A stretch of 64,000 nt of DNA, from NCBI GenBank assembly GCA_018971835.1, contig JAGWZW010000005.1:1-64000 (forward strand), given 5' to 3'. The number at the start of each line of letters is the position of its first letter. The first letter of the stretch is position 1. The DNA is from Alphaproteobacteria bacterium (GTDB taxonomy: Bacteria > Pseudomonadota > Alphaproteobacteria > Micropepsales > Micropepsaceae). The notes under the pieces are model-generated. The model saw only the letters and a list, made by a program, of their open reading frames with translations. It was not told the DNA's origin and did not search any database. Shown piece by piece: positions 1 to 64,000 of the stretch. Made by a program: the position numbers and the translations under genes.

Positions 1-885
1 TTCGTGGACGGCATGCTGTTCCCCTCGATCTGCGACGTCATCCGCAACCTCTCGGGCATGTGGAAGATGATGTTCCCGGAGGTCTACGTTCGCTATTTCG
101 ACGTCCCGCAGAACTACCAGAACGAGATCGGCGGCAACTACTATGTCCAGGAGCTGCGCGAATTGCTGGACGCGCTGGGTGAGCTGCGCGGGCGCCCGGT
201 GACGGACGACGAACTGCGTGCCTCCATCGCCGTCTACAACGAGAACCGCGCGCTGGTGCGCGAGCTTTATGCGTTCAGGGCCGAGCGGCCATGGCAGGTG
301 CCGGCCGCCGAAGCCTATCTGGTGCTGCGCGCCGGACTGGTGCTGCCGGTCGAGGACCATTCGGCGCTGCTGCGCGATTATATTGCGGCAGCCAAAGCTG
401 AAGAACGGCCGCGCCGCGACAATTGCCGCATCGTGCTGACCGGCGTGTTCTGCGAGCAGCCGCCGCTCAACCTGATCAAGTCGCTGGAACTGGCCGGTTG
501 CTACGTGGTGGACGATGACCTGCTGCTGGTGACGCGCTGGCTGCTCGGCGACGTGCCGACCGAGGGCGATCCCCTGGAGAACCTGGCACAGGCCTTCCTG
601 CATCAGTCGATGTCGACCGCGGCGAAATACGAGCCGGACCTGGCCGAGAAAGGCCAGCATCTGGTGCGCGCGGTACAGCGCACCGGGGCCGAAGGCGTGA
701 TCTTCGCCTGCCCGAGCTTCTGCGATCCGGCGCTGCTGGATCGGCCGATGCTGCAGCGGGTGCTCAAGGCCGCGAACATTCCCTACATCGCCTTCAAGTA
801 CGCGGAAAATTCCGGCCAGATGCAGCCGATCCGCGAGCAGGCGGGCACCTTTGCCGATTCGATCAAACTATGGAGCGGAGCATGA
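1..885 (+). CDS. badD: Benzoyl-CoA reductase subunit C (BadD/BcrC), 5' end missing
   Basis: The frame is open from base 1 and ends in TGA at 883-885, giving 294 residues. The family is usually about 380-390 residues, so roughly 90 N-terminal residues lie outside the window. This is one of the two catalytic-module subunits of class I, ATP-dependent benzoyl-CoA reductase, which dearomatises benzoyl-CoA to a cyclic diene in the cytoplasm. It belongs to the 2-hydroxyacyl-CoA dehydratase-like fold. Visible features are cysteines that could ligate a [4Fe-4S] cluster, in CDVIRNLSGMWKMMFP near the start and in ACPSFCDP near residue 240. The stop overlaps the next start (ATGA), as expected for subunits made in equal amounts. 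Identity rests mainly on the four-gene order badD-E-F-G. Confidence 0.88.
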   Translation, partial: FVDGMLFPSICDVIRNLSGMWKMMFPEVYVRYFDVPQNYQNEIGGNYYVQELRELLDALGELRGRPVTDDELRASIAVYNENRALVRELYAFRAERPWQVPAAEAYLVLRAGLVLPVEDHSALLRDYIAAAKAEERPRRDNCRIVLTGVFCEQPPLNLIKSLELAGCYVVDDDLLLVTRWLLGDVPTEGDPLENLAQAFLHQSMSTAAKYEPDLAEKGQHLVRAVQRTGAEGVIFACPSFCDPALLDRPMLQRVLKAANIPYIAFKYAENSGQMQPIREQAGTFADSIKLWSGA

Positions 886-2204
886 CGGTCATCGTCACGC
901 CGAGAGGCGCGCCAGCAAAGCCGGTCGTCAAGGACGACTCGATGCTGAAGCAGAAGCAGATGATGGCCGCGCATTACGAGCGGCTGACCAGCGCGCCGGA
1001 GACGGGCGAGAAGGTGATCTCGACCTTCGTGCCGGGCAACCTCAACGAACTGGTGATGTGCTTCGACCTGGTGAACAACCTGCCCGAGGTCAATGCCATC
1101 CAGAGCGGGCTGCGCAAACAGTCCGGTGCCTATGTGCTGGAAGCCGAGAAGATCGGCCATTCCGAGGACGTCTGCACCTATGTGAAATCCGACATCGGCA
1201 TGATGGCCAAGGGCAATATCGGCCCCAACGGCAAGAAGCTGCCCAATCCCAACGCGTTGCTGCTGTCCTATACCGGCTGCTTCACCTTCATGAAGTGGTT
1301 CGAGCTGCTGCGCGAGCAGTACAAGTGCGAGACGATCATGCTGCACACGCCCTACATGGGCGACGGCAAGATCACCCGCAACATGATCGAGTACATGGTC
1401 AAGCAGATCAAGGAAGATGTCATCCCCAAGCTGGAGCGGATTTCCGGCGTCAAGTTCGACATCGACCGCCTGCGCGAATACCTGAAGAAGTCCGCCAAGG
1501 CCGAGGACGATCTGGTGAACGTGCTGCAGAGCGCGAAGACCAAACCCTCGCCGATCGACGCCTATTTCGGCGGTATCTACTACATCGGTCCGATCTTTGG
1601 CGCCTTCCGCGGCACCGACGACGCCATCGAGTATTACAAGTTCCTGCGCGACGAGGTCGAGGAACGCATCGCCGCCGGCAAGGGCCCGGTGACGCCCGAA
1701 GGCGATATGGGCAAGGAGAAATATCGCCTGGTGGTCGAAGGCCCGCCGAACTACACCAATTTCCGCCAGTTCTGGAAGATGTTCTACGATGAGGGCGCGG
1801 TGGTGGTGGCCTCCAGCTACACCAAGGTCGGCGGCGTCTACGATCTGGGCTTCCGCCACGATCCCGACAATCCGCTGGAGACGCTGGCCGAATACTGCCT
1901 CGGCGTCTACACCAACCGCAACCTGCCGATGCGCATCGACATGCTCGCCAACTACATCGAGGAATATCAAGCCGACGGCCTGCTAATCAACTCGATCAAG
2001 AGCTGCAACAGCTTCTCGGCCGGTCAGCTTCTCATCATGCGCGAAGTGGAAAAACGCACCGGAAAGCCGGCAGCCTTCATCGAATCCGATCTGGTCGATC
2101 CGCGCTATTTCTCTGCCGCCAACATCAAGAACCGGCTGGAGAGCTATTTCCAGATGATCGAACAGAAGCGCAGCGGCGCGGCGCTGGAGAGAGGCGCGGC
2201 ATGA
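882..2204 (+). CDS. badE: Benzoyl-CoA reductase subunit B (BadE/BcrB)
   Basis: A 440-residue protein, the second subunit of the ring-reducing module of class I benzoyl-CoA reductase. Together with BadD it binds benzoyl-CoA and the [4Fe-4S] clusters that pass low-potential electrons to the ring. Candidate cluster cysteines sit in [11 protein letters not shown] (about residue 130) and [11 protein letters not shown] (about residue 375). I chose the ATG at 882 because it overlaps the badD stop as ATGA and has GGAG seven bases upstream. An in-frame ATG at 870 would add four residues but lacks a good ribosome site. The gene overlaps badF by four bases. Length matches the R. palustris and Thauera homologues (about 435-440 residues). 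Confidence 0.9.
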
Positions 2205-3535
2205 AAACCTTTGTCGGAATCGACCTGGGGTCCACCACCACCAAGGCGGTGCTGCTCGACGAGAACAGCAACGTCATCGGCCGGGGCATCACCAATTCGC
2301 GCTCCAACTATTCGACGGCGGCGCGCGTCGCCGGGCAGGAGGCGCGCGTGGACGGGCGCTTCACCCTGTTCCGCCGCGCGCTGGCGGAGGGCGGCGGACT
2401 GAACGGTACGCTGGACAGCTTCCTGGCGGCGCTGGAGCGCGCCTTTCGCCAGGAGCAGTTTGTCGAGCAGCTCGGCGATCTCGAAGAAACCTGCCTGGGC
2501 TATATCGACGGCCAGCGCCTCAGCGCGAGCGAAGCGGCGACGCGCGATGCGGTCGGCGAGATCTTCGTGCGGCTGCGCGCGGAGGCGCCGGAGCTTTATG
2601 CGCCGGGGGCCAAGCGCAAGTCGGACTTCTTCCGCGATATCGCGGGCTCGCGCTATCACGCCCACGCCGAAGAGGTGGCGCGCAGTGCCAAGCTGCCCTA
2701 CGAGCTGCTGATCAATCTTTACGACAAGTCGATCATCGAGGTTGAGAACCGGCCGCCGGACGGCGATCTCAGCGGCAAGTTCCGGCGCGCGCTCTCGGCG
2801 GTGCTGACGCACGAACCGTCGATTCAGGGCGCGGCCTCCCGTGTGCAGCAGACCATCGAGAACGCGCTGGCGATCGATTTGGAGGAAACCTATCTGGTCG
2901 GCACCGGCTACGGCCGCGTGACGCTGCCGTTTTCCAAGGAGCACATCCGCTCGGAAATCCTGTGCCACGGCCTCGGCGCGCACATGATGTATCCCAAGAC
3001 GCGCACGGTGCTGGACATCGGTGGGCAGGATACCAAGGGCATCCAAGTGGATGCCAACGGTATCGTCGAAAACTTCCAAATGAACGACCGCTGCGCGGCG
3101 GGCTGCGGACGTTATCTCGGCTACATCGCCGACGAGATGAACATGGGCCTGCATGAGCTGGGCCCGATGGCCATGAAGTCGGACAAGCCGGCGCGGATCA
3201 ATTCGACCTGCACAGTGTTCGCCGGCGCGGAACTGCGCGACCGGCTGTCGCTGGGCGAGAAGCGCGAGGACATCCTGGCAGGGCTGCACCGGGCCATCAT
3301 CCTGCGCGCGATCTCGATCATCTCGCGCTCGGGCGGTGTCTCCGACGAGTTCACCTTCACCGGCGGCGTGGCCAAGAACGAAGCCGCGGTGCGCGAGCTG
3401 AAGAAGCTCATCAAGGAGAATTATGGCGAGGTGACGATCAACATCAATCCGGAGTCGATCTACACCGGCGCGTTGGGCGCGGCGGAATTCGCCCGCCGGG
3501 CGCATACCGGCCAGGGCACGGGAGGCGAAGCATGA
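2201..3535 (+). CDS. badF: Benzoyl-CoA reductase ATPase subunit A (BadF/BcrA)
   Basis: A 444-residue subunit of the electron-activation module. It is an ASKHA-fold ATPase of the BadF/BadG/BcrA/BcrD family that couples ATP hydrolysis to electron transfer from ferredoxin into the BadDE module. The phosphate-binding loop [12 protein letters not shown] is at residues 6-17, and a second nucleotide motif, [10 protein letters not shown], is at 271-280. Cys298 in [12 protein letters not shown] and Cys337 in [11 protein letters not shown] match the two positions that hold the subunit-bridging [4Fe-4S] cluster in this family. An insertion between about residues 40 and 230 separates the two halves, as usual for BcrA and not for the shorter BcrD. 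The start overlaps badE by four bases, with GAGAGG upstream. Confidence 0.93.
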
Positions 3536-4380
3536 CGATTGCAGCGGGAATCGATGTCGGAACGGGCGCGGTCAAGGCGGCGCTGTTCAAGGTCGAAGAC
3601 GGCAAGGAGACGTGGCTGTCGCGCGAATTGCTGCGTATCCGGCAACGCGATCCGATGGAGTTGGCGCGCGTGGCCTTCGATCATATCCTGGCCGATGCCG
3701 GGTTGAGCGAAAAAGAGGTCGATTACGTGGCCACGACCGGCGAGGCCGAGAGCGTGCCTTTCCACACCGGCCATTTCTATTCGATGACGACCCATGCGCG
3801 CGGCGCAATCTATTTAGAGCCGCAGTCGCGCGCGGCGCTGGACATGGGCGCGCTTCACGGCCGCGCCATCAGCATTGACGAGCGCGGCAAGGTGCTGAAC
3901 TACAAGATGACGAGCCAGTGCGCTTCGGGCTCTGGCCAGTTTCTGGAGAACATCGCCCGCTATCTCGGCATCGCGCAGGAGGAAATCGGCGCGCTGTCGC
4001 GGCAGGCCGACGATCCTGAAACCGTTTCGAGCATCTGCGCCGTGCTGGCTGAAACCGACGTGATCAACATGGTTTCGCGGGGCATCAGTGCGCCCAATAT
4101 TCTGAAGGGCATTCATCTGTCGATGGCTGGAAGGCTGGCGAAGCTGCTCAAGTCGGTTGGCGGTGTCGATGGCGTCATCATGCTCACCGGCGGGCTGGCG
4201 CAGGATGCCGGCCTGGTGGCCGCGCTCGAAGAGGAACTCGGCCAGGTCAAAAACATTGGCGCGGTATCGGTGCGCAGCCATCCCGACTCGATCTATGCCG
4301 GCGCCATTGGCGCGGCGCTATGGGGTGCCTATCGTTTCGACAAGCTCGCCGCGCTGGATACCTTGCCGAATGTCGCGTGA
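3532..4380 (+). CDS. badG: Benzoyl-CoA reductase ATPase subunit D (BadG/BcrD)
   Basis: A 282-residue ASKHA ATPase, the shorter partner of BadF in the heterodimeric activase module. The phosphate loop [14 protein letters not shown] is at residues 6-19. Cys130 in [12 protein letters not shown] and Cys169 in [12 protein letters not shown] are the expected ligands of the cluster shared with BadF. A glycine-rich [10 protein letters not shown] adenosine-binding stretch follows near residue 218. The start overlaps badF by four bases with GGGAGG upstream. A 15-base gap leads to the ferredoxin gene, so the five genes form one transcription unit. In R. palustris badG is followed by badA (benzoate-CoA ligase); here no ligase is present. 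Confidence 0.92.
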
Positions 4381-4395
4381 ACAGGAGAAGAAATC

Positions 4396-4641
4396 ATGGC
4401 ACTGATGATCATTGAAGGCTGCACGGCTTGCGACGCCTGCGAGCCCGTTTGCCCGAACCAGGCGATCACCGCCGGCGATCCGCTCTACGTCATCGATCCG
4501 ATGAAGTGCACCGAATGCGTGGGCGCCGAGGACGAGCCGCAATGCAAGCTCGCCTGCAACGCCGATTGCATCGTGCCCAACCCGGACTGGGAGGAGAGCC
4601 AGGACGATCTGCTGGCCAAATACGAGCAGCTGCATAGCTGA
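4396..4641 (+). CDS. badB: 2[4Fe-4S] ferredoxin, electron donor to benzoyl-CoA reductase (BadB-like)
   Basis: An 81-residue ferredoxin with two cluster motifs. The first is classical (Cys9, 12, 15, 19 in CTACDACEPVC). The second has an eight-residue insertion (Cys38, 41, 50, 54), the CX2CX8CX3C pattern of Allochromatium/YfhL-type ferredoxins, which reach very low potentials. That suits delivery of electrons to benzoyl-CoA reductase. A further cysteine, Cys58, and an acidic C-terminal extension follow. AGGAG lies upstream of the ATG. The gene directly follows badG, which supports the BadB assignment. The 124 bases downstream (4642-4765) contain a C-rich run and no clear terminator. Confidence 0.9.
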   Translation: MALMIIEGCTACDACEPVCPNQAITAGDPLYVIDPMKCTECVGAEDEPQCKLACNADCIVPNPDWEESQDDLLAKYEQLHS

Positions 4642-4765
4642 GTGGGCGGCGGGCCAGCCCCCCCTGCGCCGTACCGTCTATTTGCAGGCGGATGCGTATG
4701 CCCCTAACGTCGCTGCAGCGGCCGTGCCGATTCGGCGGCGTCCTGACGTGAGGTGAGCGGGCGAG

Positions 4766-5242
4766 GTGGCAAGAAAGACAGACGCGGAAAAAGCGGTAGG
4801 CATCCGTCGCGCAGAGGCGCGCGACGTCGCGTTTGTTATTGCACTCGACAAGAAGATCACAGGCATCGAAAAGCCGGATTATTGGCACGACATGTTCGAG
4901 CGTTACGGCGCGAACCGTCAGGACGAACGCTTTTTCCTGATTGCCGAGATGAACGGCGCGCTCGAAGGCTTTATCATCGGCGAGACGCGCGCCTGGGAAT
5001 TCGGCTCGCCGCCCTGTGGCTGGGTCTTTGCCATCCAGGTCTGGCCCGGCAAGCGGCTGAAGGGCGTGGGCGCGCAGCTGTTCGAGGCGTTGTGTGATTG
5101 CTTTCGCGCGGCAGGCGTGACCACCGTGCGCACCATGATCGCGCGCGACAACACGTCGGTCCTGTCCTTTTTCCGCAGCTGTGGCCTGATGGCGGGGCCA
5201 TTCATCGAACTGGAAGCACCGCTCAGGGACAGCGGGCCATGA
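4766..5242 (+). CDS. GNAT-family acetyltransferase, BadL-like
   Basis: A 158-residue single-domain GNAT protein. The acetyl-CoA pyrophosphate loop is seen as WPGKRLKGVGAQLFE around residues 92-106, and the C-terminal part (TVRTMIARDNTSVLSFFRSCG) has the usual NxxxxxFY-like end. It starts with GTG, preceded by a GAGG-like site at 4750-4753. Its stop overlaps the Rrf2 regulator gene as ATGA. In R. palustris the gene pair badL (acetyltransferase) and badM (Rrf2 repressor) lies with the benzoyl-CoA reductase operon, so BadL is the best match by position. The substrate is not evident from the sequence. Confidence 0.8.
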   Translation: MARKTDAEKAVGIRRAEARDVAFVIALDKKITGIEKPDYWHDMFERYGANRQDERFFLIAEMNGALEGFIIGETRAWEFGSPPCGWVFAIQVWPGKRLKGVGAQLFEALCDCFRAAGVTTVRTMIARDNTSVLSFFRSCGLMAGPFIELEAPLRDSGP

Positions 5243-5670
5243 AGCTCCAGAAGGCAACCTGCTTTGCCCTGTTCGCCGTCATCGAACTGGCGCGCGATCC
5301 CAGCCGGCAGCTTTCCGCCGCCGAAATCGCCGACAAATACAGCATCTCGGCCCATCATCTGGCCAAGGTGCTGCGCGATCTGGGGCGGGCAGGGATCGTG
5401 GTGGCTGCGCGCGGTGTCGGCGGCGGCTATAAATTTGCCGGTAACCCCAGGCGCCTCACCCTGATGGATGTGATTGCGCTGTTCGAGCCGATCAAGAGCG
5501 ACACGCTGAGCGAGGGAGAACCGCTGCCGGTCACCGATGCCGGGCAGGCTCTGCACCTGGTGCTCAAGGAAATCGACGAGCACGCCATCGCCACCTTCCG
5601 TTCGATCACGATTTCGACCATGCTGAAACTCGTCGAGGACGGCAGAGGTGGGCGCAGAACTGCGCGGTGA
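5239..5670 (+). CDS. badM: Rrf2-family transcriptional regulator, BadM-like
   Basis: A 143-residue winged-helix regulator of the Rrf2 family. It opens with MKLQKATCFALFAVIELA, the usual first helix, followed by a helix-turn-helix (SAAEIADKYSISAHHLAKVL, about 31-50) and the wing GVGGGYKFAG (about 62-71). The only cysteine is Cys8; the three-cysteine iron-sulfur site of IscR and NsrR is missing, so it probably senses something other than an Fe-S cluster through that site. BadM of R. palustris represses the benzoyl-CoA reductase operon. Position next to badDEFGB and the GNAT gene makes the same job likely here. Translation is coupled to the GNAT gene by ATGA. Confidence 0.78.
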   Translation: MKLQKATCFALFAVIELARDPSRQLSAAEIADKYSISAHHLAKVLRDLGRAGIVVAARGVGGGYKFAGNPRRLTLMDVIALFEPIKSDTLSEGEPLPVTDAGQALHLVLKEIDEHAIATFRSITISTMLKLVEDGRGGRRTAR

Positions 5671-5694
5671 TCTCCGCCGGAACGGGAGAAAACG

Positions 5695-6363
5695 ATGCGC
5701 GCTGCCGTTGCCCCTCAGAAACTCAAGGCCGTTTATGCGGGTGTGGCCGGGCGCTACGACTGGCAGCACGGGCTCTTGACGCTCCATAGCGACCAGCGCG
5801 GCCGCGAGCTGGTGGTCGACCGAACCGTAAACCGGGGCGATCGGGTGCTCGATGCCGGTGGCGGCACCGGCAGCACCACGCTACTGGCGGCCGGGAAGGT
5901 CGGGCCGGAAGGGCATGTCACACAATTCGATTTCAGTTCGCAGATGCAGGCCGTGGCGCGCGAGCGCGCCGTGGCGGCCGGGCTCAGCGGTCGCATGGAC
6001 TTTCAGTCCGGCGACATGTTGGCCTTGCCTTATGCGGAGGCAAGCTTCGACAGTGTGCTGTCCACATACAGCCTGTGTCCGCTGTTCGATCCGGCGAAGG
6101 GCGCGCTGGAACTCTACCGTGTGCTCAAGCCCGGCGGGCGGCTGGGCGTGGCGCATTCAGCGTCGCCGGAGAATCCGGTGATATACTGGCTGGCCGAGCG
6201 GCTGGAGGACATCATCTGGCATTTTCCCGGCATTTCGATGGGATGCCGCGCGGTGTCGGTGCTTCCGGCGCTGCTGCGCGCCGGGGCGAGGCCCCTGTTC
6301 GAGCGGCGCCTGGGCGTGCCACTCTATCCGTTTCTTGTCTTCGTCGTGGAGAAGCCGGCCTAG
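5695..6363 (+). CDS. Class I SAM-dependent methyltransferase
   Basis: A 222-residue methyltransferase of the UbiE/Coq5-like type. The S-adenosylmethionine motif VLDAGGGTGSTTLLAA is at about residues 47-62. The later motifs SGDMLALPYAEASFDSV and RVLKPGGRLGVAHSA are typical of Methyltransf_11/25 domains. GGAG precedes the ATG. It begins 24 bases after badM and may be cotranscribed with it. The substrate is unknown. It is shorter than UbiE (about 250 residues) and sits away from other quinone genes, so I do not call it a ubiquinone enzyme. Confidence 0.72.
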   Translation: MRAAVAPQKLKAVYAGVAGRYDWQHGLLTLHSDQRGRELVVDRTVNRGDRVLDAGGGTGSTTLLAAGKVGPEGHVTQFDFSSQMQAVARERAVAAGLSGRMDFQSGDMLALPYAEASFDSVLSTYSLCPLFDPAKGALELYRVLKPGGRLGVAHSASPENPVIYWLAERLEDIIWHFPGISMGCRAVSVLPALLRAGARPLFERRLGVPLYPFLVFVVEKPA

Positions 6364-6382
6364 CCGGCGGGGGAGATCGATC

Positions 6383-6904
6383 ATGAAGGTTGGCATGAAG
6401 CCTGGTTTGGAAATACTGCGGACGGCAGTGCTGGCGGCCGCAGCGCTGGCGCTGTTGTCCGCGCCGGCTTCGGCCGCGCATGGCAAGGCCGGTTTATGGC
6501 ACATCACGGTGACGGTGAGCGGGCCGGGCATGCCGGCGATGCCGGCCGCAGCGCGAGCACAGATGAAAGCGCGGGGAGTCAACATGCCCAGCGGCCATAC
6601 CATTTCGGCGCAGCACTGCATGACGGCGCAGGAAGTGGCGTCGGACAGGTTTCCGTTCAACGAGCCGGCACAGCAAGACTGTAAGATGATCAACCTCAAG
6701 ACGGTCGGTCATACGTTCTCGGGCGATTTGGTATGCAGCGGACAGATGACCGGCCAAGGCCATATCGCCATCACTTATGAAACAGATGAGCACTACAGCG
6801 GCAAGATGGCGTTCAGCGGCAGCGCCAGCAGCCGGCCGCTCCAGATGAATTATCGCTACGAGGGCCGCTGGCTGAAAGCCGATTGTGGCAATGTTCACGA
6901 CTGA
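6383..6904 (+). CDS. DUF3617-type secreted protein
   Basis: A 173-residue protein with a clear Sec signal peptide: a basic start (MKVGMK), a hydrophobic core around 12-27, and an APASAA cleavage area near residue 31. The mature part opens with GLWHITVTVSGPGMPAMP, the hallmark of DUF3617 proteins, and has cysteines near residues 76, 95, 114 and 169 that could form disulfides in the periplasm. GGGAG lies upstream of the ATG at 6383. Its function is unknown. The last bases overlap the start of the sirtuin gene. Confidence 0.72.
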   Translation: MKVGMKPGLEILRTAVLAAAALALLSAPASAAHGKAGLWHITVTVSGPGMPAMPAAARAQMKARGVNMPSGHTISAQHCMTAQEVASDRFPFNEPAQQDCKMINLKTVGHTFSGDLVCSGQMTGQGHIAITYETDEHYSGKMAFSGSASSRPLQMNYRYEGRWLKADCGNVHD

Positions 6905-7649
6905 GCCGGAGGTCGCGGTGCTGGCCGGCCTCATTCGTGCGGCGCGGCGGGCGGTCGTCTTCACCGGCGCCGGCATCTCCACCGAATCCGGGATTCCCGA
7001 TTTCCGCTCACCCGGCGGCATCTGGGCGAAGATGGCGCCGATCGAGTTTCAGGATTTCGTTGCCTCGGAAGATATGCGCCGCGAGGCCTGGCGCCGGCGC
7101 TTCGCTATGGAGGAGATGTTCGCCGCCGCTGCCCCCAATGACGGGCACCGGGCGGTGGCGGCGCTGGTGGCGCGGGGGATAGTCTCTTCGGTCATCACCC
7201 AGAACATCGACAACCTGCATCAGGATTCCGGCGTGCCTGCGGAGAAGGTGATCGAAATCCACGGCAACACCCGCTACGCCAGATGCCTGGACTGCGGCAG
7301 CCGCATGGAACTGGCTCCGATCCGCGCCCATTTCGAGGGCCACGGCGTGGCGCCGGACTGCCCGCACTGTGGCGGCCTCCTGAAGACCGCCACCATCTCC
7401 TTCGGCCAGGCCATGCCGGAGGACGAGATGGCCCGGGCCGAGGCCGAGACGCTGGCCTGCGACCTGTTCCTGGTTCTGGGCTCGTCGCTGGTGGTTTATC
7501 CGGCCGCGGGCTTTCCGGCTTTGGCCCAGCGGAGCGGCGCCCGGCTGGCGATCATCAACCGCGACCCCACGGATCAGGACGGCCGGGCGGACCTTGTGCT
7601 CCATACCGGCATCGGCGCCACCCTTTCCGCCGCCGTTAACGCGCTATAA
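6891..7649 (+). CDS. NAD-dependent protein deacylase, sirtuin (Sir2/CobB type)
   Basis: A 252-residue sirtuin that removes acyl groups from lysines using NAD. Motifs in order: GAGISTESGIPDFRSPGG (NAD binding, about 25-42), TQNIDNLHQDSG (about 101-112), the catalytic histidine in EIHGNTRYARC, four zinc cysteines (CLDC and CPHC), and GSSLVVYPAAGFP with INRDPTDQD near the end. The ATG at 6891 is used; a GTG at 6885 is also in frame, and neither has an obvious ribosome site. It overlaps the DUF3617 gene by 14 bases. In R. palustris a sirtuin deacetylates the acyl-CoA ligases of benzoate catabolism, so the position near bad genes is suggestive. Confidence 0.9.
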   Translation: MFTTEPEVAVLAGLIRAARRAVVFTGAGISTESGIPDFRSPGGIWAKMAPIEFQDFVASEDMRREAWRRRFAMEEMFAAAAPNDGHRAVAALVARGIVSSVITQNIDNLHQDSGVPAEKVIEIHGNTRYARCLDCGSRMELAPIRAHFEGHGVAPDCPHCGGLLKTATISFGQAMPEDEMARAEAETLACDLFLVLGSSLVVYPAAGFPALAQRSGARLAIINRDPTDQDGRADLVLHTGIGATLSAAVNAL

Positions 7650-7661
7650 GGAGCGGTAGAC

Positions 7662-7687
7662 GCCATAGTGGCAATGGCTACTATGGC
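7662..7687. other. Inverted repeat between the sirtuin and ClpP-like genes
   Basis: GCCATAGT at 7662-7669 is repeated exactly inverted as ACTATGGC at 7680-7687, with a 10-base spacer. It begins 13 bases after the sirtuin stop and ends 48 bases before the next start. It could be an RNA hairpin acting as a weak terminator or mRNA-stabilising element, or a protein-binding operator. There is no U-run after it. Confidence 0.45.
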
Positions 7688-7735
7688 CCCCAGATTCCGA
7701 CAGGACCATTCACACCGGATTGCCAGGAGTTCCCC

Positions 7736-8329
7736 TTGCCCCGCCTCGAAGACGAAGAAAAGCCCGAAACCAACAAGCCCGAGCCCCAGACGCCCCCGGT
7801 GGCGCAGGCGCTCTTCAAGTCCCGCACCGTGCTGATCTTCGGCGAGGTGGACATGAAGATGGCCGAGCGGGTCTGCGCCCAGCTACTGGCCTACGCCGCC
7901 GAGGGCGATGGCGACATCCGCGTCATCCTCAATTCGCCCGGCGGCCATGTGGAATCCGGGGATACCATCCACGACATGATCCGCTTCTGCGGCCCGCGGG
8001 TGAAAATCATCGGCACCGGCTGGGTGGCCAGCGCCGGCGCGCACATCTTCCTCGGCGCCAAGCGCGAGAATCGCTATTGCCTGCCGTTCACCCGCTTCCT
8101 GCTGCACCAGCCGCTCGGCGGGGTACGCGGGCAGGTCAGCGACATCGAGATCGAAGCCAGTGAGATTCTCAAGATGCGGGAGCGCCTCAACCGCGAGATC
8201 GCGGCCGAGACCGGGCAGTCCTATGAGAAAGTCGTTGCCGATACCGAGCGCAACTTCTGGATGGGTGCCGAAGAGGCGGTGGCCTACGGCCTCGTCGGCA
8301 GGGTCGTGAGCCGGGCGGACGAGGTCTGA
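7736..8329 (+). CDS. ClpP-family serine protease paralogue
   Basis: A 197-residue ClpP-like protein. All three catalytic residues are present in family positions: Ser99 in GWVASAGAHIF, His124 in RFLLHQPLGG, and Asp169 in VVADTERNFW. The first 25 residues are charged and proline-rich and differ from the classical ClpP propeptide. It starts at TTG 7736, with a strong AGGAG at 7725-7729 and no competing ATG. There is no clpX or tig nearby, so this is probably a secondary ClpP-like peptidase, not the main housekeeping subunit. It ends three bases before the alpha-glucosidase start, so the two are likely cotranscribed. Confidence 0.82.
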   Translation: MPRLEDEEKPETNKPEPQTPPVAQALFKSRTVLIFGEVDMKMAERVCAQLLAYAAEGDGDIRVILNSPGGHVESGDTIHDMIRFCGPRVKIIGTGWVASAGAHIFLGAKRENRYCLPFTRFLLHQPLGGVRGQVSDIEIEASEILKMRERLNREIAAETGQSYEKVVADTERNFWMGAEEAVAYGLVGRVVSRADEV

Positions 8330-8332
8330 GCC

Positions 8333-9928
8333 GTGACCGCTGGCGCTCCTTGGTGGCGCGGTGCGGTCATCTATCAGGTCTATGTCCGCTCCTTCGCGGA
8401 CGGCAACGGCGACGGGCAGGGGGATTTCTCCGGCCTGCGCTGCAAGCTGGGATATCTGGCCGGGCTTGGCGTGGACGCGATCTGGCTCTCGCCCATCCAT
8501 CCCTCGCCCAACCGGGACTGGGGCTACGACGTCTCGGATTTCGACGGCGTCCATCCCGATTACGGCACGCAGGAGGAGTTCGACCTTCTGCTGTCGGAGG
8601 CGCATGCCCTTGGCCTGAAGGTGATGACCGACGAGGTGCTGGCCCACACCTCGGACGAGCATCCCTGGTTTCTGGAAAGCCTCACGGGGCGGGACAAGGC
8701 CAACTGGTATGTCTGGGCCGATCCGAAGCCCGACGGCACTGCGCCCAACAACTGGCTCTCGGCCTTCGCCGGGCCGGCCTGGTCCTACCAGCCCGCACGC
8801 CAGAAATATTACCACCACAAATTCCTGCGCCAGCAGCCCAAACTGAACTGGCGCGAGCCCGCGGCGCGTGCGGCCGTGCTGGCGGTGCTGGAACGCTGGC
8901 TCTTGCGCGGGGTGGACGGTTTTCGCCTCGACGTGGCCAACGCCTATCTTCACGACCCCGCGTTGACCGGCAATCCGCCGGTGCCTCTGGAGGCGCGCAC
9001 GCTGTCGAGCTGGGCGCATCCGCCAAACATGCAATTCCACTATTATGACAGCAACTTGCCGGAGAATATCGAAGTCCTGGATGAAGTGCGCCGCACGGTC
9101 GAGCGCCATCCCGACCGCTTTGTAATGGGAGAATTTTCGGAGGAGGCCGAGCGCTGCGGCTGCTACGCCGCACCGGACGAAGGCCTGCACTCCGGCTACA
9201 GCTTCCCGCTGCTCGAAGCGCGCGCGCTCGGTGCCCTGTTCATTCGCGAGCATTACGCGATGCTGGCGCGCCACCCGCGCCACTGGCCATCCATCGCCTT
9301 TTCCAACCACGATGTGATGCGCACGGTCAGCCGCTTCGGCGGCGAGATGCCACCCGCTGGGCTGGACAAGCTGCTGCTGGCGCTGCTGCTCTCGCTGCGC
9401 GGCACGGCGCTGCTCTATCAGGGCGAAGAACTGGGCCTGACGCAGGCGCAGATTCCCCGTGCGCAACAGAAGGATCCGGTGGGCGATCTCTACTATCCGT
9501 ACGTCTATGGCCGCGACGGCTGCCGCACGCCCATGCCGTGGGATGGCGAAGCCGACAATCTCGGCTTCGGCACAGGTACGCCGTGGCTGCCGGCGCAGCA
9601 GGCCCACCGCAAGCTGGCCGTTTCGGCCCAGTTGGCTGATCCGGGCTCGGCGCTCAATTTCGCCCGCCGGTTTCTTACCACACGCAAGGCCAGTGCAGCG
9701 TTGCGCCTGGGCGACATCGCATTCCTCGACCTGCCGGAGCCGCTGCTGGCCTTCACGCGAACGGACGAGAACGAACGCGTGCTCTGCGTCTTCAACATGA
9801 GCGGCGACGAACAAACGTTCGCGATCGCCGATGCCGCGACGCTCGGTGTCGGCTGCGGCGCAACTTCGCTTTCGGGCCGGACGCTGCAGCTCGGCCCCTA
9901 TGCGGCGTGGTTCGGCACGCTGCTCTGA
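8333..9928 (+). CDS. GH13 alpha-glucosidase
   Basis: A 531-residue glycoside hydrolase of family 13, alpha-glucosidase/oligo-1,6-glucosidase subgroup, which releases glucose from alpha-linked oligosaccharides. The barrel motifs are present: YQVYVRSFADGNGDG at the start, GFRLDVANAY with the nucleophile Asp (about 200), VMGEFSEEAE with the acid/base Glu (about 265), and FSNHDVMRT with the third acid (about 325). RGTALLYQGEELGL follows. There is no signal peptide, so it acts on imported sugars. The GTG start has GAGG eight bases upstream, inside the end of the ClpP-like gene. The gene converges on a small secreted-protein gene only seven bases away. Confidence 0.88.
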   Translation: MTAGAPWWRGAVIYQVYVRSFADGNGDGQGDFSGLRCKLGYLAGLGVDAIWLSPIHPSPNRDWGYDVSDFDGVHPDYGTQEEFDLLLSEAHALGLKVMTDEVLAHTSDEHPWFLESLTGRDKANWYVWADPKPDGTAPNNWLSAFAGPAWSYQPARQKYYHHKFLRQQPKLNWREPAARAAVLAVLERWLLRGVDGFRLDVANAYLHDPALTGNPPVPLEARTLSSWAHPPNMQFHYYDSNLPENIEVLDEVRRTVERHPDRFVMGEFSEEAERCGCYAAPDEGLHSGYSFPLLEARALGALFIREHYAMLARHPRHWPSIAFSNHDVMRTVSRFGGEMPPAGLDKLLLALLLSLRGTALLYQGEELGLTQAQIPRAQQKDPVGDLYYPYVYGRDGCRTPMPWDGEADNLGFGTGTPWLPAQQAHRKLAVSAQLADPGSALNFARRFLTTRKASAALRLGDIAFLDLPEPLLAFTRTDENERVLCVFNMSGDEQTFAIADAATLGVGCGATSLSGRTLQLGPYAAWFGTLL

Positions 9929-9935
9929 CCTGCGG

Positions 9936-10280
9936 CTATTTCGCCTTGCCGCTGGCCGGGCAGGCCGCCACCTTCTTCCAGGTGACATGGTCCAGGGGGA
10001 TGCCCTGCATGCAGATGCCCATGTCCGCGCTGATCTTGCCGTGGCCCTGGATCATGTCGCCCATCGCCGGCTGCGGCTTGGCGGTCGTGATGTTGTAGAT
10101 CGTGCGCTGGCCGTTGGTGACCGAACGCACGCCCATGCAGCCTTTCTCCATCAGCGGTCCGGCCTCGCCGCAAAAATCGATACGCTGGCCGATCTTCGGC
10201 GCCGTGTTGTCTGCGCCGGCCGCTGGAACAGCCAGCATCGCCAAAAGGGATGCGGCCGTGCAACAGGTCGAGATTTTCAT
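9936..10280 (-). CDS. Small secreted cysteine-containing protein, unknown
   Basis: A 114-residue protein whose start at 10280 is set by a strong GGGAGG ten bases upstream. It has a signal peptide (MKISTCC, then a hydrophobic run to VPAAGA near residue 22). The mature part has about five cysteines (FCGEAG, KGCMG, GICMQG, AACPAS) that could pair in the periplasm. I do not recognise a family. The cysteine-rich layout and a match to neither strand's enzymes suggest a small envelope protein. It lies 32 bases after the IscU-like gene on the same strand and may be the last gene of that operon. Confidence 0.62.
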   Translation of the reverse strand: MKISTCCTAASLLAMLAVPAAGADNTAPKIGQRIDFCGEAGPLMEKGCMGVRSVTNGQRTIYNITTAKPQPAMGDMIQGHGKISADMGICMQGIPLDHVTWKKVAACPASGKAK

Positions 10281-10312
10281 GGTTCCTCCCCGGACTCGCT
10301 GTGCCGGGAAGT

Positions 10313-10741
10313 TTACTCCTGCCCGGCCTCGAATGCAGCCAGCAGCGCCTCGATCGGCAGCAATACGCATTTATGGCGGTTGCGGAATGCGGTGGCGCCC
10401 TCGAAGGCGGCATAGGCCTCGAACGGTGGGGCTGGCAGCTTGACGGGATCGGAGAGCATCGCCGTCACTTCGACATGCAGGTTTTCAACGTCGGCACGCG
10501 TCAGGCCCGCGGCTTCGCGTCCGAGGATCGCGGCGGAGGCCTGCGCCAGCACGCAGGCCTTGGTCCGATGCGCCAGCGCGGTGAGGTGGCCTGAGGCGTC
10601 TGTGAGGATGTCGAATTCCACCTTGTCGCCGCAGGCCGGGTTATGTGCGGCGCCATACGCATGCGGCCCGGACAGTTCACCGGCACCGTCAGCATCGGCC
10701 GCTAAGCGCAGGATTTCACGTTTATAAAGCGGATCGCTCAT
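10313..10741 (-). CDS. IscU/NifU-type iron-sulfur scaffold-like protein
   Basis: A 142-residue protein of the NifU N-terminal (IscU/SufU) family. Cys37 and Asp39 in NPACGDKVEF, Cys63 in RTKACVLAQAS and Cys125 in NRHKCVLL match the three cysteines and one aspartate that hold a nascent cluster in IscU. The gene overlaps the molybdenum-cofactor fusion gene by four bases (ATGA). A housekeeping IscU would normally sit with iscS; here the gene follows cofactor genes, so it may serve a dedicated metalloenzyme. That is inference. Confidence 0.8.
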   Translation of the reverse strand: MSDPLYKREILRLAADADGAGELSGPHAYGAAHNPACGDKVEFDILTDASGHLTALAHRTKACVLAQASAAILGREAAGLTRADVENLHVEVTAMLSDPVKLPAPPFEAYAAFEGATAFRNRHKCVLLPIEALLAAFEAGQE

Positions 10742-12363
10742 GGCTTCTCCGGATTGGCGTTCTGAAAGGCGGCGAGCGCCTCGGGCGTATCGAGGTCGAT
10801 GAGCGGGGCATCGTTCGCCGCTTCAATCTCGCACACCAGTTCGGCATAGGCGCCAATCAGGTTGCGTGCGCCAACATCGCCTTCGATCGCGAGGATTTCT
10901 GGAAAGAAGCGCCGCGCCCAGAGCACCGGATTGCCGCGCTTGCCGTCGCGCGTGGGCAGGCAGATGGCCCGGTCCTCGCCCGGATCGAAGGCGGCGATCA
11001 GCCGGTCGATCAGCACCGTGTCCACGCCAGGCATGTCGCCCAAAAGCACCAAAGCACCGTCGCAGTCCTCCGGCAGGGCATTGATCCCCGTTTTCAAAGA
11101 CGCACTCAAACCTTTTGAGAAATCTGGGTTATGTGCGAATTGAAGCTGCAGGCCGGCCAGCGCCGCCCTGACTTCGCTGCCGGCATTTCCGGTCACCACG
11201 ACAACCTGATCGGCATGGCTGGCGAGCGCCGCTTCGGCGACATGGCGGAGCATAGGTTTGCCCTTTACGGCGATCAGCAGCTTGTTGGTGCCCATGCGCG
11301 ATGAAAGCCCGGCCGCCAGGATGATGGCGCCGATCCTGCGGGCGCGCGGCGGCTCGGCGGCCGGCTCGTCGCGCGGTTGCGGGCGTGTCGGGATTTCCGC
11401 GAGGAGCCCGCCCACGCCCATTGCGGCGATCTCGGCGCGGCCGGTCGGAAGGCCTGCCAGCACCCGCCACAGCACGAAGTCGAAGCCATTGAGCTTGGGG
11501 GCGCGCGCGCAGCCGGGCAGGCCGATCACGGTGGTGCTGCCGATCTCGCCCAGGAGCAGCAGATTGCCGGGATCGACCGGCATGCCGAAATGGCGGACGC
11601 GCCCACCTGCCATTTCGATGGCGGCAGGAATGACGTCGCGGCGGTCGGTGATGGCGCTGGCGCCGAACACCAGAATGGGATCGGCGCCGGCGTCCCGCGC
11701 TTCCGCGATGGCCGGAGCGAGGGCTGCCGGGTCATGGTCCACCCGCCGCTCGAAGGAGACGGCGGAGCCGAATGCCGCAAGGCGCGCGTCGACAGCGGTG
11801 CGGTTGCGGTCGAGCATCACAGGATTGGTGGAGGGGAGCGCCGTCGAAATCAGCCCGGCCTGTTTCGGCTGGAACGGTGCCACGCTGAGAATCGGCCCGT
11901 CGGCCAGGATCTGTTCGGCGCGTTCGATCGCGCTGCGCGGCGCCGCGAAGGGAATGATCTTGACGGTGGCCAGCATCTGGCGCGGCGTGACGCGGGCGAA
12001 GGGGGCCAGCGTCGCCAGGGTGATGGCCTCGTCGATGGCATTCAGCGCCGCGACACGGGCGGTATCGAGCACCGCCAGGCCGTGGGTATCGGCGTACAGA
12101 TTGGCGCGGCCGGTGAAGGGCGCGCGCGCATGGACATGGTCGCCGCCGCACCTGGCCGCCAGACGGGCGGCAGCTTCGTCTTCGGGCACGTCGCCGGACT
12201 CCAGCCGCGCGATCACCACGCTGTGGCGGCCGGCGGCGCACAACGTTGCGACATCCGCCGCCGAAAGCATGCGGCCTTTTTTGAACAGGCGACTGCCGGC
12301 CCGCACGGCATGGGCCAGGATGCCGCCTTCGGCCTCGGCAATGGGGGTTGGTCCGAACTGCAT
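10738..12363 (-). CDS. MoeA-like molybdopterin-binding domain fused to MocA/MobA-type nucleotidyltransferase
   Basis: A 541-residue two-domain protein. Residues 1 to about 330 form a molybdopterin-binding domain of the MoeA/MogA class, with VFGASAITDRRDVIPAAI and VIGLPGCARAPKLNGFD. Residues from about 345 are a MobA-like nucleotidyltransferase with the start signature AIILAAGLSSRMGTNKLL, then LVLLGDMPGV for metal binding. The second half most resembles MocA, which attaches CMP to molybdopterin for xanthine-oxidase and CO-dehydrogenase-type enzymes. Such fusions are known in alphaproteobacteria. The start at 12363 gives MQFGPTPIAEAEGG. It follows the sensor kinase by ten bases, and the nearby cox-like genes would be its customers. 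Confidence 0.85.
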   Translation of the reverse strand: MQFGPTPIAEAEGGILAHAVRAGSRLFKKGRMLSAADVATLCAAGRHSVVIARLESGDVPEDEAAARLAARCGGDHVHARAPFTGRANLYADTHGLAVLDTARVAALNAIDEAITLATLAPFARVTPRQMLATVKIIPFAAPRSAIERAEQILADGPILSVAPFQPKQAGLISTALPSTNPVMLDRNRTAVDARLAAFGSAVSFERRVDHDPAALAPAIAEARDAGADPILVFGASAITDRRDVIPAAIEMAGGRVRHFGMPVDPGNLLLLGEIGSTTVIGLPGCARAPKLNGFDFVLWRVLAGLPTGRAEIAAMGVGGLLAEIPTRPQPRDEPAAEPPRARRIGAIILAAGLSSRMGTNKLLIAVKGKPMLRHVAEAALASHADQVVVVTGNAGSEVRAALAGLQLQFAHNPDFSKGLSASLKTGINALPEDCDGALVLLGDMPGVDTVLIDRLIAAFDPGEDRAICLPTRDGKRGNPVLWARRFFPEILAIEGDVGARNLIGAYAELVCEIEAANDAPLIDLDTPEALAAFQNANPEKP

Positions 12364-12373
12364 GGGCGTGAGA

Positions 12374-13750
12374 TTAGGCGCCCGCCCTGTCGCGGGGCAA
12401 ACACAAGATAGCGCGCAGACCACCTTCGGCTCGATTTTCCAGGGTGATGCAGCCGCCGTGGTTCTCGGCGATAGCCTTGACCAGAGTGAGGCCAAGGCCC
12501 GCCCCGCCGGTCTCGCTGCTGCGCGAACTCTCCAGCCGGACGAAGGGGTCGAAGACCCGCGCGCGATCGGCCTCCGAGATACCCGGCCCGTCGTCCTCGA
12601 TAATGACGGAATAGCTGTTGGCGGTTTTCTCCAATCGTACCGAAGCGGACTTACCGTATGCGACCGCGTTTTCAATCAGGTTGCGGACGGCGCGGCGGAT
12701 TTCATTGGGCCGGCACATTAGCGGCGCGGCATCATGCGGCGCCCAGTTTACGGGCATTCCGACGTCTTCGAGGTCCGCGCAGAGGCTTTCGACCAAGGCC
12801 GCCAGGTCGATCTTGCGCCGCTCCTCCCAGCCGGCGCCGCGCGCTGCGTCGAGCACCGCCTCGGTCAGCGTTTGCAGTTCCTGCAGGTTTTTCTGGAGCC
12901 GCTCGCGCAGTTCCTCGTCTTCAATGAATTCCATGCTGATGCGCATGGCAGTGATCGGGGTGCGCAGATCGTGCCCAACGGCGGACAGCAACTGGCGTTG
13001 GCTTTGGAGCGTGCGGGTCACCTGGTCGGTCATGGCGTTGAAGGCCTGGGCGGCGTGGCGTACGTCCTCGGGCCCTTCTTCCTTGAGCCGCGGCGCCCGT
13101 CCACCGCGGGCAACTTCGGAGGCGGCCCCGGCCAGCCGTTGCAGCGGGCGCGCGACGCGCCGGGCGGCAAAGGCGGCAGCCGCCGACGCGGTCAGGATCG
13201 CCACCAGTGCCGTGAGCAGGAATTGCCCCAGCGCCCAGGGTGGCGGGCCGAGCCGGAACACCGTCGTCACGAGCTGCGTGCCGCGGACGACAGGCAGGGT
13301 GATTTCGATGATGGAACCGTGCTCGCGCAGAAGGTGGTTGTGCGGCAAGGGGGCATGGTAATCGGCCGGGCCCATGACGTGGACGACGACCGGTTCCCTG
13401 GAGCGCTTCTCGGGCAGCATGGCGCGCAGGCGCGTGGCCAGCGCGGCCTCTTCGCCGGTCATCGCGGAGGTCTTGGCCTTGCCGTGCAGCAGGCGGAAGT
13501 GCCAGGCCTCCGAGCCCATCGCTTGCACGGCCGCCTGCCGCTCCTTGGCCGGGATGCCGCTGAGCAGCGAGGCGACGGCGGCAGTGCGGTCGAGCAGCCG
13601 TTCGGTCACATCGCTTTCAGTCAGCCGGTGGTGGGTGGCCGCAAACCAGACGGCGACCCCGATATTGGAGAGCAGCACGGCCGCGGCCGTCAGCACGATG
13701 AGCTGGGCGGCCAGAGTCCGCGGCCACCAGTTGCGCGGGAAAAGCTTCAT
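12374..13750 (-). CDS. Sensor histidine kinase of a two-component system (EnvZ-like)
   Basis: A 458-residue membrane kinase. Two membrane segments (about 13-37 and 172-195) flank a periplasmic sensor region of about 130 residues with no recognised fold. A HAMP domain follows (about 196-245), then the phospho-accepting His260 in LSAVGHDLRTPITAM, the N box around RNLIENAVAYG, and the ATP site DDGPGISEADRARVFDPF. The start overlaps the response-regulator stop (ATGA). The signal sensed is unknown. The kinase is cotranscribed with the molybdenum-cofactor gene downstream, which is an unusual pairing. Confidence 0.92.
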   Translation of the reverse strand: MKLFPRNWWPRTLAAQLIVLTAAAVLLSNIGVAVWFAATHHRLTESDVTERLLDRTAAVASLLSGIPAKERQAAVQAMGSEAWHFRLLHGKAKTSAMTGEEAALATRLRAMLPEKRSREPVVVHVMGPADYHAPLPHNHLLREHGSIIEITLPVVRGTQLVTTVFRLGPPPWALGQFLLTALVAILTASAAAAFAARRVARPLQRLAGAASEVARGGRAPRLKEEGPEDVRHAAQAFNAMTDQVTRTLQSQRQLLSAVGHDLRTPITAMRISMEFIEDEELRERLQKNLQELQTLTEAVLDAARGAGWEERRKIDLAALVESLCADLEDVGMPVNWAPHDAAPLMCRPNEIRRAVRNLIENAVAYGKSASVRLEKTANSYSVIIEDDGPGISEADRARVFDPFVRLESSRSSETGGAGLGLTLVKAIAENHGGCITLENRAEGGLRAILCLPRDRAGA

Positions 13751-14472
13751 CGCGTTTCGGGTTCCACTGCGAGCATGTACCCCCCGCCCCAGACGGTTTT
13801 GATGTAGCGCGGATTCTTGGGGTCGGGTTCGATTTTCTTGCGCAGCCGGCTGACGTGATTGTCGATCGAGCGGTCGAACAGCTCGGCGTCGCGGCCCTTG
13901 GTGAGATCGAGCAGCTGGTTGCGTGTCAACGCGATCTTCGGGTGTTCGAGCAGCGCGCTGAGCAGGCGGAACTCGCTGGAGGACAGCGGCGTGGCCATGC
14001 CCTCAATATCGATGAGTTCGCGCTGGCCGGTGTCGAGTATCCACTCGCCAAACTTGATGCGCTCGCTCTCCGGCGCCTTCTGGCGCGGCGGCAGCGCCTG
14101 GGTGCGCCGAAGCACTGCCGCGATGCGGGCGACCAGTTCGCGTGGGGAGAAAGGCTTGGGTATGTAGTCGTCCGCGCCCATTTCCAGACCGATGATGCGG
14201 TCCACCTCCTCGCCGCGCGCCGTCAGCAGGATCACCGGAATCTGCGAGGTTTCGCGGATCGAGCGGCAGAGGCTGAGCCCGTCTTCGCCGGGCATCATCA
14301 CGTCCAGCACCACCAGATCAATGGCTGCGCCGCGCATCAGCTTGCGCGCGGCCTGAGCGTCGGCGGCCACGTTTGTGCGATAGCCGTGCTCGCGCAGATA
14401 GCGCGCCAGCGGCTCACGGATATCGCGGGCATCTTCGACGACGAGGATATGCGGGCTCGGTTCGTTGGACAT
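13747..14472 (-). CDS. OmpR-family response regulator
   Basis: A 241-residue regulator. The receiver domain (about 8-120) has the acidic pair VVEDARD, the phospho-acceptor Asp57 in VVLDVMMPGEDG, and the conserved lysine in DDYIPKPFSPREL. A C-terminal winged helix of the OmpR/PhoB type (about 140-238) includes LTRNQLLDLTKGRDAELFDRSIDNHVSRLR in two parts and ends in IKTVWGGGYML. I place the start at 14472 (MSNEPSPH). It is the first gene of the operon with the kinase. It is divergent from the EF-hand gene, and the 190-base gap contains palindromes that could be its binding sites. Confidence 0.92.
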   Translation of the reverse strand: MSNEPSPHILVVEDARDIREPLARYLREHGYRTNVAADAQAARKLMRGAAIDLVVLDVMMPGEDGLSLCRSIRETSQIPVILLTARGEEVDRIIGLEMGADDYIPKPFSPRELVARIAAVLRRTQALPPRQKAPESERIKFGEWILDTGQRELIDIEGMATPLSSSEFRLLSALLEHPKIALTRNQLLDLTKGRDAELFDRSIDNHVSRLRKKIEPDPKNPRYIKTVWGGGYMLAVEPETR

Positions 14473-14523
14473 GATCGGCGTCCGATATTTCACACCCAAG
14501 ATGTGGCGAGAATCGCACATCTG

Positions 14524-14543
14524 CAAATCCATTTGTCGCAAAT
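14524..14543. promoter_or_regulatory. Overlapping palindromes in the divergent regulator/EF-hand promoter region
   Basis: CAAATCCATTTG (14524-14535) and ATTTGTCGCAAAT (14531-14543) are both perfect inverted repeats with five-base arms that share one arm. Related half-sites, ATTTTGCGAC (14571) and CATTTGCGGC (14581), follow within 50 bases. This lies between the divergent response regulator and EF-hand genes and is a good candidate for an operator of that regulator. No experimental support is visible from sequence. Confidence 0.5.
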
Positions 14544-14662
14544 TATCGCAGACTTGGAGCCTTCGCGCACATTTTGCGACCATTTGCGGCAGCCGGGACA
14601 AAGTTTCGGTCCCTGGTTCGCCTATCAAGGGCGCGGAGGGTCTTCTCGAAATGGAGTCTGCA

Positions 14663-15517
14663 ATGAATCAAGGCATTCGCACGGCGCTCCTGGCCGGCGC
14701 CGTCCTGCTGGGGGGAATGGGCATTGCGTTCGCGCAGATGGAACCGCCTCCTCCGCCGCCGGACCTTTACGGCCCGGGCCCGATGAACGGCCGCATGGCG
14801 GAACGGTTGCTCACGGATTTCGATCTCAACCATGACGGCAAGATCACGAAGGCCGAGGTGGCGAAGGTCGAAGCCCAGCGTTTCGCGGCAGCCACGGGCG
14901 GCGGTGCCACCATGAGCGAAGCCCAGTTCGCCGCCAGCCACGACAAGATGCTGCGGCAGCATTCCGATGCGATGTTCCACCGGATCGATTGGAACGGCGA
15001 CGGCGTGCTCTCTCTCGAAGAATTCGCCGCGCCTATCCGCGCCCGCTTCGAGATGATGGACCGCAACGGCACCGGTGCGATTTCCTGCCACGCCGCGGCG
15101 CAGGGCGGCAAGCCCGCGCGGCAAGGTATGCGCGGTCACGGCGGCCATTTCCGTGGCGCGCGCTTTGCCAAGGTCTGTCAGGAAGCCGACCTTAATCACG
15201 ACGGCAAGGTCACCCGCGCCGAGGCCGACAAGTTCATCGCCCAGAAGTACGCAGCGGCAGTCAGAGGCGGCAAGGGCATGACGCCGGACGAGTTCTATCA
15301 GCTTACGAAAGTCCGCTTTGCACAGATGGAAGCGCGCCGCTTCCAGCGCCTCGACACCAAGCATGACGGCAAGCTGAGCGAGGCCGAATTCGCCGCCCCC
15401 GGCGCGAAAATCTTTGCGCGGCTGGATCGCAACCACGACGGTGTCCTGACCAAGGACGAATTGACTTCCCCGCCGCACAAAGGCCCCCGCGGCGGCTGGG
15501 GCAGGAAGCCGGGATAA
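14663..15517 (+). CDS. Secreted EF-hand calcium-binding protein
   Basis: A 284-residue protein with a signal peptide (MNQGIRTALLAGAVLLGG then GIAFAQ, cut near residue 25) and a proline-rich start to the mature chain (EPPPPPPDLYG). At least five EF-hand loops fit the D-x-D/N-x-D-G pattern: DLNHDGKITKAE, DWNGDGVLSLEE, DLNHDGKVTRAE, DTKHDGKLSEAE and DRNHDGVLTKDE; a sixth, DRNGTGAISCHA, is degenerate. It probably binds calcium in the periplasm. The ATG at 14663 has GGAG six bases upstream, better than the in-frame ATG at 14651. It is divergent from a two-component system that could control it. Confidence 0.87.
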   Translation: MNQGIRTALLAGAVLLGGMGIAFAQMEPPPPPPDLYGPGPMNGRMAERLLTDFDLNHDGKITKAEVAKVEAQRFAAATGGGATMSEAQFAASHDKMLRQHSDAMFHRIDWNGDGVLSLEEFAAPIRARFEMMDRNGTGAISCHAAAQGGKPARQGMRGHGGHFRGARFAKVCQEADLNHDGKVTRAEADKFIAQKYAAAVRGGKGMTPDEFYQLTKVRFAQMEARRFQRLDTKHDGKLSEAEFAAPGAKIFARLDRNHDGVLTKDELTSPPHKGPRGGWGRKPG

Positions 15518-15529
15518 CCCCAATCCCGG
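15509..15529. terminator. Hairpin between convergent EF-hand and xdhC-like genes
   Basis: CCGGGAT (15509-15515) and ATCCCGG (15523-15529) form a perfect seven-base-pair stem with a seven-base loop. It spans the EF-hand stop codon and ends one base before the stop of the opposing gene. It is well placed as a bidirectional terminator, though it has no U-run. Confidence 0.45.
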
Positions 15530-15530
15530 G

Positions 15531-16241
15531 TCAAGCCTGCGCGCGGACGGCGAAACGCTCCCACCCGCCGTCCGCGCGAAGTTTGAGCGTCATTTCCGCC
15601 AGAATAGAAACCGCAATTTCCGCGGGCGAGCGTGCGCCGATGGCAAGGCCCACCGGGCCGTGAATGCGCTTCAGCTCGTCTTCGGTGAAACCTTGCGCCT
15701 TAAGGCGCGCCAGACGCGCGGCGTGACTCTTTTTCGAGCCCAGCGCACCGATATAGAAGCAGGGCGAGCGCAGCGCCGCCGCCAATCCCGGGTCGTCGAA
15801 CTTCGGATCGTGGCTCAAGGCCACTAGCGCGCTGCGGGGACCAAGCGGCTTCCGGGCCAACGCCTCGTCGGGCCAGTCGTGCGACAGCGCCATGCCGGGA
15901 AAGCGCGCGGCGGTGGCGAAGGCCTGGCGCGGATCGATGATGCACACGCTATAACCGGCCAGCGCCGCCATCTGCGACAGCGGTTGGGCGATGTGCACCG
16001 CGCCGATGAGTACCAGATCGAGCGGCGGATTGTGTACCGACAGGAACCAGCTTCGGCCTTCGATTTCCACGGGCTCGCTGCGGTCGGCACGCGCGGCCGC
16101 AGCGGCAGCGCGTTCGAGTTCGCTTGTCGGGTTGGACGGATCGATCAGCCGCTCTTCACCCGTCGCCAGATCCACCGCGCGCACGATAGCGCGGCCAGCG
16201 TGGCGGGCTTCGTTCAGGGCGTGCAGCGTATCCTGGTGCAT
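15531..16241 (-). CDS. XdhC-family protein, Rossmann-domain half
   Basis: A 236-residue protein. After about 75 residues of N-terminal region comes the XdhC C-terminal Rossmann domain, with LVLIGAVHIAQPLSQMA (about 76-92), YIGALGSKKSHAARLARL and GPVGLAIGARSPAEIAVSI. XdhC binds the molybdenum cofactor, helps its sulfuration and inserts it into xanthine-dehydrogenase or CO-dehydrogenase-type enzymes. It starts immediately after the stop of the companion N-domain gene, so the usual single XdhC protein is split in two here. It is the last gene of the cox-like operon. Confidence 0.85.
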   Translation of the reverse strand: MHQDTLHALNEARHAGRAIVRAVDLATGEERLIDPSNPTSELERAAAAAARADRSEPVEIEGRSWFLSVHNPPLDLVLIGAVHIAQPLSQMAALAGYSVCIIDPRQAFATAARFPGMALSHDWPDEALARKPLGPRSALVALSHDPKFDDPGLAAALRSPCFYIGALGSKKSHAARLARLKAQGFTEDELKRIHGPVGLAIGARSPAEIAVSILAEMTLKLRADGGWERFAVRAQA

Positions 16242-16571
16242 TCAATCCAGCGCCTCGACGAGAATTTCGATCCGTCCGCCGCAAGCCAGCCCTACGGCCC
16301 AGGCTTCTGCGTCGCTGACGCCGAATTCGAGCTGCTTGATCCTGCCAGTGCGCATCACGTCCTGCGCGCCTTCGATCACTGCGCCTTCGACGCAGCCGCC
16401 GGACACCGAGCCGATGAAGGCGCCGTCATCGCGCACGGCCACCTGGCTGCCGGCCGGGCGTGGCGCCGAGCCCCAGGTCTTGACCACCGTGGCGAGCGCG
16501 ACCTTGTGGCCTTCGCCGCGCCAGCGCGCCGCGGTGTCCAGAACGTCATCACCGTCTGCCGTGCCGCTCAT
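16242..16571 (-). CDS. XdhC/CoxI-domain protein, short N-terminal half
   Basis: A 109-residue protein corresponding to the XdhC_CoxI domain alone. The signature TWGSAPRPAGSQVAV and the segment GSVSGGCVEGAVI are clear. Start at 16571 overlaps the coxM-like stop (ATGA), and its stop abuts the start of the Rossmann-half gene. The two halves probably act together in loading the molybdenum cofactor. The conserved cysteine in SGGCVEG is intact. Confidence 0.83.
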   Translation of the reverse strand: MSGTADGDDVLDTAARWRGEGHKVALATVVKTWGSAPRPAGSQVAVRDDGAFIGSVSGGCVEGAVIEGAQDVMRTGRIKQLEFGVSDAEAWAVGLACGGRIEILVEALD

Positions 16572-17374
16572 GTCCGGTTCGCCGCCTCCACCGCACGTTT
16601 TGCCATCACCGTGACGAGATGGGCGCGATATTCCGCCGAGCCATGCAAATCCGAGTTGAGATCGTCCGCCGGCACGGAGATTCCGGCCACGGCTTCGGAC
16701 GTGAAATCGGCGTTCAAGGCCGCTTCCATCCGTGGTACGCGGAAGACGCAAGAGCCCGCGCCCGTCACCGCCACGCGCGCGCCCACTTTGGTTTTCGCGA
16801 CGAACACGCCCACCATCGCATAGCGCGAGGCAGGATTGGGGAACTTGCAATAGCCCGCCTTCTCAGCCAGCGGGAAGGAAATCTCAGTGAGGATTTCGCC
16901 CTCTTCCAGCGCCGTCGAGAACATGCCGGTGAAGAAATCGTCGGCAGCGAGGCTGCGCTTGTTCGTCGTCAGCGTGGCGCCGAGGCCGAGCGCGGCCGCC
17001 GGATAGTCCGCTGCCGGGTCGTTGTTGGCGAGCGAGCCACCGATCGTGCCCAGATGGCGCACCGCCGGATCGCCGATTTCGCCCGCCAGCAAGGCGAGGG
17101 CAGGGATCGCTTCCATCACGTCCGCCGAACTTGCAACGTCGGCATGCCTGGTGGTGGCGCCGATGACGAGCGCATCGCCATCGCGGCGGATGAAGGAGAG
17201 TTGGGACAGGCGCGAGATGTCGATCAGCCGTGGCGGCGCGGCCAAGCGCTGTTTCATGGTTGGGATCAGCGTCTGCCCGCCGGCGAGAATCTTCGCATCT
17301 GGCTCCGCGGCGGCGAGTGCAACCGCCTCGTCCAGCGACTGGGCGCGCGTATATTCGAAGGGATAGGTGATCAT
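16568..17374 (-). CDS. FAD-binding medium subunit of a CO-dehydrogenase/xanthine-dehydrogenase-type enzyme (CoxM-like)
   Basis: A 268-residue flavoprotein subunit of the molybdenum hydroxylase family. The FAD motifs are [15 protein letters not shown] (about 31-45) and [14 protein letters not shown] (about 109-122), followed by the CO-dehydrogenase flavoprotein C-terminal domain. It takes electrons from the iron-sulfur subunit to an acceptor. It overlaps the CoxS-like gene upstream and the XdhC-like gene downstream, each by four bases. No large molybdenum-binding subunit gene lies next to it, so the substrate cannot be inferred. Confidence 0.88.
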
Positions 17375-17862
17375 GCCACGCTGCCTGCCGATTTGATGGC
17401 CGCCATCTGCTGTGCCGCAGCCTCGATGGCATCGACGATGTTCTGATAGCCGGTGCAGCGGCAGAGGTTGCCTTCGAGTTCAGCGCGGATGGTCTGGCGA
17501 TCAAGTTTTGGCTTTCTGCGGATCATGTCCACCGCCGTCATGATCATGCCTGGTGTGCAGAAGCCGCATTGCAGACCGTGATGTTCGCGGAAGGCTTCCT
17601 GCACCGGATGTAGCCTGCCGTCGGGCGCCAGGCCCTCGATAGTCGTCACTTCGGCGCCGTCGGCCTGCGCGGCAAAGATGGTGCAGGATTTTACGGCGCG
17701 GCTATCCAGGTGCACGACGCAGGCTCCGCACTGGCTGGTGTCGCAACCGATATGCGTGCCGGTGAGCTGCAATTCGTCGCGCAGAAACTGCACCAGCAGC
17801 GTGCGGTCCTCGACATCGGCAGAAACCGTTTTTCCGTTCACCGTCATGGTTACGGTGGTCAT
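17371..17862 (-). CDS. [2Fe-2S] small subunit of a CO-dehydrogenase-type enzyme (CoxS-like)
   Basis: A 163-residue iron-sulfur subunit. The plant-ferredoxin-type cluster is held by the cysteines in [15 protein letters not shown] and the following SCTIF; the second, alpha-helical cluster by CGFCTPGMI and [12 protein letters not shown]. Length and motif order match CoxS and similar subunits of aldehyde, isoquinoline and CO dehydrogenases. It is second in an operon after the CoxG-like gene and overlaps CoxM-like by four bases. Confidence 0.92.
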
Positions 17863-17933
17863 ACTCGGACTCCTTACGGGATTGCTTGGTCGGCCGAGTT
17901 TCGGTCCGCGGCCGCCCGCCGGTCAAGGCGTCG

Positions 17934-18539
17934 CTAGAGAACGACGCCGAAGAGCACCAGCAGGATCACGATCACGCCGATCAATCCCACCACCCAGATC
18001 TCCGGCGTCAGACCCTCGCGCGGCGCACGGCTTTCGGCCGCGCCGGGCGGTGCGGGAACCACTGCTTCAGATGGCGGCATCTCGCCCGGAGCCGCATCGC
18101 CACCGCCGACCGTCTCGGCAAATTTGGCGAAGAATTCGTCGGCGAGCTGTTTGGCCGCGCCGTCGAGCAGGCGCTGGCCGATCTGCGCCAGCTTTCCTCC
18201 CACAACAGCCTTGGCCGTATAGCTGAGCAGGGTACCGCCGTCCTCCGCCGCCAGCTGAACTTCGGCACTGCCGCGGGCGAAGCCGGCCACGCCGCCCTGG
18301 CCTTCGCCGACGATGGTGCAGCGCCGGGGCGGTTCCATGTCCTCAAGTGCCACCTTGCCTTTGAAGGTCGCCTGGACGGGTCCGATCTTGACCTGGACGG
18401 CGGCCTGGAAGTGGGTCTGGTCCGTCCTGGCCATTTCCCGACAGCCCGGAATGCAGGCCTTGAGGACGTCCGGGTCGCTGACGGCAGACCAGACTGTCTC
18501 CGGTGAGGCTGGGATATGGTATTGCCCGGCAAAGTCCAT
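17934..18539 (-). CDS. CoxG-like SRPBCC protein with C-terminal membrane anchor
   Basis: A 201-residue protein. Residues 1 to about 145 form the SRPBCC fold of the CoxG family, with [19 protein letters not shown] and [15 protein letters not shown] flexible Pro/Ala linker leads to a hydrophobic C-terminal helix (about 178-199, [18 protein letters not shown]). CoxG anchors CO dehydrogenase to the inner membrane in carboxidotrophs. It is the first gene of the operon coxG-coxS-coxM-xdhC. The 72 bases to coxS hold no gene. Confidence 0.87.
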
Positions 18540-18713
18540 CGGTCACAAGGCTCCTGTCGGTTCTCAAGAATGAAGGGCGAGCAATGGCTTAGTAACGCGC
18601 CAATGGAGCGCTGGCAAATCATGGCTATTGGCTGCGTCACCGTTCTTTCATTCTTGCGCTGACGGTGTTAACCTTACGTTCAGGATTTAGGGGTCCGGAG
18701 CGGGACACTGGGG

Positions 18714-19259
18714 ATGGATAGCATGGCATCGGCAGCACCGGGCCAGGGGGCCGGAAGCGGTGACGCTGCATTTGAAGTCAGCGGGCAAATCAAATGGTTC
18801 GATCTGGCCAAGGGCTACGGCTTCATAAAGCCCACAAGCGGCCATGATGGGGATGTGCTTCTGCACCAGACCTGCATCCGGCAGTCGGGCTACAAGGCGG
18901 CCTATGAAGGGGCGCGGGTAATCTGCGAAGCGGTGCAGGGCCCGAAAGGCCTTCAGGCCCGCAAGGTTCTGATGCTCGACAATTCCACCGCGGCACCTCA
19001 GGCCGCAGCGGCACGTGGCGCGCGCTACGCTGCCGAACCGCGCGGGCCGGCTTTCGATGCGACCGTGAAGTGGTTCAACCGCGCCAAGGGCTACGGCTTT
19101 GTGTCGCGCGGGCCCGATACACCCGATGTCTTCGTCCATATGGAGACGCTGAGGCGTGCCGGCATTCGTGAACTGACCGAAGGCCAGCGGGTGCGGGTCC
19201 GCGCCGGCGATGGCCCCAAAGGTGAGCTTGCGGCCGAGATCACGGTGCTCGATTCCTGA
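18714..19259 (+). CDS. Double cold-shock-domain protein
   Basis: A 181-residue protein with two cold-shock domains. The first starts [15 protein letters not shown] (about 24-38) and the second [16 protein letters not shown] (about 114-129), with an Ala-rich linker between. RNP1 (KGYGFI/V) is intact in both; RNP2 is VLLHQ in the first and VFVHM in the second, with the RNA-facing histidines kept. Two-domain Csp proteins are characteristic of alphaproteobacteria and bind RNA or single-stranded DNA. The ATG at 18714 is taken; another is at 18723. The 174 bases upstream hold its promoter and that of coxG. Confidence 0.9.
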
Positions 19260-19313
19260 TGCGGCAAACGTGCTAAGCCTGCATTGTTGATCTGCGGGAA
19301 TCCGGGGGAGTCT

Positions 19314-19799
19314 ATGCGGTTGTGTTATTTGGTGGGCGTCGGGCTGGTGCTTGGCGTCTTGTTGGGCTGTTCCTCGTTTGCTGCCCAAGGCCAGCCACAG
19401 GCGCCGCTGCCGCGCTCCGCGCTGGTGATCGACACGTCGCACGGCCCGGTCCGCTTCACGGTCGAACTGGCCGCGGACACGCGCGCGCAGGAACTCGGCC
19501 TGATGTACCGGCGGCACATGGCGGCCGATGCCGGCATGCTGTTCGATTTTCACCAGCCCCAGCCGGTCACCTTCTGGATGAAGAACACGATCCTGCCGCT
19601 CGACATGATCTTCATTCGTGACGACGGCACGATCTCGACTGTCCGTGCCGATGCCGTGCCCTATTCGGAGGCGCTGATTCCCTCGGCAGAGCCTGTCCGG
19701 GCGGTGCTGGAGATCAATGGCGGGCAGGCGGCCGCCCTGGGCATCGCGCCCGGCGAGAGGGTTCACCACGCCATTTTCGGGGATGCTCCGGCACCCTGA
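19314..19799 (+). CDS. DUF192 lipoprotein
   Basis: A 161-residue protein with a lipoprotein signal: [19 protein letters not shown], with lipobox LLGC making Cys19 the lipidated residue. The mature part is a DUF192 domain, with [20 protein letters not shown] and [17 protein letters not shown] as family hallmarks. ATG 19314 has GGGGGAG upstream; a TTG at 19284 is less likely. It follows the cold-shock gene by 54 bases and could be cotranscribed. The biochemical role of DUF192 is unknown. Confidence 0.85.
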
Positions 19800-19871
19800 C
19801 CCCCCGCGTCGGCATGGCCGTTGATGGCGGGGCGGCGAGCGTGTATGGGACTGGTTTCGCCGGAACGGTCC

Positions 19872-19948
19872 CGGGGCGTGGCGCAGCCTGGTAGCGCATC
19901 TGCTTTGGGAGCAGAGGGTCGCGTGTTCGAATCACGCCGCCCCGACCA
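19872..19948 (+). tRNA. tRNA-Pro (anticodon TGG)
   Basis: A 77-base cloverleaf. The acceptor arms CGGGGCG (19872-19878) and CGCCCCG (19938-19944) pair fully, followed by discriminator A and an encoded CCA. The anticodon loop is CTTTGGGAG with anticodon TGG. The T-arm contains GTTCGAATC. Confidence 0.95.
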
Positions 19949-19967
19949 GCCGGCAAGAGGAGAAACG

Positions 19968-20273
19968 ATGCGCGCGCGGATCTATCGGCCGAGCAAGACG
20001 GCCATGCAGTCGGGCAGGGCCCGCACCAGAGCCTGGGTTCTGGAGTACGAACCGGAGGCGCCCAAGACGCCCGACCCCCTGATGGGCTGGACCAGTTCCT
20101 CCGACATGCGTTCCCAGATCGAACTGGAATTCGACAGCGCCGAAGAGGCGGTGGCCTATGCCGAAAAGCACGCCATCCCCTATCAGGTGTTCGAGCCGCA
20201 TCAGCACCGGGCGCCCGCCAAGTCCTATTCGGACAATTTCCGCTTCGACCGCAAGATTCCCTGGTCGCACTGA
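19968..20273 (+). CDS. NDUFS4-like accessory subunit of respiratory complex I (ETC complex I subunit)
   Basis: A 101-residue protein of the NDUFS4/NUYM family, the 18-kDa accessory subunit of NADH:ubiquinone oxidoreductase, which in bacteria is found in alphaproteobacteria. Typical features are the start [21 protein letters not shown], the segment MGWTSSSDM, and the end [16 protein letters not shown] lies six bases before the ATG. It sits alone between two tRNA genes, far from any nuo operon, which is usual for this accessory subunit. Confidence 0.9.
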
Positions 20274-20358
20274 AGTATCCGCCGCCGAGGCGTCTGTAAT
20301 CGCGGCCGGATGCTGTATGCTCGGCCGCAGACAGGATTCCGCGGCCGCGCGGAACGGA

Positions 20359-20435
<77 letters not shown>

Positions 20436-20487
20436 TATCTGCTTTGTTGTCGCTGGCGATGTGATGCGGATTTCGCGGGCGGGCGCC

Positions 20488-21231
20488 TTACCCGCCCGAG
20501 GCGAGACAAAGCGCGACCATTGCCGTTGCCTCGACGATTTCGACCAGCGCCCCGGCCGTATCCCCGGTAGTGCCGCCGATGCGCCGCAAGATCGCTTGGC
20601 GAAACAGCGTCAGCGCGCCTGCGGTCGCCAGCAGCGCCGTCAGCCCGGGGTTTCCGCCCGCAAGCCAGACGGCGCCGCAGGTCAGGCAGAGGGCCAGAAA
20701 AACTTCGCCGCGGCGCATCTGCGCGACCAGCGCGCTGCCGAGCCCCTGCGGCCGCACATAGGCCGTCGTCAGGAACAGGGCCTGAATGGCGGCCCGGCCG
20801 AGCACCGGCGCCACTGGCAGCAGGGCGAACGCGCGGTTTCCGCAAAGCACCGTCAGCGCGGCGAATTTGAGCAGCAGAACCACTGCGACGGCAGCAACGC
20901 CGACCGGCCCGCTATAGGGATCCTTCATGATCGCAAGCGTTCTCATGCGGTCGCCGCGCCCGCCCACCCAGGCGTCGGCACAATCCGCCAGGCCGTCGAG
21001 ATGCAGCGCCCCGGTGAGAGCCGTCCACCCCAGCAGCAGCAGGGCGGCAACGAGCAGCGGCGGCTGGCGCTGAAGCAGCCAGGCGCCGGCGGCCAGGAAC
21101 AGCCCCAGCACGAGGCCGATCAGGGGATAAAAAGTCAACGAGCGGCCGATTTCCTGTTCCGCCGGTGCGCCGCCGAAGCGGACGGGAAGTGTGGTCAGAA
21201 ATTGCACGGCGATCAGGATGGGGCGGATCAT
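20488..21231 (-). CDS. cobS: Adenosylcobinamide-GDP ribazoletransferase (cobalamin synthase, CobS/CobV)
   Basis: A 247-residue integral membrane enzyme that joins adenosylcobinamide-GDP to alpha-ribazole (or its phosphate), the last joining step of B12 synthesis. Family signs are AVQFLTTLPVRF at the start, SLTFYPLIGLVLG, and the acidic motif HLDGLADCADAWVGG (about 70-84), which binds magnesium. Several hydrophobic helices follow. The ATG at 21231 overlaps the phosphatase stop as ATGA; another ATG at 21237 is possible. It is the last gene of the cobalamin operon and ends 53 bases before the tRNA-Arg gene on the other strand. Confidence 0.92.
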   Translation of the reverse strand: MIRPILIAVQFLTTLPVRFGGAPAEQEIGRSLTFYPLIGLVLGLFLAAGAWLLQRQPPLLVAALLLLGWTALTGALHLDGLADCADAWVGGRGDRMRTLAIMKDPYSGPVGVAAVAVVLLLKFAALTVLCGNRAFALLPVAPVLGRAAIQALFLTTAYVRPQGLGSALVAQMRRGEVFLALCLTCGAVWLAGGNPGLTALLATAGALTLFRQAILRRIGGTTGDTAGALVEIVEATAMVALCLASGG

Positions 21232-21800
21232 GCGCATACGGCTCCGGCAAGTTCGGCAACGTCGATCATGTGAAGAGAGGCATGCGGCACCTCGGTTTCC
21301 GCGACGCGTTCCAGCGGCCGGCCTGCCAGAAGGCACAGCGCGACGCGGATAGGGCCGCCATGCGTGACGACGAGAACGCGCCGCTCTGCCGCAATCGCGC
21401 AGAGATCGGCGCAGGCCCCGCGCAGGCGTGCGGCAACCGCGGTGAGCGGTTCTGCGCCGGGCGGCGCGTGGCGCAGCGGATCGCGCCAGAAGCGCTCCAG
21501 CGCCTCGCGATCCTCGGCGAATATGTCGTGCGCGGCGCGGCCATCCCAGACGCCGAAATCCATCTCGACCAGCCGCGGATCGATCTTACAGGGGACACTC
21601 TGCCGTTCGGAAAGTTGTTCGGCGAACGTCCGGCAGCGCTGCAGCGGCGAGGTCACGATGTGATCGACGGCGAGGTTCCCGGTTGCCTCTTCCATCTGCC
21701 GAAAGCCGTCGGCCGTCAGGGCGGCATCGGTACGCCCCCAGTAGCGTGCGCCGCCTTCTGTCTTGCCGTGCCGGAGAAACCAGACGACAGTACCGCTCAT
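21228..21800 (-). CDS. cobC: Histidine phosphatase, probable alpha-ribazole phosphatase (CobC-type)
   Basis: A 190-residue phosphatase of the phosphoglycerate-mutase superfamily. The phospho-accepting histidine is in [10 protein letters not shown] near residue 11, and the second catalytic histidine is in [11 protein letters not shown] near 150. Placed between cobT and cobS, it most likely removes phosphate from alpha-ribazole phosphate or adenosylcobalamin phosphate, the CobC reaction of Salmonella. The name cobC is used in that sense here, not the Pseudomonas sense. Four-base overlaps join it to both neighbours. Confidence 0.83.
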
Positions 21801-22852
21801 CCCGTCTTTTCCGAGACGCCGGCTTCGGCGAAGGTCGCCATGCCGTTGTGAAGCGCGCAGGCCAGCCGCACGATCGGGGCGGCCACAGCCGCGCCGCTGG
21901 CTTCGCCCAGGCGCATCTGGAGGTCGAGGATCGGCCGGGCGTCGAATGCCGAAAGAATAGCGCGATGGCCTGGCTCAGCAGAGGCGTGCGAGAACAGCAA
22001 CCATTCGCGCATGCCCGGAAGCAGGCGCTCGGCGCACAGCGCGGCGCTGCTGGTGATGAAGCCATCGACCAGCGCGGGTAGCCCCATTTGCGCACAGGCT
22101 ATGTAGCTGCCTGCAAGGGCGGCGATTTCGAAACCGCCAAGGCGGCGCAAAATTTCGAGCGGCGCGGATAGCGCAGGTCCGTGCAACGCCAGCGCGCGCC
22201 GGATGACGGTCGCCTTGCGCGCGATGCCTTCGCTGTCGAGGCCGGTGCCGGCGCCGGTGACCTCAGCGGGAGCGGCACCCAATAGGGCGCAGACGAGCGC
22301 GCTGGCGGCCGTGGTATTGCCGATCCCCATTTCGCCGCCAATAAAGAGGTGCGCGCCGGCGTCCTTCGCACGCCGGACGGCAGCACGGCCGGCCGCCAGC
22401 GCGGCGTCGAGCTGGCTTTCCGTCATGGCGGGGCCCTGCGCCAGATTCGCTGTGCCGGGGCCGATGCGGTTGCGCAGCACGCGGTCGATGGGGCCGAGAT
22501 CCTCGGCCGTTCCCAGATCGACGACCTCGAGCACGGCATCGAGGTTGCGCGAGAGGACGGAAATCGCCGCACCGCCGCGCACGAAGTTGCGGATCATCTC
22601 GCCCGTCACGGCCTGCGGGAAGGCGGAGACGCCTTCGGCAACAACGCCGTGGTCGCCGGCGAACACTGTGACATGCACGCGGTCGGCTTTCGGCGTGGGC
22701 GTGCCCTGCAGGGCGGCAAGGCTGATCGCGAGTTCTTCCAGCCGGCCCAGTGCGCCAGGCGGCTTGGTGAGGTTCTGCTGGCGTTGTTCGGCGGCGCGGC
22801 GGGCGTCGTCGTTGGGTTTCGCGACGGGCAAATCCAACCAATCCATCGGCAT
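21797..22852 (-). CDS. cobT: Nicotinate-nucleotide--dimethylbenzimidazole phosphoribosyltransferase (CobT)
   Basis: A 351-residue enzyme that makes alpha-ribazole phosphate from dimethylbenzimidazole and nicotinate mononucleotide, activating the lower ligand of B12. Family signatures are [15 protein letters not shown] (about 30-44), [17 protein letters not shown] (substrate pocket), and [15 protein letters not shown], which carries the conserved glutamates near the active site. The ATG at 22852 forms TGATG with the cobU stop; a GTG at 22855 would give a GTGA overlap. BluB, which makes dimethylbenzimidazole, is in the same operon. Confidence 0.94.
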
Positions 22853-23367
22853 CACGCGTTTCCTTTCAAGAACAGTGGCAATCCGGCCACCATGAGAACG
22901 ACCCGGTCACAAATCCTGGCGAGATCCTGGTGCAGCCGCCCGGCTTCGTCGCAATAGCGGCGGGTGAGTTCGCCCAGAGGCACGACGCCGAGCCCCGTTT
23001 CGTTGCTGACCAGAACAATTTCACCAGGCAATGCGAGCAATGCGTCGAGCAGAGCGCCACGCTCGCGCGCAACAACGCCATCCGGCGCCAGCAGCAGATT
23101 GGTCAGCCACAGGGTGAGGCAATCGACCATCACGCAGCGATCCGGCGCTGCCTGCGCATTGAGCTGTGCACCAAGCGCCAGTGGTTCCTCGACCAGCACC
23201 CAGTCTACGGGACGACGGCCGCGATGATGCGCGATGCGCGCCGCCATCTCGGCATCGTCGGGCTTCGCAGTGGCAATGTAGCTGACGGCCAGCCCGCTCT
23301 TGCGCGCCATCGCTTCGGCGTAGCGGCTTTTGCCCGAGCGCACGCCGCCCAGAACGAGCGTCTTCAT
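22852..23367 (-). CDS. cobU: Adenosylcobinamide kinase / adenosylcobinamide-phosphate guanylyltransferase (CobU/CobP)
   Basis: A 171-residue bifunctional enzyme that phosphorylates adenosylcobinamide and then adds GMP. The P-loop [12 protein letters not shown] is at residues 7-18, and [10 protein letters not shown] (about 48-57) contains the histidine that becomes guanylylated. [14 protein letters not shown] matches the family core. Length is normal. It overlaps cobQ by four bases upstream. Confidence 0.94.
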
Positions 23368-24830
23368 GGCCTCTCTCGCGAAAGTCCGAGCAATCGGTCG
23401 AGCAGGGCTGTGTCCAGATGGCTTTCCACTGCGTCGGCCAGCCGTTCGATGGCCTGTTCGCGGATGGTGTGCAGGTCGAGCGTTTGCGGGGCCTCAAGGC
23501 CTGCCCAGGCGAGCAGGGCGCCGCAGGCCTCGGGCGAATCGAAAAGGCCGTGCACATAGGTGCCGATGATATGCCCGTCGGTGCTCATGGCGCCGTCATG
23601 GCGTTCGCCGAGCCGGAGCGCCGGTTGTTCGAGGGCTGCGCCCGTGCTCACGCCGGCATGGATTTCGTAGCCCGCAACCGCCGCACCGCCCTCGACCAGC
23701 GTGCCCTGGACGTTGCAGAGTTGCTTGGCGGGCTCAAGCCGGGTTTCCATGTCGAGCACGCCGAGGCCGCGTGCGGAACCGGCGGCGCCCTCGAGGCCGT
23801 GCGGATCGTGGATGGCATGGCCGAGCATCTGAAACCCGCCACAGATGCCGATCAGCTTGCCGCCATAGCGCAGGTGCCGCCGGATTGCCGTTTCCCAGCC
23901 TTGCGCGCGCAGCCATGCCAGATCGTCGCGCACGGATTTCGAGCCGGGCAGGATGATGAGGTCTGCGGGCGGCGGCGGCGCGTCGGGGGCCACAAAACGG
24001 AAATCGACTTGCGGATGCAGGCGCAAGGGATCGAAATCGGTGTGGTTGGAGATGCGCGGCAACACCGGTACGACGACACGCAGCGCACCGGCGTTTTTTT
24101 CGGACATAGGCTCGCGCGGCAGCGCGTCTTCGGCGTCGATGTGCAGGTTCTGGAGATAGGGCAGAACCCCCAGAATCGGCTTTGCCGTGTGGCTGCTCAG
24201 CCAGTCGAGGCCGGGTTCCAGCAGCGCAATGTCCCCGCGGAAGCGGTTGATGACAAAGCCGGCCACGCGCGCCTGTTCGCTTTCGCTCAGCAGCGCGAGC
24301 GTGCCGGTGAGATGGGCGAAGACGCCGCCGCGGTCGATATCGGCGATCAGCAGCACCGGACAATCCACCGCTTCGGCAAAGCCCATGTTGGCGATGTCGC
24401 GATCGCGCAGATTGATCTCGGCCGGCGAGCCTGCGCCTTCAACGATCACGACGTCGTATTGTGCGGCGAGCCGGTCGTACGAAGCACGCACGGCGTTCCA
24501 GGCCACCGTCTTGTAGGTGTGGTAGTCGCTGGCGTCCATGTTGCCGATGGCCCGGCCGTGGATGATGACCTGCGCGCCGATATCGGTATTGGGCTTGAGC
24601 AACACCGGATTCATGTCGGTATGCGGTGCCAGCCCGGCGGCCTGCGCCTGCACGGCCTGCGCGCGGCCGATCTCGCCGCCGTCCACGGTCACGGCGCTGT
24701 TGAGCGCCATGTTCTGCGGCTTGAACGGCGCCACGCGGACGTTGCGGCGCCTGAGCCAGCGGCACAGTCCCGTCACCAGCGTGCTCTTGCCGGCGTCCGA
24801 AGTGGTGCCTTGAACCATCAGCGTTGTCAT
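23364..24830 (-). CDS. cobQ: Cobyric acid synthase (CobQ/CbiP)
   Basis: A 488-residue glutamine-dependent amidotransferase that amidates four side chains of adenosylcobyrinic acid a,c-diamide. The N-terminal ATPase domain has a degenerate P-loop, GTTSDAGKS (about 7-15), and [22 protein letters not shown]. The C-terminal glutaminase domain has the nucleophile cysteine in [13 protein letters not shown] (about 330) and the histidine in [13 protein letters not shown]. The start at 24830 overlaps cobD by four bases. Confidence 0.95.
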
Positions 24831-25807
24831 CTCGCGGCCTCGCGCAATGCAGCTTCCAGTTTTTGCCAGTCCGTTTCCGATGCCGGAAGCCCGAAGCGCA
24901 GGCTGGCCGGTGTCTCGAACAGCCGGGTGAGAATACCCCGCGCGGCCAACTGCGCGTGAATGTCGGGCGCCTGCTTTGTGCACACCCATTGAAACAGCGC
25001 CGTGCCGCCCGCCGGCGCCAGCCCGCAACCGCGCAGCAGTTCGACGAGGCGGCCGGTGCGTTCGTGGAGCTGGCGGCGCATGTTCGCCTGCCAGTGCCGG
25101 TCGCGCAGCGCCGCTGCACCGACCCAGCGCGAGGCGGCGGCAATGGGCCAGGGCCCCAGATGATCCTGCAGGCGGGCCAGCATGTCCGGTTCGGCACAGA
25201 CGAAGCCGACACGCAGCCCGGCAAGGCCGAAGAACTTGCCGAGCGAACGCAGCACGACCAGGCCCGGCCTCGGCATGAACGGCAGCAGGCTTTGCTCCGG
25301 CGTGGCGTCCATGAAGGCCTCATCGACGATCAGCCAGCCGCCGCGCGCCGCAAGCTGCGCGTGCCATTGCAGCATTTGCTCGACCAGAAAGTGGTTGCCC
25401 GTGGGATTGTTTGGATTGATGAGCACGAGCACATCGCAAGCTGTCGCGGCGCTGTGCATGTCGTCCAGTGAAAGCGGCGTGACAGCGTGGCCGCGCTCTT
25501 GCCACGCGTGCGCGTGTTCGGCATAGCCCGGTGCGATCACGCCGACCCGGCACGGCGCGCGCAGAAAGGGCAGCGCCTGAATGGCGGCCTGCGAACCAGC
25601 AACCGGAAGAAGGTGGGCGCCGTAATACGCCTCTGCCGCGGCTTCGAGGCCATCATGATCCTCTGGCAGGCGGTTCCAGAGGTCCGCGGGCAGATCGGGA
25701 ACCGGCCAGCCATCGGGATTGATGCCGGTCGAAAGATCGAGCCACTGCGCCAGCGGGATGCGGTGACGTTCCGATGCGGTGCGCAGATTTCCGCCGTGTT
25801 CAAGCAT
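24827..25807 (-). CDS. cobD: L-threonine-O-3-phosphate decarboxylase (CobD of Salmonella; CobC of Pseudomonas)
   Basis: A 326-residue PLP enzyme of the class I/II aminotransferase fold that makes aminopropanol phosphate, the linker of the B12 nucleotide loop. Family features are [12 protein letters not shown] at the start, [26 protein letters not shown], and the PLP lysine in [16 protein letters not shown] (about 210). I start at the ATG at 25807, with GGAG nine bases upstream; a GTG at 25822 would add five residues. It overlaps cbiB by eight bases, so the two partners of the aminopropanol step are adjacent. Confidence 0.92.
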
Positions 25808-26711
25808 AAAGAAGCGCTCCACCGCAGATCACGAACAGCCAGAGCCAGACCGTGCGCCGGACGAGGCGGAGCGCGCGTTCCACGTCGCCTGTGCCGGGCG
25901 CCCGGCCGGTGCCGAGCGCCGGTCGTGCCTCCCATTCGCCGCCGTAGCAGGCCGGGCCGCCGAGCGTGACTTCCAGCGCGCCAGCGCCTGCGGCCATCAC
26001 CGGCCCGGCATTGGGGCTTTTCCAGAGCGCCGCTTGTGTGCGCCAGCAGGTGAGCGCGGCTCTGGTTCGGCCCATCAGGGCGTAGCTGCAGGCGGTCAGG
26101 CGCGCGGGCAGGTAGTTCAGCACGTCATCGAGTTTCGCGGCGGCCCAGCCGAACGCATGATAGCGTTCGTTGCGATAGCCCCACATCGCATCGAGCGTAT
26201 TGGCAAGGCGGTAGAGCACGGCGCCCGGCGCCCCGGCCACGGCGAACCAGAACAACGCGCCGAGCACCGCATCATTGCCGTTCTCCAGAACGGACTCGAT
26301 GGTCGCGGGCGCGATGTCGAGTTCGTCCTTGTCGCGGCTGACCATGTAGCTGGCGCACAGTCGGGCACGCTGCTCGTCGCCGGACGACAGCGCAGCGGTC
26401 ACCGCGCGTGCGTGGTCGTGGAGGCTGCGATGACCCAGTGCGGCATAGAGCATAAACGCGCTGAAAGGCGTTCCCCAGACCGGCGCCATCGCCAGCACCG
26501 CGGCGAGTGCCGTGAACGGAAGCAGCAGCACGGTCACTGCGGCCACCCCGCGCCGGCGCCGGTCGGCCGCCGGCAAATCCGGGCCGCCATAGAGGCGCCC
26601 TTCGGCCGCGCGCGCGAGCCGGCCGAAACCGATCAGCGGATGCCAGCGCCGCGGTTCGCCGAACAGCCAGTCACACAACAGCGCGGCGGCCATCAGGACT
26701 ACGGTGGTCAT
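25800..26711 (-). CDS. cbiB: Adenosylcobinamide-phosphate synthase (CbiB/CobD)
   Basis: A 303-residue membrane enzyme that attaches aminopropanol (phosphate) to adenosylcobyric acid. Signatures include LLCDWLFGEPRRWHPLIGFG (about 9-28), MVSRDKDELD, ENGNDAVLGALFWFAVAGAPGA (read in two parts), and the C-terminal NAGPVMAAGAGALEV. Several transmembrane helices are visible. The start at 26711 overlaps the binding-protein gene by four bases. Confidence 0.93.
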   Translation of the reverse strand: MTTVVLMAAALLCDWLFGEPRRWHPLIGFGRLARAAEGRLYGGPDLPAADRRRRGVAAVTVLLLPFTALAAVLAMAPVWGTPFSAFMLYAALGHRSLHDHARAVTAALSSGDEQRARLCASYMVSRDKDELDIAPATIESVLENGNDAVLGALFWFAVAGAPGAVLYRLANTLDAMWGYRNERYHAFGWAAAKLDDVLNYLPARLTACSYALMGRTRAALTCWRTQAALWKSPNAGPVMAAGAGALEVTLGGPACYGGEWEARPALGTGRAPGTGDVERALRLVRRTVWLWLFVICGGALLYA

Positions 26712-27514
26712 GGGCAACTCTCCGCCCAGCAGCAGATGACGGCGTGCAAGCGGCGGACACCGTCCGTGAGCGCGGCCGGGCCAGGTTGCAGAATCTCGGC
26801 GGATTTCACTTCGACGACATGGCCGGTGCGAACCGCCGGAACATCCTGCCAGCCACGCCTGGCGCAGACCTGTTCTGGCCGGAAGCGCTTGCCGCACCAT
26901 GAGCCGACGATGATATCTGGCGCGCGGCGCACTACTTCCAGCGGATCGGCGATGATGCGGGCTTTGGCGGCGGGTTCTCCGGCAAGCTCGGCAAAGCAGT
27001 TCTCGCCGCCGGCAATGCCGATCAGCTCCGACACCCAGCCGATTGCCGAGATCATCGGCTCGTCCCATTCCTCGAAATAGACGCGCGGCCGCCGTGCGAG
27101 TTGCTTCGAGGCGTAGGCGATATCGGCCAGGCCACGTTCGAGATCGCCGATCAGCGCGGCCGCCTTCTCGGCCACGCCGATCATGCCGCCCAGCACCGCG
27201 ATCATGTCGAAGATGCCTGACACGGTCCGCTGATTGAAGATGTGCACGGCAAGCCCGGCGCGGGTCAGCTCTGCGGCGATGTCTGCCTGAAGATCGGAAA
27301 AGCCCAGCACCAGATCGGGCTCCAGGGCGAGAATCTTCTCGGTCCGGGCGCTGGTGAAGGCAGAGATGCGCGGCTTTTCCCGGCGCGCGATCGCCGGCCG
27401 CACGGTGTAACCGGAGATGCCGACGATGCGATCCTGCTCGCCGAGCAGGTAGAGCGTCTCCGTCGTCTCTTCCGTGAGACAGACAATCCGGCGCGGGTAG
27501 TGGCCCAAATTCAT
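26708..27514 (-). CDS. BtuF-like cobalamin-binding periplasmic-fold protein lacking a signal peptide
   Basis: A 268-residue protein of the helical-backbone metal/vitamin-receptor superfamily (BtuF, FhuD). The start MNLGHYPRRIVCLTEETTET runs straight into the first domain, RIVGISGYTVRPA follows, and EPDLVLGFSDLQADIAAEL and DIIVGSWCGKRF mark both lobes. No signal peptide or lipobox is present, and four-base overlaps on both sides leave little room for one. It could work in the cytoplasm, or be secreted by an unrecognised route. No ABC permease or ATPase (btuC, btuD) is in this operon; its membrane carrier may be the BtuM-like protein. That partnership is inference. Confidence 0.75.
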   Translation of the reverse strand: MNLGHYPRRIVCLTEETTETLYLLGEQDRIVGISGYTVRPAIARREKPRISAFTSARTEKILALEPDLVLGFSDLQADIAAELTRAGLAVHIFNQRTVSGIFDMIAVLGGMIGVAEKAAALIGDLERGLADIAYASKQLARRPRVYFEEWDEPMISAIGWVSELIGIAGGENCFAELAGEPAAKARIIADPLEVVRRAPDIIVGSWCGKRFRPEQVCARRGWQDVPAVRTGHVVEVKSAEILQPGPAALTDGVRRLHAVICCWAESCP

Positions 27515-28161
27515 GCCGGTTCGTTGCCCCAGCGGTCGTGAAACAGAATGGTGCGCAGGTCACGGCGCTTGTCCCAGCCGATGGTTTCCAGCATCGGCTC
27601 GGGATAGAAAGCCTCGACATGGCCGAGGCAGAGCACGGCCAGCGGGCGCGCGCCTTGGGGCAGGGCCAAAAGCTGCGCCATCGCATCAGGATCGAAGATC
27701 GACACCCAGCCTACGCCCAAACCCTCGGCGCGCGCTGCCAGCCACAGATTCTGGATGGCGCAGGCGACCGAACAGATGTCCATCTCCGGCATGGTGCGCC
27801 GGCCGAGCACGTAGCGCTCGCGGTCCGGTATCAGGCTGACGACCAGCAGCTCGCCGCATTCGCGGATGCCTTCGAGTTTTACTTTGCGAATGGTTTCGGC
27901 GCGTTCGCCATAGGCTTCTGCTGTTTTCTCCTGCTCGTCCTTCGCCAGCGCATGGATGGCCGCGCGAATTTCGGGATCGACGATGCGGATGAAGCGCCAG
28001 GGCTGCATGTAACCGACGCTCGGCGCCAGATGAGCGGCGCCGATCAGGCGGGTCAGTGTTTCAGGATCGACGGGATCAGAACGGAAATGGCGCATGTCCC
28101 GCCGCTCGCCGATGGCGCGATAGACGGCGGCGATTTCGGGATCGCTGAAGCGGTGGTTCAT
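27511..28161 (-). CDS. bluB: 5,6-dimethylbenzimidazole synthase (BluB)
   Basis: A 216-residue flavin-destructase of the nitroreductase fold that breaks FMNH2 to form dimethylbenzimidazole, the lower ligand of B12, in an oxygen-dependent reaction. The signature RRDMRHFRSDPVD (about 20-32) contains the family aspartate Asp22; HLAPSVGYMQPWRFI (about 44-58) and EGLGVGWVSIFDP follow. Start 28161 overlaps cobB by four bases. Its presence shows that the cell makes true cobalamin and does so with oxygen available. Confidence 0.93.
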   Translation of the reverse strand: MNHRFSDPEIAAVYRAIGERRDMRHFRSDPVDPETLTRLIGAAHLAPSVGYMQPWRFIRIVDPEIRAAIHALAKDEQEKTAEAYGERAETIRKVKLEGIRECGELLVVSLIPDRERYVLGRRTMPEMDICSVACAIQNLWLAARAEGLGVGWVSIFDPDAMAQLLALPQGARPLAVLCLGHVEAFYPEPMLETIGWDKRRDLRTILFHDRWGNEPA

Positions 28162-29447
28162 GGCTGGAACAGCCGCAAGGCCGCCTCCGGGTTCGAGGGA
28201 AAGTAGAAGTGCATGTAGCTGGCCGTCAGTCGCCCCTGCCGATAGACCGCTTCGGGCGTGCCGTGATGGCGCGCGGCACGAGTATAGGTAAAGGGTACGA
28301 GGCCGATCTCGGCGCGCGAATGATGGAAGCTGTGACCGCGCAGTTCGCCCTCCGGCAGCTCCACGCTTTGCAGGCCAAGATTGGTCAGCCCTTTCATCAC
28401 CGTCGCGCGGCCGGGAAGAATGCCGGCCATGCGTGCACTGTTGCCATCCGCATCCGTCAGCCGGTCGAGCAGATAGAGCAGGCCGCCGCACTCGGCGACG
28501 AGCGGCTTTCCGGCGTCGGCATGCGCGCGCAGCGCTGCGTGCAAGGAGCGGTTGGCGCTCAGTGGTTCAAGATGAAGTTCGGGGTAACCGCCGGGAAGAT
28601 AGATGGCGTCGCATTCGGGCAGCGTTGCGTCGTGCAGCGGTGAGAAGAACCGGAGTTCCGCGCCGGCCGCGTGCAGGAGATCGAGATTGGCCTCGTAGAG
28701 AAAGGCGAAGGCCGTATCGCGCGCCACGGCGACAACGGCGCCGGCGAGATGGCGGGGAAGTTCCAGCCGTTCTACCGGAGCAAACGCCACCGGGTCCGGC
28801 GTCTGGACGCCGGCTTGTTCCAACGCGGCGGCCAAGCGGTCGAGGCGGCTATCGAGATCGGCAAGCTCCTCGGCCTGCACCAGCCCGAGATGGCGCGACG
28901 GCAAATTCAGGGCTTCATCGCGCCTCAGCGCACCGAAGAAGCGCATCCGGCCAGCGACGCTTTCGGTCAGCATGGCGGCATGGCCCGGACTGCCGACGCG
29001 ATTGGCAAACACGCCGGCCACAGCGACACCGCGCCGGAAACTGGCAAGCCCTTGGGCGATGGCGCCGAACGTCTCGGCCATCGCGGAGGCGTCGATCACG
29101 GCCATCACCGGAACGCCGAACCGTTCCGCCAGATCGGCGCTCGATGGCTGGCCGTCGAACAGCCCCATCACGCCTTCGATCAGGATGACGTCCGCTTCGC
29201 CGGCGGCGCGATAGAGCAGGTCGCGGCAATGCGCTTCGCCACCCATCCACAGATCGAGCTGATAAACGGCACTGCCGGATGCCCGCGCCAGGATCATGGG
29301 ATCGAGAAAATCCGGCCCGGTCTTGAAGACGCGCACCTTGAGCCCACGATTGCGGAACAGGCGGGCCAGCCCGGCCGTGACGGTGGTCTTGCCCTGCCCG
29401 GAAGCCGGCGCCGAAACGAACAGGGCGGGGCAGCGGACCGCTTTCAC
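28158..29447 (-). CDS. cobB: Cobyrinic/hydrogenobyrinic acid a,c-diamide synthase (CobB/CbiA)
   Basis: A 429-residue glutamine amidotransferase that amidates the a and c side chains of the corrin ring. The ATPase P-loop SGQGKTTVTAGLARLF is at about 16-31, and IEGVMGLFDGQPS follows. The glutaminase domain carries the cysteine in VAECGGLLYLL (about 325) and the C-terminal histidine in YMHFYFPSNPEAAL. GTG start at 29447 gives a GTGA overlap with cobO. Both cobyrinic and hydrogenobyrinic acid are possible substrates; no cobN/cobS/cobT chelatase is in view to decide. Confidence 0.93.
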   Translation of the reverse strand: MKAVRCPALFVSAPASGQGKTTVTAGLARLFRNRGLKVRVFKTGPDFLDPMILARASGSAVYQLDLWMGGEAHCRDLLYRAAGEADVILIEGVMGLFDGQPSSADLAERFGVPVMAVIDASAMAETFGAIAQGLASFRRGVAVAGVFANRVGSPGHAAMLTESVAGRMRFFGALRRDEALNLPSRHLGLVQAEELADLDSRLDRLAAALEQAGVQTPDPVAFAPVERLELPRHLAGAVVAVARDTAFAFLYEANLDLLHAAGAELRFFSPLHDATLPECDAIYLPGGYPELHLEPLSANRSLHAALRAHADAGKPLVAECGGLLYLLDRLTDADGNSARMAGILPGRATVMKGLTNLGLQSVELPEGELRGHSFHHSRAEIGLVPFTYTRAARHHGTPEAVYRQGRLTASYMHFYFPSNPEAALRLFQP

Positions 29448-30049
29448 AGATCGATTCCCTCCTGGGCTTTGATCCCGGCACGAAACGCGTGCTTGACATC
29501 GCGCATCTCGGTCACGGTGTCGGCCAGCGCGATGAGACTCGACGGTGCGCTGCGGCCAGTGACGACCACATGCTGCGACGGCGGACGGGCCGCGATGTCG
29601 GCCAGCACGTCGTCGGCATCGAGATAACCGTAGCGCAAAAGGTAGGTCAGTTCGTCGAGAATGACGAGGCGATTGTTCGCATCGGCCAGCAGCGCCCGCG
29701 CCACCGACCAGCCCTTTTGCGCCGTCTCGATATCCCGCGCGCGGTTCTGGGTTTCCCAGGTGAAGCCTTCGCCCAGAACATGCCAGGCCACGCCCGGAAG
29801 GTCGCGGAAGAAGGCTTCCTCGCCGGTATCGCGGCGGCTCTTGATGAACTGGGCCACCGCGATGGGCATGCCGTAGCCGAGCGCCCGCGCCGCCATGCCG
29901 AAGGCGGAACTGGATTTGCCTTTGCCGTTGCCGGTGAGCACGAGCAGCAGGCCGCGCTCGTCCGTAGCGCGGGCGATAGCGGCATCGACCACCGCCTTCT
30001 TGCGCTCCATGCGCTGGCGGTGGTGGTCGTCGGTCGGCAGATCGCCCAT
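29444..30049 (-). CDS. cobO: Cob(I)yrinic acid a,c-diamide adenosyltransferase (CobO/BtuR)
   Basis: A 201-residue ATP:corrinoid adenosyltransferase of the CobA/CobO/BtuR type. The reversed P-loop region LVLTGNGKGKSSSAFGMAAR (about 35-54) and LVILDELTYLLRYGYL are diagnostic. The N terminus is charged (DDHHRQRMERKKA), as in the family. It adds the upper adenosyl ligand. It starts four bases after btuM and overlaps cobB by four bases (GTGA). Confidence 0.94.
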   Translation of the reverse strand: MGDLPTDDHHRQRMERKKAVVDAAIARATDERGLLLVLTGNGKGKSSSAFGMAARALGYGMPIAVAQFIKSRRDTGEEAFFRDLPGVAWHVLGEGFTWETQNRARDIETAQKGWSVARALLADANNRLVILDELTYLLRYGYLDADDVLADIAARPPSQHVVVTGRSAPSSLIALADTVTEMRDVKHAFRAGIKAQEGIDL

Positions 30050-30053
30050 CGGT

Positions 30054-30632
30054 TCAGCGCGCCTTCGCGTTGGCGTTTGCACCGCGGCGCGATAGCATCG
30101 CGGCGAAATGGGCGGCGACGCCAAGGCCAACGTAGAACAGGAACGATTGCGCGTTACCTGGGAAATATTCGACCAAGCGAGCCCCTAACCCTGCCGGCGT
30201 CGGCGCAGCGAAGCGGCCTGAGAGATAATAAAAGCTGGCGCTGGAAATCAGCTCGCAGACGGCGGAGCCGGCAATGAGGCTAAGCGCGAAGGGAACCAGC
30301 GTGTTCGCGCGGGTCTGGGCGCGCTTGGCATACCAGCGGCCCGCCAGCCACAGCGCGCCATAAGCGGGCGCCAGCGCGACATATGCGGCGCTGACGCAGA
30401 AGCTGCTGACGCCGCCATAGGTGATCGCGAGATAGTCGATCAGCACCGCTTCGGCCAGCAGCAGCGGCAAGGCCAGCATCGGCCGCAGGTACATGCCGGC
30501 CAGGAAGAATACGGCCCAACTCGCATCCAGCAGATGCGGAAAGCCCGGAATGTGGTGGCTGCGGGTGAGGGCCATGAGCGCTGCGAGCGCGAGCCCGATC
30601 AGAACCTGATTACGGGAAGACGATTTCGACAT
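30054..30632 (-). CDS. btuM: BtuM-like cobalamin transporter, membrane protein
   Basis: A 192-residue membrane protein with about six hydrophobic helices. It has the layout of BtuM, an ECF S-component-like B12 carrier: a short basic N terminus, HHIPGFPHLLDASWAVFFLA in the second segment, then LIDYLAITYGGVSSFCVSAA. Cys79 in this last motif falls where BtuM of Thiobacillus denitrificans has the cobalt-binding Cys80 that removes cyanide from cyanocobalamin. It lies between btuB and cobO in the riboswitch operon, which strongly supports B12 uptake. The 75 bases between it and btuB hold nothing else. A generic cobalt-linked membrane protein is the alternative. Confidence 0.75.
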   Translation of the reverse strand: MSKSSSRNQVLIGLALAALMALTRSHHIPGFPHLLDASWAVFFLAGMYLRPMLALPLLLAEAVLIDYLAITYGGVSSFCVSAAYVALAPAYGALWLAGRWYAKRAQTRANTLVPFALSLIAGSAVCELISSASFYYLSGRFAAPTPAGLGARLVEYFPGNAQSFLFYVGLGVAAHFAAMLSRRGANANAKAR

Positions 30633-30707
30633 GCCGATTGCTCCTTTGTCGGATCGATTGTGGTTGAGGCAGGCGGAAAAAATGGTGTCCATGTTGACGG
30701 TTCCGGC

Positions 30708-32636
30708 TTACAGGCTGGCGCGGATGCCGCCATAGACGGCGCGGCCCATCCGCCCGTAACCAAAGACGGGTTCCTCGCGCGCATCCAGCACGTTCTCGAC
30801 GCGAGCAAACAGCGTGAAGGTTTCATCGAGGCGGTAGGAACCGAACATGCCAATCCCGGTGTAGCTGGCCAGCGGCACGCTTTGATAGGCGTCGTCAAAA
30901 CGTGGACCCTCGTAACCAAACCTGGCGCCTAGCGACCAGTCCGCATCTGGCGTCCAGGTCAGCACAATGTTGGCCTGATGATGCGGCAGGCGCGCTAGGT
31001 TCATGCCGGTGAGGTCGTTGACGGCAGAGAGATAGGTGTAATTCGCCGCGAGCGTGAGCGTGTCCATCACCTTTGTAGCGAAGCTGGCCTCGACGCCGGA
31101 GGCGTGCGAGCGGCCGATGTTATAATAGTACCCGCTCGCATAGGCGCGCAGCGCGCAGGCTGCGGTGCTGACGCCATAGCAGGAGTAGAAGTCGATCTGG
31201 TTCTTCGTATGCCGGTCGAAATAGGTGAGCGAGGCGCGCAGGCGGCCATCCAGCAGCGATTGATCGACGCCCACTTCCCAGCCCTTGGCGGTTTCCGGCT
31301 GCAGGGCCTGGACCGGGTTGGAATACTGCGAGAACAACTCATAGAGCGAGGGCGCCTTGAAGCCGTCGCCGTAATTCGCCCGCAGGGTGGTGCCGGCGAA
31401 CGCCTGCCAGGCGGCGGCGATCTTGAAAGAGGTGTGTCCGCCGAATTCGGAATTGTCCTCGTAGCGCAGGCCGCCGGTGAGGGTCAGGTGATCGAACAGC
31501 GTCGATTGCCATTGGCCATAAACGCCGGTGGTGCGGACATGGCCGGTGGTGGGCAGCGGCGACAGGTCATAGCCGCTGTGCGTTTTCAGCTCTGTGCGTT
31601 CGGTCTCGGCGCCGAAGGTTGCAATATTGGCGTCGTTCAGCCGGAACACGCCCTGGTATTCGAACCGCGCCGCCGAACCTTGGCCATAGAAGTCTTCCTT
31701 CAGCGGCAAAAGGCTCGGGTCGTTGAAATCCTTGCGGTCGCTCAGTGAGCCCATGAAGGCGAGGCGGTTCTGCAACCGGTCGCCAAACAGCGACGCGTTG
31801 AGGCCGACATAACCGGCGAACAGGTTGTCGGTGCCGTATTCCGCATCGTCGTGCAGCGTATAATTCGGCGGCGGATAGCCGTCGAAATCCGTACGGGTAT
31901 CGTCGTAGTAGGCGCGCAGGTCGACGCTCACGCTGCCGCTCAGATGCACGCGGGCATTGCCGACGAGGCCCAGATTGCGATGGCCGTCCGGCTCGGTATT
32001 GCCGTTGCGGGCATCGGCGGCGGAGATTCCGGTGGTCTTGAAATAGTTGGCCGCGAGTCCGTAGTCGACCTGCGCCGCCGTGCCGTTCGCCGCGGCATTG
32101 AGGCGATAGGTGCCGAACGAGCCGGCTTCGGCATCCAGCGTGGCGGCAACCGGCGCGTCGCCGCCCAGCTTGGTCAGGATATTGACGACGCCGCCGATGG
32201 CATCGCCGCCGTAAAGCGTGCTCTGCGGGCCGCGCAAAATCTCGACCCGGCTGACGTTATTGACCAGCAGGTCTTCGAGCACGGCCTGGCCGTTGGGCGC
32301 GCTGGGATCGTTGATGCGAACGCCGTCGATCAGAACGACGCTTTGCCCGGCCGCGGAACCGCGCAGGCTGAGAGACGTGGTCTGCCCGACGCCGCCATTG
32401 CGGCTGATATCGGCGCCGGGTGTTCCTTCCAGCGCGTCGCTCAGCACCAGAATCTGCTGGGTTTGCAGATCCGCGGCGGTGATCACCGATACGGACGTAC
32501 CGGTGAGATTGAGCGGTTCGGGCGCCCTGGTGGCGCTGACGACAACCGATTCGGGAAGCGTTGCCGCGCCGTCAGCCCATGACGGTGCGATCCCGCCGAT
32601 CAGCAACAGCGGGCAACAAAGAACGAGCTTGTGCAA
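30708..32636 (-). CDS. btuB: TonB-dependent vitamin B12 receptor (BtuB)
   Basis: A 642-residue outer-membrane receptor. A signal peptide (about 1-21, ending PSWADG) is followed by a TonB box, ESVVVSATRAPEP. The plug domain (about 30-150) has RNGGVGQTTSLSLRGSA and VLIDGVRINDPSAPNGQAV, and a 22-strand beta barrel ends in ...GGIRASL. The start is TTG at 32636, with a perfect AGGAGG six bases upstream and no competing ATG. It is the first gene after a cobalamin riboswitch, which fixes its substrate as a corrinoid. Confidence 0.92.
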   Translation of the reverse strand: MHKLVLCCPLLLIGGIAPSWADGAATLPESVVVSATRAPEPLNLTGTSVSVITAADLQTQQILVLSDALEGTPGADISRNGGVGQTTSLSLRGSAAGQSVVLIDGVRINDPSAPNGQAVLEDLLVNNVSRVEILRGPQSTLYGGDAIGGVVNILTKLGGDAPVAATLDAEAGSFGTYRLNAAANGTAAQVDYGLAANYFKTTGISAADARNGNTEPDGHRNLGLVGNARVHLSGSVSVDLRAYYDDTRTDFDGYPPPNYTLHDDAEYGTDNLFAGYVGLNASLFGDRLQNRLAFMGSLSDRKDFNDPSLLPLKEDFYGQGSAARFEYQGVFRLNDANIATFGAETERTELKTHSGYDLSPLPTTGHVRTTGVYGQWQSTLFDHLTLTGGLRYEDNSEFGGHTSFKIAAAWQAFAGTTLRANYGDGFKAPSLYELFSQYSNPVQALQPETAKGWEVGVDQSLLDGRLRASLTYFDRHTKNQIDFYSCYGVSTAACALRAYASGYYYNIGRSHASGVEASFATKVMDTLTLAANYTYLSAVNDLTGMNLARLPHHQANIVLTWTPDADWSLGARFGYEGPRFDDAYQSVPLASYTGIGMFGSYRLDETFTLFARVENVLDAREEPVFGYGRMGRAVYGGIRASL

Positions 32637-32794
32637 GATGATCCTCCTGGGAATGAAGCCAGGAGCCGGTACGCGACAGTATTTGGTGCAGGACAGAAAT
32701 GTTCACGCAAATCCCCGCGATGACGACCCCACTTGTCGTCTCAGCGGAAATACCGCAGTTCCCGGCACACCCCGACCGGAAACAGGACGACGGC

Positions 32795-32965
32795 GCGAGG
32801 CAGGTCTCCTGGCTTCCGGGTCTTTGCTTTCGCCCGCCTTCCCAAAGCCGTCTGGCTTCAGTGGCATGGTGGACGATCACTCGCCGGTTACAGTTGCGGG
32901 GGCAGCCGCGGTATCACACCGCGTTCCCTCAAGTCCCTCTCGGGAACCTCACACGTGGCAGAGGC
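32795..32965 (-). promoter_or_regulatory. Cobalamin (AdoCbl-type) riboswitch upstream of btuB
   Basis: On the minus strand the conserved parts appear in order: a GAGGTTCCCGAGAGGGA hairpin (about 32935-32950), GCCCCCGCAACTGTAA (about 32887-32903), GCCACTG at 32859-32865, and the B12 box AAGCCAGGAGACCTGCC at 32799-32815. This is the classic cobalamin riboswitch. About 160 bases separate it from the btuB start and include the expression platform and the AGGAGG site. It should lower expression of the whole downstream operon when B12 is plentiful. Confidence 0.96.
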
Positions 32966-33118
32966 TAAGCATAACGCTACGCACGGGTCAATCATGGTCT
33001 TGCGCGCATGCGGCGGCGAATGCGAGAGAAGTCGAGACGGAATGCTGCAGAATTTCAGCCAGGCAACACAAATTTCTGCGGCATGGCGGGCGCGACATCC
33101 CGTCTCGCTCCATACATA
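32966..33118. other. Intergenic region between riboswitch and lipoprotein gene
   Basis: This 153-base stretch must contain the btuB promoter. On the minus strand TTGACC and TATGCT are seen, but only 12 bases apart, too close for a normal promoter. I see no gene or repeat in it. Confidence 0.4.
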
Positions 33119-33628
33119 TCAATCGTCATCGGGCGGCGGATAGTAATCGGGCGGGGGCGGAGGAGGCGGCGGCGGATAGCCGTGCCGATCCCAGTACGGC
33201 CGACGCGGCTCGTAAGGCACGCCGATCTCATTGCCGCGATAGCTCATGCACTGGGCGTAGGCCAGATCGTATTGCCGCTGGGCACTGTACTGGCCGTAGC
33301 CCGGATGTGCAGTCGACGCGCCGACCGCCGCGCCGGCGGTGCCGCCCACCACGGCGCCGCGCGTATCGCCGACAGCCGCACCCAACGCCGTGCCGATCAG
33401 CGCGCCGATCACCGAGTTGCGCGCGATCTGGTCATTGGCGCCGTTGACGTGGCCGGCCACCCGATCATGCGCATAGCCTTCGCAGTAATACTGATCGTTC
33501 TGGAAATCCGAAAAGGACTTGTTCTTGCCCGGCATGACTGGAATCGTCGGGCCCGTCGGCGTGGTAACGCACGCCGTCAGGCTCAAGGCCGTTGCCGCGG
33601 CCACCATTGCAATCGCAGACTTACGCAT
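33119..33628 (-). CDS. Glycine-zipper lipoprotein
   Basis: A 169-residue lipoprotein. The signal MRKSAIAMVAAATALSLTAC has lipobox LTAC with Cys20. The middle (about 70-105) is a glycine zipper, IGALIGTALGAAVGDTRG and VVGGTAGAAVGA, that may insert into membranes. The C-terminal part is tyrosine-rich and ends in nine prolines and acidic residues. Cysteines in YYCEG and AQCMS could form a disulfide. Proteins of this layout occur in many alphaproteobacteria; the function is not known. Confidence 0.8.
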   Translation of the reverse strand: MRKSAIAMVAAATALSLTACVTTPTGPTIPVMPGKNKSFSDFQNDQYYCEGYAHDRVAGHVNGANDQIARNSVIGALIGTALGAAVGDTRGAVVGGTAGAAVGASTAHPGYGQYSAQRQYDLAYAQCMSYRGNEIGVPYEPRRPYWDRHGYPPPPPPPPPDYYPPPDDD

Positions 33629-33781
33629 GGATACGCCCTTCCATCAGAAATGGCACGATCAGCCTAGTACGCCCGTGCTCCGGGCCCTTGATTTGCCGCA
33701 AGGACAGATTCCATCGCCTTACCTGAACGCCGCATGAACGGCACGCCGATGCCGGTTCCCCGGCATCTGCGCAGAGGCCGT

Positions 33782-34126
33782 TCACGGCCCGCGTTTACGG
33801 TAGAAGCAGGAGACTGCGCCGGTGTGACAGGCGGGGCCGGTCTGCTCCACCTTCATCAGCAGCGTATCGCCGTCGCAGTCCACCCAGGCCTCGACCAGTT
33901 TCTGCGTATGGCCGGAGGTGGCGCCCTTGCGCCAGACCTCACCGCGCGAGCGCGACCAGTACGTCACCTCGCCCGTTTCGAGCGTTGCCTTCAGGGTCTC
34001 GCGGTTCATCCACGCCATCATCAGCACTAGGCCGGTCTTCGCGTCCTGCGCGATGGCGGGCACCAGGCCCTCGGTGTTGAAACTGACGGCACTCAGGAAA
34101 TCTTCGGCCGTGATCGTTTCGCTCAT
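33782..34126 (-). CDS. hisI: Phosphoribosyl-AMP cyclohydrolase (HisI)
   Basis: A 114-residue enzyme of histidine synthesis that opens the purine ring of phosphoribosyl-AMP. Zinc and magnesium ligands are in [15 protein letters not shown] and the cysteine/histidine motif [14 protein letters not shown] (about 94-107). [20 protein letters not shown] is the family start signature. There is no fused HisE domain. The ATG at 34126 overlaps metC by four bases. It stands apart from other his genes. The 153 bases downstream (33629-33781) hold no gene. Confidence 0.94.
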
Positions 34127-35286
34127 GATGCGGTTCTCAGGCGCTGAAATCCGGCTTCGAGATCGGCGATCAGATCGCCCGCATCCTCGAGGCCGGCATG
34201 AATGCGGATCACCGGGCCTTCGGCGGCGAACGGCTCTGCGGTGCGATGGATATGCGCCGGGACGACCAGGCTTTCGAAGCCGCCCCAGGACCAGCCCATG
34301 CCGAAATGGTCGAGCCCGTCCATCATGGCGGCCAAGGCGCCATGCGATACCGGTTTCAGCACCACCCCGAACAGCCCGCAGGCGCCGGTAAAATCGCGTT
34401 TCCAGAGGGCGTGGCCCGGATCGCTTTCCAGCGCGGGATAAAGTACGCGCGCCACTTCGGGCTGTGCCTGGAACCAGCGCGCGAGTTTGAGGCCGGTTTC
34501 CTGGTGGCGGGCGAGACGGGTGGGCAGCGTGCGCAGGCCGCGCAGGGCCAGGAAACAATCATCGCCGCTGGCATAGAGTCCCATATCGCCGTGCGTATGG
34601 TGAAGCCGGTCGGCGTGGCCCCCGTTGGCGGCGACATAGCCCAGCATCACGTCCGAATGGCCGCCGATATATTTCGTGACCGCCTGGATGGAGAGATCGA
34701 CGCCGTGTGCCAGCGGCCGGAAGAACACCGGCGTCGCCCAGGTGTTGTCCATCAGCACGGATGCACCCTTGGCATGCGCTGCCGCTGCGATGGCGGGGAT
34801 GTCCTGCATTTCGAAGGTGAGCGAGCCCGGCGCCTCGCAGAACACCGCGCGGGTGTTGGCCTTCATCAGCGCCCCGATCCCGGCGCCGATGGTGGGCGGG
34901 TAATAACTCGTCTCGATGCCGAAGCGCCTGAGCAGGCGGTCGCAGAAATGGCGCGTGGGCAGATAAGCGGAATCGGTGACGAGCACATGGTCGCCCGCCG
35001 AACACACCGATAGCAGCGCCAGCGCGATGGCGCCGAGGCCCGAGGGCGCCAGCGCCGTCCGGGCTGCGCCTTCCAATTCGCTGATCGCGGCTTCGAGACT
35101 CCTTGAGGTCGGCGTGCCGCGGCGGCCATAGGTGTAGGGCGCCTTGTTGCTCTCCAGCGTCTGCAGGTCGGGACAGAGGATCGTCGAGGCGCGATAGACT
35201 GGCGTGTTGACGGCGCCGAAATGCTCGCGGCTCATCCGCCCGGCGTGGGTCGCAAGGGTTTCAGGCTTTTCCGGTTTTTCGGTCAC
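34123..35286 (-). CDS. metC: Cystathionine beta-lyase (MetC)
   Basis: A 387-residue PLP enzyme of the Cys/Met metabolism family that splits cystathionine to homocysteine, pyruvate and ammonia. Family motifs are [18 protein letters not shown], the PLP-stacking region [13 protein letters not shown], and the PLP lysine in [14 protein letters not shown] (about 207). The [10 protein letters not shown] and HIHRTAEPF segments match MetC better than MetB. The start is GTG at 35286 with a weak AGGA site. It overlaps hisI by four bases and follows the peptide transporter by 18 bases. Confidence 0.9.
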
Positions 35287-35304
35287 AACGCTATCCTGAT
35301 CGTC

Positions 35305-36753
35305 TCATGGGTGGCCGGACGAAACCTTTTCCGTCGCAAGGTCCGGCCCCGGCGTCAGCGGCAGCTTGGTGCGTTGTTCGATGATCGGCCGGGTCGGCCG
35401 GTCGAACAGCCAGATCACCGCGCCGGCCGCCGCCGGAATGGCCGCAGTGAGCAGGAAAAAGTGGCTCTTGTCCATCGTCGTCCAGAGGCTTCCCAGCACG
35501 CCGGCCAGCGTATAGCCCACGAAATTGGTGATGAACCAGAAACCCATCATCATCGACAGCACCTGCGGCGGCGCCAGCCGCGCCACCAGCGCCAGCCCGA
35601 TCGGCGACAGGTAAAGCTCGCCGACCGTATAGATGGCGAAGAACGGAACCAGCCAGGCCCACGAAGCCTGCCCGTGCGGACCGGCGAGGACCGCAACGCC
35701 GGCCATCAGCACATAGGAGATCGCCAGGAAGAAACATCCATAGGCCATCTTCAGGACCGTCGAGGGTTCGCGGCGCTTGCGCGCCTGCCGCGCCCACAGC
35801 CAGATCACCAACGGCGTGAACGCGAAGATCATGAACGGGTTGATCGACTGGGACCAGGTATAAGGTATTTGGAAATCCGCGACGCCCGGAATGAAGGTGC
35901 GGCTGGTAAAGTCGCGAGCCCACAGCGCGATGGTGATCGATTGCTGCTGATACGCCATCCAGAAGAACGACACCGGCAGGCACAGCACCACGATGGACAG
36001 GATCGCCTTCCAGTCCTGGCTCGTCAGCTTCTTGGGCGGCTCGGTTTGCTTTTCGGCCTTGAGCCTTGCCACGCGATCCGGCGGCAGGGCTCTCAGCACG
36101 AATAGATAGAGCAGCACGCCTAACGTCAGGCCGACGCCGGCAGCAAAGAAGCCCCAATGCCAGCCCACTTCCTCGCCCAGCGTGCCGCAGACCAGCGGGG
36201 CCAGCATCGCGCCAATGTTGATGCCAACATAGAAGATCGAATAAGCGCGGTCGATGCGGGAATCGCCGGCCTTGTAGAGATTGCCGACCTGCGTGGAGAT
36301 GTTCGGCTTGAAGAAGCCGTTGCCGATGATCATCAGCAGAAGGCCGATGAAGAACAGCGAATCCTGGGTCAGCGCGAACTGGCCGGCCGCCATCAGCACG
36401 CCGCCGAGGATCACCGTGTAACGCTGGCCCCAGTAACGGTCTGCGATCAGGCCGCCGAAGAACGGGGTGAGGTACACCAGGCCAGTATAGAGCCCGAACA
36501 AGTCCGCGGCCATTTGTGTGGGAGAGAGCGGGCCGAGTACGGATTCGAAGGCGGACTTGATCAGGGAATAGCCGATCACATGCTCGACATGGCCGGGCAG
36601 CAGTAATTGCTCGGTCAGGTAATACATGAAGATGGCGGCCATCCCGTAGTAGGAAAACCGTTCCGCCATTTCGGTGCTGAACAGATACGTCAATCCGATC
36701 GGATGCCCGAACACGGTTCGTTCCGTCGTTGCAGCGCCGTTCGTATCAGCCAT
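35305..36753 (-). CDS. Proton-dependent oligopeptide transporter, POT/PTR2 family
   Basis: A 482-residue major-facilitator protein with 12 to 14 membrane helices that imports di- and tripeptides with protons. The POT motif ExxERFxYYG is present as STEMAERFSYYGM (about 27-39). GLIADRYWGQRYTVILGG (about 99-116) and the PTR2 signature FYVGINIGAMLAPLV are clear. The ATG at 36753 is preceded by 153 bases with no gene, where its promoter should lie. It may be cotranscribed with metC and hisI. Confidence 0.9.
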   Translation of the reverse strand: MADTNGAATTERTVFGHPIGLTYLFSTEMAERFSYYGMAAIFMYYLTEQLLLPGHVEHVIGYSLIKSAFESVLGPLSPTQMAADLFGLYTGLVYLTPFFGGLIADRYWGQRYTVILGGVLMAAGQFALTQDSLFFIGLLLMIIGNGFFKPNISTQVGNLYKAGDSRIDRAYSIFYVGINIGAMLAPLVCGTLGEEVGWHWGFFAAGVGLTLGVLLYLFVLRALPPDRVARLKAEKQTEPPKKLTSQDWKAILSIVVLCLPVSFFWMAYQQQSITIALWARDFTSRTFIPGVADFQIPYTWSQSINPFMIFAFTPLVIWLWARQARKRREPSTVLKMAYGCFFLAISYVLMAGVAVLAGPHGQASWAWLVPFFAIYTVGELYLSPIGLALVARLAPPQVLSMMMGFWFITNFVGYTLAGVLGSLWTTMDKSHFFLLTAAIPAAAGAVIWLFDRPTRPIIEQRTKLPLTPGPDLATEKVSSGHP

Positions 36754-36906
36754 TCCCCTTAGCTCCCTGATCGTTCGTGGCGGCAGGAGTTTGCCCGCTC
36801 ACGTACCGGAAGGAAATGGGGCGGCCGCCGGGCGCGCGCATTTGCTCTGTTCACGAAGAATCTGCCACGGGTTCGCGGGGCGTTCTTCTGAATCTTTCGC
36901 GGGCGT

Positions 36907-37440
36907 TCAAGGCAGCTCGATATATCGGTCTTCACGCGTATAGGGCACGAAGCCGACGCGCTGGTAGAGCGGCAGCGCGCGCGGCGAATCGAGCGTACAG
37001 GTGTTGACGCGCAGCGTCTCGATGCCTTCGTCCCAGGCGTTGAGCACGCTCTGGAACAGGAAGTAATGGCCGAGATGACGGCCGATGTAATCTGGGATCA
37101 GGCCGAAATAGGAAAGCTGGCCCGCCGCCGGGTTGCGCAAATCGTATTCGGCCATGCCGGCGGGGCAGCCCTCGGCGTAGAGCACGTAGAGATGCACCTT
37201 GGGATTGTGCAGCAAGGTATCGAGCGCGATGTCGTCCAGCTTCTTGCGATCCACCCAGTAATGTGCGTGGCCCACGGTGTCATAAAGATAGCGGTAGAAA
37301 TGCACCGGCGGGTTTTCCGCGCGCAGCAGCGCGATGCGGCCGGGCGGGGCCGGCGGCGGCGTCATGGCAGGCCGTGCCGTCATCTCAAGGAAGGTAACGA
37401 CGGTGGGGATGCGTTTGGGTGCCTTGGCGGCTGGGCTCAC
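36907..37440 (-). CDS. GNAT-family acetyltransferase in a cysteine/sulfur operon
   Basis: A 177-residue GNAT protein. The C-terminal half carries the acetyl-CoA fold: YFGLIPDYIGRHLGHYFLFQ (about 112-131, with RxxGxG-like RHLGH), then LRVNTCTLDSPRALPLYQRV ending in GFVPYTRE. I use GTG 37440, with GAGGG seven bases upstream and ten bases after the sseA stop. An internal ATG lies further in, but would cut the domain short only slightly. The substrate is unknown. The operon cysK-sseA-gnat suggests a thiol-linked amine or amino-acid substrate at most as a guess. Confidence 0.78.
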   Translation of the reverse strand: MSPAAKAPKRIPTVVTFLEMTARPAMTPPPAPPGRIALLRAENPPVHFYRYLYDTVGHAHYWVDRKKLDDIALDTLLHNPKVHLYVLYAEGCPAGMAEYDLRNPAAGQLSYFGLIPDYIGRHLGHYFLFQSVLNAWDEGIETLRVNTCTLDSPRALPLYQRVGFVPYTREDRYIELP

Positions 37441-37450
37441 GGGATGGCCC

Positions 37451-38293
37451 TCACAGGATTGCGACCGGTGCTTCGGGGCGCGCACCCCATTCGGACCACG
37501 AGCCGTCATAGACCGCGCCTTCGTTTACGCCGATGCTGTGCAGCGCCAAGAGCAGCGCCGCCGCGGTCACGCCAGAGCCGCAGGTAGTGATGACCGGCTT
37601 GGCGAGGTCGATCCCGCATTCGCTGAACCATTGGCGCAGTTCCTCCGGCGGACGCAGCGTGCCGTCATCCTCCATCAGTTCGGCGAAATAGGCGTTGAGG
37701 CTGCCCGGGATGTGGCCGCGGCGCAGGCCGGGGCGCGGCTCCTCCACGCGCCCGGCGAAGCGCGCCGGGCTCCTGGCGTCGACGATCTGCTCGCCGTTCA
37801 TGGCCGCCGCGATCATTTGTTCGAAATCGCGCACCAGGAGATTGTTGGGACGGGGTGTGAAGTGGCGCGGCTGTGGCACCGGCACCAGATCGTCCAGCGG
37901 GCGGCCCTCGCGGCGCCATTTGGGCAGGCCGCCGTCCAGCACCACGACGTCCTCATGCCCCATCGCGCGCAGCATCCACCAGGCGCGCGGCGCGGAGAAC
38001 AGGCCCATCCCGTCATAGACCACGATCAGGTGCCCGTCGCCCAGGCCCAGCTTGCGCATGCGGCTGGCGAATTTCGGCGCCGGCGGCAGCATGTGCGGGT
38101 AGGGGCTGGTTTCGTCGGAGAGATCGTCGATATCGAAAAACACAGCGCCCGGGATATGCGCGCTCTGGTATTCGGCCCTGGCGTCGCGCTTGTCCTGCGG
38201 CAGATACCAAGAGGCATCGGCCACGCGCACGTCCGGCGCGTTCAGATGCTGTGCCAGCCATTCGGTCGAGACGAGCGGGGAATTGGGTTTCAT
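37451..38293 (-). CDS. sseA: 3-mercaptopyruvate sulfurtransferase, two rhodanese domains (SseA)
   Basis: A 280-residue protein of two rhodanese domains. The first (about 8-130) is structural, with PQDKRDARAEYQSAHIPGA and VYDGMGLFSAPRAWW. The second (about 155-275) holds the catalytic cysteine in ITTCGSGVTAAALLLAL. The CGSGVTA loop is typical of mercaptopyruvate sulfurtransferases (CG[ST]GVT). It moves sulfur from mercaptopyruvate to a thiol acceptor. The ATG at 38293 overlaps cysK by four bases, tying it to cysteine metabolism. Confidence 0.92.
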   Translation of the reverse strand: MKPNSPLVSTEWLAQHLNAPDVRVADASWYLPQDKRDARAEYQSAHIPGAVFFDIDDLSDETSPYPHMLPPAPKFASRMRKLGLGDGHLIVVYDGMGLFSAPRAWWMLRAMGHEDVVVLDGGLPKWRREGRPLDDLVPVPQPRHFTPRPNNLLVRDFEQMIAAAMNGEQIVDARSPARFAGRVEEPRPGLRRGHIPGSLNAYFAELMEDDGTLRPPEELRQWFSECGIDLAKPVITTCGSGVTAAALLLALHSIGVNEGAVYDGSWSEWGARPEAPVAIL

Positions 38294-39324
38294 TGGAACG
38301 GTACCGTGATCGCTTGGCGCGGGCTGGCCAGCCAATGCGGCGCGGGCAGGCCCTTGGACTTGAGAAATTCCGGATTGAACAGCTTGCTCTGGTAGCGTGT
38401 GCCGAAGTCGCATAGCACCGTGACGATTGTGTGGCCGGGCCCCATCTCCTTCGCCATGCGGATGGCGCCGGCCACGTTGATGCCGGTCGAGCCGCCCAGG
38501 CACAGGCCTTCGTGTTCAAGCAGGTCGAACAGGATCGGCAGCATTTCCTCGTCGGAAATCTCATAGGCGTCGTCGATGGGCGCGCCTTCGAGATTGGCGG
38601 TGACGCGGTTCTGCCCGATGCCCTCGGTGATCGAGGAGCCGTGAGCCGAAAGCTCGCCAGTCTTGATCCAGGAATAGATGGCGGCGCCCAGCGGATCGGC
38701 GGCAACAATCCGCACCGCGGAATTGCGCTCCTTGAGGGCGATGGCAGTACCGGCCAGCGTGCCGCCGGTGCCGACGGCGGCGACGAAGCCGTCGATCCGG
38801 CCGCCGGTCTGCGCCCAGATTTCCGGCCCGGTGGTTTCGACATGGGCCTGGCGGTTGGCGACATTGTCGAACTGGTTGGCCCAGAGCGCGCCGTTCGGCT
38901 CGCTGGCGGCGAGCTGTTCGGCCAGGCGGCCGGAGACTTTCACGTAGTTGTTGGGATCGCGATAGGGCTTGGCCGGAACCTCGATCAGCTCGGCGCCCAT
39001 CAGGCGCAGCGCGTCCTTCTTTTCCTGGCTCTGGGTGTCGGGGATGACGATGACGGTGCGAAAGCCCAGCGCGTTGCCCACCACGGCCAGACCGATGCCG
39101 GTATTGCCCGCCGTGCCCTCCACGATCGCCCCGCCGGGCTTCAGCATTCCTCTGGCGATGGCGTCCTTGACGATGAACAGGGCCGCGCGGTCCTTGACCG
39201 ACTGGCCCGGGTTCATGAACTCGGCCTTGCCCAGGATTTCGCAGCCCGTGGCCTCCGAGGCGCGGCGAAGGCGGATCAGCGGCGTATTCCCGATGGCGGC
39301 AAGACTGTCGATGCGGATGTCCAT
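38290..39324 (-). CDS. cysK: Cysteine synthase (O-acetylserine sulfhydrylase, CysK type)
   Basis: A 344-residue PLP enzyme making cysteine from O-acetylserine and sulfide. The PLP lysine is in FMNPGQSVKDRAAL (about 36-49), the substrate loop is EGTAGNTGIGLAVVG, and GTGGTLAGTAIAL binds the PLP phosphate. The GTAGNTG variant in place of the usual GTSGNTG, and a C-terminal extension of about 30 residues, mark the longer alphaproteobacterial CysK type. Cystathionine beta-synthase-like activity cannot be excluded. The start at 39324 has only a weak ribosome site. It leads the operon cysK-sseA-gnat. Confidence 0.88.
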   Translation of the reverse strand: MDIRIDSLAAIGNTPLIRLRRASEATGCEILGKAEFMNPGQSVKDRAALFIVKDAIARGMLKPGGAIVEGTAGNTGIGLAVVGNALGFRTVIVIPDTQSQEKKDALRLMGAELIEVPAKPYRDPNNYVKVSGRLAEQLAASEPNGALWANQFDNVANRQAHVETTGPEIWAQTGGRIDGFVAAVGTGGTLAGTAIALKERNSAVRIVAADPLGAAIYSWIKTGELSAHGSSITEGIGQNRVTANLEGAPIDDAYEISDEEMLPILFDLLEHEGLCLGGSTGINVAGAIRMAKEMGPGHTIVTVLCDFGTRYQSKLFNPEFLKSKGLPAPHWLASPRQAITVPFQ

Positions 39325-39387
39325 AGGTCCAGAAAATGGGAGATTCTGCCCGAACCTAAAGGCGCCGGCGGATCGCTTCAAGCCGGG

Positions 39388-40821
39388 CTATCTCTTTCGG
39401 GCGGGCTGTCGGGCCCGAAAGGCGGCCAGCGCGCGTGCCCGCCCTGCCGCGAGATCGACGACCGGAAGGGGGTAGTTCCGGCCCGGCCGCAGTCCGGCTT
39501 CGGCCAGCGCGATGGCAGGTGCCTGCCAGGGCCGGTGGATATGGCGGGCAGGCAGCCCCGTCAGTTCGGGTACGAAACGGCGGACATAGTCGCCCTCGGG
39601 GTCGAATTTTTCGCCCTGCAGCACCGGATTGAAGATGCGGAAGAACGGGGCGGCGTCAGCGCCGCAACCCGCCACCCACTGCCAACCCGCAGCATTGTTG
39701 GCAAGATCGGCGTCAAGCAGCGTGTCCCAGAACCAGGCCTCGCCGCGCTGCCAGGGGATCAAGAGATGCTTGGTCAGGAACGAGGCCACGATCATGCGCA
39801 CGCGGTTGTGCATCCAGCCGGTCTGCCACAGCTCCCGCATTCCCGCATCAACGATGGGGATGCCCGTTTGACCCTTGCTCCAGGCTTCGAAGGCGGCCGG
39901 ATCGTCCGTCCACGGAAATTCTGCGAATCCGGCATCAAGCGGTTCGTCGGGCAAGGTCGGGAAGTGATAGAGCAGGTGATAGGCGAATTCACGCCAGGCC
40001 AGTTCCGACAGGTATTTCTCGCCGTCGTCCGGCAGTTCATAGGTTTTCGCACGGATCGCATGCCATGCTTGACGCGGCGAGATTTCTCCCCAATGCAGGT
40101 GGGGTGACAGGCGCGAGGTCGCCACCAGATCCGGCCGGTCGCGCAGGTCCGGGTAATCGACCGCACGGATAAGAAAGTCATCAAGCTTTGCGGCGGCGCC
40201 CGCTTCGCCCGGTGCCCAGTGCGGCCGGAAGCCGTCGGCCCAGTTGGGCGCAATGGGCGCCAGCCGCCAGGCCGCCAGGGCATCGCCGGCGACGGTGCCG
40301 GCGAAAAATGTCAGCGTGCGTGGCACCGGCGCGGGGCGGGTAACCTCGCGCTGGCGCAGCGCCTTCCAGAACGGCGTGAAAACGCGGAACGGCGCGCCGG
40401 CCTTCGTTGCTATCTGCCACGGTTCCACCAGCAGCGCAGCATTGCAGCTTTTGGTTTCAATACCGGCGTTGGCGAGATGGGTTTTCAGCGCTGTGTCGCG
40501 CGCGACGGCATAAGGCTCATAGCAGCGGTTCCAGACCACCGCGCCCGCCGATATCTCGCGCACCACCGCGGGAAGAATTTTTTCCGCCGGTCCGCGCCGC
40601 AGCACCAGCCTGCCGCCGAGCAGCGCCAGTTCGCGCCCCAGCGCAGCAAGACTTTCATCCAGCCACCAGCGCGAGGCGCCGCCGAAGCGCCAGCGCCCGG
40701 ACGTCTCATCGTCCAGTATGTAAAGGCAAAGCAAAGGCCGGCCGCTGGCGGCGGCATGGGCGAGGGCGGGATTGTCGGCGAGGCGCAGATCCTGCCGGAA
40801 CCAGACGATAATCGGACTCAT
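39388..40821 (-). CDS. phrB: Deoxyribodipyrimidine photolyase (class I, PhrB)
   Basis: A 477-residue light-dependent DNA repair flavoprotein. The N-terminal antenna domain starts IVWFRQDLRLADNPAL (about 5-20). The C-terminal FAD domain has SRLSPHLHWGEISPRQAWHA, WMHNRVRMIVASFLTKHLL and NAAGWQWVAGCGADAAPFFR, all diagnostic of class I CPD photolyases and cryptochromes. The EFAYHLLYHFP and the tryptophan-rich path are intact. It follows a DUF3175 gene by 33 bases. Confidence 0.93.
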   Translation of the reverse strand: MSPIIVWFRQDLRLADNPALAHAAASGRPLLCLYILDDETSGRWRFGGASRWWLDESLAALGRELALLGGRLVLRRGPAEKILPAVVREISAGAVVWNRCYEPYAVARDTALKTHLANAGIETKSCNAALLVEPWQIATKAGAPFRVFTPFWKALRQREVTRPAPVPRTLTFFAGTVAGDALAAWRLAPIAPNWADGFRPHWAPGEAGAAAKLDDFLIRAVDYPDLRDRPDLVATSRLSPHLHWGEISPRQAWHAIRAKTYELPDDGEKYLSELAWREFAYHLLYHFPTLPDEPLDAGFAEFPWTDDPAAFEAWSKGQTGIPIVDAGMRELWQTGWMHNRVRMIVASFLTKHLLIPWQRGEAWFWDTLLDADLANNAAGWQWVAGCGADAAPFFRIFNPVLQGEKFDPEGDYVRRFVPELTGLPARHIHRPWQAPAIALAEAGLRPGRNYPLPVVDLAAGRARALAAFRARQPARKR

Positions 40822-40854
40822 GCCATGAGCATATGCGGTTGAAAGGCCGTGTCA

Positions 40855-41166
40855 TCAAGCACGGCCGAAGAGCTTCTTCAACTCGAGCTTGGCCTGTTCC
40901 AGCACGCGCTTCTGCGCTTCGGGCAGGTTGTGGCCGGCGCGGTTGATGTAGAATACCAGCATCGACAGCGCTGAGCGATAGGGCCCGGCCTTGCGGCTTG
41001 TGCTTGCTTCGGCCGAACGCTTGAGCGAAGCGGCAATCCTTTTCGGATCGCCCCAAGTGAAGACGCCTTCTTCAAGATCGAGCGCAGCGCTCTGCTGCGT
41101 CACGCGCGCCGACCAACGCCTGGTGGCGCTGGATGTTGCAGTGCGGGATCTGGGCTGCGATTTCAT
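40855..41166 (-). CDS. DUF3175 family protein
   Basis: A 103-residue basic protein. The segments LEEGVFTWGDPKRIAASLKR and SALSMLVFYINRAGHNL are characteristic of DUF3175. No catalytic motif is visible. The start at 41166 begins MKSQPRSR. It probably shares an mRNA with the photolyase gene downstream, suggesting but not proving a DNA-related or stress role. The 157 bases upstream separate it from a divergent peptidase gene. Confidence 0.75.
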   Translation of the reverse strand: MKSQPRSRTATSSATRRWSARVTQQSAALDLEEGVFTWGDPKRIAASLKRSAEASTSRKAGPYRSALSMLVFYINRAGHNLPEAQKRVLEQAKLELKKLFGRA

Positions 41167-41323
41167 GTGAGAAAGTTTAGCGCAGCCTGGCCGTCCGGCC
41201 CTGTGCGAAATCAACACACGCCACGCGGCATCAAGTTTTGGTGATTTTGCCCACCCTCGCGAAGACGTGTAGAAGCGGGGCTTGTCGCGGGCATTCAGCG
41301 CCCGCTCCTGCGAGGGGATATCC

Positions 41324-43471
41324 ATGACGCATCGAACCTGCACTGTTCTTCTGGGCGTTGCCGCGCTGGCGCTCGCCGTCGCGGCCGGTCCTGCCGCGGC
41401 TTCGTCCTCCGGCGTACAAGGCGCCGCCGACCCGTTTGCGGCGCCCAGCTCGCTGCCGTTCCAGGCGCCGCAATTCAATCTCATCAAGGACAGCGATTTC
41501 GAACCCGCCATCGACGAGGGCATGAAGCGCCAGCTCGCCGAGATCGACAGGATCGCGAACAATCCCGAGCCGGCGACGTTCGATAACACCATCGTGGCGA
41601 TGGAAAAATCCGGCCAGATGCTCGATCGTGTGACGCGGGTGTTCTTCGCGTTGGCCCAGGCCAATACCGACAACACGCTGCAAAAAGTCGAGGAAACGGA
41701 AGCCCCGCGTCTCGCCGCCGAACAGGATGCGATCAATCTCAACGCGAAGCTGTTTGCGCGCGTCAAGGCCGTCTACGACACGCGTGACAGTCTGCATCTG
41801 AGCCCCGAGGCGCTGCAGCTGGTGAAGGTCTATTATCATCAGTTCATTCACGCCGGCGCCGAACTCAACGATGCCGACAAGGCCCGCTTGCGCGACATCA
41901 ACAAGCAGCTCTCGACCCTCGAGACACTTTTCAACAAGAAGCTGCTAGCCGGTACGAAAGACAATGCGCTGGTTGTGGATGACAAGTCCAAGCTGGCGGG
42001 CTTGAGCGCGGGCGCGATTGCGGCGGCCGCGCAGGCCGCCTACGCGCGGGGCCTCAAGGGCAAATGGGTAATTCCGCTGCAGAACACCACCCAGCAGCCC
42101 GCGCTCACGTCCCTCGAAAATCGCGACGTGCGCCATGAGCTGTTCGAGGATTCCTGGAACCGCACCGAACGCGGCGGCGCCAACGATACGCGCGACACGA
42201 TCGCCGCACTTGCTAGCTTGCGTGCTGAAAAGGCCAAGCTGCTGGGTTATCCGAACTATGCCGCCTATATCCTCGAAGATCAGATGGCCAAGACGCCCGA
42301 CGCGGTGCTGAAGTTCATGGACCAGATGGTGCCGGCGACCGTTGCCAAGGCCGGCAATGAAGCTAAGGCGCTGCAGGCCCTGATCGACAAGGACGGCAAG
42401 CACTTCAAGCTCGAACCCTGGGATTGGGAGTATTACTCGGAGAAACTGCGCAAGGCGAAATACGATCTCGACGAGAACGAGATCAAACCCTATTTCGAAC
42501 TGCACAATGTGCTCACCAATGGCGTGTTCTACGCGGCGCACGAGCTGTACGGCGTCACCTTCAAGGAACGCAAGGATCTGCCCGTCTATCAGCCGGACAT
42601 GATGGTATATGAGGTGTTCGACAAGGACGGCTCGTCGCTCGGCCTGATCTATTTCGACTACTTCAAGCGCGACAACAAGTCCGGCGGCGCCTGGATGGAC
42701 AATTTCGTCGGCCAGTCCAAGCTGCTCGGCACCAAACCGGTGGTGTTCAATGTCGCCAATTTCACCAAACCGGCGCCCGGCCAGCCCGCGCTGCTGACCT
42801 TCGACGATGTGACCACCATGTTCCACGAGTTCGGCCACGCGCTGCATGGACTGTTCGCGGACGAGGAATATCCCACGCTCTCCGGTACCAACGTGGCGCG
42901 CGATTTTGTGGAGTTCCCCTCACAGTTCAACGAACACTGGGCGCTGAATGCCAAGGTGCTGGGGCGCTATGCGGTCAATTACAAGACCGGAAAGCCTATG
43001 CCGCCGGCGCTGGTGGAGAAAATCAAGAAGGCCGCCAAGTTCAACCAGGGCTACGAGCTGGGCGAACTGCTGGCTGCCGCCGAACTCGACATGCAGTGGC
43101 ACATGCTGCCGGCGGGCGCCCCCAAGCAGAACCCCGATACCTTCGAGATCACGGCGCTGAAGAAGTCGCACGTCTACATGCCGGACGTGCCGACGCGTTA
43201 CCGCTCCAGCTACTTCCTGCACATCTGGAGCAATGGCTACGCCGCCGGTTACTACGCCTATTTGTGGACCGAGATGCTGGACGACGACGCCTATCACTGG
43301 TTCACGACGCATGGTGGGCTAACGCGGGAGAACGGCCAGCGCTTCCGCGACCTTATCTTGTCGCGCGGCCACACCGAGGATTACGGCGCCATGTTCCGGG
43401 CCTTCTACGGCAAGGATCCGGAGATCGGCCCGATGCTGGAGCACCGCGGCCTGGTCAAGGGCGCCGACTGA
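41324..43471 (+). CDS. M3-family peptidyl-dipeptidase, exported (Dcp-like)
   Basis: A 715-residue zinc metallopeptidase of family M3. A signal peptide (MTHRTCTVLLGVAALALAVA, ending near AAAS at residue 27) sends it to the periplasm. The zinc site HEFGHALHGLF (about 504-514) has both histidines and the glutamate, and the third ligand is in the following ARDFVEFPSQFNEHW stretch. DDAYHWFTTHGGL and HTEDYGAMFRAFYGKDP match the C-terminal region of Dcp. It removes dipeptides from peptide C termini. GAGGGG lies before the ATG at 41324. Confidence 0.9.
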   Translation: MTHRTCTVLLGVAALALAVAAGPAAASSSGVQGAADPFAAPSSLPFQAPQFNLIKDSDFEPAIDEGMKRQLAEIDRIANNPEPATFDNTIVAMEKSGQMLDRVTRVFFALAQANTDNTLQKVEETEAPRLAAEQDAINLNAKLFARVKAVYDTRDSLHLSPEALQLVKVYYHQFIHAGAELNDADKARLRDINKQLSTLETLFNKKLLAGTKDNALVVDDKSKLAGLSAGAIAAAAQAAYARGLKGKWVIPLQNTTQQPALTSLENRDVRHELFEDSWNRTERGGANDTRDTIAALASLRAEKAKLLGYPNYAAYILEDQMAKTPDAVLKFMDQMVPATVAKAGNEAKALQALIDKDGKHFKLEPWDWEYYSEKLRKAKYDLDENEIKPYFELHNVLTNGVFYAAHELYGVTFKERKDLPVYQPDMMVYEVFDKDGSSLGLIYFDYFKRDNKSGGAWMDNFVGQSKLLGTKPVVFNVANFTKPAPGQPALLTFDDVTTMFHEFGHALHGLFADEEYPTLSGTNVARDFVEFPSQFNEHWALNAKVLGRYAVNYKTGKPMPPALVEKIKKAAKFNQGYELGELLAAAELDMQWHMLPAGAPKQNPDTFEITALKKSHVYMPDVPTRYRSSYFLHIWSNGYAAGYYAYLWTEMLDDDAYHWFTTHGGLTRENGQRFRDLILSRGHTEDYGAMFRAFYGKDPEIGPMLEHRGLVKGAD

Positions 43472-43480
43472 CGGAGTTGC

Positions 43481-43510
43481 CCGGCCCGGATGTGCAGGCG
43501 TCCGGGCCGG
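43481..43510. terminator. Bidirectional terminator-like hairpin between convergent genes
   Basis: CCGGCCCGGA (43481-43490) pairs perfectly with TCCGGGCCGG (43501-43510) across a ten-base loop. It lies nine bases after the peptidase stop and seven before the end of the opposing gene. Both strands would form the hairpin. A short TTGCATATTA follows, with no long U-run. Confidence 0.65.
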
Positions 43511-43517
43511 TTGCATA

Positions 43518-44636
43518 TTAACCCCAAATTTCTTTGGCTGTTTCTACGATCAGCCGCAGTTTGGCGATCTGGTCCTCACGGGTGACGGCATTGCCTTCCT
43601 GCGTGGAGGAGAAGCCGCACTGTGGGCCCAGGCAGAGCTGCTCGAGCGGTGCGTATTTGGCGGCCTGGTCGACGCGGCGTTTGAGGTCGTCCTTATTCTC
43701 CAGCGCCGGGCGCTTGGTGGTGACGAGGCCCAGCACCACCTTCTTGCCCTTTGGCAGGAAGCGCAGCGGCTCGAAGCCGCCGGAGCGCTCGTCGTCGAAT
43801 TCCAGGAAATAGCCATCGACGTTGAGTTGGTTGAACAGCGCGTCGGCGACATAGTCGTAGCCGCCGCTGGCTACCCACGACGAGCGGAAATTGCCGCGGC
43901 ACAGATGCGTGCAGAGCGTCATGCCCGCGGGTTTGTTGGCGATCGCGGCATTGAAGACGCGGATATAGGTCAGGTGCTGCTTTTCGGGATCGCCGCCCAG
44001 TTCGGCGATGTATTTGCGCTGGGCCGGATCGTTCAGATAGGCGAGGCTGGTGTCGTCGAGTTGCAGATAGGAGCAGCCCTGCTTGCCCAGGGCCGCGATC
44101 TCCTGCGAATAAACGCGTGCCAGATCGCTCCAGAATTCCTCGATGTCGGGATAGACGCTTTGGTCGATGATGGTGCTGCCGCCGCGGTAATGCAGCATGG
44201 ACGGCGAGGGGATGGTGAGCTTGGGCGTTCCGGTCTTCACCACTGATTTCAGATAGGCGAAGGCGTCGGCAAAGATGGTCTTCCCCAGATGCAGCTTGCC
44301 GGCGATATGGGGCTTGGTCGGCGTGAAGGCGATATCGCCCTTCTCGTTGTGGAACTGGACCTGAAGATTGTCCTGCTCCTTGGTGACGCCGCCGATCTGG
44401 TAGAGGAAATCCATGTGCCAGGAGGCGCGGCGGAACTCGCCATCGGTGATGGCAGGGAGTCCGATGTCCTCCTGCATCCGCACCGCCTCGGCAATGGCCG
44501 CGTCCTCCTGCCGGCGCAGATCCTCGGTGCTGACCAGGCCTTTCTGGTAGTCCGCACGGGCCGCGAGCAATTCCTTCGGGCGCAGCAGGCTGCCGACATG
44601 GTCGGCGCGGAACGGCGGTGCGATGGTCGATGTCAA
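43518..44636 (-). CDS. MetE C-domain-like methyltransferase (cobalamin-independent methionine synthase family)
   Basis: A 372-residue protein corresponding to the catalytic C-terminal half of MetE. The zinc ligands are in TLCTHLCRGNF (His and Cys), the glutamate region FLEFDDERSGG, and Cys in CLGPQCGFSS. The aspartate motif YLQLDDTSLAYL is also present. Proteins of this size (YxjG/core-MetE type) methylate homocysteine or a related thiol, though the methyl donor is uncertain. The start is TTG at 44636, with GGAGGG seven bases upstream and no nearby ATG. It stands alone; the 144 bases upstream hold its promoter. Confidence 0.88.
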   Translation of the reverse strand: MTSTIAPPFRADHVGSLLRPKELLAARADYQKGLVSTEDLRRQEDAAIAEAVRMQEDIGLPAITDGEFRRASWHMDFLYQIGGVTKEQDNLQVQFHNEKGDIAFTPTKPHIAGKLHLGKTIFADAFAYLKSVVKTGTPKLTIPSPSMLHYRGGSTIIDQSVYPDIEEFWSDLARVYSQEIAALGKQGCSYLQLDDTSLAYLNDPAQRKYIAELGGDPEKQHLTYIRVFNAAIANKPAGMTLCTHLCRGNFRSSWVASGGYDYVADALFNQLNVDGYFLEFDDERSGGFEPLRFLPKGKKVVLGLVTTKRPALENKDDLKRRVDQAAKYAPLEQLCLGPQCGFSSTQEGNAVTREDQIAKLRLIVETAKEIWG

Positions 44637-44780
44637 AATCAGTCCCTCCCTGTGTTTGCAGATCGGGGAAGGTGCCGAAAGTGCGACGCGGTCGCAATAG
44701 TCCCTGAAGATGACAGTGGCCCGGCAATAAAATTACGGAAACAGGCGATTCTTGCCGCTAATGCCTTACCGGCAAGCCGC

Positions 44781-45098
44781 TTAGAGCGGCGACCCGCCGC
44801 CACCGTCGCCCAACGGCTGCTCGTAATGCTGCACCAGCGGGAAGGGTTCGTAGAAATGATGCAGCGCCGCGCGCCATTCGGCGTAGCGGTCGGACTGGCG
44901 GAAGCCCTCGGTGTGCGCCTCCACGCTGCCCCACCACACCAGCAGCAGGTAGCGGTCTTTCGTCTCCACGCAGCGCCGCAGCTCCATCTTCTGGAAGCCG
45001 GGCGTAGCCTCGATCAGCGGGCGGGCCTTGGCCATCGCCGCCTCGAAGGCGCGGCCCTGGCCCTTCTTCACATTGAGCACGGCATGTTCGAGGATCAC
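44781..45098 (-). CDS. Antibiotic-biosynthesis-monooxygenase (ABM) domain protein
   Basis: A 105-residue ferredoxin-like alpha/beta barrel protein. The start VILEHAVLNVKKGQGRAFEA and the histidine/tryptophan pattern YLLLVWWGSVEAHTEGFRQS fit ABM-domain proteins, which include small heme-degrading or quinol monooxygenases. A glycine run ends the chain. GTG start overlaps the HIT gene (GTGA). The substrate cannot be told. Confidence 0.78.
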   Translation of the reverse strand: MILEHAVLNVKKGQGRAFEAAMAKARPLIEATPGFQKMELRRCVETKDRYLLLVWWGSVEAHTEGFRQSDRYAEWRAALHHFYEPFPLVQHYEQPLGDGGGGSPL

Positions 45099-45511
45099 AG
45101 CGCAGCCCGGATTTTCGCGGCGATGGGTTCGAGGGTGGCGGGTTTCACCATCTCGCGCGCATGCAGCTTCAGGTCGATGCCGGCATACCGCGGCAGAATG
45201 TGAAAATGCACGTGGAACACGCTTTGTCCGGCAGCCGATCCGTTCAACTGTGCCAGCATGATGCCGGGCGGCGACAGCGCCTTCTTCACCGCACGGGCAA
45301 TCTTTTGCGTGGCCAGCATCAGCGCGCTGACGCCGTCCGGCGAAAGGTCCAGCATGTCCATCGCCGGTTCGCGTGGAATTACGAGGGTATGGCCTTCCGC
45401 TTGCGGCATAACGTCCATGAACGAGAGAACGGCGTCGTCTTCATAGACTTTCACGCACGGAATCTCGCCGCGCAGGATCTTGGCGAAGATGTTGGAGGGA
45501 TCGTAGGGCAT
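45095..45511 (-). CDS. HIT-family nucleotide hydrolase
   Basis: A 138-residue histidine-triad protein. The active site HVHFHILPRYAG (about 98-109) has the HxHxHxx pattern, and the start IFAKILRGEIPCVKVYED is typical of the PKCI/HINT branch. These enzymes hydrolyse nucleoside phosphoramidates such as AMP-lysine. It overlaps the ABM gene and follows the FemAB-like gene by 17 bases. Confidence 0.92.
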   Translation of the reverse strand: MPYDPSNIFAKILRGEIPCVKVYEDDAVLSFMDVMPQAEGHTLVIPREPAMDMLDLSPDGVSALMLATQKIARAVKKALSPPGIMLAQLNGSAAGQSVFHVHFHILPRYAGIDLKLHAREMVKPATLEPIAAKIRAAL

Positions 45512-45528
45512 CAGTCACTCCTGTCGGA

Positions 45529-46695
45529 TCAGCCATTCTTCCGGAACGGCGCCAGTTCCGCCAGTCCCTCGATCTCCTGGGCCACGGCCTCGCGTTCCTG
45601 CGACAGGAATGCTGCCACCGCGCGCCTGAGGCCTGGATGGGCGATGAAATGGGCGCTGTAGGTGGGCTCCGGCAGGTAGCCGCGCAACAGCTTGTGCTCG
45701 CCCTGGGCGCCGGCCTCGACCTTGGCAAGGCCCCGCGCGATGGCGAACTCGATGGCCTGGTAATAGCAGGTCTCGAAATGCAGGAATGGGACGTATTCGC
45801 AGGCACCCCAGTTGCGCCCGAATAGCACGCCTTCGCCGAACAGGTTGAGCGCCCCGGCGATATATCGCCGTTCGCGCCGCGCCATCACCAGCAGCACCTG
45901 CTCGCCCATGCGCGCGCCGAGCTGGCTGAAGAAGGTGCGGGAGAGATAGGGCGTGCCCCATTTGCGGCTGCCCGTCTCCATGTAGAAGGCGAAGAACTGG
46001 TCCCAATGCGCCTCGGTGATGTCGCGGCCAGTCAGCCAGTCGAATTCGATGTTCTCAGCCGCCACGGCCGCCCGTTCCTTGCGCAGATTTTTGCGCTTGG
46101 ACGAGGACAAATCGCTGAGAAACTCGTTGAAGCTGGTATAGCCGCGATTACGCCAATGGAACTGCTTGTCCGTGCGCTGCAGGAAGCCCAGCGCGCCGGC
46201 CGCGCGCCATTCGGCTTCGGTCATGAAGGTGACGTGAAGCGAGGAGCCGTCCAGTTCCTTCACCGCCGCCGCGCCGGCGGCCAGGAGCGCGTTTGCCGTT
46301 TCTTCCTGCGGCGCGTCCTTGGCAATCAGGAGCCGGCGGCCGGTGGCGGGGGTGAAGGGCACGGAGGCTTGCAGCTTGGGATAATAGTCACCGCCGGCGC
46401 GCTCGAAGGCCTCGGCCCAGCCCCAGTCGAAGACGTATTCGCCCTGGCTGTGGCTCTTGAGATAAAGCGGCAAGATGCCGGCAATGCCGCCGTCGCGTTC
46501 GATCACCAGATGCACCGGCTGCCAGCCCGTGCGCGGGGAGGCGCAGCCGGTTTCTTCCAGCGCGGCGAAGAAATCGTAGCGTGTGAAGGGGTGGGGATCG
46601 GCGCGCGCCACCGGATTGGCGCAGGCATCCCACGCCGCGGCGCCGATCTCTGCTGCCGCGCCCGCGATCCGTGCGCGTATCTGCGTTTTGGTCAC
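45529..46695 (-). CDS. FemAB/GNAT-like acyl transferase (COG3146 type)
   Basis: A 388-residue protein of the family often annotated as peptidoglycan biosynthesis protein or GNAT family (DUF482). Features are a start region NPVARADPHPFTRYDFFAAL, GILPLYLKSHSQGEYVFDWG, and the C-terminal GAQGEHKLLRGYLPEPTYSA, all typical. No membrane segment is seen. It probably transfers an acyl or aminoacyl group, but the substrate is unknown. GTG start overlaps ridA (GTGA). Confidence 0.82.
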   Translation of the reverse strand: MTKTQIRARIAGAAAEIGAAAWDACANPVARADPHPFTRYDFFAALEETGCASPRTGWQPVHLVIERDGGIAGILPLYLKSHSQGEYVFDWGWAEAFERAGGDYYPKLQASVPFTPATGRRLLIAKDAPQEETANALLAAGAAAVKELDGSSLHVTFMTEAEWRAAGALGFLQRTDKQFHWRNRGYTSFNEFLSDLSSSKRKNLRKERAAVAAENIEFDWLTGRDITEAHWDQFFAFYMETGSRKWGTPYLSRTFFSQLGARMGEQVLLVMARRERRYIAGALNLFGEGVLFGRNWGACEYVPFLHFETCYYQAIEFAIARGLAKVEAGAQGEHKLLRGYLPEPTYSAHFIAHPGLRRAVAAFLSQEREAVAQEIEGLAELAPFRKNG

Positions 46696-47159
46696 GCCAG
46701 CTCGAACACCGCCTCCACTTCCACCGCCACGTTGCGGGGCAGCGAGCCGGCGCCCACCGCCGCGCGCGCGTGGCGGCCGGCCTCGCCGAACACCTCCAGC
46801 ATCAGGTCGGAAGCGCCGTTGGCCACTTCGGGATGCTGGCTGAAGCCGGGCACCGCATTCACGAACACGCCAAGTCTGACGCAGCGCCCGACCCTGGAAA
46901 GATCGCCGCCGGCCGCCGCCTTGAGCTGCGCCAGCAGGTTGATGGCGCAGAGCCGCGCGGCCGCCTGGCCGTCTTCCAGCGTCAAATCCTTGCCCACCGT
47001 GCCGACATATTTGAGGGCCCCGGCCTCCAGCGTCACCTGCCCGGAAATGAACACCTGTTTTCCGCTGATCACATAAGGCACATAGGAGGCGACCGGTGCG
47101 GGCGGTTCCGGTAGTTTGATGCCGAGTTCAGCGAGGCGGATGTCGATGGCGTTGGTCAT
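46692..47159 (-). CDS. RidA-family protein, long subfamily
   Basis: A 155-residue YjgF/YER057c/UK114 protein. It includes YVISGKQVFISGQVTLE (about 28-44), RCVRLGVFVNAVPGFSQHPE, and the catalytic arginine in GRHARAAVGAGSLP (about 130). RidA proteins hydrolyse reactive enamines and imines formed by PLP enzymes. It is the first gene of the operon ridA-FemAB-HIT-ABM, divergent from aguA with 92 bases between. Confidence 0.9.
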   Translation of the reverse strand: MTNAIDIRLAELGIKLPEPPAPVASYVPYVISGKQVFISGQVTLEAGALKYVGTVGKDLTLEDGQAAARLCAINLLAQLKAAAGGDLSRVGRCVRLGVFVNAVPGFSQHPEVANGASDLMLEVFGEAGRHARAAVGAGSLPRNVAVEVEAVFELA

Positions 47160-47251
47160 GTGAAACTCCTGAGTTGGCCCGAACCTAATCCGCCCGGCGG
47201 GATGAATCGAGGGGGCTCCCGCAAATCCGCGTGAACGGCTATAGAGGATTC

Positions 47252-48301
47252 ATGAAGCGTCTCGATGCCGACGATCCCTGTCCCGCGCGCGATGGCTATG
47301 TCATGCCGGCCGAATGGAGCGCGCACGCGCGCACCTGGATGTGCTGGCCCTGCCGCATCGAGGCGTGGGGCGGGCCGGACGGATTGCTGCGCGCCAAGCA
47401 AGCACTGGCCCGCGTGGCCCGCGCCATCTCGACCTTCGAGCCGGTGACGCTGGCCGCGCGCCCGCACGATGTGGCGGAAGCGCGGCTGGCCTGTGCCGGC
47501 AAGGTCGAGGTTTTCGAGGCGGCGCTCGACGATTCGTGGGCACGCGATTCGGGGCCGACCTTCCTGTTGGGGCCGGGCGGGGCCAAGGCCGGCATCCAGT
47601 GGCAGTTCAACGCCTGGGGCAACAAATATCAACCGTATGCGGATGATGCGCGGTTCGCTTCGCGCGTGCTGGCGGCGGCGGGCGCGCGGATTTACGAGGC
47701 GCCGCTGACCTGCGAGGGCGGAGCCATCCATGTGGACGGCGCGGGCACGCTCATCACCACCGAGCAATGCCTGCTCAACCCCAACCGCAATCCGAACCTG
47801 ACGCAACAGCAGGTGGAGGAGCGGCTGGCGCTCTTCACCGGCGCGCGCAAGGTGATCTGGCTGGGCGAGGGCTTCTCGGATGACGAGACGGACGGCCATG
47901 TCGACAACATCGCCTGTTTTGCCGCGCCCGGCCGGGTGATCGTGGGCGTGCCCGCGGCCAGATCCCATCCCGATTACGAGCCGGTGAGCGAGGCCATTCG
48001 CCGTCTCGCTGCCGCCCGCGACGCGGAGGGGCGCAGCTTCGAGGTCGTGGAGATCGTGCAGCCGGAGCGGCTCAAGCTCGACTGGCGAGGCCGGCCGCTG
48101 CAGGCCAGCTATGTGAACTTCTATCTGCCGAACGGCGGCGTGGTGATGCCGGCCTTCGACGACCCGAACGACGAGCGCGCGCGCGGCGTGATCGCCGATT
48201 GTTTTCCCGGCCGCGATATTTTGCAGGTGGATGCGCTCGATATCGTCGAGGGCGGTGGTGGCATCCACTGCATCACCCAACAGGAGCCGGACGGGCTATG
48301 A
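47252..48301 (+). CDS. aguA: Agmatine deiminase (AguA)
   Basis: A 349-residue enzyme of the guanidino-group-modifying family that converts agmatine to N-carbamoylputrescine. MPAEWSAHARTWMCWP (about 18-33), SWARDSGPTFLL (about 92-103), DDETDGHVDNIACF, and the C-terminal catalytic cysteine in GGGGIHCITQQEP (about 333-345) are all in place. The ATG at 47252 has AGAGGA upstream. It overlaps aguB by four bases, so the two-step route from agmatine to putrescine is a single operon. Confidence 0.94.
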   Translation: MKRLDADDPCPARDGYVMPAEWSAHARTWMCWPCRIEAWGGPDGLLRAKQALARVARAISTFEPVTLAARPHDVAEARLACAGKVEVFEAALDDSWARDSGPTFLLGPGGAKAGIQWQFNAWGNKYQPYADDARFASRVLAAAGARIYEAPLTCEGGAIHVDGAGTLITTEQCLLNPNRNPNLTQQQVEERLALFTGARKVIWLGEGFSDDETDGHVDNIACFAAPGRVIVGVPAARSHPDYEPVSEAIRRLAAARDAEGRSFEVVEIVQPERLKLDWRGRPLQASYVNFYLPNGGVVMPAFDDPNDERARGVIADCFPGRDILQVDALDIVEGGGGIHCITQQEPDGL

Positions 48302-49173
48302 GAAAAGTCGCCTTCGCCGCCACGCAGTTCGCCTGTTCCTGGGATCGTGCCGCCAACATCGCCAAGGCAAAGGAACTGGTGCGCGCAGCGGCGGGCAAGG
48401 GCGCCAATGTGATCCTGTTGCAGGAGCTGTTCGAGACGCCCTATTTCTGCCAGGACCAGTTGGCCGAGCATTTCGCGCTCGCCGCGCCATTTGAAGGCAA
48501 TCCACTGATCGCGGAGCTGGCGGAGCTGGCGAAGGAACTGGGCGTCGTGCTGCCGGTCAGCTTCTTCGAGCGCGCCGGCAAGGCCTATTTCAATTCGCTG
48601 GCGATGGTGGATGCGGATGGCCGCGTGCTGGGCCTTTACCGCAAGTCGCACATCCCCGACGGGCCGGGCTATCAGGAGAAGTATTACTTCACGCCTGGCG
48701 ATACCGGCTTCAAGGTGTGGCACACGCGCTTCGGTGTCGTCGGTTGCGGCATCTGCTGGGACCAGTGGTTTCCCGAGGAAGCCCGCGCGATGGCGCTGAT
48801 GGGTGCGGAGGCCTTGCTCTATCCCACCGCCATCGGCAGCGAGCCGCCGCCCGCGCCGCCGGTGGACAGCCGCGATCACTGGCGGCGCGTGATGCAGGGC
48901 CATGCCGGGGCGAACTATGTTCCGGTGATCGCGTCGAACCGCATCGGCACCGAAAAGGGGCAGGCGGGCGAGATGATTTTTTACGGCTCCTCCTTCATCG
49001 CCGATGCCACGGGCGGTCTTGCGGCGGAGCTGGGCCGCAGCGCGGAAGGCGTGATCGTGGCGTCGTTCGATCTGGACGAGATCGCGACGATGCGCGCCTC
49101 CTGGGGCCTGTTCCGCGATCGCCGGCCTGAGCTTTACGGCGCGCTGCTGTCCCATGACGGCCGGCGCGGATGA
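48298..49173 (+). CDS. aguB: N-carbamoylputrescine amidase (AguB)
   Basis: A 291-residue nitrilase-superfamily amidase that turns N-carbamoylputrescine into putrescine. The catalytic triad is visible: Glu in LLQELFETPYF (about 41), Lys in YRKSHIPDGPGY (about 118) and Cys in GCGICWDQWFPE (about 155). Length and GPGYQEKYYFTPGDTGF are typical of AguB. The start overlaps aguA (ATGA) and the stop overlaps the EipB gene (ATGA). Confidence 0.94.
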   Translation: MRKVAFAATQFACSWDRAANIAKAKELVRAAAGKGANVILLQELFETPYFCQDQLAEHFALAAPFEGNPLIAELAELAKELGVVLPVSFFERAGKAYFNSLAMVDADGRVLGLYRKSHIPDGPGYQEKYYFTPGDTGFKVWHTRFGVVGCGICWDQWFPEEARAMALMGAEALLYPTAIGSEPPPAPPVDSRDHWRRVMQGHAGANYVPVIASNRIGTEKGQAGEMIFYGSSFIADATGGLAAELGRSAEGVIVASFDLDEIATMRASWGLFRDRRPELYGALLSHDGRRG

Positions 49174-49967
49174 CGCGATGGCGCCAATTGGCGGCGCTGG
49201 CCGTTGCCGCGGGCAGCATCGCGGCCGCGCCGCAGATCGTGCCCAATCGCGCGACCTATGAAGTCTCGCTCGCCCATGCCGTGCCGGGCGGGGTGATCGG
49301 CGCGCGCGGGCGCACGGTGATCGAGGTGTCCGACACCTGCGACGGCTGGCGCACGGTGGAGCGTTTTCTGCTCGACACCAGCGACGGCGACGGTCAAGTC
49401 TCGCGCTCCGATTTCGTCATCACCGCGTGGGAGGACAAGACCGGCCAGGCCATGCACTTCGAAGTCACCGACATGTCGGACGGCACGATCGACGAACGCA
49501 ACAAGGGCCGGGCCGAACTGGCCGCGGATGGCGGCACCGTCACGCTCACTGCGCCCGTGGCCAGCAGCTTCGCATTGCCGGCGGGCACGGTCTTCCCGAT
49601 GGCCCAGACACTGGAAATTCTGCACGCCGCCGAAGCCGGAAAAACCGGCCTTTCCGGCCCGGTGTTCCAGGGCGGCGATGCGACCAGCCTCTATTATTCC
49701 ACCGCCACCATCGGCAAGCTGGTGGGACTTGCGGATCCGGGACGCGAGGCGCCGGACGGGGCCGCCGATCTGCTCTCCGGTGTGGCAGCCTGGCCGGTGG
49801 TGATGGGTTATTACCCGACCGGCAAGGACGGCCTGTCACCAGACTACGAAGTGGCCACACGGCTCTATGCCAATGGTATCGCCGGCACCATGACGCTGAT
49901 TTATTCCGACTTCACGCTGACTGCGAAGCTGACAAAGCTGGAACGGCTGCCGCCGCCGAAGTGCTGA
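49170..49967 (+). CDS. EipB-type DUF1849 periplasmic protein
   Basis: A 265-residue protein of DUF1849, the EipB family that supports cell-envelope integrity in alphaproteobacteria. A signal peptide ends near AAAPQ (about 20). RATYEVSLAHAVPGGVIGARG (in two parts, 27-47) is the family start. Cys57 in DTCDGW and the very last residue, Cys265, match the pair that forms a conserved disulfide in Brucella EipB. It overlaps aguB, giving it an unexpected place in a polyamine operon. It converges on dinB with no spacer. Confidence 0.88.
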   Translation: MTRWRQLAALAVAAGSIAAAPQIVPNRATYEVSLAHAVPGGVIGARGRTVIEVSDTCDGWRTVERFLLDTSDGDGQVSRSDFVITAWEDKTGQAMHFEVTDMSDGTIDERNKGRAELAADGGTVTLTAPVASSFALPAGTVFPMAQTLEILHAAEAGKTGLSGPVFQGGDATSLYYSTATIGKLVGLADPGREAPDGAADLLSGVAAWPVVMGYYPTGKDGLSPDYEVATRLYANGIAGTMTLIYSDFTLTAKLTKLERLPPPKC

Positions 49968-51224
49968 TCATTTCATCCCCCGCCCCTTGCCGAGCACATC
50001 GCGGCCGAATTTGGCGCGCACCTTGTCCATGGCCCGCTCGGCGGCCGCGCGCTTGCCTGCGCCTTCGTCCACCAGGTCGGCGGGATCGCAATCGGCAGCG
50101 CTGACCAAGTTCGAAATCCCCACGCCCAGCAAACGAAACGCCGTGCCGTCGGCCTCGCGCAGCAGCGCCTCGCGTGCCACGCGGTAGATGCGGTCGGCAA
50201 GCTGCGTGGGCGCCTCAAGCGAATGGCTGCGGGTGCGGGTTTTGAAGCCGGCCGTCTTGAGCTTCAGCGTCACGGTGCGCCCGCCGAGGTCGCTCGCTTT
50301 GGCGCGGGCGGAGACGCGCTCGGCCTGATCCCACAGCACATGCTCCAGCGTTTCGAAATCGGTGATATCGGTTTCGAAGGTGACTTCGCCGGAGATGCTC
50401 TTCATCTCGGCGTCGGGATCGACGGCGCGCGCATCCTCCGCGTTGGCCATGCGCCAGAGCCACAGCCCGGTATTGCCGTAGTGCTTCATCAGGTCGTGCG
50501 GATCGGCGTCCTGCACATGTGCGATGGTGGTGACGCCGTCCCGCGCCAGCCGCGCCTCGGTCGCCGCGCCCACGCCGCGGACGAAGCCGATGGGTTTTGC
50601 CCGCAGGAAGGTTTTGGCCTCGGCACGGCCGATCACGGCGAAGCCGCGCGGTTTGTCGAGGTCGGACGCCAGCTTGGCCAGGAACTTGTTGTAGCTGAGG
50701 CCGATCGAGGCGGTGATGCCGATATCGTCGTGAATCCGCTTCGCCAACCGTGCCATGCTCTTGGCCGGGGTCATGCCGTGCAACCGCTCGGTGCCGGAAA
50801 GATCGAGATAGGCCTCGTCGAGCGAGAGCGGCTCGACCAGCGGCGTCAGTTCGCGCATCAGCGCGCGCACGGCGCGTGCCACTTCGGCATATTTGCTCAT
50901 GCTGGGCCGGATCACCACCGCCTTGGGGCAGAGCTTGAGGGCCTGGAACATCGGCATTGCCGAGCGCACGCCGTGGATACGGGCGAGATAGCAGGCGGTT
51001 GAGACCACGCCGCGCCGCCCGCTGCCGCCCACGATTACCGGCTTGTCGATCAGCGAGGGATCGTCGCGCTTTTCGATGGATGCGTAGAAAGCGTCGCAGT
51101 CGAGATGCGCGATGGCGAGCGCATCCAGTTCGGCATGCGAGAGGATCCGTCGGCCGCCGCAGGCCTTGCAGCGTGTCCCGCTCTGGGGGGCATCGGCAAG
51201 GCAGTCGCGGCAGAAGGCGCTCAT
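49968..51224 (-). CDS. dinB: DNA polymerase IV (DinB) with N-terminal zinc-finger-like extension
   Basis: A 418-residue Y-family translesion polymerase. Residues 5-22 carry four cysteines, CRDC and CKAC, that resemble a zinc ribbon. The polymerase core follows, with the metal motif AHLDCDAFYASIEKRDDP (about 39-56), PLSLDEAYLDLSG, the helix-hairpin-helix IGFVRGVGAATEARLARDGV, and a little-finger domain. The C terminus has no clear beta-clamp peptide that I can place with certainty. It overlaps the HAD gene by four bases. Confidence 0.9.
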   Translation of the reverse strand: MSAFCRDCLADAPQSGTRCKACGGRRILSHAELDALAIAHLDCDAFYASIEKRDDPSLIDKPVIVGGSGRRGVVSTACYLARIHGVRSAMPMFQALKLCPKAVVIRPSMSKYAEVARAVRALMRELTPLVEPLSLDEAYLDLSGTERLHGMTPAKSMARLAKRIHDDIGITASIGLSYNKFLAKLASDLDKPRGFAVIGRAEAKTFLRAKPIGFVRGVGAATEARLARDGVTTIAHVQDADPHDLMKHYGNTGLWLWRMANAEDARAVDPDAEMKSISGEVTFETDITDFETLEHVLWDQAERVSARAKASDLGGRTVTLKLKTAGFKTRTRSHSLEAPTQLADRIYRVAREALLREADGTAFRLLGVGISNLVSAADCDPADLVDEGAGKRAAAERAMDKVRAKFGRDVLGKGRGMK

Positions 51225-51871
51225 TGCGGCAGGCGGGCGCGGATGAAGGCTTCGGCTGCGCGCCAGTCTTCTGCGCGCAGATGTGCGGCGGGCGCCGGCG
51301 GCATCAGCGGCTTCAGCCGCTCGTCGCCGACGAGATGGATGCGGAAAACCTGGGGCGCGGTTTCGGCGGCATGGGCCAGATGCTGCGGAATGTCGTCCAT
51401 GAAGAAAGCGGGAGTCCCCGCGCGCTGCGCCAGCGCCTTCACCGCCTCGCCCTTGGGCCCGGAATTGACCAGCAGCGGAAAATCGAAGCCGAGCCTGGCA
51501 AGGTTGCGGACGCGCGCGGGCGCCTGCGCCGGTGTGACGTTGGAGAGTACGACGGTCTGCATCCGTCCGCGCAGACCCGCCAGCACCTCGGCGGCGTGCT
51601 CCACCGCGTCCAGCGAATCGAGGTCGCTGCGGAATTCTTCGAGCAGGACGGTGACTTCGACGTCGATCAGCTTCGTGCCGTCGTCATGGCGCGTCACGTT
51701 GCCGTGCAGCCGGTAGCTGGAAAGATCGAGCGTGAGCCCGCGCGCGTCGAGAAACCGGATGAAGCCGTCCACGAAGCGCAGCAGCACTTCGTCGGCATCG
51801 GTGATGAGCAGCGGCCGATCCGCGTCGAGCGGAACCGTAGCGGGCGAAGTATGGAAGTTGTTCTTCGTCAT
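51221..51871 (-). CDS. HAD-superfamily hydrolase, cotranscribed with dinB
   Basis: A 216-residue haloacid-dehalogenase-fold protein. Motif I is ITDADEVLLRF (about 23-33, DxDxV intact), motif II is VVLSNVTPAQAPAR, motif III is the lysine region near SGPKGEAVKAL, and motif IV FMDDIPQHL. All are consistent with a working phosphatase, substrate unknown. Four-base overlaps tie it to DUF3572 upstream and dinB downstream. Confidence 0.8.
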   Translation of the reverse strand: MTKNNFHTSPATVPLDADRPLLITDADEVLLRFVDGFIRFLDARGLTLDLSSYRLHGNVTRHDDGTKLIDVEVTVLLEEFRSDLDSLDAVEHAAEVLAGLRGRMQTVVLSNVTPAQAPARVRNLARLGFDFPLLVNSGPKGEAVKALAQRAGTPAFFMDDIPQHLAHAAETAPQVFRIHLVGDERLKPLMPPAPAAHLRAEDWRAAEAFIRARLPQ

Positions 51872-52149
51872 GCTGGCGCAGCACCGGGCAGCGCGCGGCG
51901 CAGGCGGTGCAGGGCCGCCGAATCGAGTTCCTGCTGCGCGCAGAAATCGGTGACCAGCGCATCGTCGCCGAGCAGAAAGTCCATCACCGCGGCAAGGAAT
52001 TCCGGATCGCCTGCGCGCGCACGGATGACGTCGATATCCGCGCCGGACGCCGCCATGAAGCGGCCGAGCGCATCCGCGGCGGCGAGAAAGCCCAGGGCTT
52101 CAAGCGCCACGGTCTCGGCGCGGGAGGTTTCCAGACCTGAGGACTTCAC
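51868..52149 (-). CDS. DUF3572 family protein
   Basis: A 93-residue protein beginning VKSSGLETSRAETVALEALG with GTG. Segments ALGFLAAADALGRFMAASG and AAVMDFLLGDDALVTDFC fit DUF3572, a short alphaproteobacterial family of all-helical proteins. No function is known. It is the first gene of a three-gene unit with a HAD protein and DinB. Confidence 0.78.
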   Translation of the reverse strand: MKSSGLETSRAETVALEALGFLAAADALGRFMAASGADIDVIRARAGDPEFLAAVMDFLLGDDALVTDFCAQQELDSAALHRLRRALPGAAPA

Positions 52150-52208
52150 GCGGGCGCAAACCTTTGCCGGCGGACCATTCCGCCCGCTCCGGTTATACGC
52201 CCGCTCTG

Positions 52209-52448
52209 CTAGAAATCCACGTTGTCCTGGGGCGCGCGCTGGCTGAGCGCCAGCAGGCGCCTTGCCTCGGCGGCGGCCAGATGCAGCAGCCGCGCCAGCA
52301 CGTCGTGGTGCTGCGCTTCGGCGATTCGCGCGAGGTCGCGCAGCATGCGTGCGCTATAGTCATCGATATCCTGCGCGGAAAGAGCCGCAGGGGGAGATCC
52401 ACATTCCGTCCCACCGTCCTTGGTGAGATTCTGGTGAGGATCCGGCAT
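52209..52448 (-). CDS. Small hypothetical helical protein
   Basis: A 79-residue protein starting at 52448 (MPDPHQNLTKDGG), with GGGAGG eight bases upstream. The C-terminal half is predicted helical and rich in Ala, Arg and Leu (DIDDYSARMLRDLARIAEAQ). I do not recognise a family. It lies 26 bases downstream of the FlbD-like gene on the same strand and may be cotranscribed with it. Confidence 0.6.
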   Translation of the reverse strand: MPDPHQNLTKDGGTECGSPPAALSAQDIDDYSARMLRDLARIAEAQHHDVLARLLHLAAAEARRLLALSQRAPQDNVDF

Positions 52449-52474
52449 TGGGCTTTCCTCCCGCAGTTTTGATT

Positions 52475-53041
52475 TCAAAAGCCGCCGGCGGTCTGAGGTT
52501 CGCCTTGACGCCGGGCCCCAGCATGGCCGTCCTGAGCCTCATGGGCTGCCGGCACTTCACCGGGAAGCGGCACGACGATTCCGGCCTGGGTGTATTCCCG
52601 AAGCTTGTTGCGCAGCGTGCGCACGGAAATGTCGAGGATTTCAGCTGCGCGTGTGCGGTTGCCGAGGCAACAGGCGAGGGTGATGAGGATCAGTTCGCGC
52701 TCAACTTCCGCGACACTGTGGCCCAGGAGCGCACGCATGGCCGCCTCAGACGGGCGTTTGCCGGTGTGAAGTTCCTCGGCCTGTTCGGGCAGGCGGATCA
52801 CCTCGGCGCCGATCTCGTCGCCTTCTGCCATGATGGCCGCGCGGCGTATGGTGGCTTCCATTGCCGATAGATCGCTGTGCCAGTCATACGCGGCGAGCAG
52901 GGCCTCAGCTTCCGCGCTGAGCGGGCGAAACGGCAAGCCACGGTCCTGGGCGCATTTGCACGCGAACAATTCGGCCAGCGAACGGATATGTCGGGAGCCG
53001 TGATTTTGAGAATGATACTCAGTGAGTACGTCCGGTTGCAT
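52475..53041 (-). CDS. FlbD-like C-terminal DNA-binding protein, lacking receiver and ATPase core
   Basis: A 188-residue protein. Residues about 25-105 resemble the end of the AAA+ domain of an NtrC/FlbD-type activator: SLAELFACKCAQDRGLPFRP, then AYDWHSDLSAMEATIRRA, where the usual WPGNVRELEN is changed to WHSDLSAMEA. A Fis-type helix-turn-helix follows (about 125-165), with LACCLGNRTRAAEILDISVR and TLRNKLREY. The receiver and GAFTGA-bearing ATPase core are absent, so it cannot work as a sigma-54 activator itself. The start at 53041 has GAGG six bases upstream. It could be a degraded flbD or a free-standing DNA-binding factor. Confidence 0.75.
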   Translation of the reverse strand: MQPDVLTEYHSQNHGSRHIRSLAELFACKCAQDRGLPFRPLSAEAEALLAAYDWHSDLSAMEATIRRAAIMAEGDEIGAEVIRLPEQAEELHTGKRPSEAAMRALLGHSVAEVERELILITLACCLGNRTRAAEILDISVRTLRNKLREYTQAGIVVPLPGEVPAAHEAQDGHAGARRQGEPQTAGGF

Positions 53042-53358
53042 CCCCAACCTCATGTCTTGGTCAGCGCCTGATTGCGCATGGGTCGTTGTACAACCATTAA
53101 TAAACAAGCCTCTTTGGAAATACAACCGTAGATAGAATTCTGGTTAAGTAATTTTCACCGTGCGAACGGCCCAAAACCGCCGACTGGCGGGCGCCCCAAG
53201 GCAACATCGTCAAGGGAGCGTTAAGGGTTCCAATCACATACTGCCTATGCCCCAAGGCAGCTGTCGGCTGCCGGTCGTCCAGTCTCCGGCCGGGGCCAAG
53301 GGGGATGTCCGCGCGGGAACCGGCGCGGTTGGCGAGTATCGGCCGAGGAGAGCAAGGA
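53042..53358. promoter_or_regulatory. Divergent intergenic region with a perfect palindrome
   Basis: This 317-base region between the FlbD-like gene and divK has a relatively A/T-rich core (53085-53155). It contains the perfect ten-base palindrome GTTGTACAAC at 53085-53094 and a further TACAAC half-site at 53121-53126. Both promoters must lie here. I see no gene in it and no clear CtrA site of the TTAA-N7-TTAA form. Confidence 0.45.
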
Positions 53359-53733
53359 ATGGACGCAGCAGTAAAAACAGTTCTGATCGTGGAGGATAAT
53401 GAGCTCAACATGAAGCTCTTCCACGATCTGCTGGACGCACACGGCTACAAGATCCTCCAGACCAAGGACGGCATGGAAGCCCTCGACATCGCACGCGAGC
53501 ATCACCCCGACCTGATTCTGATGGACATCCAGCTCCCTGAGGTTTCGGGCCTCGAAGTCACCAAATGGCTGAAGGAAGACGATACGCTCAAATCGATTCC
53601 GGTGGTGGCAGTAACGGCTTTTGCCATGAAGGGGGACGAAGAAGTGATCCGACAGGGCGGCTGCGAGGCTTATATCTCCAAGCCGATTTCGGTGACGACC
53701 TTCCTGGATACTGTGCGCCGTTTCATAGGATAG
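53359..53733 (+). CDS. divK: Single-domain response regulator DivK
   Basis: A 124-residue receiver-only protein. The acidic pair VEDNELN, the phospho-acceptor Asp56 in [15 protein letters not shown], the threonine in [13 protein letters not shown] and the lysine in YISKPISV are intact. Length and sequence match DivK of Caulobacter, which relays cell-fate signals through DivJ, PleC and DivL to CtrA. It is followed four bases later by pleD, the normal alphaproteobacterial gene pair. GGAG/AGGA-like bases lie before the ATG at 53359. Confidence 0.95.
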
Positions 53734-53737
53734 GCTC

Positions 53738-55108
53738 ATGACCGCCCGTGTCCTGGTCGTCGATGACATCCTCTCCAACGTCAAGCTGCTCGAGGCGAAG
53801 CTCACTGCCGAATATTTCGAGGTCGTGACGGCCTATAGCGGGCAAGAAGCGCTGGAGCGCATCGAGGAGCACGAACCGGATATCGTCCTGCTTGATGTCA
53901 TGATGCCGGGCATGGACGGCTTCGAGGTCTGCCGCCGCATCAAGCACAATCCCAAAACCGCCCATGTCCCCGTGGTGATGGTGACGGCGCTCGACCAGCC
54001 GTCCGACCGCGTGGCCGGCCTGGAAGCGGGCGCCGACGATTTCCTCACCAAGCCGGTGGACGATGCGGCGCTGTTTGCGCGCGTGCGCTCCCTGGTGCGC
54101 CTCAAGTTGATGATGGACGAGCTGCGCATGCGCGAGGCTACGGGCCAGAACATGGGCCTGGTCGATCCCGCCGATAGCCTGATCGAAGACAATCTTTCCG
54201 GGCGCATCCTGATCATCGAGGACCGTCCCGAGTCGGTGGCTTGGTTCAAGGCCGCGCTCAGCCCGCCGCATGAGATTTCCGCCGTCGATGCCTTCGAGGA
54301 AGCGGTGGTGCGCGTGCGCGGCGGCGATTACGATCTGATCGTGGTGAGCCTGGGCCTGCGCGGTTTCGACGGCCTTAGGCTGTGTTCGCAGCTGCGCTCG
54401 CTGCCGGAGGGGCGCAACGTGCCGATCCTGGTGGTGGTCAGCGATGGCGAGCGGCGCAAGCTCAATCAGGCGCTTGAAATGGGCGTCAACGATTATCTTT
54501 CGCGCCCGGTCGACCGCAACGAGCTGGTGGCACGGGTGCGCACACAACTGCGCAAGAAGCGCTATGCCGACCGGCTGCGCCACAACGTCCAGCTTAGCCT
54601 GGAGATGGCGATCACAGACCAGCTCACCGGCTTGCACAACCGCCGCTACATGAGCCGCCATCTGGATACGCTGATCGTCAGCGCGCGCAAGTCCGGCAAG
54701 CCAATCGCCTTCCTGATCATGGACATCGATTTCTTCAAATCGGTCAACGACAGCTACGGCCATGATATCGGCGACGAGGTGCTGCGCGAGTTTGCCAGTC
54801 GCATCAGCGCCAATGTGCGCGGCATCGATCTGGCCTGCCGCTACGGCGGCGAAGAATTCGTCGTGGTCATGCCCGATACCGATATGGCCTTCGCCTGTGC
54901 GGTCGCCGAGCGCCTGCGCAAGAGCGTGGAAGTCAATCCATTTCCCGTCAGCCGCGATCCGGGCAGGCTCAATGTCACGGTGTCGATCGGCATTGCCGGT
55001 TCCGAAGGCAACAACGACAGCGCCGAGGCACTGCTGCACCGGGCCGACCAGGCGCTCTACCGCGCCAAGCGCGAAGGCAGAAATCGCGTGATCGCCGACG
55101 CGGCCTAA
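53738..55108 (+). CDS. pleD: Diguanylate cyclase response regulator PleD
   Basis: A 456-residue protein with domain order receiver, receiver-like adaptor, GGDEF. The first receiver has Asp53 in VLLDVMMPGMD. The second (about 155-270) lacks the acceptor aspartate, with serine 204 in its place, as expected for the PleD adaptor. The GGDEF domain (about 290-455) has GGEEF at 370-374 and the inhibitory site RGID at 361-364, so c-di-GMP feedback should work. It makes c-di-GMP to drive polar development. Confidence 0.95.
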   Translation: MTARVLVVDDILSNVKLLEAKLTAEYFEVVTAYSGQEALERIEEHEPDIVLLDVMMPGMDGFEVCRRIKHNPKTAHVPVVMVTALDQPSDRVAGLEAGADDFLTKPVDDAALFARVRSLVRLKLMMDELRMREATGQNMGLVDPADSLIEDNLSGRILIIEDRPESVAWFKAALSPPHEISAVDAFEEAVVRVRGGDYDLIVVSLGLRGFDGLRLCSQLRSLPEGRNVPILVVVSDGERRKLNQALEMGVNDYLSRPVDRNELVARVRTQLRKKRYADRLRHNVQLSLEMAITDQLTGLHNRRYMSRHLDTLIVSARKSGKPIAFLIMDIDFFKSVNDSYGHDIGDEVLREFASRISANVRGIDLACRYGGEEFVVVMPDTDMAFACAVAERLRKSVEVNPFPVSRDPGRLNVTVSIGIAGSEGNNDSAEALLHRADQALYRAKREGRNRVIADAA

Positions 55109-55740
55109 GCCGCCGCCTCGCTCAGCACCTTGTCGATGATCTGCAGGAAGGCCTCGGGTTCCTGCGCGCCCGACGCCGCATATTTGTTGGCGATGATAAA
55201 GGTCGGAACGCCGGTCACGCCCATCTGGTGCGCGAGCGTATCCTCACGCTCGACGAGCGCGCTGTCCGCATCCTGAGCCAGCAGATCGGCCACCAGTTCC
55301 GCATCCATGCCGGCCTCGGCGGCGATCTCGCGCAGCACGCTGCGGTCGGAGATGTCGCGGCCCTGTTCGAAGTAGCTGCTGAACAGGCGCTCCACCACCT
55401 CGTCCTGTACACCGGCCGTACCGGCCCAGCGGATCAGCCGGTGCGAATCGAGCGTGTTCGGCGCACGTTCAATGCTCTCGAACGCAAAGCGGATGCCGAG
55501 GCTTTCACCCAGTTGGCGGATGGTTTCGCCCGCCGCCTTGACGCGCTCGGTGTCGCCGAATTTGGCCTGAAGATAGGCTTTGCGCTCGTAGCCCTCGGGC
55601 GGGATTGTGGGATCCAGACGATAGGCACGCCAGCGTACGTCGAACGGCACATCGGGGCGCTGGGCCAGCGCTTTGGCCAGCCGCCGCTTGCCGATGAAAC
55701 ACCAGGGACAAACCGTGTCGGAAATCACGTCGATCTGCAT
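55105..55740 (-). CDS. FrnE/DsbA-like thioredoxin-fold oxidoreductase
   Basis: A 211-residue protein of the 2-hydroxychromene-2-carboxylate isomerase/DsbA (FrnE) family. The active site CPWC is at residues 11-14 in SDTVCPWCFIGKRRL, and GVTGVPTFIIANKYA has the cis-proline. No signal peptide is present, so it is cytoplasmic. The stop overlaps the end of pleD by four bases in convergent orientation. Its physiological substrate is unknown. Confidence 0.9.
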   Translation of the reverse strand: MQIDVISDTVCPWCFIGKRRLAKALAQRPDVPFDVRWRAYRLDPTIPPEGYERKAYLQAKFGDTERVKAAGETIRQLGESLGIRFAFESIERAPNTLDSHRLIRWAGTAGVQDEVVERLFSSYFEQGRDISDRSVLREIAAEAGMDAELVADLLAQDADSALVEREDTLAHQMGVTGVPTFIIANKYAASGAQEPEAFLQIIDKVLSEAAA

Positions 55741-55850
55741 GGCTAAAGGTTATCCCATCCGGGTCGCGGCGCAAAGGACCGCGCGGGCTTGACCGCGCAC
55801 GCGCCGCTTTCCACGATCGCTTCGTCGCTATTCGAACTCAGAGGTCAGAT

Positions 55851-56603
55851 ATGAATTACGATCTGAAGGGCCGGACGGCCTTCGTCACCGGCGCCACCAG
55901 CGGGCTGGGCCGGCGTTTTGCGCGCGTGCTGGCGCAGGCGGGGGCGGACATTGCCATCGCCGGCCGGCGCGCCGAACGGTTGGCCACCGTTAAATCCGAA
56001 ATCGAGGCGCTGGGCGGCAAATGTGCGGCCGTGCCGCTCGACGTCACAGATATTGGCGCCATCTCGCATGCCTTCGACACGGCGGAAGGCGCGCTCGGTC
56101 CCATCGGCATCCTCGTCAACAACGCCGGCATGAGCAGGGAGGGCCTGGCCGTGACCGTCACACCCGGGGATTTCGATGCCGTGATGGGCACCAATCTGCG
56201 CGCGCCGTTTTTTCTCGCTACCGAAGCTGCGCGCCGCATGATCGCACAGGGCAAAGGCGGTCGTATCGTCAATATCGCGTCGATCGCGGCCTTCCGCGTG
56301 CTGCCGGGAGTCTCGACCTACTGCATCTCGAAAGCAGGGCTCGCGATGATGACGCAGAGCTTGGCGCGTGAATGGGCACGCTACGAGATCAATGTCAATG
56401 CCATCTGTCCTGGTTTTATCGAGACAGAGATCAACCGAGACTGGTTCCAGACCGAAGCCGGGCAGAAACAGATCAGGTCTTTTCCCCGGCGCCGGCTGGC
56501 GCAGGAGAGCGATCTGGATGGTCTGTTGCTGCTGCTGGCGTCGGATGCCTCGCGGGCGATCACCGGCTCGCTGATGACTGTGGACGACGCCCAGTCGCTT
56601 TAA
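55851..56603 (+). CDS. Short-chain dehydrogenase/reductase (SDR)
   Basis: A 250-residue classical SDR. The NAD(P) motif is FVTGATSGLGRRFA (about 11-24), followed by NNAGMSREG, the catalytic serine in IVNIASIAAF, and YCISKAGLAMM with the YxxxK pair (about 156-160). The arginines after the first strand (AGRRAER) suggest NADPH preference. Such enzymes include 3-oxoacyl-ACP or 3-hydroxyacyl-CoA reductases; with a CoA-transferase two genes away, an acyl-CoA substrate is possible. GAGG precedes the ATG. Confidence 0.85.
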   Translation: MNYDLKGRTAFVTGATSGLGRRFARVLAQAGADIAIAGRRAERLATVKSEIEALGGKCAAVPLDVTDIGAISHAFDTAEGALGPIGILVNNAGMSREGLAVTVTPGDFDAVMGTNLRAPFFLATEAARRMIAQGKGGRIVNIASIAAFRVLPGVSTYCISKAGLAMMTQSLAREWARYEINVNAICPGFIETEINRDWFQTEAGQKQIRSFPRRRLAQESDLDGLLLLLASDASRAITGSLMTVDDAQSL

Positions 56604-57001
56604 CGCTTGAATGCGATCGGCGCGGTGAGACTGTTGGTGGCGCTGACGACGGTGACCTTGGTGGTGGCGTAGCGCGGCAGCCCCGTCGTCAGTGTCGCGC
56701 TCACCGGCAGTTGGCCCTGAATCACGGCGGCGCCCTGGGGCGGCGGCGTGGCCAGGAAATCGACCACCAGCGTATCGGCTTCGGCCCGGCGGCCCGGTCT
56801 GATGCGAAGAGTGGGTTTGGTCCAGCCGCCGCCGATGACGGCGCCGGACGCATGGATGAAGAGTTTACGTCCCGTCACCTGCGCGGAAACGCGGTCGAGT
56901 TTTTGGATCGGCACGGATCGCGCCGGCTTCTGGGCGAGAGTTGGCGTGCTCAGCGCTGGAAGCAGCACCAGCAAGGTCAGAGCAATTATGGAACGGTGCA
57001 T
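56600..57001 (-). CDS. Secreted hypothetical protein
   Basis: A 133-residue protein with a signal peptide ([19 protein letters not shown], cut near TLAQ at 24). The mature chain is beta-rich, with [20 protein letters not shown] and [19 protein letters not shown]. No family is recognised. It overlaps the SDR stop by four bases convergently and is divergent from the CoA-transferase gene. Confidence 0.65.
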
Positions 57002-57077
57002 GGCCGCCCGCCTCTGTTTACGGGTCTCATCCTGCCAGCTAAGAAAGAAATGCGGCGCAATTGAGATGGAGCGGGCG

Positions 57078-58196
57078 ATGGGGCCTCTGGCGGGCATTCG
57101 GATCGTGGAGTTCGTGGGCCTTGGCCCGGGGCCGTTCGCGGCGATGCTGCTTTCGGACATGGGCGCGGAAGTGATCCGCATCGACAGGAAGGGCACGCGC
57201 ACCCCGCACAAGGGCGAAATCTGGTGTCGCGGCCGTGCCGCCGTCGCTCTTGACATGAAGAAGCCCGAAGCAGTGGAGGCTGCGCTCAGGCTGATCGAAA
57301 AGGCCGACGCGTTGATCGAAGGCTTCCGCCCTGGCGTGATGGAGCGGCTGGGCGCCGGCCCTGAGGTTTGTCTCGCACGCAATCCGCGCCTCGTTTATGG
57401 CCGCATGACAGGATGGGGGCAACACGGGCCGCTGGCGAAGGCCGCGGGGCATGACATCAACTACATCGCGCTGTCTGGCGCGCTCCATGCCATCGGCCGC
57501 ATGGGGGAGAAGCCGGTGCCGCCCCTCAATCTGGTGGGCGATTTCGGCGGCGGCGCGCTTTATTTGGCTTTCGGCATCGTTTGCGGGATTCTGGAGGCGC
57601 AGAGGTCGGGAAAAGGGCAGGTGGTCGATGCCGCGATGACGGACGGCTCGGCCTCGCTGATGACGATGACCTATGGTCTGAAGGCAATGGGCCTGTGGAA
57701 GGACGAACGCGGCTCCAACATGCTCGACACCGGCTCGCACTTCTACGACACCTATGAAACCAGGGACGGCAAGTTCGTCGCCATCGGTTCCATCGAGCCG
57801 CAATTCTATCGTGTGTTGCTGGAGAAGACCGGGATCACTGACGAAGCCTTTGCTGCGCAGATGGACCGCGAGGCTTGGCCGGCGCTCAAGGAGAAACTCG
57901 CCGCCGTCATCAAAGCCAAGACGCGCGACGAATGGGATGCGATTATGCTGGGCAGCGATGTGTGCTATGCGCCGGTGCTCTCGCTCAGCGAAGCGCCCGC
58001 GCATCCGCACAACGTTGCGCGTGGAACCTTTGTCGAGATCGACGGTGTGGTCCAGCCGGCGCCCGCGCCGCGCTTCAGCCGTACCGAGCCGCAGGTGCAG
58101 GGCCCGCCGCGCGCGGCCGACAACGAGGCGGCGCTGGCGGCCTGGGGCTTCGGCCTCGGCGAGATCAAGGCGCTTGCGGACGCCGGAGCGATTTGA
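57078..58196 (+). CDS. Family III CoA-transferase (CaiB/BaiF), alpha-methylacyl-CoA racemase-like
   Basis: A 372-residue protein of the CaiB/BaiF family. The start [20 protein letters not shown] and [13 protein letters not shown], then [22 protein letters not shown] (in two parts), match alpha-methylacyl-CoA racemases more than formyl-CoA transferases. The conserved acidic residues in GHDINYIAL and the [16 protein letters not shown] region carry the racemase signature. The ATG at 57078 has GGAG six bases upstream; an in-frame ATG at 57066 is the alternative. It overlaps the next gene by one base (TGATG). Confidence 0.88.
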
Positions 58197-58960
58197 TGAT
58201 CCAGACCCTTGCCGGCACCACGGGCCGCCGCCGTCTCTATCTGATGCGCCACGGCCATGTCGATTACCTTGCGCCCGAAGTGATTCGTACACGGAACATT
58301 ACCGAGGTGCCGCTGACGGCGCGCGGCCGGATGGAGGCGCAGGCCGCCGGCCGGGCGCTGGCGAACGTCGCGCTCGACCGGGCGATCTGTTCGGGCCTGC
58401 CGCGCACGCGTGAAACCGCCGAGCTGGTGTTGGCGCAGAGCAACACGGCGCCGAAGCTCGAGAGCGTCCCCGAGCTGGTCGAAATCCATAGCGGCCGGCC
58501 CAGGGATCCGGTGCGCGACCGTAAGGAGCTCGTCGCCACTATCGAGTTCAGCTTTGCCCGCGCGGCCGAAGCAGGCGCCACCATGATGGCGGATGGCGAA
58601 GGCTTCCTCGTGGCGCAGGTGCGCGCCGTCGGCGCCGTGCGCGCGCTGCTGGCCGCGCCCGGCTGGCAGCAGGCGCTGATCGTGGCGCATGAAGGGATCA
58701 ACCGCGTGCTGCTGAGCTGGGCGTCGGGTGCGGGGCTTGCCGCCGCCGGGGCGTTCGAACAGGATACCGGCTGCATCAACGTCCTCGATTTCGACATGGT
58801 ACCTGCCGAAGACGGTTCGCCGACGCCCGAAATCGCGCGGGTGCTCATCAAGGCGGTGAACCTCACACCGTACAATTACGTGAAGCATGGGATGAATCTG
58901 ACCAGCCTCGAAGCGATCTTCGACCCCGATTTCGCGCGCGCATTGCACTCAGAGGGCTAG
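58196..58960 (+). CDS. Histidine phosphatase family protein
   Basis: A 254-residue member of the phosphoglycerate-mutase-like superfamily. RRRLYLMRHGHVDYL (about 11-25) has the phospho-histidine and VAHEGINRVLLSW (about 163-175) the second catalytic histidine. The middle SGLPRTRETAELVL is typical. Overlap with the CoA-transferase gene suggests a shared mRNA. The 3' end overlaps xthA by 12 bases in convergent orientation. The substrate is not evident. Confidence 0.82.
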   Translation: MIQTLAGTTGRRRLYLMRHGHVDYLAPEVIRTRNITEVPLTARGRMEAQAAGRALANVALDRAICSGLPRTRETAELVLAQSNTAPKLESVPELVEIHSGRPRDPVRDRKELVATIEFSFARAAEAGATMMADGEGFLVAQVRAVGAVRALLAAPGWQQALIVAHEGINRVLLSWASGAGLAAAGAFEQDTGCINVLDFDMVPAEDGSPTPEIARVLIKAVNLTPYNYVKHGMNLTSLEAIFDPDFARALHSEG

Positions 58961-59731
58961 TTCGCACCACACCGGAACGTGGTCGGAGGGCTTGTCGCGC
59001 CCGCGCACCTGTTTGTCGATGCCGCTGGCCTTCAGGTGATCGGCGGCTTGCGGCGACAAGAGAATGTGATCGATGCGGATGCCGTGGTCCTTGACCCAGG
59101 CGCCGGCCTGATAATCCCAGAAGCTGTACTGATGCGTCTCGGCGTGGCAGGCACGGAAGGCGTCCGCAAATCCAAGATTTTCGATGGCGCGCAGGGCCGC
59201 GCGGGACTGCGGCTGGAACAGGGCGTCGTTTTCCCAGGCTTTGGGATCGTGGCAATCGTCCGGCGTGGGGATGACGTTGTAATCGCCCATCAGCGCCAGC
59301 GGCTCCTCATGGCGCAGCAGTTTCTTTGCGTGGTTCCGCAGCCGCTCCAGCCATTCGAGCTTGTAGGGGAACTTGTCGGAGTTCACAGGGTTGCCGTTGG
59401 GTGCGTAGATGGAGGCGACGCGGATCACGCCATGCTTCACCGGGATCACGGCCTCCAGATAGCGGGCATGATCGTCGCCGTCTCCGCCGGGCAGGCGGGG
59501 CGTGACGTCCTCCAGCGGGCGCTTGGACAGGATGGCGACGCCGTTATAGGTTTTCTGTCCGTGTACGGCGCAATTATAACCAAGCTCTTCGAACGCCGTC
59601 GCCGGAAAGGCGTCGTCCACGCATTTGATCTCCTGCATGGCCAGCACGTCCGGCGCGGCTTCCTTCAGCCAGGCGGTCACGGCGTCGAGCCGCGCCTTGA
59701 TCGAATTGACGTTCCAGGTGGCGAGTTTCAT
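58949..59731 (-). CDS. xthA: Exodeoxyribonuclease III (XthA)
   Basis: A 260-residue AP endonuclease/3' exonuclease of base-excision repair. Motifs in order: ATWNVNSIKARLDAV, VLAMQEIKCVD (metal-binding Glu), ALMGDYNVIPTPDD (Asp and Asn), and the C-terminal SDHVPVWCEL with the catalytic Asp-His pair. ATG 59731 overlaps the erpA stop as ATGA; a GTG at 59734 is also possible. Confidence 0.95.
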   Translation of the reverse strand: MKLATWNVNSIKARLDAVTAWLKEAAPDVLAMQEIKCVDDAFPATAFEELGYNCAVHGQKTYNGVAILSKRPLEDVTPRLPGGDGDDHARYLEAVIPVKHGVIRVASIYAPNGNPVNSDKFPYKLEWLERLRNHAKKLLRHEEPLALMGDYNVIPTPDDCHDPKAWENDALFQPQSRAALRAIENLGFADAFRACHAETHQYSFWDYQAGAWVKDHGIRIDHILLSPQAADHLKASGIDKQVRGRDKPSDHVPVWCELAL

Positions 59732-60060
59732 CACACGGAGAAGCTGGTCCCGCAGCCGCAGGAGGACTGGGCGTTGGGATTGTTGACCTTGAAGGCCGCG
59801 CCGATCAGGTCGTCGGTGAAGTCGATCTCCGCGCCCTTGAGGAAGTCGAGCGACATGGGATCGATCAGCACGGTGGCGCCGTCACGCTCGAGCACCAGGT
59901 CGTCGTCGGTGCGGGTGTCGTCGAGGGCGAAGTTGTACTGGAAGCCGGAGCAGCCGCCGCCCGTCACCGCCAGCCGCAGCATCATGGGCTCGGGCTCGGA
60001 TTTGAGGATTTCCGCAATCCGCCTGGCGGCGCGGGAGGAGAGGGTGACGTCTGCGGTCAT
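59731..60060 (-). CDS. erpA: Iron-sulfur cluster insertion protein (ErpA/IscA family)
   Basis: A 109-residue A-type carrier. The three cluster cysteines are Cys37 in GGGCSGFQYNF, and Cys101 and Cys103 in SSCGCGTSFSV. RRIAEILKSEPEPMMLRLAV and DDLIGAAFKVNNPNA (the ErpA-like NPNA) complete the signature. It delivers clusters to apo-proteins. It shares an operon with xthA. Confidence 0.93.
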   Translation of the reverse strand: MTADVTLSSRAARRIAEILKSEPEPMMLRLAVTGGGCSGFQYNFALDDTRTDDDLVLERDGATVLIDPMSLDFLKGAEIDFTDDLIGAAFKVNNPNAQSSCGCGTSFSV

Positions 60061-60111
60061 GGCATTCCGTCCTAGAAGGGACTACGTCTCTTATGTAATC
60101 GCTTGGGCAGC

Positions 60112-61332
60112 GTGAGCAAGGCCGTGGATACCCCTTCGTCCCCTGCGGGAAAGCTGCTGGGGTCGCAATTCGCGGCTCCGGCCGGGCTGGCGCCCTACGC
60201 CACGCGGCCGGAAGAGAGCCGTGGCCGGCTTTATCCCGAAACCGAAAGCCCGACCCGCACTGCCTATCAGCGCGACCGCGACCGCATCATCCACTCCACG
60301 GCCTTCCGACGCCTCAAGCACAAGACCCAGGTCTTCGTGCAGCACGAGGGCGACTATTACCGCACCCGCATGACCCATTCGCTGGAGGTGGCACAGATCG
60401 CTCGCTCCATCGCCCGGGTCTTGGCGCTGGATGAAGATCTGGCTGAGGCGCTGGCGCTGGCCCACGATCTTGGCCACACGCCCTTCGGTCATGCGGGCGA
60501 AGCGGCGCTGGCGGCGGCCACCGCGGCCTATGGCGGCTTCGACCACAATGCCCACGCCCTCAAGCTGGTGACCCAGCTCGAACACCGCTATGCTGATTTC
60601 GACGGGCTCAACCTCGCCTGGGAGACGCTGGAGGGCCTGGTCAAGCACAACGGTCCGCTGGCGGGCGCCTTGCCCGGACCGATCGCCTCCTTCAACGCCC
60701 GCTGGGCCTTGGAGCTGGCAAGCTGGCCCGGGCTGGAGGCACAGGTGGCCGCGCTGTCCGACGATATCGCTTATGTGAACCACGATATCGACGATGGCTT
60801 GCGTGCCGGGCTCTTCACGGCGGCAGATCTGATCCAGGCGCCGCTTGCGGGGGCGCACGTCGCGGCGGTGCTGGCGCAGTATGGCGATTTGGAAACCGGC
60901 CGGCTGGTGGGCGAGATCGTGCGCCGGTTGATGAGCGCCATGATCGGCGACCTGCTGGGCGAAACCCGGGCGCGGCTCGCGGCCGCCCGGCCCTTATCTG
61001 CTGCCGGGGTGCGGACGACCAAGGGCCCCCTGGCAGCGTTTTCCGAGCGGATGGGGCGGGAGATCGAGGCCCTGAAGGCCTATCTTTTCGCCCATATGTA
61101 TCGCCATCCGCGGGTGATGGAATCGATGGAGCGGGCCAAGATCGTGGTAGCGGCGCTGTCGGAGGCGTTCGTGGCCGATCCTGCGCTTCTGCCCGCGGAC
61201 TGGGCCGCGGCCTGCGCCGGCGGGGGTGAGGAGCGCCGGGTCTCGGTGGCGCGGGACTATATCGCCGGCATGACCGACCGCTATGCCCTTCTGGAATATA
61301 ATCGAATCTTCCACACCCAAATTGTCCTATAG
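60112..61332 (+). CDS. Deoxyguanosinetriphosphate triphosphohydrolase-like protein (dGTPase type 2)
   Basis: A 406-residue HD-domain enzyme that hydrolyses dNTPs to nucleosides and triphosphate. The HD residues are in RTRMTHSLEVAQIARSIAR (about 85-103) and LALAHDLGHTPFGHAGE (His-Asp pair). STAFRRLKHKTQVF is the family N-terminal motif. The start is uncertain: GTG 60112 is used, TTG 60103 is also in frame, and neither has a good ribosome site. It is divergent from erpA. Confidence 0.9.
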   Translation: MSKAVDTPSSPAGKLLGSQFAAPAGLAPYATRPEESRGRLYPETESPTRTAYQRDRDRIIHSTAFRRLKHKTQVFVQHEGDYYRTRMTHSLEVAQIARSIARVLALDEDLAEALALAHDLGHTPFGHAGEAALAAATAAYGGFDHNAHALKLVTQLEHRYADFDGLNLAWETLEGLVKHNGPLAGALPGPIASFNARWALELASWPGLEAQVAALSDDIAYVNHDIDDGLRAGLFTAADLIQAPLAGAHVAAVLAQYGDLETGRLVGEIVRRLMSAMIGDLLGETRARLAAARPLSAAGVRTTKGPLAAFSERMGREIEALKAYLFAHMYRHPRVMESMERAKIVVAALSEAFVADPALLPADWAAACAGGGEERRVSVARDYIAGMTDRYALLEYNRIFHTQIVL

Positions 61333-61400
61333 GCCGCAGAACTCGTGATTCGGCCCCAATCGGATGTTAGCTTTGGGCGTCAGATTCGGCGGAGCTGCCC

Positions 61401-62207
61401 ATGCCCAGACACGAGCAAGGCGTCTACGAGCCGCCGTCGGAGGATTTGCGGATCTTCGATGGTGGCGAGGATGACTACGATGAGGAAGGTTCCCACCTTC
61501 CGCTGCTGATCGTCACGGCCTTGCTGATCGTGGCGGCCTTCGGCTTCGTGGTCTGGTTCGCCTATAACCAGGGCGTGCAGCATGGCCGCGAGAGTTCGCC
61601 GCGGTTGATCGCGGCCGAGCAGGGGCCGGTGCGCACGGCCCCGATCAATCCCGGCGGCGCTACGCCGTATCAAGGCCTGAAGATCTACGAGCAGCCCGCA
61701 CCGGAGGACGAAAACGCTGCTTCCGCCGGAAACGCTCCTGCCGCCGCCAAGCCGGCCGATGCCGCGGCGCTGCGCCGGGCGGAACCGGAAAAGCCGAAAG
61801 CCGAGCCGGCGCGGCCGGTCGCCAAAACGGAACCTGCCGCGACTGTGGCGAAGGCGGAACCAGCCAAGCCCGTCGCCGGGAAGATTGAGACGGCTAGGCC
61901 GATGAAACCAGCCGGTGAGAAGATTGAGACAGCGAAGCCGGTCGAGGCAGCCGCCAGTGGTGGCGCTTATGTGCTGCAGATCGGCGCCTACAAGTCCGAA
62001 GCCGACGCCAAGGCCGCCTGGACCACCTACCAGCACCGCCATCCGCTCACCAGAGGTTTGGCAAGCGACATCCAGAAAGCCGATCTCGGGGCCAAGGGTA
62101 CCTGGTATCGGCTGCGCATCGGCTCCTTTGCCGACAAGGCCGCGGCCGGCGCCTTCTGCGACAAGCTGAAGGCGGACAACGGCGGCTGTTTCCCGGCCAG
62201 GTTCTGA
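61401..62207 (+). CDS. SPOR-domain membrane protein
   Basis: A 268-residue bitopic membrane protein. A short acidic cytoplasmic N terminus (about 1-30) precedes one membrane helix, LPLLIVTALLIVAAFGFVVW (about 33-52). A long Ala/Pro/Lys/Glu linker with repeated AKPV/AEPAKP units (about 100-185) leads to a C-terminal SPOR domain (about 190-268, AYVLQIGAYKSEADAKAAW). SPOR domains bind denuded peptidoglycan at the septum. Its neighbour nagZ also acts on peptidoglycan. Confidence 0.88.
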   Translation: MPRHEQGVYEPPSEDLRIFDGGEDDYDEEGSHLPLLIVTALLIVAAFGFVVWFAYNQGVQHGRESSPRLIAAEQGPVRTAPINPGGATPYQGLKIYEQPAPEDENAASAGNAPAAAKPADAAALRRAEPEKPKAEPARPVAKTEPAATVAKAEPAKPVAGKIETARPMKPAGEKIETAKPVEAAASGGAYVLQIGAYKSEADAKAAWTTYQHRHPLTRGLASDIQKADLGAKGTWYRLRIGSFADKAAAGAFCDKLKADNGGCFPARF

Positions 62208-62229
62208 TGGCTGTAAGGGCGAGGTCTGC

Positions 62230-63243
62230 GTGAGAACCCGGGCAATTTATGGCTGTGCCGGCGAGGTCTTGACGGCCAAGGAGCGCGCCTTCTTCGCGGA
62301 GGCGCAGCCCTGGGGTTTCATCCTGTTCGCCCGCAACGTCGCCACGCCGGATCAGGTGACGAGGCTGGTCGAAGAGCTGCGTGAAACGGTGAACGATCCT
62401 GCCGCGCCCGTGTTGATCGATCAGGAAGGCGGGCGAGTGGCGCGGCTCAAGCCGCCGCACTGGAAAGAGCGTCCGGCCGCCGCGCGTTTCGGTGCACTTT
62501 ATGGCGAAAATCCCGAAGCCGCGCGCGAAGCCGTCTATCTCAACGCACGGCTGATGGCCGCGGAGCTTGCGGCGCTGGGCATCAATGTGGACTGCGTCCC
62601 GGTGCTGGACGTGCCGGTGGAAGGCGCAGACGCCGTGATCGGCGATCGTGCCTTTTCGCATGAGTCTACGGTGGTCATCGATCTTGGCCGCGCGGTGATC
62701 GAAGGCATGATCGAGGGTGGAGTGCTGCCAGTGATGAAGCACATTCCCGGCCACGGCCGCGCCACGGCGGATTCGCACCTGGCCCTGCCGCGTGTCGCCA
62801 CCGCGGCCGATAGCCTGAGCGCTAGCGACTTCGTCACCTTCCGCAGCCTCAATCACTGCCCGCTGGCGATGACGGCGCATGTCGTTTACGAGGCGATCGA
62901 CGCGCAGCGCCCGGCCACCACCAGCCCCAAGGTGATCCGCGATGTGATTCGCGGCGAGATCGGGTTCGACGGGCTGCTGCTCTCCGACGACCTGTCGATG
63001 CAGGCGCTGTCCGGCCCGCTTTCGGTCCGCGCCCGCGCGGCGCAGTTCGCCGGTTGCGATATCGTGCTTCATTGCAATGGCAGCCTGGAGGAAATGCGCG
63101 AGGTCGCGGTCGAGGCCAAGCCTCTGGAGGACGCGGCGCTCAAACGCGCCGAGGCGGCCCGGGCGCATCTGGCGCGGGCCGAGGCGTTTGATTCCGTAGG
63201 GGCCGAACGGCGTCTGGCGGATTTGTTGGGAGCGGTGGCGTGA
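62230..63243 (+). CDS. nagZ: Beta-N-acetylhexosaminidase (NagZ)
   Basis: A 337-residue GH3 enzyme that releases N-acetylglucosamine from muropeptides in the cytoplasm. GFILFARNVATPDQV (about 29-43), IDQEGGRVARLKPPH, and the catalytic loop KHIPGHGRATADSHLALP (His in the loop, then Asp) are diagnostic. LLSDDLSMQAL holds the nucleophile aspartate. GTG start with GAGG five bases upstream. It follows the SPOR gene by 22 bases and overlaps scpA (GTGA). Confidence 0.94.
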   Translation: MRTRAIYGCAGEVLTAKERAFFAEAQPWGFILFARNVATPDQVTRLVEELRETVNDPAAPVLIDQEGGRVARLKPPHWKERPAAARFGALYGENPEAAREAVYLNARLMAAELAALGINVDCVPVLDVPVEGADAVIGDRAFSHESTVVIDLGRAVIEGMIEGGVLPVMKHIPGHGRATADSHLALPRVATAADSLSASDFVTFRSLNHCPLAMTAHVVYEAIDAQRPATTSPKVIRDVIRGEIGFDGLLLSDDLSMQALSGPLSVRARAAQFAGCDIVLHCNGSLEEMREVAVEAKPLEDAALKRAEAARAHLARAEAFDSVGAERRLADLLGAVA

Positions 63244-64000
63244 GCGAGACTTTCGACAGCTTTGAGGCTATGGAAGCCGCCGCCGTGGCGCCGGAGGAGG
63301 CGCTGGTGGTGGCTGTGGACGGATTCGAGGGCCCGCTTGACCTATTGCTGGGCCTCGCCCGCAACCAGAAGGTCGACCTGGCCAAGATCTCGGTGCTGAA
63401 GCTGGCCGAGCAGTATCTGGAGTTCGTCGAACGCGCGCGCCGGCTCAACCTGGAGCTGGCGGCGGATTATCTGGTGATGGCGGCGTGGCTGGCCTATCTG
63501 AAATCGCGCCTGCTGCTGCCGCTGCCGCCTACGGCCGAAGGCGAACCGACGGCCGACGAAATGGCCTCGCGGCTACGCTGGCGCCTGCAGCGGTTGGATG
63601 CCATGCGCGAGGCGGCGGCGCGGCTGATGGCGCGCGACCGGTTGGGGCGCGAGGTCTTTGGCCGCGGTGCGCCGGAGCCGGTCAACGTCGTCAAGCTGCG
63701 CACCCACACCGACACGCTCTACGATTTGCTCACAGCCTATTCGACGCAGCGGCTCAAGAAGATCAAAGGCGGCACGTATCAGCCGCGCCACGCTCCGGTG
63801 CTGCTGATCGAGGAGGCGCGCGACCGGCTGGAGCGCATGCTCGGTCGCATTGGTAATTGGAACACGCTGGTCAGCCTGTTGCCAGCCGATTGGGCTTATG
63901 GCGAGCGCCGCCGCTCCGCCACTGCCAGCACGTTGCTCGCCTGCCTGGAACTGGCGCGGGACGGCAAGATCGAAATCCGACAGCTCAAGCCCTTTGACGA
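63240..64000 (+). CDS. scpA: Segregation and condensation protein A (ScpA), 3' end outside window
   Basis: The kleisin of the SMC condensin complex, open from GTG 63240 to the window end (at least 253 residues). The N-terminal VVAVDGFEGPLDLLLGLARN (about 22-41), VDLAKISVLKLAEQYLEFVE and AADYLVMAAWLAYLKSRLLL are textbook ScpA. The start overlaps nagZ as GTGA. The gene order nagZ-scpA, usually followed by scpB, is common in alphaproteobacteria. Confidence 0.94.
   Translation, partial: MSETFDSFEAMEAAAVAPEEALVVAVDGFEGPLDLLLGLARNQKVDLAKISVLKLAEQYLEFVERARRLNLELAADYLVMAAWLAYLKSRLLLPLPPTAEGEPTADEMASRLRWRLQRLDAMREAAARLMARDRLGREVFGRGAPEPVNVVKLRTHTDTLYDLLTAYSTQRLKKIKGGTYQPRHAPVLLIEEARDRLERMLGRIGNWNTLVSLLPADWAYGERRRSATASTLLACLELARDGKIEIRQLKPFD

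Follow-up and report, generated by a model that had tools for sequence, protein, structure and literature searches.

We report a short gene for a protein, P0001, that is related to FlbD, the flagellar sigma-54 activator, as an intact, selected and truncated paralogue. The gene was found in the window, a 64,000-nucleotide stretch of contig JAGWZW010000005.1 (assembly GCA_018971835.1), where it occupies positions 52475..53053 of the minus strand and encodes 192 amino acids from the ATG at 53053; a start at the ATG at 53041 (52475-53041), with AGG/GGGG immediately 5' of it, is also possible and would give 188 amino acids. Reasoning from the sequence, we propose, at roughly even chances, that P0001 acts at FlbD sites, as a competitor or as a dominant-negative modulator, and is Fis-like in its build.

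The initial annotation had claimed that P0001 keeps the Fis domain and AAA+ lid of FlbD, that the receiver and the ATPase core are gone and that GNVRELE in the lid has become SDLSAME, and all of this is borne out here. Pfam places an AAA+ lid domain (AAA_lid_14) at residues 23-94 (52772..52987, minus strand; 34.9 bits against a cut-off of 27) and a Fis-type helix-turn-helix (HTH_8), also seen in the structural model, at residues 114-154 (52592..52714, minus strand; 51 bits against a cut-off of 22), and returns no match in P0001 for either a receiver domain or the ATPase core (Sigma54_activat). The GAFTGA core that marks FlbD, and that is present in the FlbD of a relative, is thus missing from P0001. 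In an alignment with 30 FlbD sequences of the genus, SDLSAME replaces the sensor-II motif GNVRELE at residues 60-66 (52856..52876, minus strand), 48 of the 73 invariant columns are retained and the recognition helix, SVRTLRNKLREY, is one residue apart from that of FlbD, SIRTLRNKLREY. Among NCBIfam models the FlbD equivalog matches best, with just positions 296-451 of its 454 covered and a score (133 bits) far under the cut-off of 750, and the score for the Fis equivalog does not pass either (27.3 bits against a cut-off of 99). Pfam, NCBIfam and the alignment agree that P0001 carries a C-terminal Fis-type helix-turn-helix of the kind found in FlbD.

The AlphaFold2 monomer model of P0001 has a mean pLDDT of 77 and a pTM of 0.45, with pLDDT values of about 89-96 in the lid helices (residues 21-90) and about 87-96 in the helix-turn-helix (residues 121-150), joined by a loose linker. 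Its alignment drew on 29 of the 66 loci from a scan of the genome_contigs collection, in which no identity exceeded 37% across the matched part and none was taken as a close relative. The best PDB matches of the model in Foldseek are the sigma-54 activator ZraR (1ojl) and NtrX (5m7n-p); AAA+ domains of FlrC rank lower, with Fis further down.

P0001 is, as had been claimed, divergent from divK-pleD, a pair of cell-cycle genes: on the opposite (plus) strand lies an operon of divK (53359..53733) and pleD, encoding two receivers and a GGDEF domain (53738..55108). Directly downstream of P0001, and overlapping its end, is a small ORF of at most 89 amino acids (52209..52478, minus strand), which has no Pfam match and no match at E below 0.4 in the loci of 29 relatives, and beyond it a DUF3572 gene (51868..52149, minus strand). 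We compared the 29 pleD loci of these relatives, in 27 of which divK was readable. DUF3572 faces divK directly in 24 of the 27, which means that in the window P0001 and the small ORF separate a pair of genes adjacent to one another there; none of the 29 loci holds a relative of P0001 (best E 0.27). The CtrA half-sites upstream of divK are not conserved (2 of 27 relatives). None of the 29 loci has a full-length flbD, the presence of which here in relatives had been named beforehand as the sign of recent decay, and a tblastn search using residues 1-300 of FlbD from a relative found no remnant between positions 50001-56000 of the window (best E 0.94); on these grounds we reject the idea that P0001 is a full flbD that decayed in place.

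The label 'orphan' given to P0001 does not hold, because the same genome encodes a second short form, P0002, on contig C101. This protein of 178 amino acids is 49% identical to P0001 in alignment, has an HTH_8 domain and a weak lid match under the Pfam cut-off, and reads DHLSYLS at the sensor-II position when aligned with the FlbD of the genus; no remnant of an FlbD receiver or ATPase was found on the stretch of C101 around it (best E 4.5). Its recognition helix ends in LKKF instead of LREY, so that P0001 and P0002 may differ in their target. P0002 is immediately preceded by GGDEF and DUF2336 genes of its own strand (L055:10051-10896 and 8780-10054, both minus strand), whose frames overlap by a few bases; both short forms are near GGDEF genes, P0001 by pleD and P0002 by this GGDEF-DUF2336 pair. 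Just past P0002, in the opposite direction, is a single-domain PAS_5 gene (L055:7668-8159, plus strand); Caulobacter has a cell-cycle protein, MopJ, described as consisting of a single PAS domain (PMC4432633).

The two short forms group together in the tree, with values of 100/98 when outgroups are left out and 99/95 when they are included, and have 15 derived residues in common at which they differ from the residue present in at least 90% of FlbD. Branches in this tree are long and the position of the pair relative to the FlbD of the genus is not settled (AU p 0.43). Comparison of P0001 with P0002 gives pN 0.361, pS 0.703, dN 0.49 and dS 2.08, and hence a dN/dS of about 0.24 at near-saturated synonymous divergence. 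When P0001 is compared with the FlbD of four relatives, dN is 0.38-0.44 and dS 1.10-1.63, where the FlbD of the same four compared among themselves have dN 0.09-0.15 and dS 0.94-1.17; for PleD, dS is 0.80-0.90 with three relatives, the row for relative G002 (2.32), which was out of line, being left out. With dN well under dS, yet above the values for FlbD, P0001 and P0002 thus look constrained and faster-evolving than FlbD.

As to the sites at which FlbD acts, the sequence CGGCA-N5-TGCCG and a sigma-54 site are no more than 150 bp apart in six of eight relatives, and such a pair was seen in 0 of 400 shuffles (four of the eight stretches, shuffled 100 times apiece). We take this sequence as a putative local ftr-like site; no ftr consensus was found in a literature search for FlbD. 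In the source genome an ftr-like site lies upstream of flgF, 67 bp from a sigma-54-like site, and of two flagellin genes the first has a perfect sigma-54 site upstream, while the second is preceded by an ftr-like site together with a sigma-54-like site that departs from the pattern at one base. The sequence is not enriched genome-wide (28 sites vs 34 for the reversed control), and there is none in the intergenic region that P0001 and divK have in common (53054..53358). Before flgB, on contig C136, are two TTAA-N7-TTAA boxes (L179:8255-8323), which we take to be of the form of CtrA sites.

The proposed modulator keeps the lid of FlbD and its Fis domain, which binds DNA and would dimerise, with the receiver, ATPase core and sensor-II residues lost, and, because it has no ATPase, cannot open sigma-54 promoters. 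Given its FlbD recognition helix and Fis helices, we infer that P0001 dimerises and would be expected at FlbD-type sites, binding these ftr-like sites as a dimer or pairing with FlbD itself through the Fis helices, and that its binding or pairing would block or tune the flagellar genes under FlbD control. Competition for FlbD sites, the effect suggested in the initial annotation, is partly supported and would fit the anatomy of a protein whose helix is one residue off and whose ATPase is absent. A carboxy-terminal DNA-binding activity of FlbD was reportedly described by Mullin in 1994. FlbD of Caulobacter is described as both activating and repressing at ftr sites (PMC3930126), with its activity set by FliX (PMC3096577; PMC7064773), and NtrC-type DNA-binding domains are described as dimerising via their helices and are considered ancestors of Fis (PMC11407668, PMC7166090). 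Counting against a modulator at FlbD sites are the lack of a full-length FlbD in the assembly, the ftr-like pattern that is neither enriched nor present in the intergenic region, the occurrence in one of 69 genomes of the genus and the different helix of P0002.

Some of these points tell instead for a tentative alternative, in which P0001 now serves locally as a Fis-like regulator, or as an architectural protein, with targets of its own, such as divK-pleD or its own promoter, and is off the FlbD sites. The short forms have diverged much faster than FlbD (P0001 is 47-55% and P0002 40-45% identical to the FlbD of the genus, where other FlbD of the genus are 74-86% identical to that of G002), the ftr-like sites have no genome-wide excess, both copies are close to GGDEF genes and Fis itself is considered a descendant of an NtrC-type DNA-binding domain (PMC7166090, PMC11407668); the recognition helix of P0001, nearly the same as in FlbD, speaks against it, and we consider this account possible, if less than probable. 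PleD acts on motility in Caulobacter. A bolder form of the modulator reading, which we hold to be rather doubtful, is that stand-alone FlbD DNA-binding proteins make up a small family, every member by a diguanylate cyclase gene (pleD, and GGDEF-DUF2336 on C101), and might shut FlbD-driven flagellar promoters off as cells exit the motile state.

The search of the genome for a full FlbD that the initial annotation recommended gave the two short forms and no full-length FlbD in the assembly, and FlhA has no match either. The gene order in relative G002 is mnmA, flgL to fliG, flbD, flhA, and mnmA adjoins flgL in seven of eight relatives (the eighth stretch may end too early). When the 19-kb stretch of G002 was used in a DNA search, mnmA, flgL, fliF, fliG and flhA were unmatched in the source genome and the flgL-flhG stretch was not found; a protein search for MnmA was also empty, a result that carries little weight without a positive control. 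On the far side of flhA, the flank maps to contig C143, the last base of which (G000:C143:11484) falls inside fliI, matched at query residues 29-360 of 471 with 85.5% identity. Flagellar genes, named by reading the sequences, are open on contigs C45 and C136 (fliM, fliL, flgF, flgG, flgB, flgC, fliE, fliQ, fliR and flhB), as are the two flagellin genes named in the same way, and Flg_bb_rod was also found. Since the flgL-flbD-flhA block and mnmA are missing together, C143 ends in fliI and flagellar genes, flagellins and promoters are present, an assembly gap, within which flbD would lie, is probably the reason for the missing gene and the likeliest one. The missing match for FlhA raised the possibility that flagella had been lost, which is less likely in view of Flg_bb_rod, the flagellar genes, the flagellins and the break of C143 in fliI. 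That the block was truly deleted, the short forms being FlbD leftovers reused after flagellar control was lost, would account for the failure to find FlhA, mnmA and the flgL-flhG stretch, but we judge it unlikely, as the contig end cuts fliI on that side, mnmA is missing along with the block that it adjoins in relatives, many flagellar genes and both flagellins are open, and promoters with sigma-54 sites remain.

Conservation of the short form among orthologues, which was to be checked according to the initial annotation, does not extend across the genus. At high score the short form is present in one of 69 genomes with the source genome included, namely the source genome itself (E values of 1e-114 and 1e-102), and in 0 of the 68 others. 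The remaining genus matches, in 46 genomes, have E values of 1e-37 to 1e-45, with one fragment at 1e-21, and most have open frames of at least 290 amino acids; those in G033, G009 and G012 are near a contig end. A sample of the class, in which 146 of 386 genomes match at E <= 1e-25, likewise leaves the source genome alone standing apart. We read the short-frame matches in G351, G347 and G162 (leaving out G072, of the genus, with 295 amino acids, G205 with 321 and G435 with 366) and rejected all three as further short forms, each being an FlbD beside flhA with a frame break or contig end. In two of these class genomes a frame change apparently interrupts the flbD beside flhA (L182 in G351 and L183 in G347). 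There was no match in the viral_contigs collection, and none of 30 plasmid records had a place spanning 80% of the query; among the literature entries retrieved, none bore on a truncated FlbD or a paralogue of it. A functionless fragment on its way out might be as rare and fast-evolving as P0001, but with an intact frame, two copies and dN well under dS we find this highly improbable.

FlbD, the flagellar sigma-54 activator of Caulobacter and its relatives, is like P0001 in its lid, its Fis helix-turn-helix and a recognition helix one residue apart, whereas P0001 is without the receiver and the ATPase core, has lost the sensor-II motif and lies at another locus. Fis, a nucleoid-associated protein, is also small and stand-alone with an NtrC-type C-terminal helix-turn-helix, but P0001 keeps the AAA+ lid, is derived from FlbD and scores weakly against the Fis model. 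FleT of Rhodobacter sphaeroides is described as a partner activator of FleQ and is itself called a sigma-54 activator (PMC7277832); it is comparable to P0001, as proposed, in that a flagellar sigma-54 activator is modified by another protein related to it; unlike FleT, P0001 has only its lid and DNA-binding part remaining. Presence in one genome limits the weight of the finding. If the modulator reading is true, P0001 would be a natural dominant-negative of the flagellar master activator, lying beside the divK-pleD pair and made from an NtrC-type regulator by the same route that has been proposed for Fis, and competition at ftr sites would become testable.
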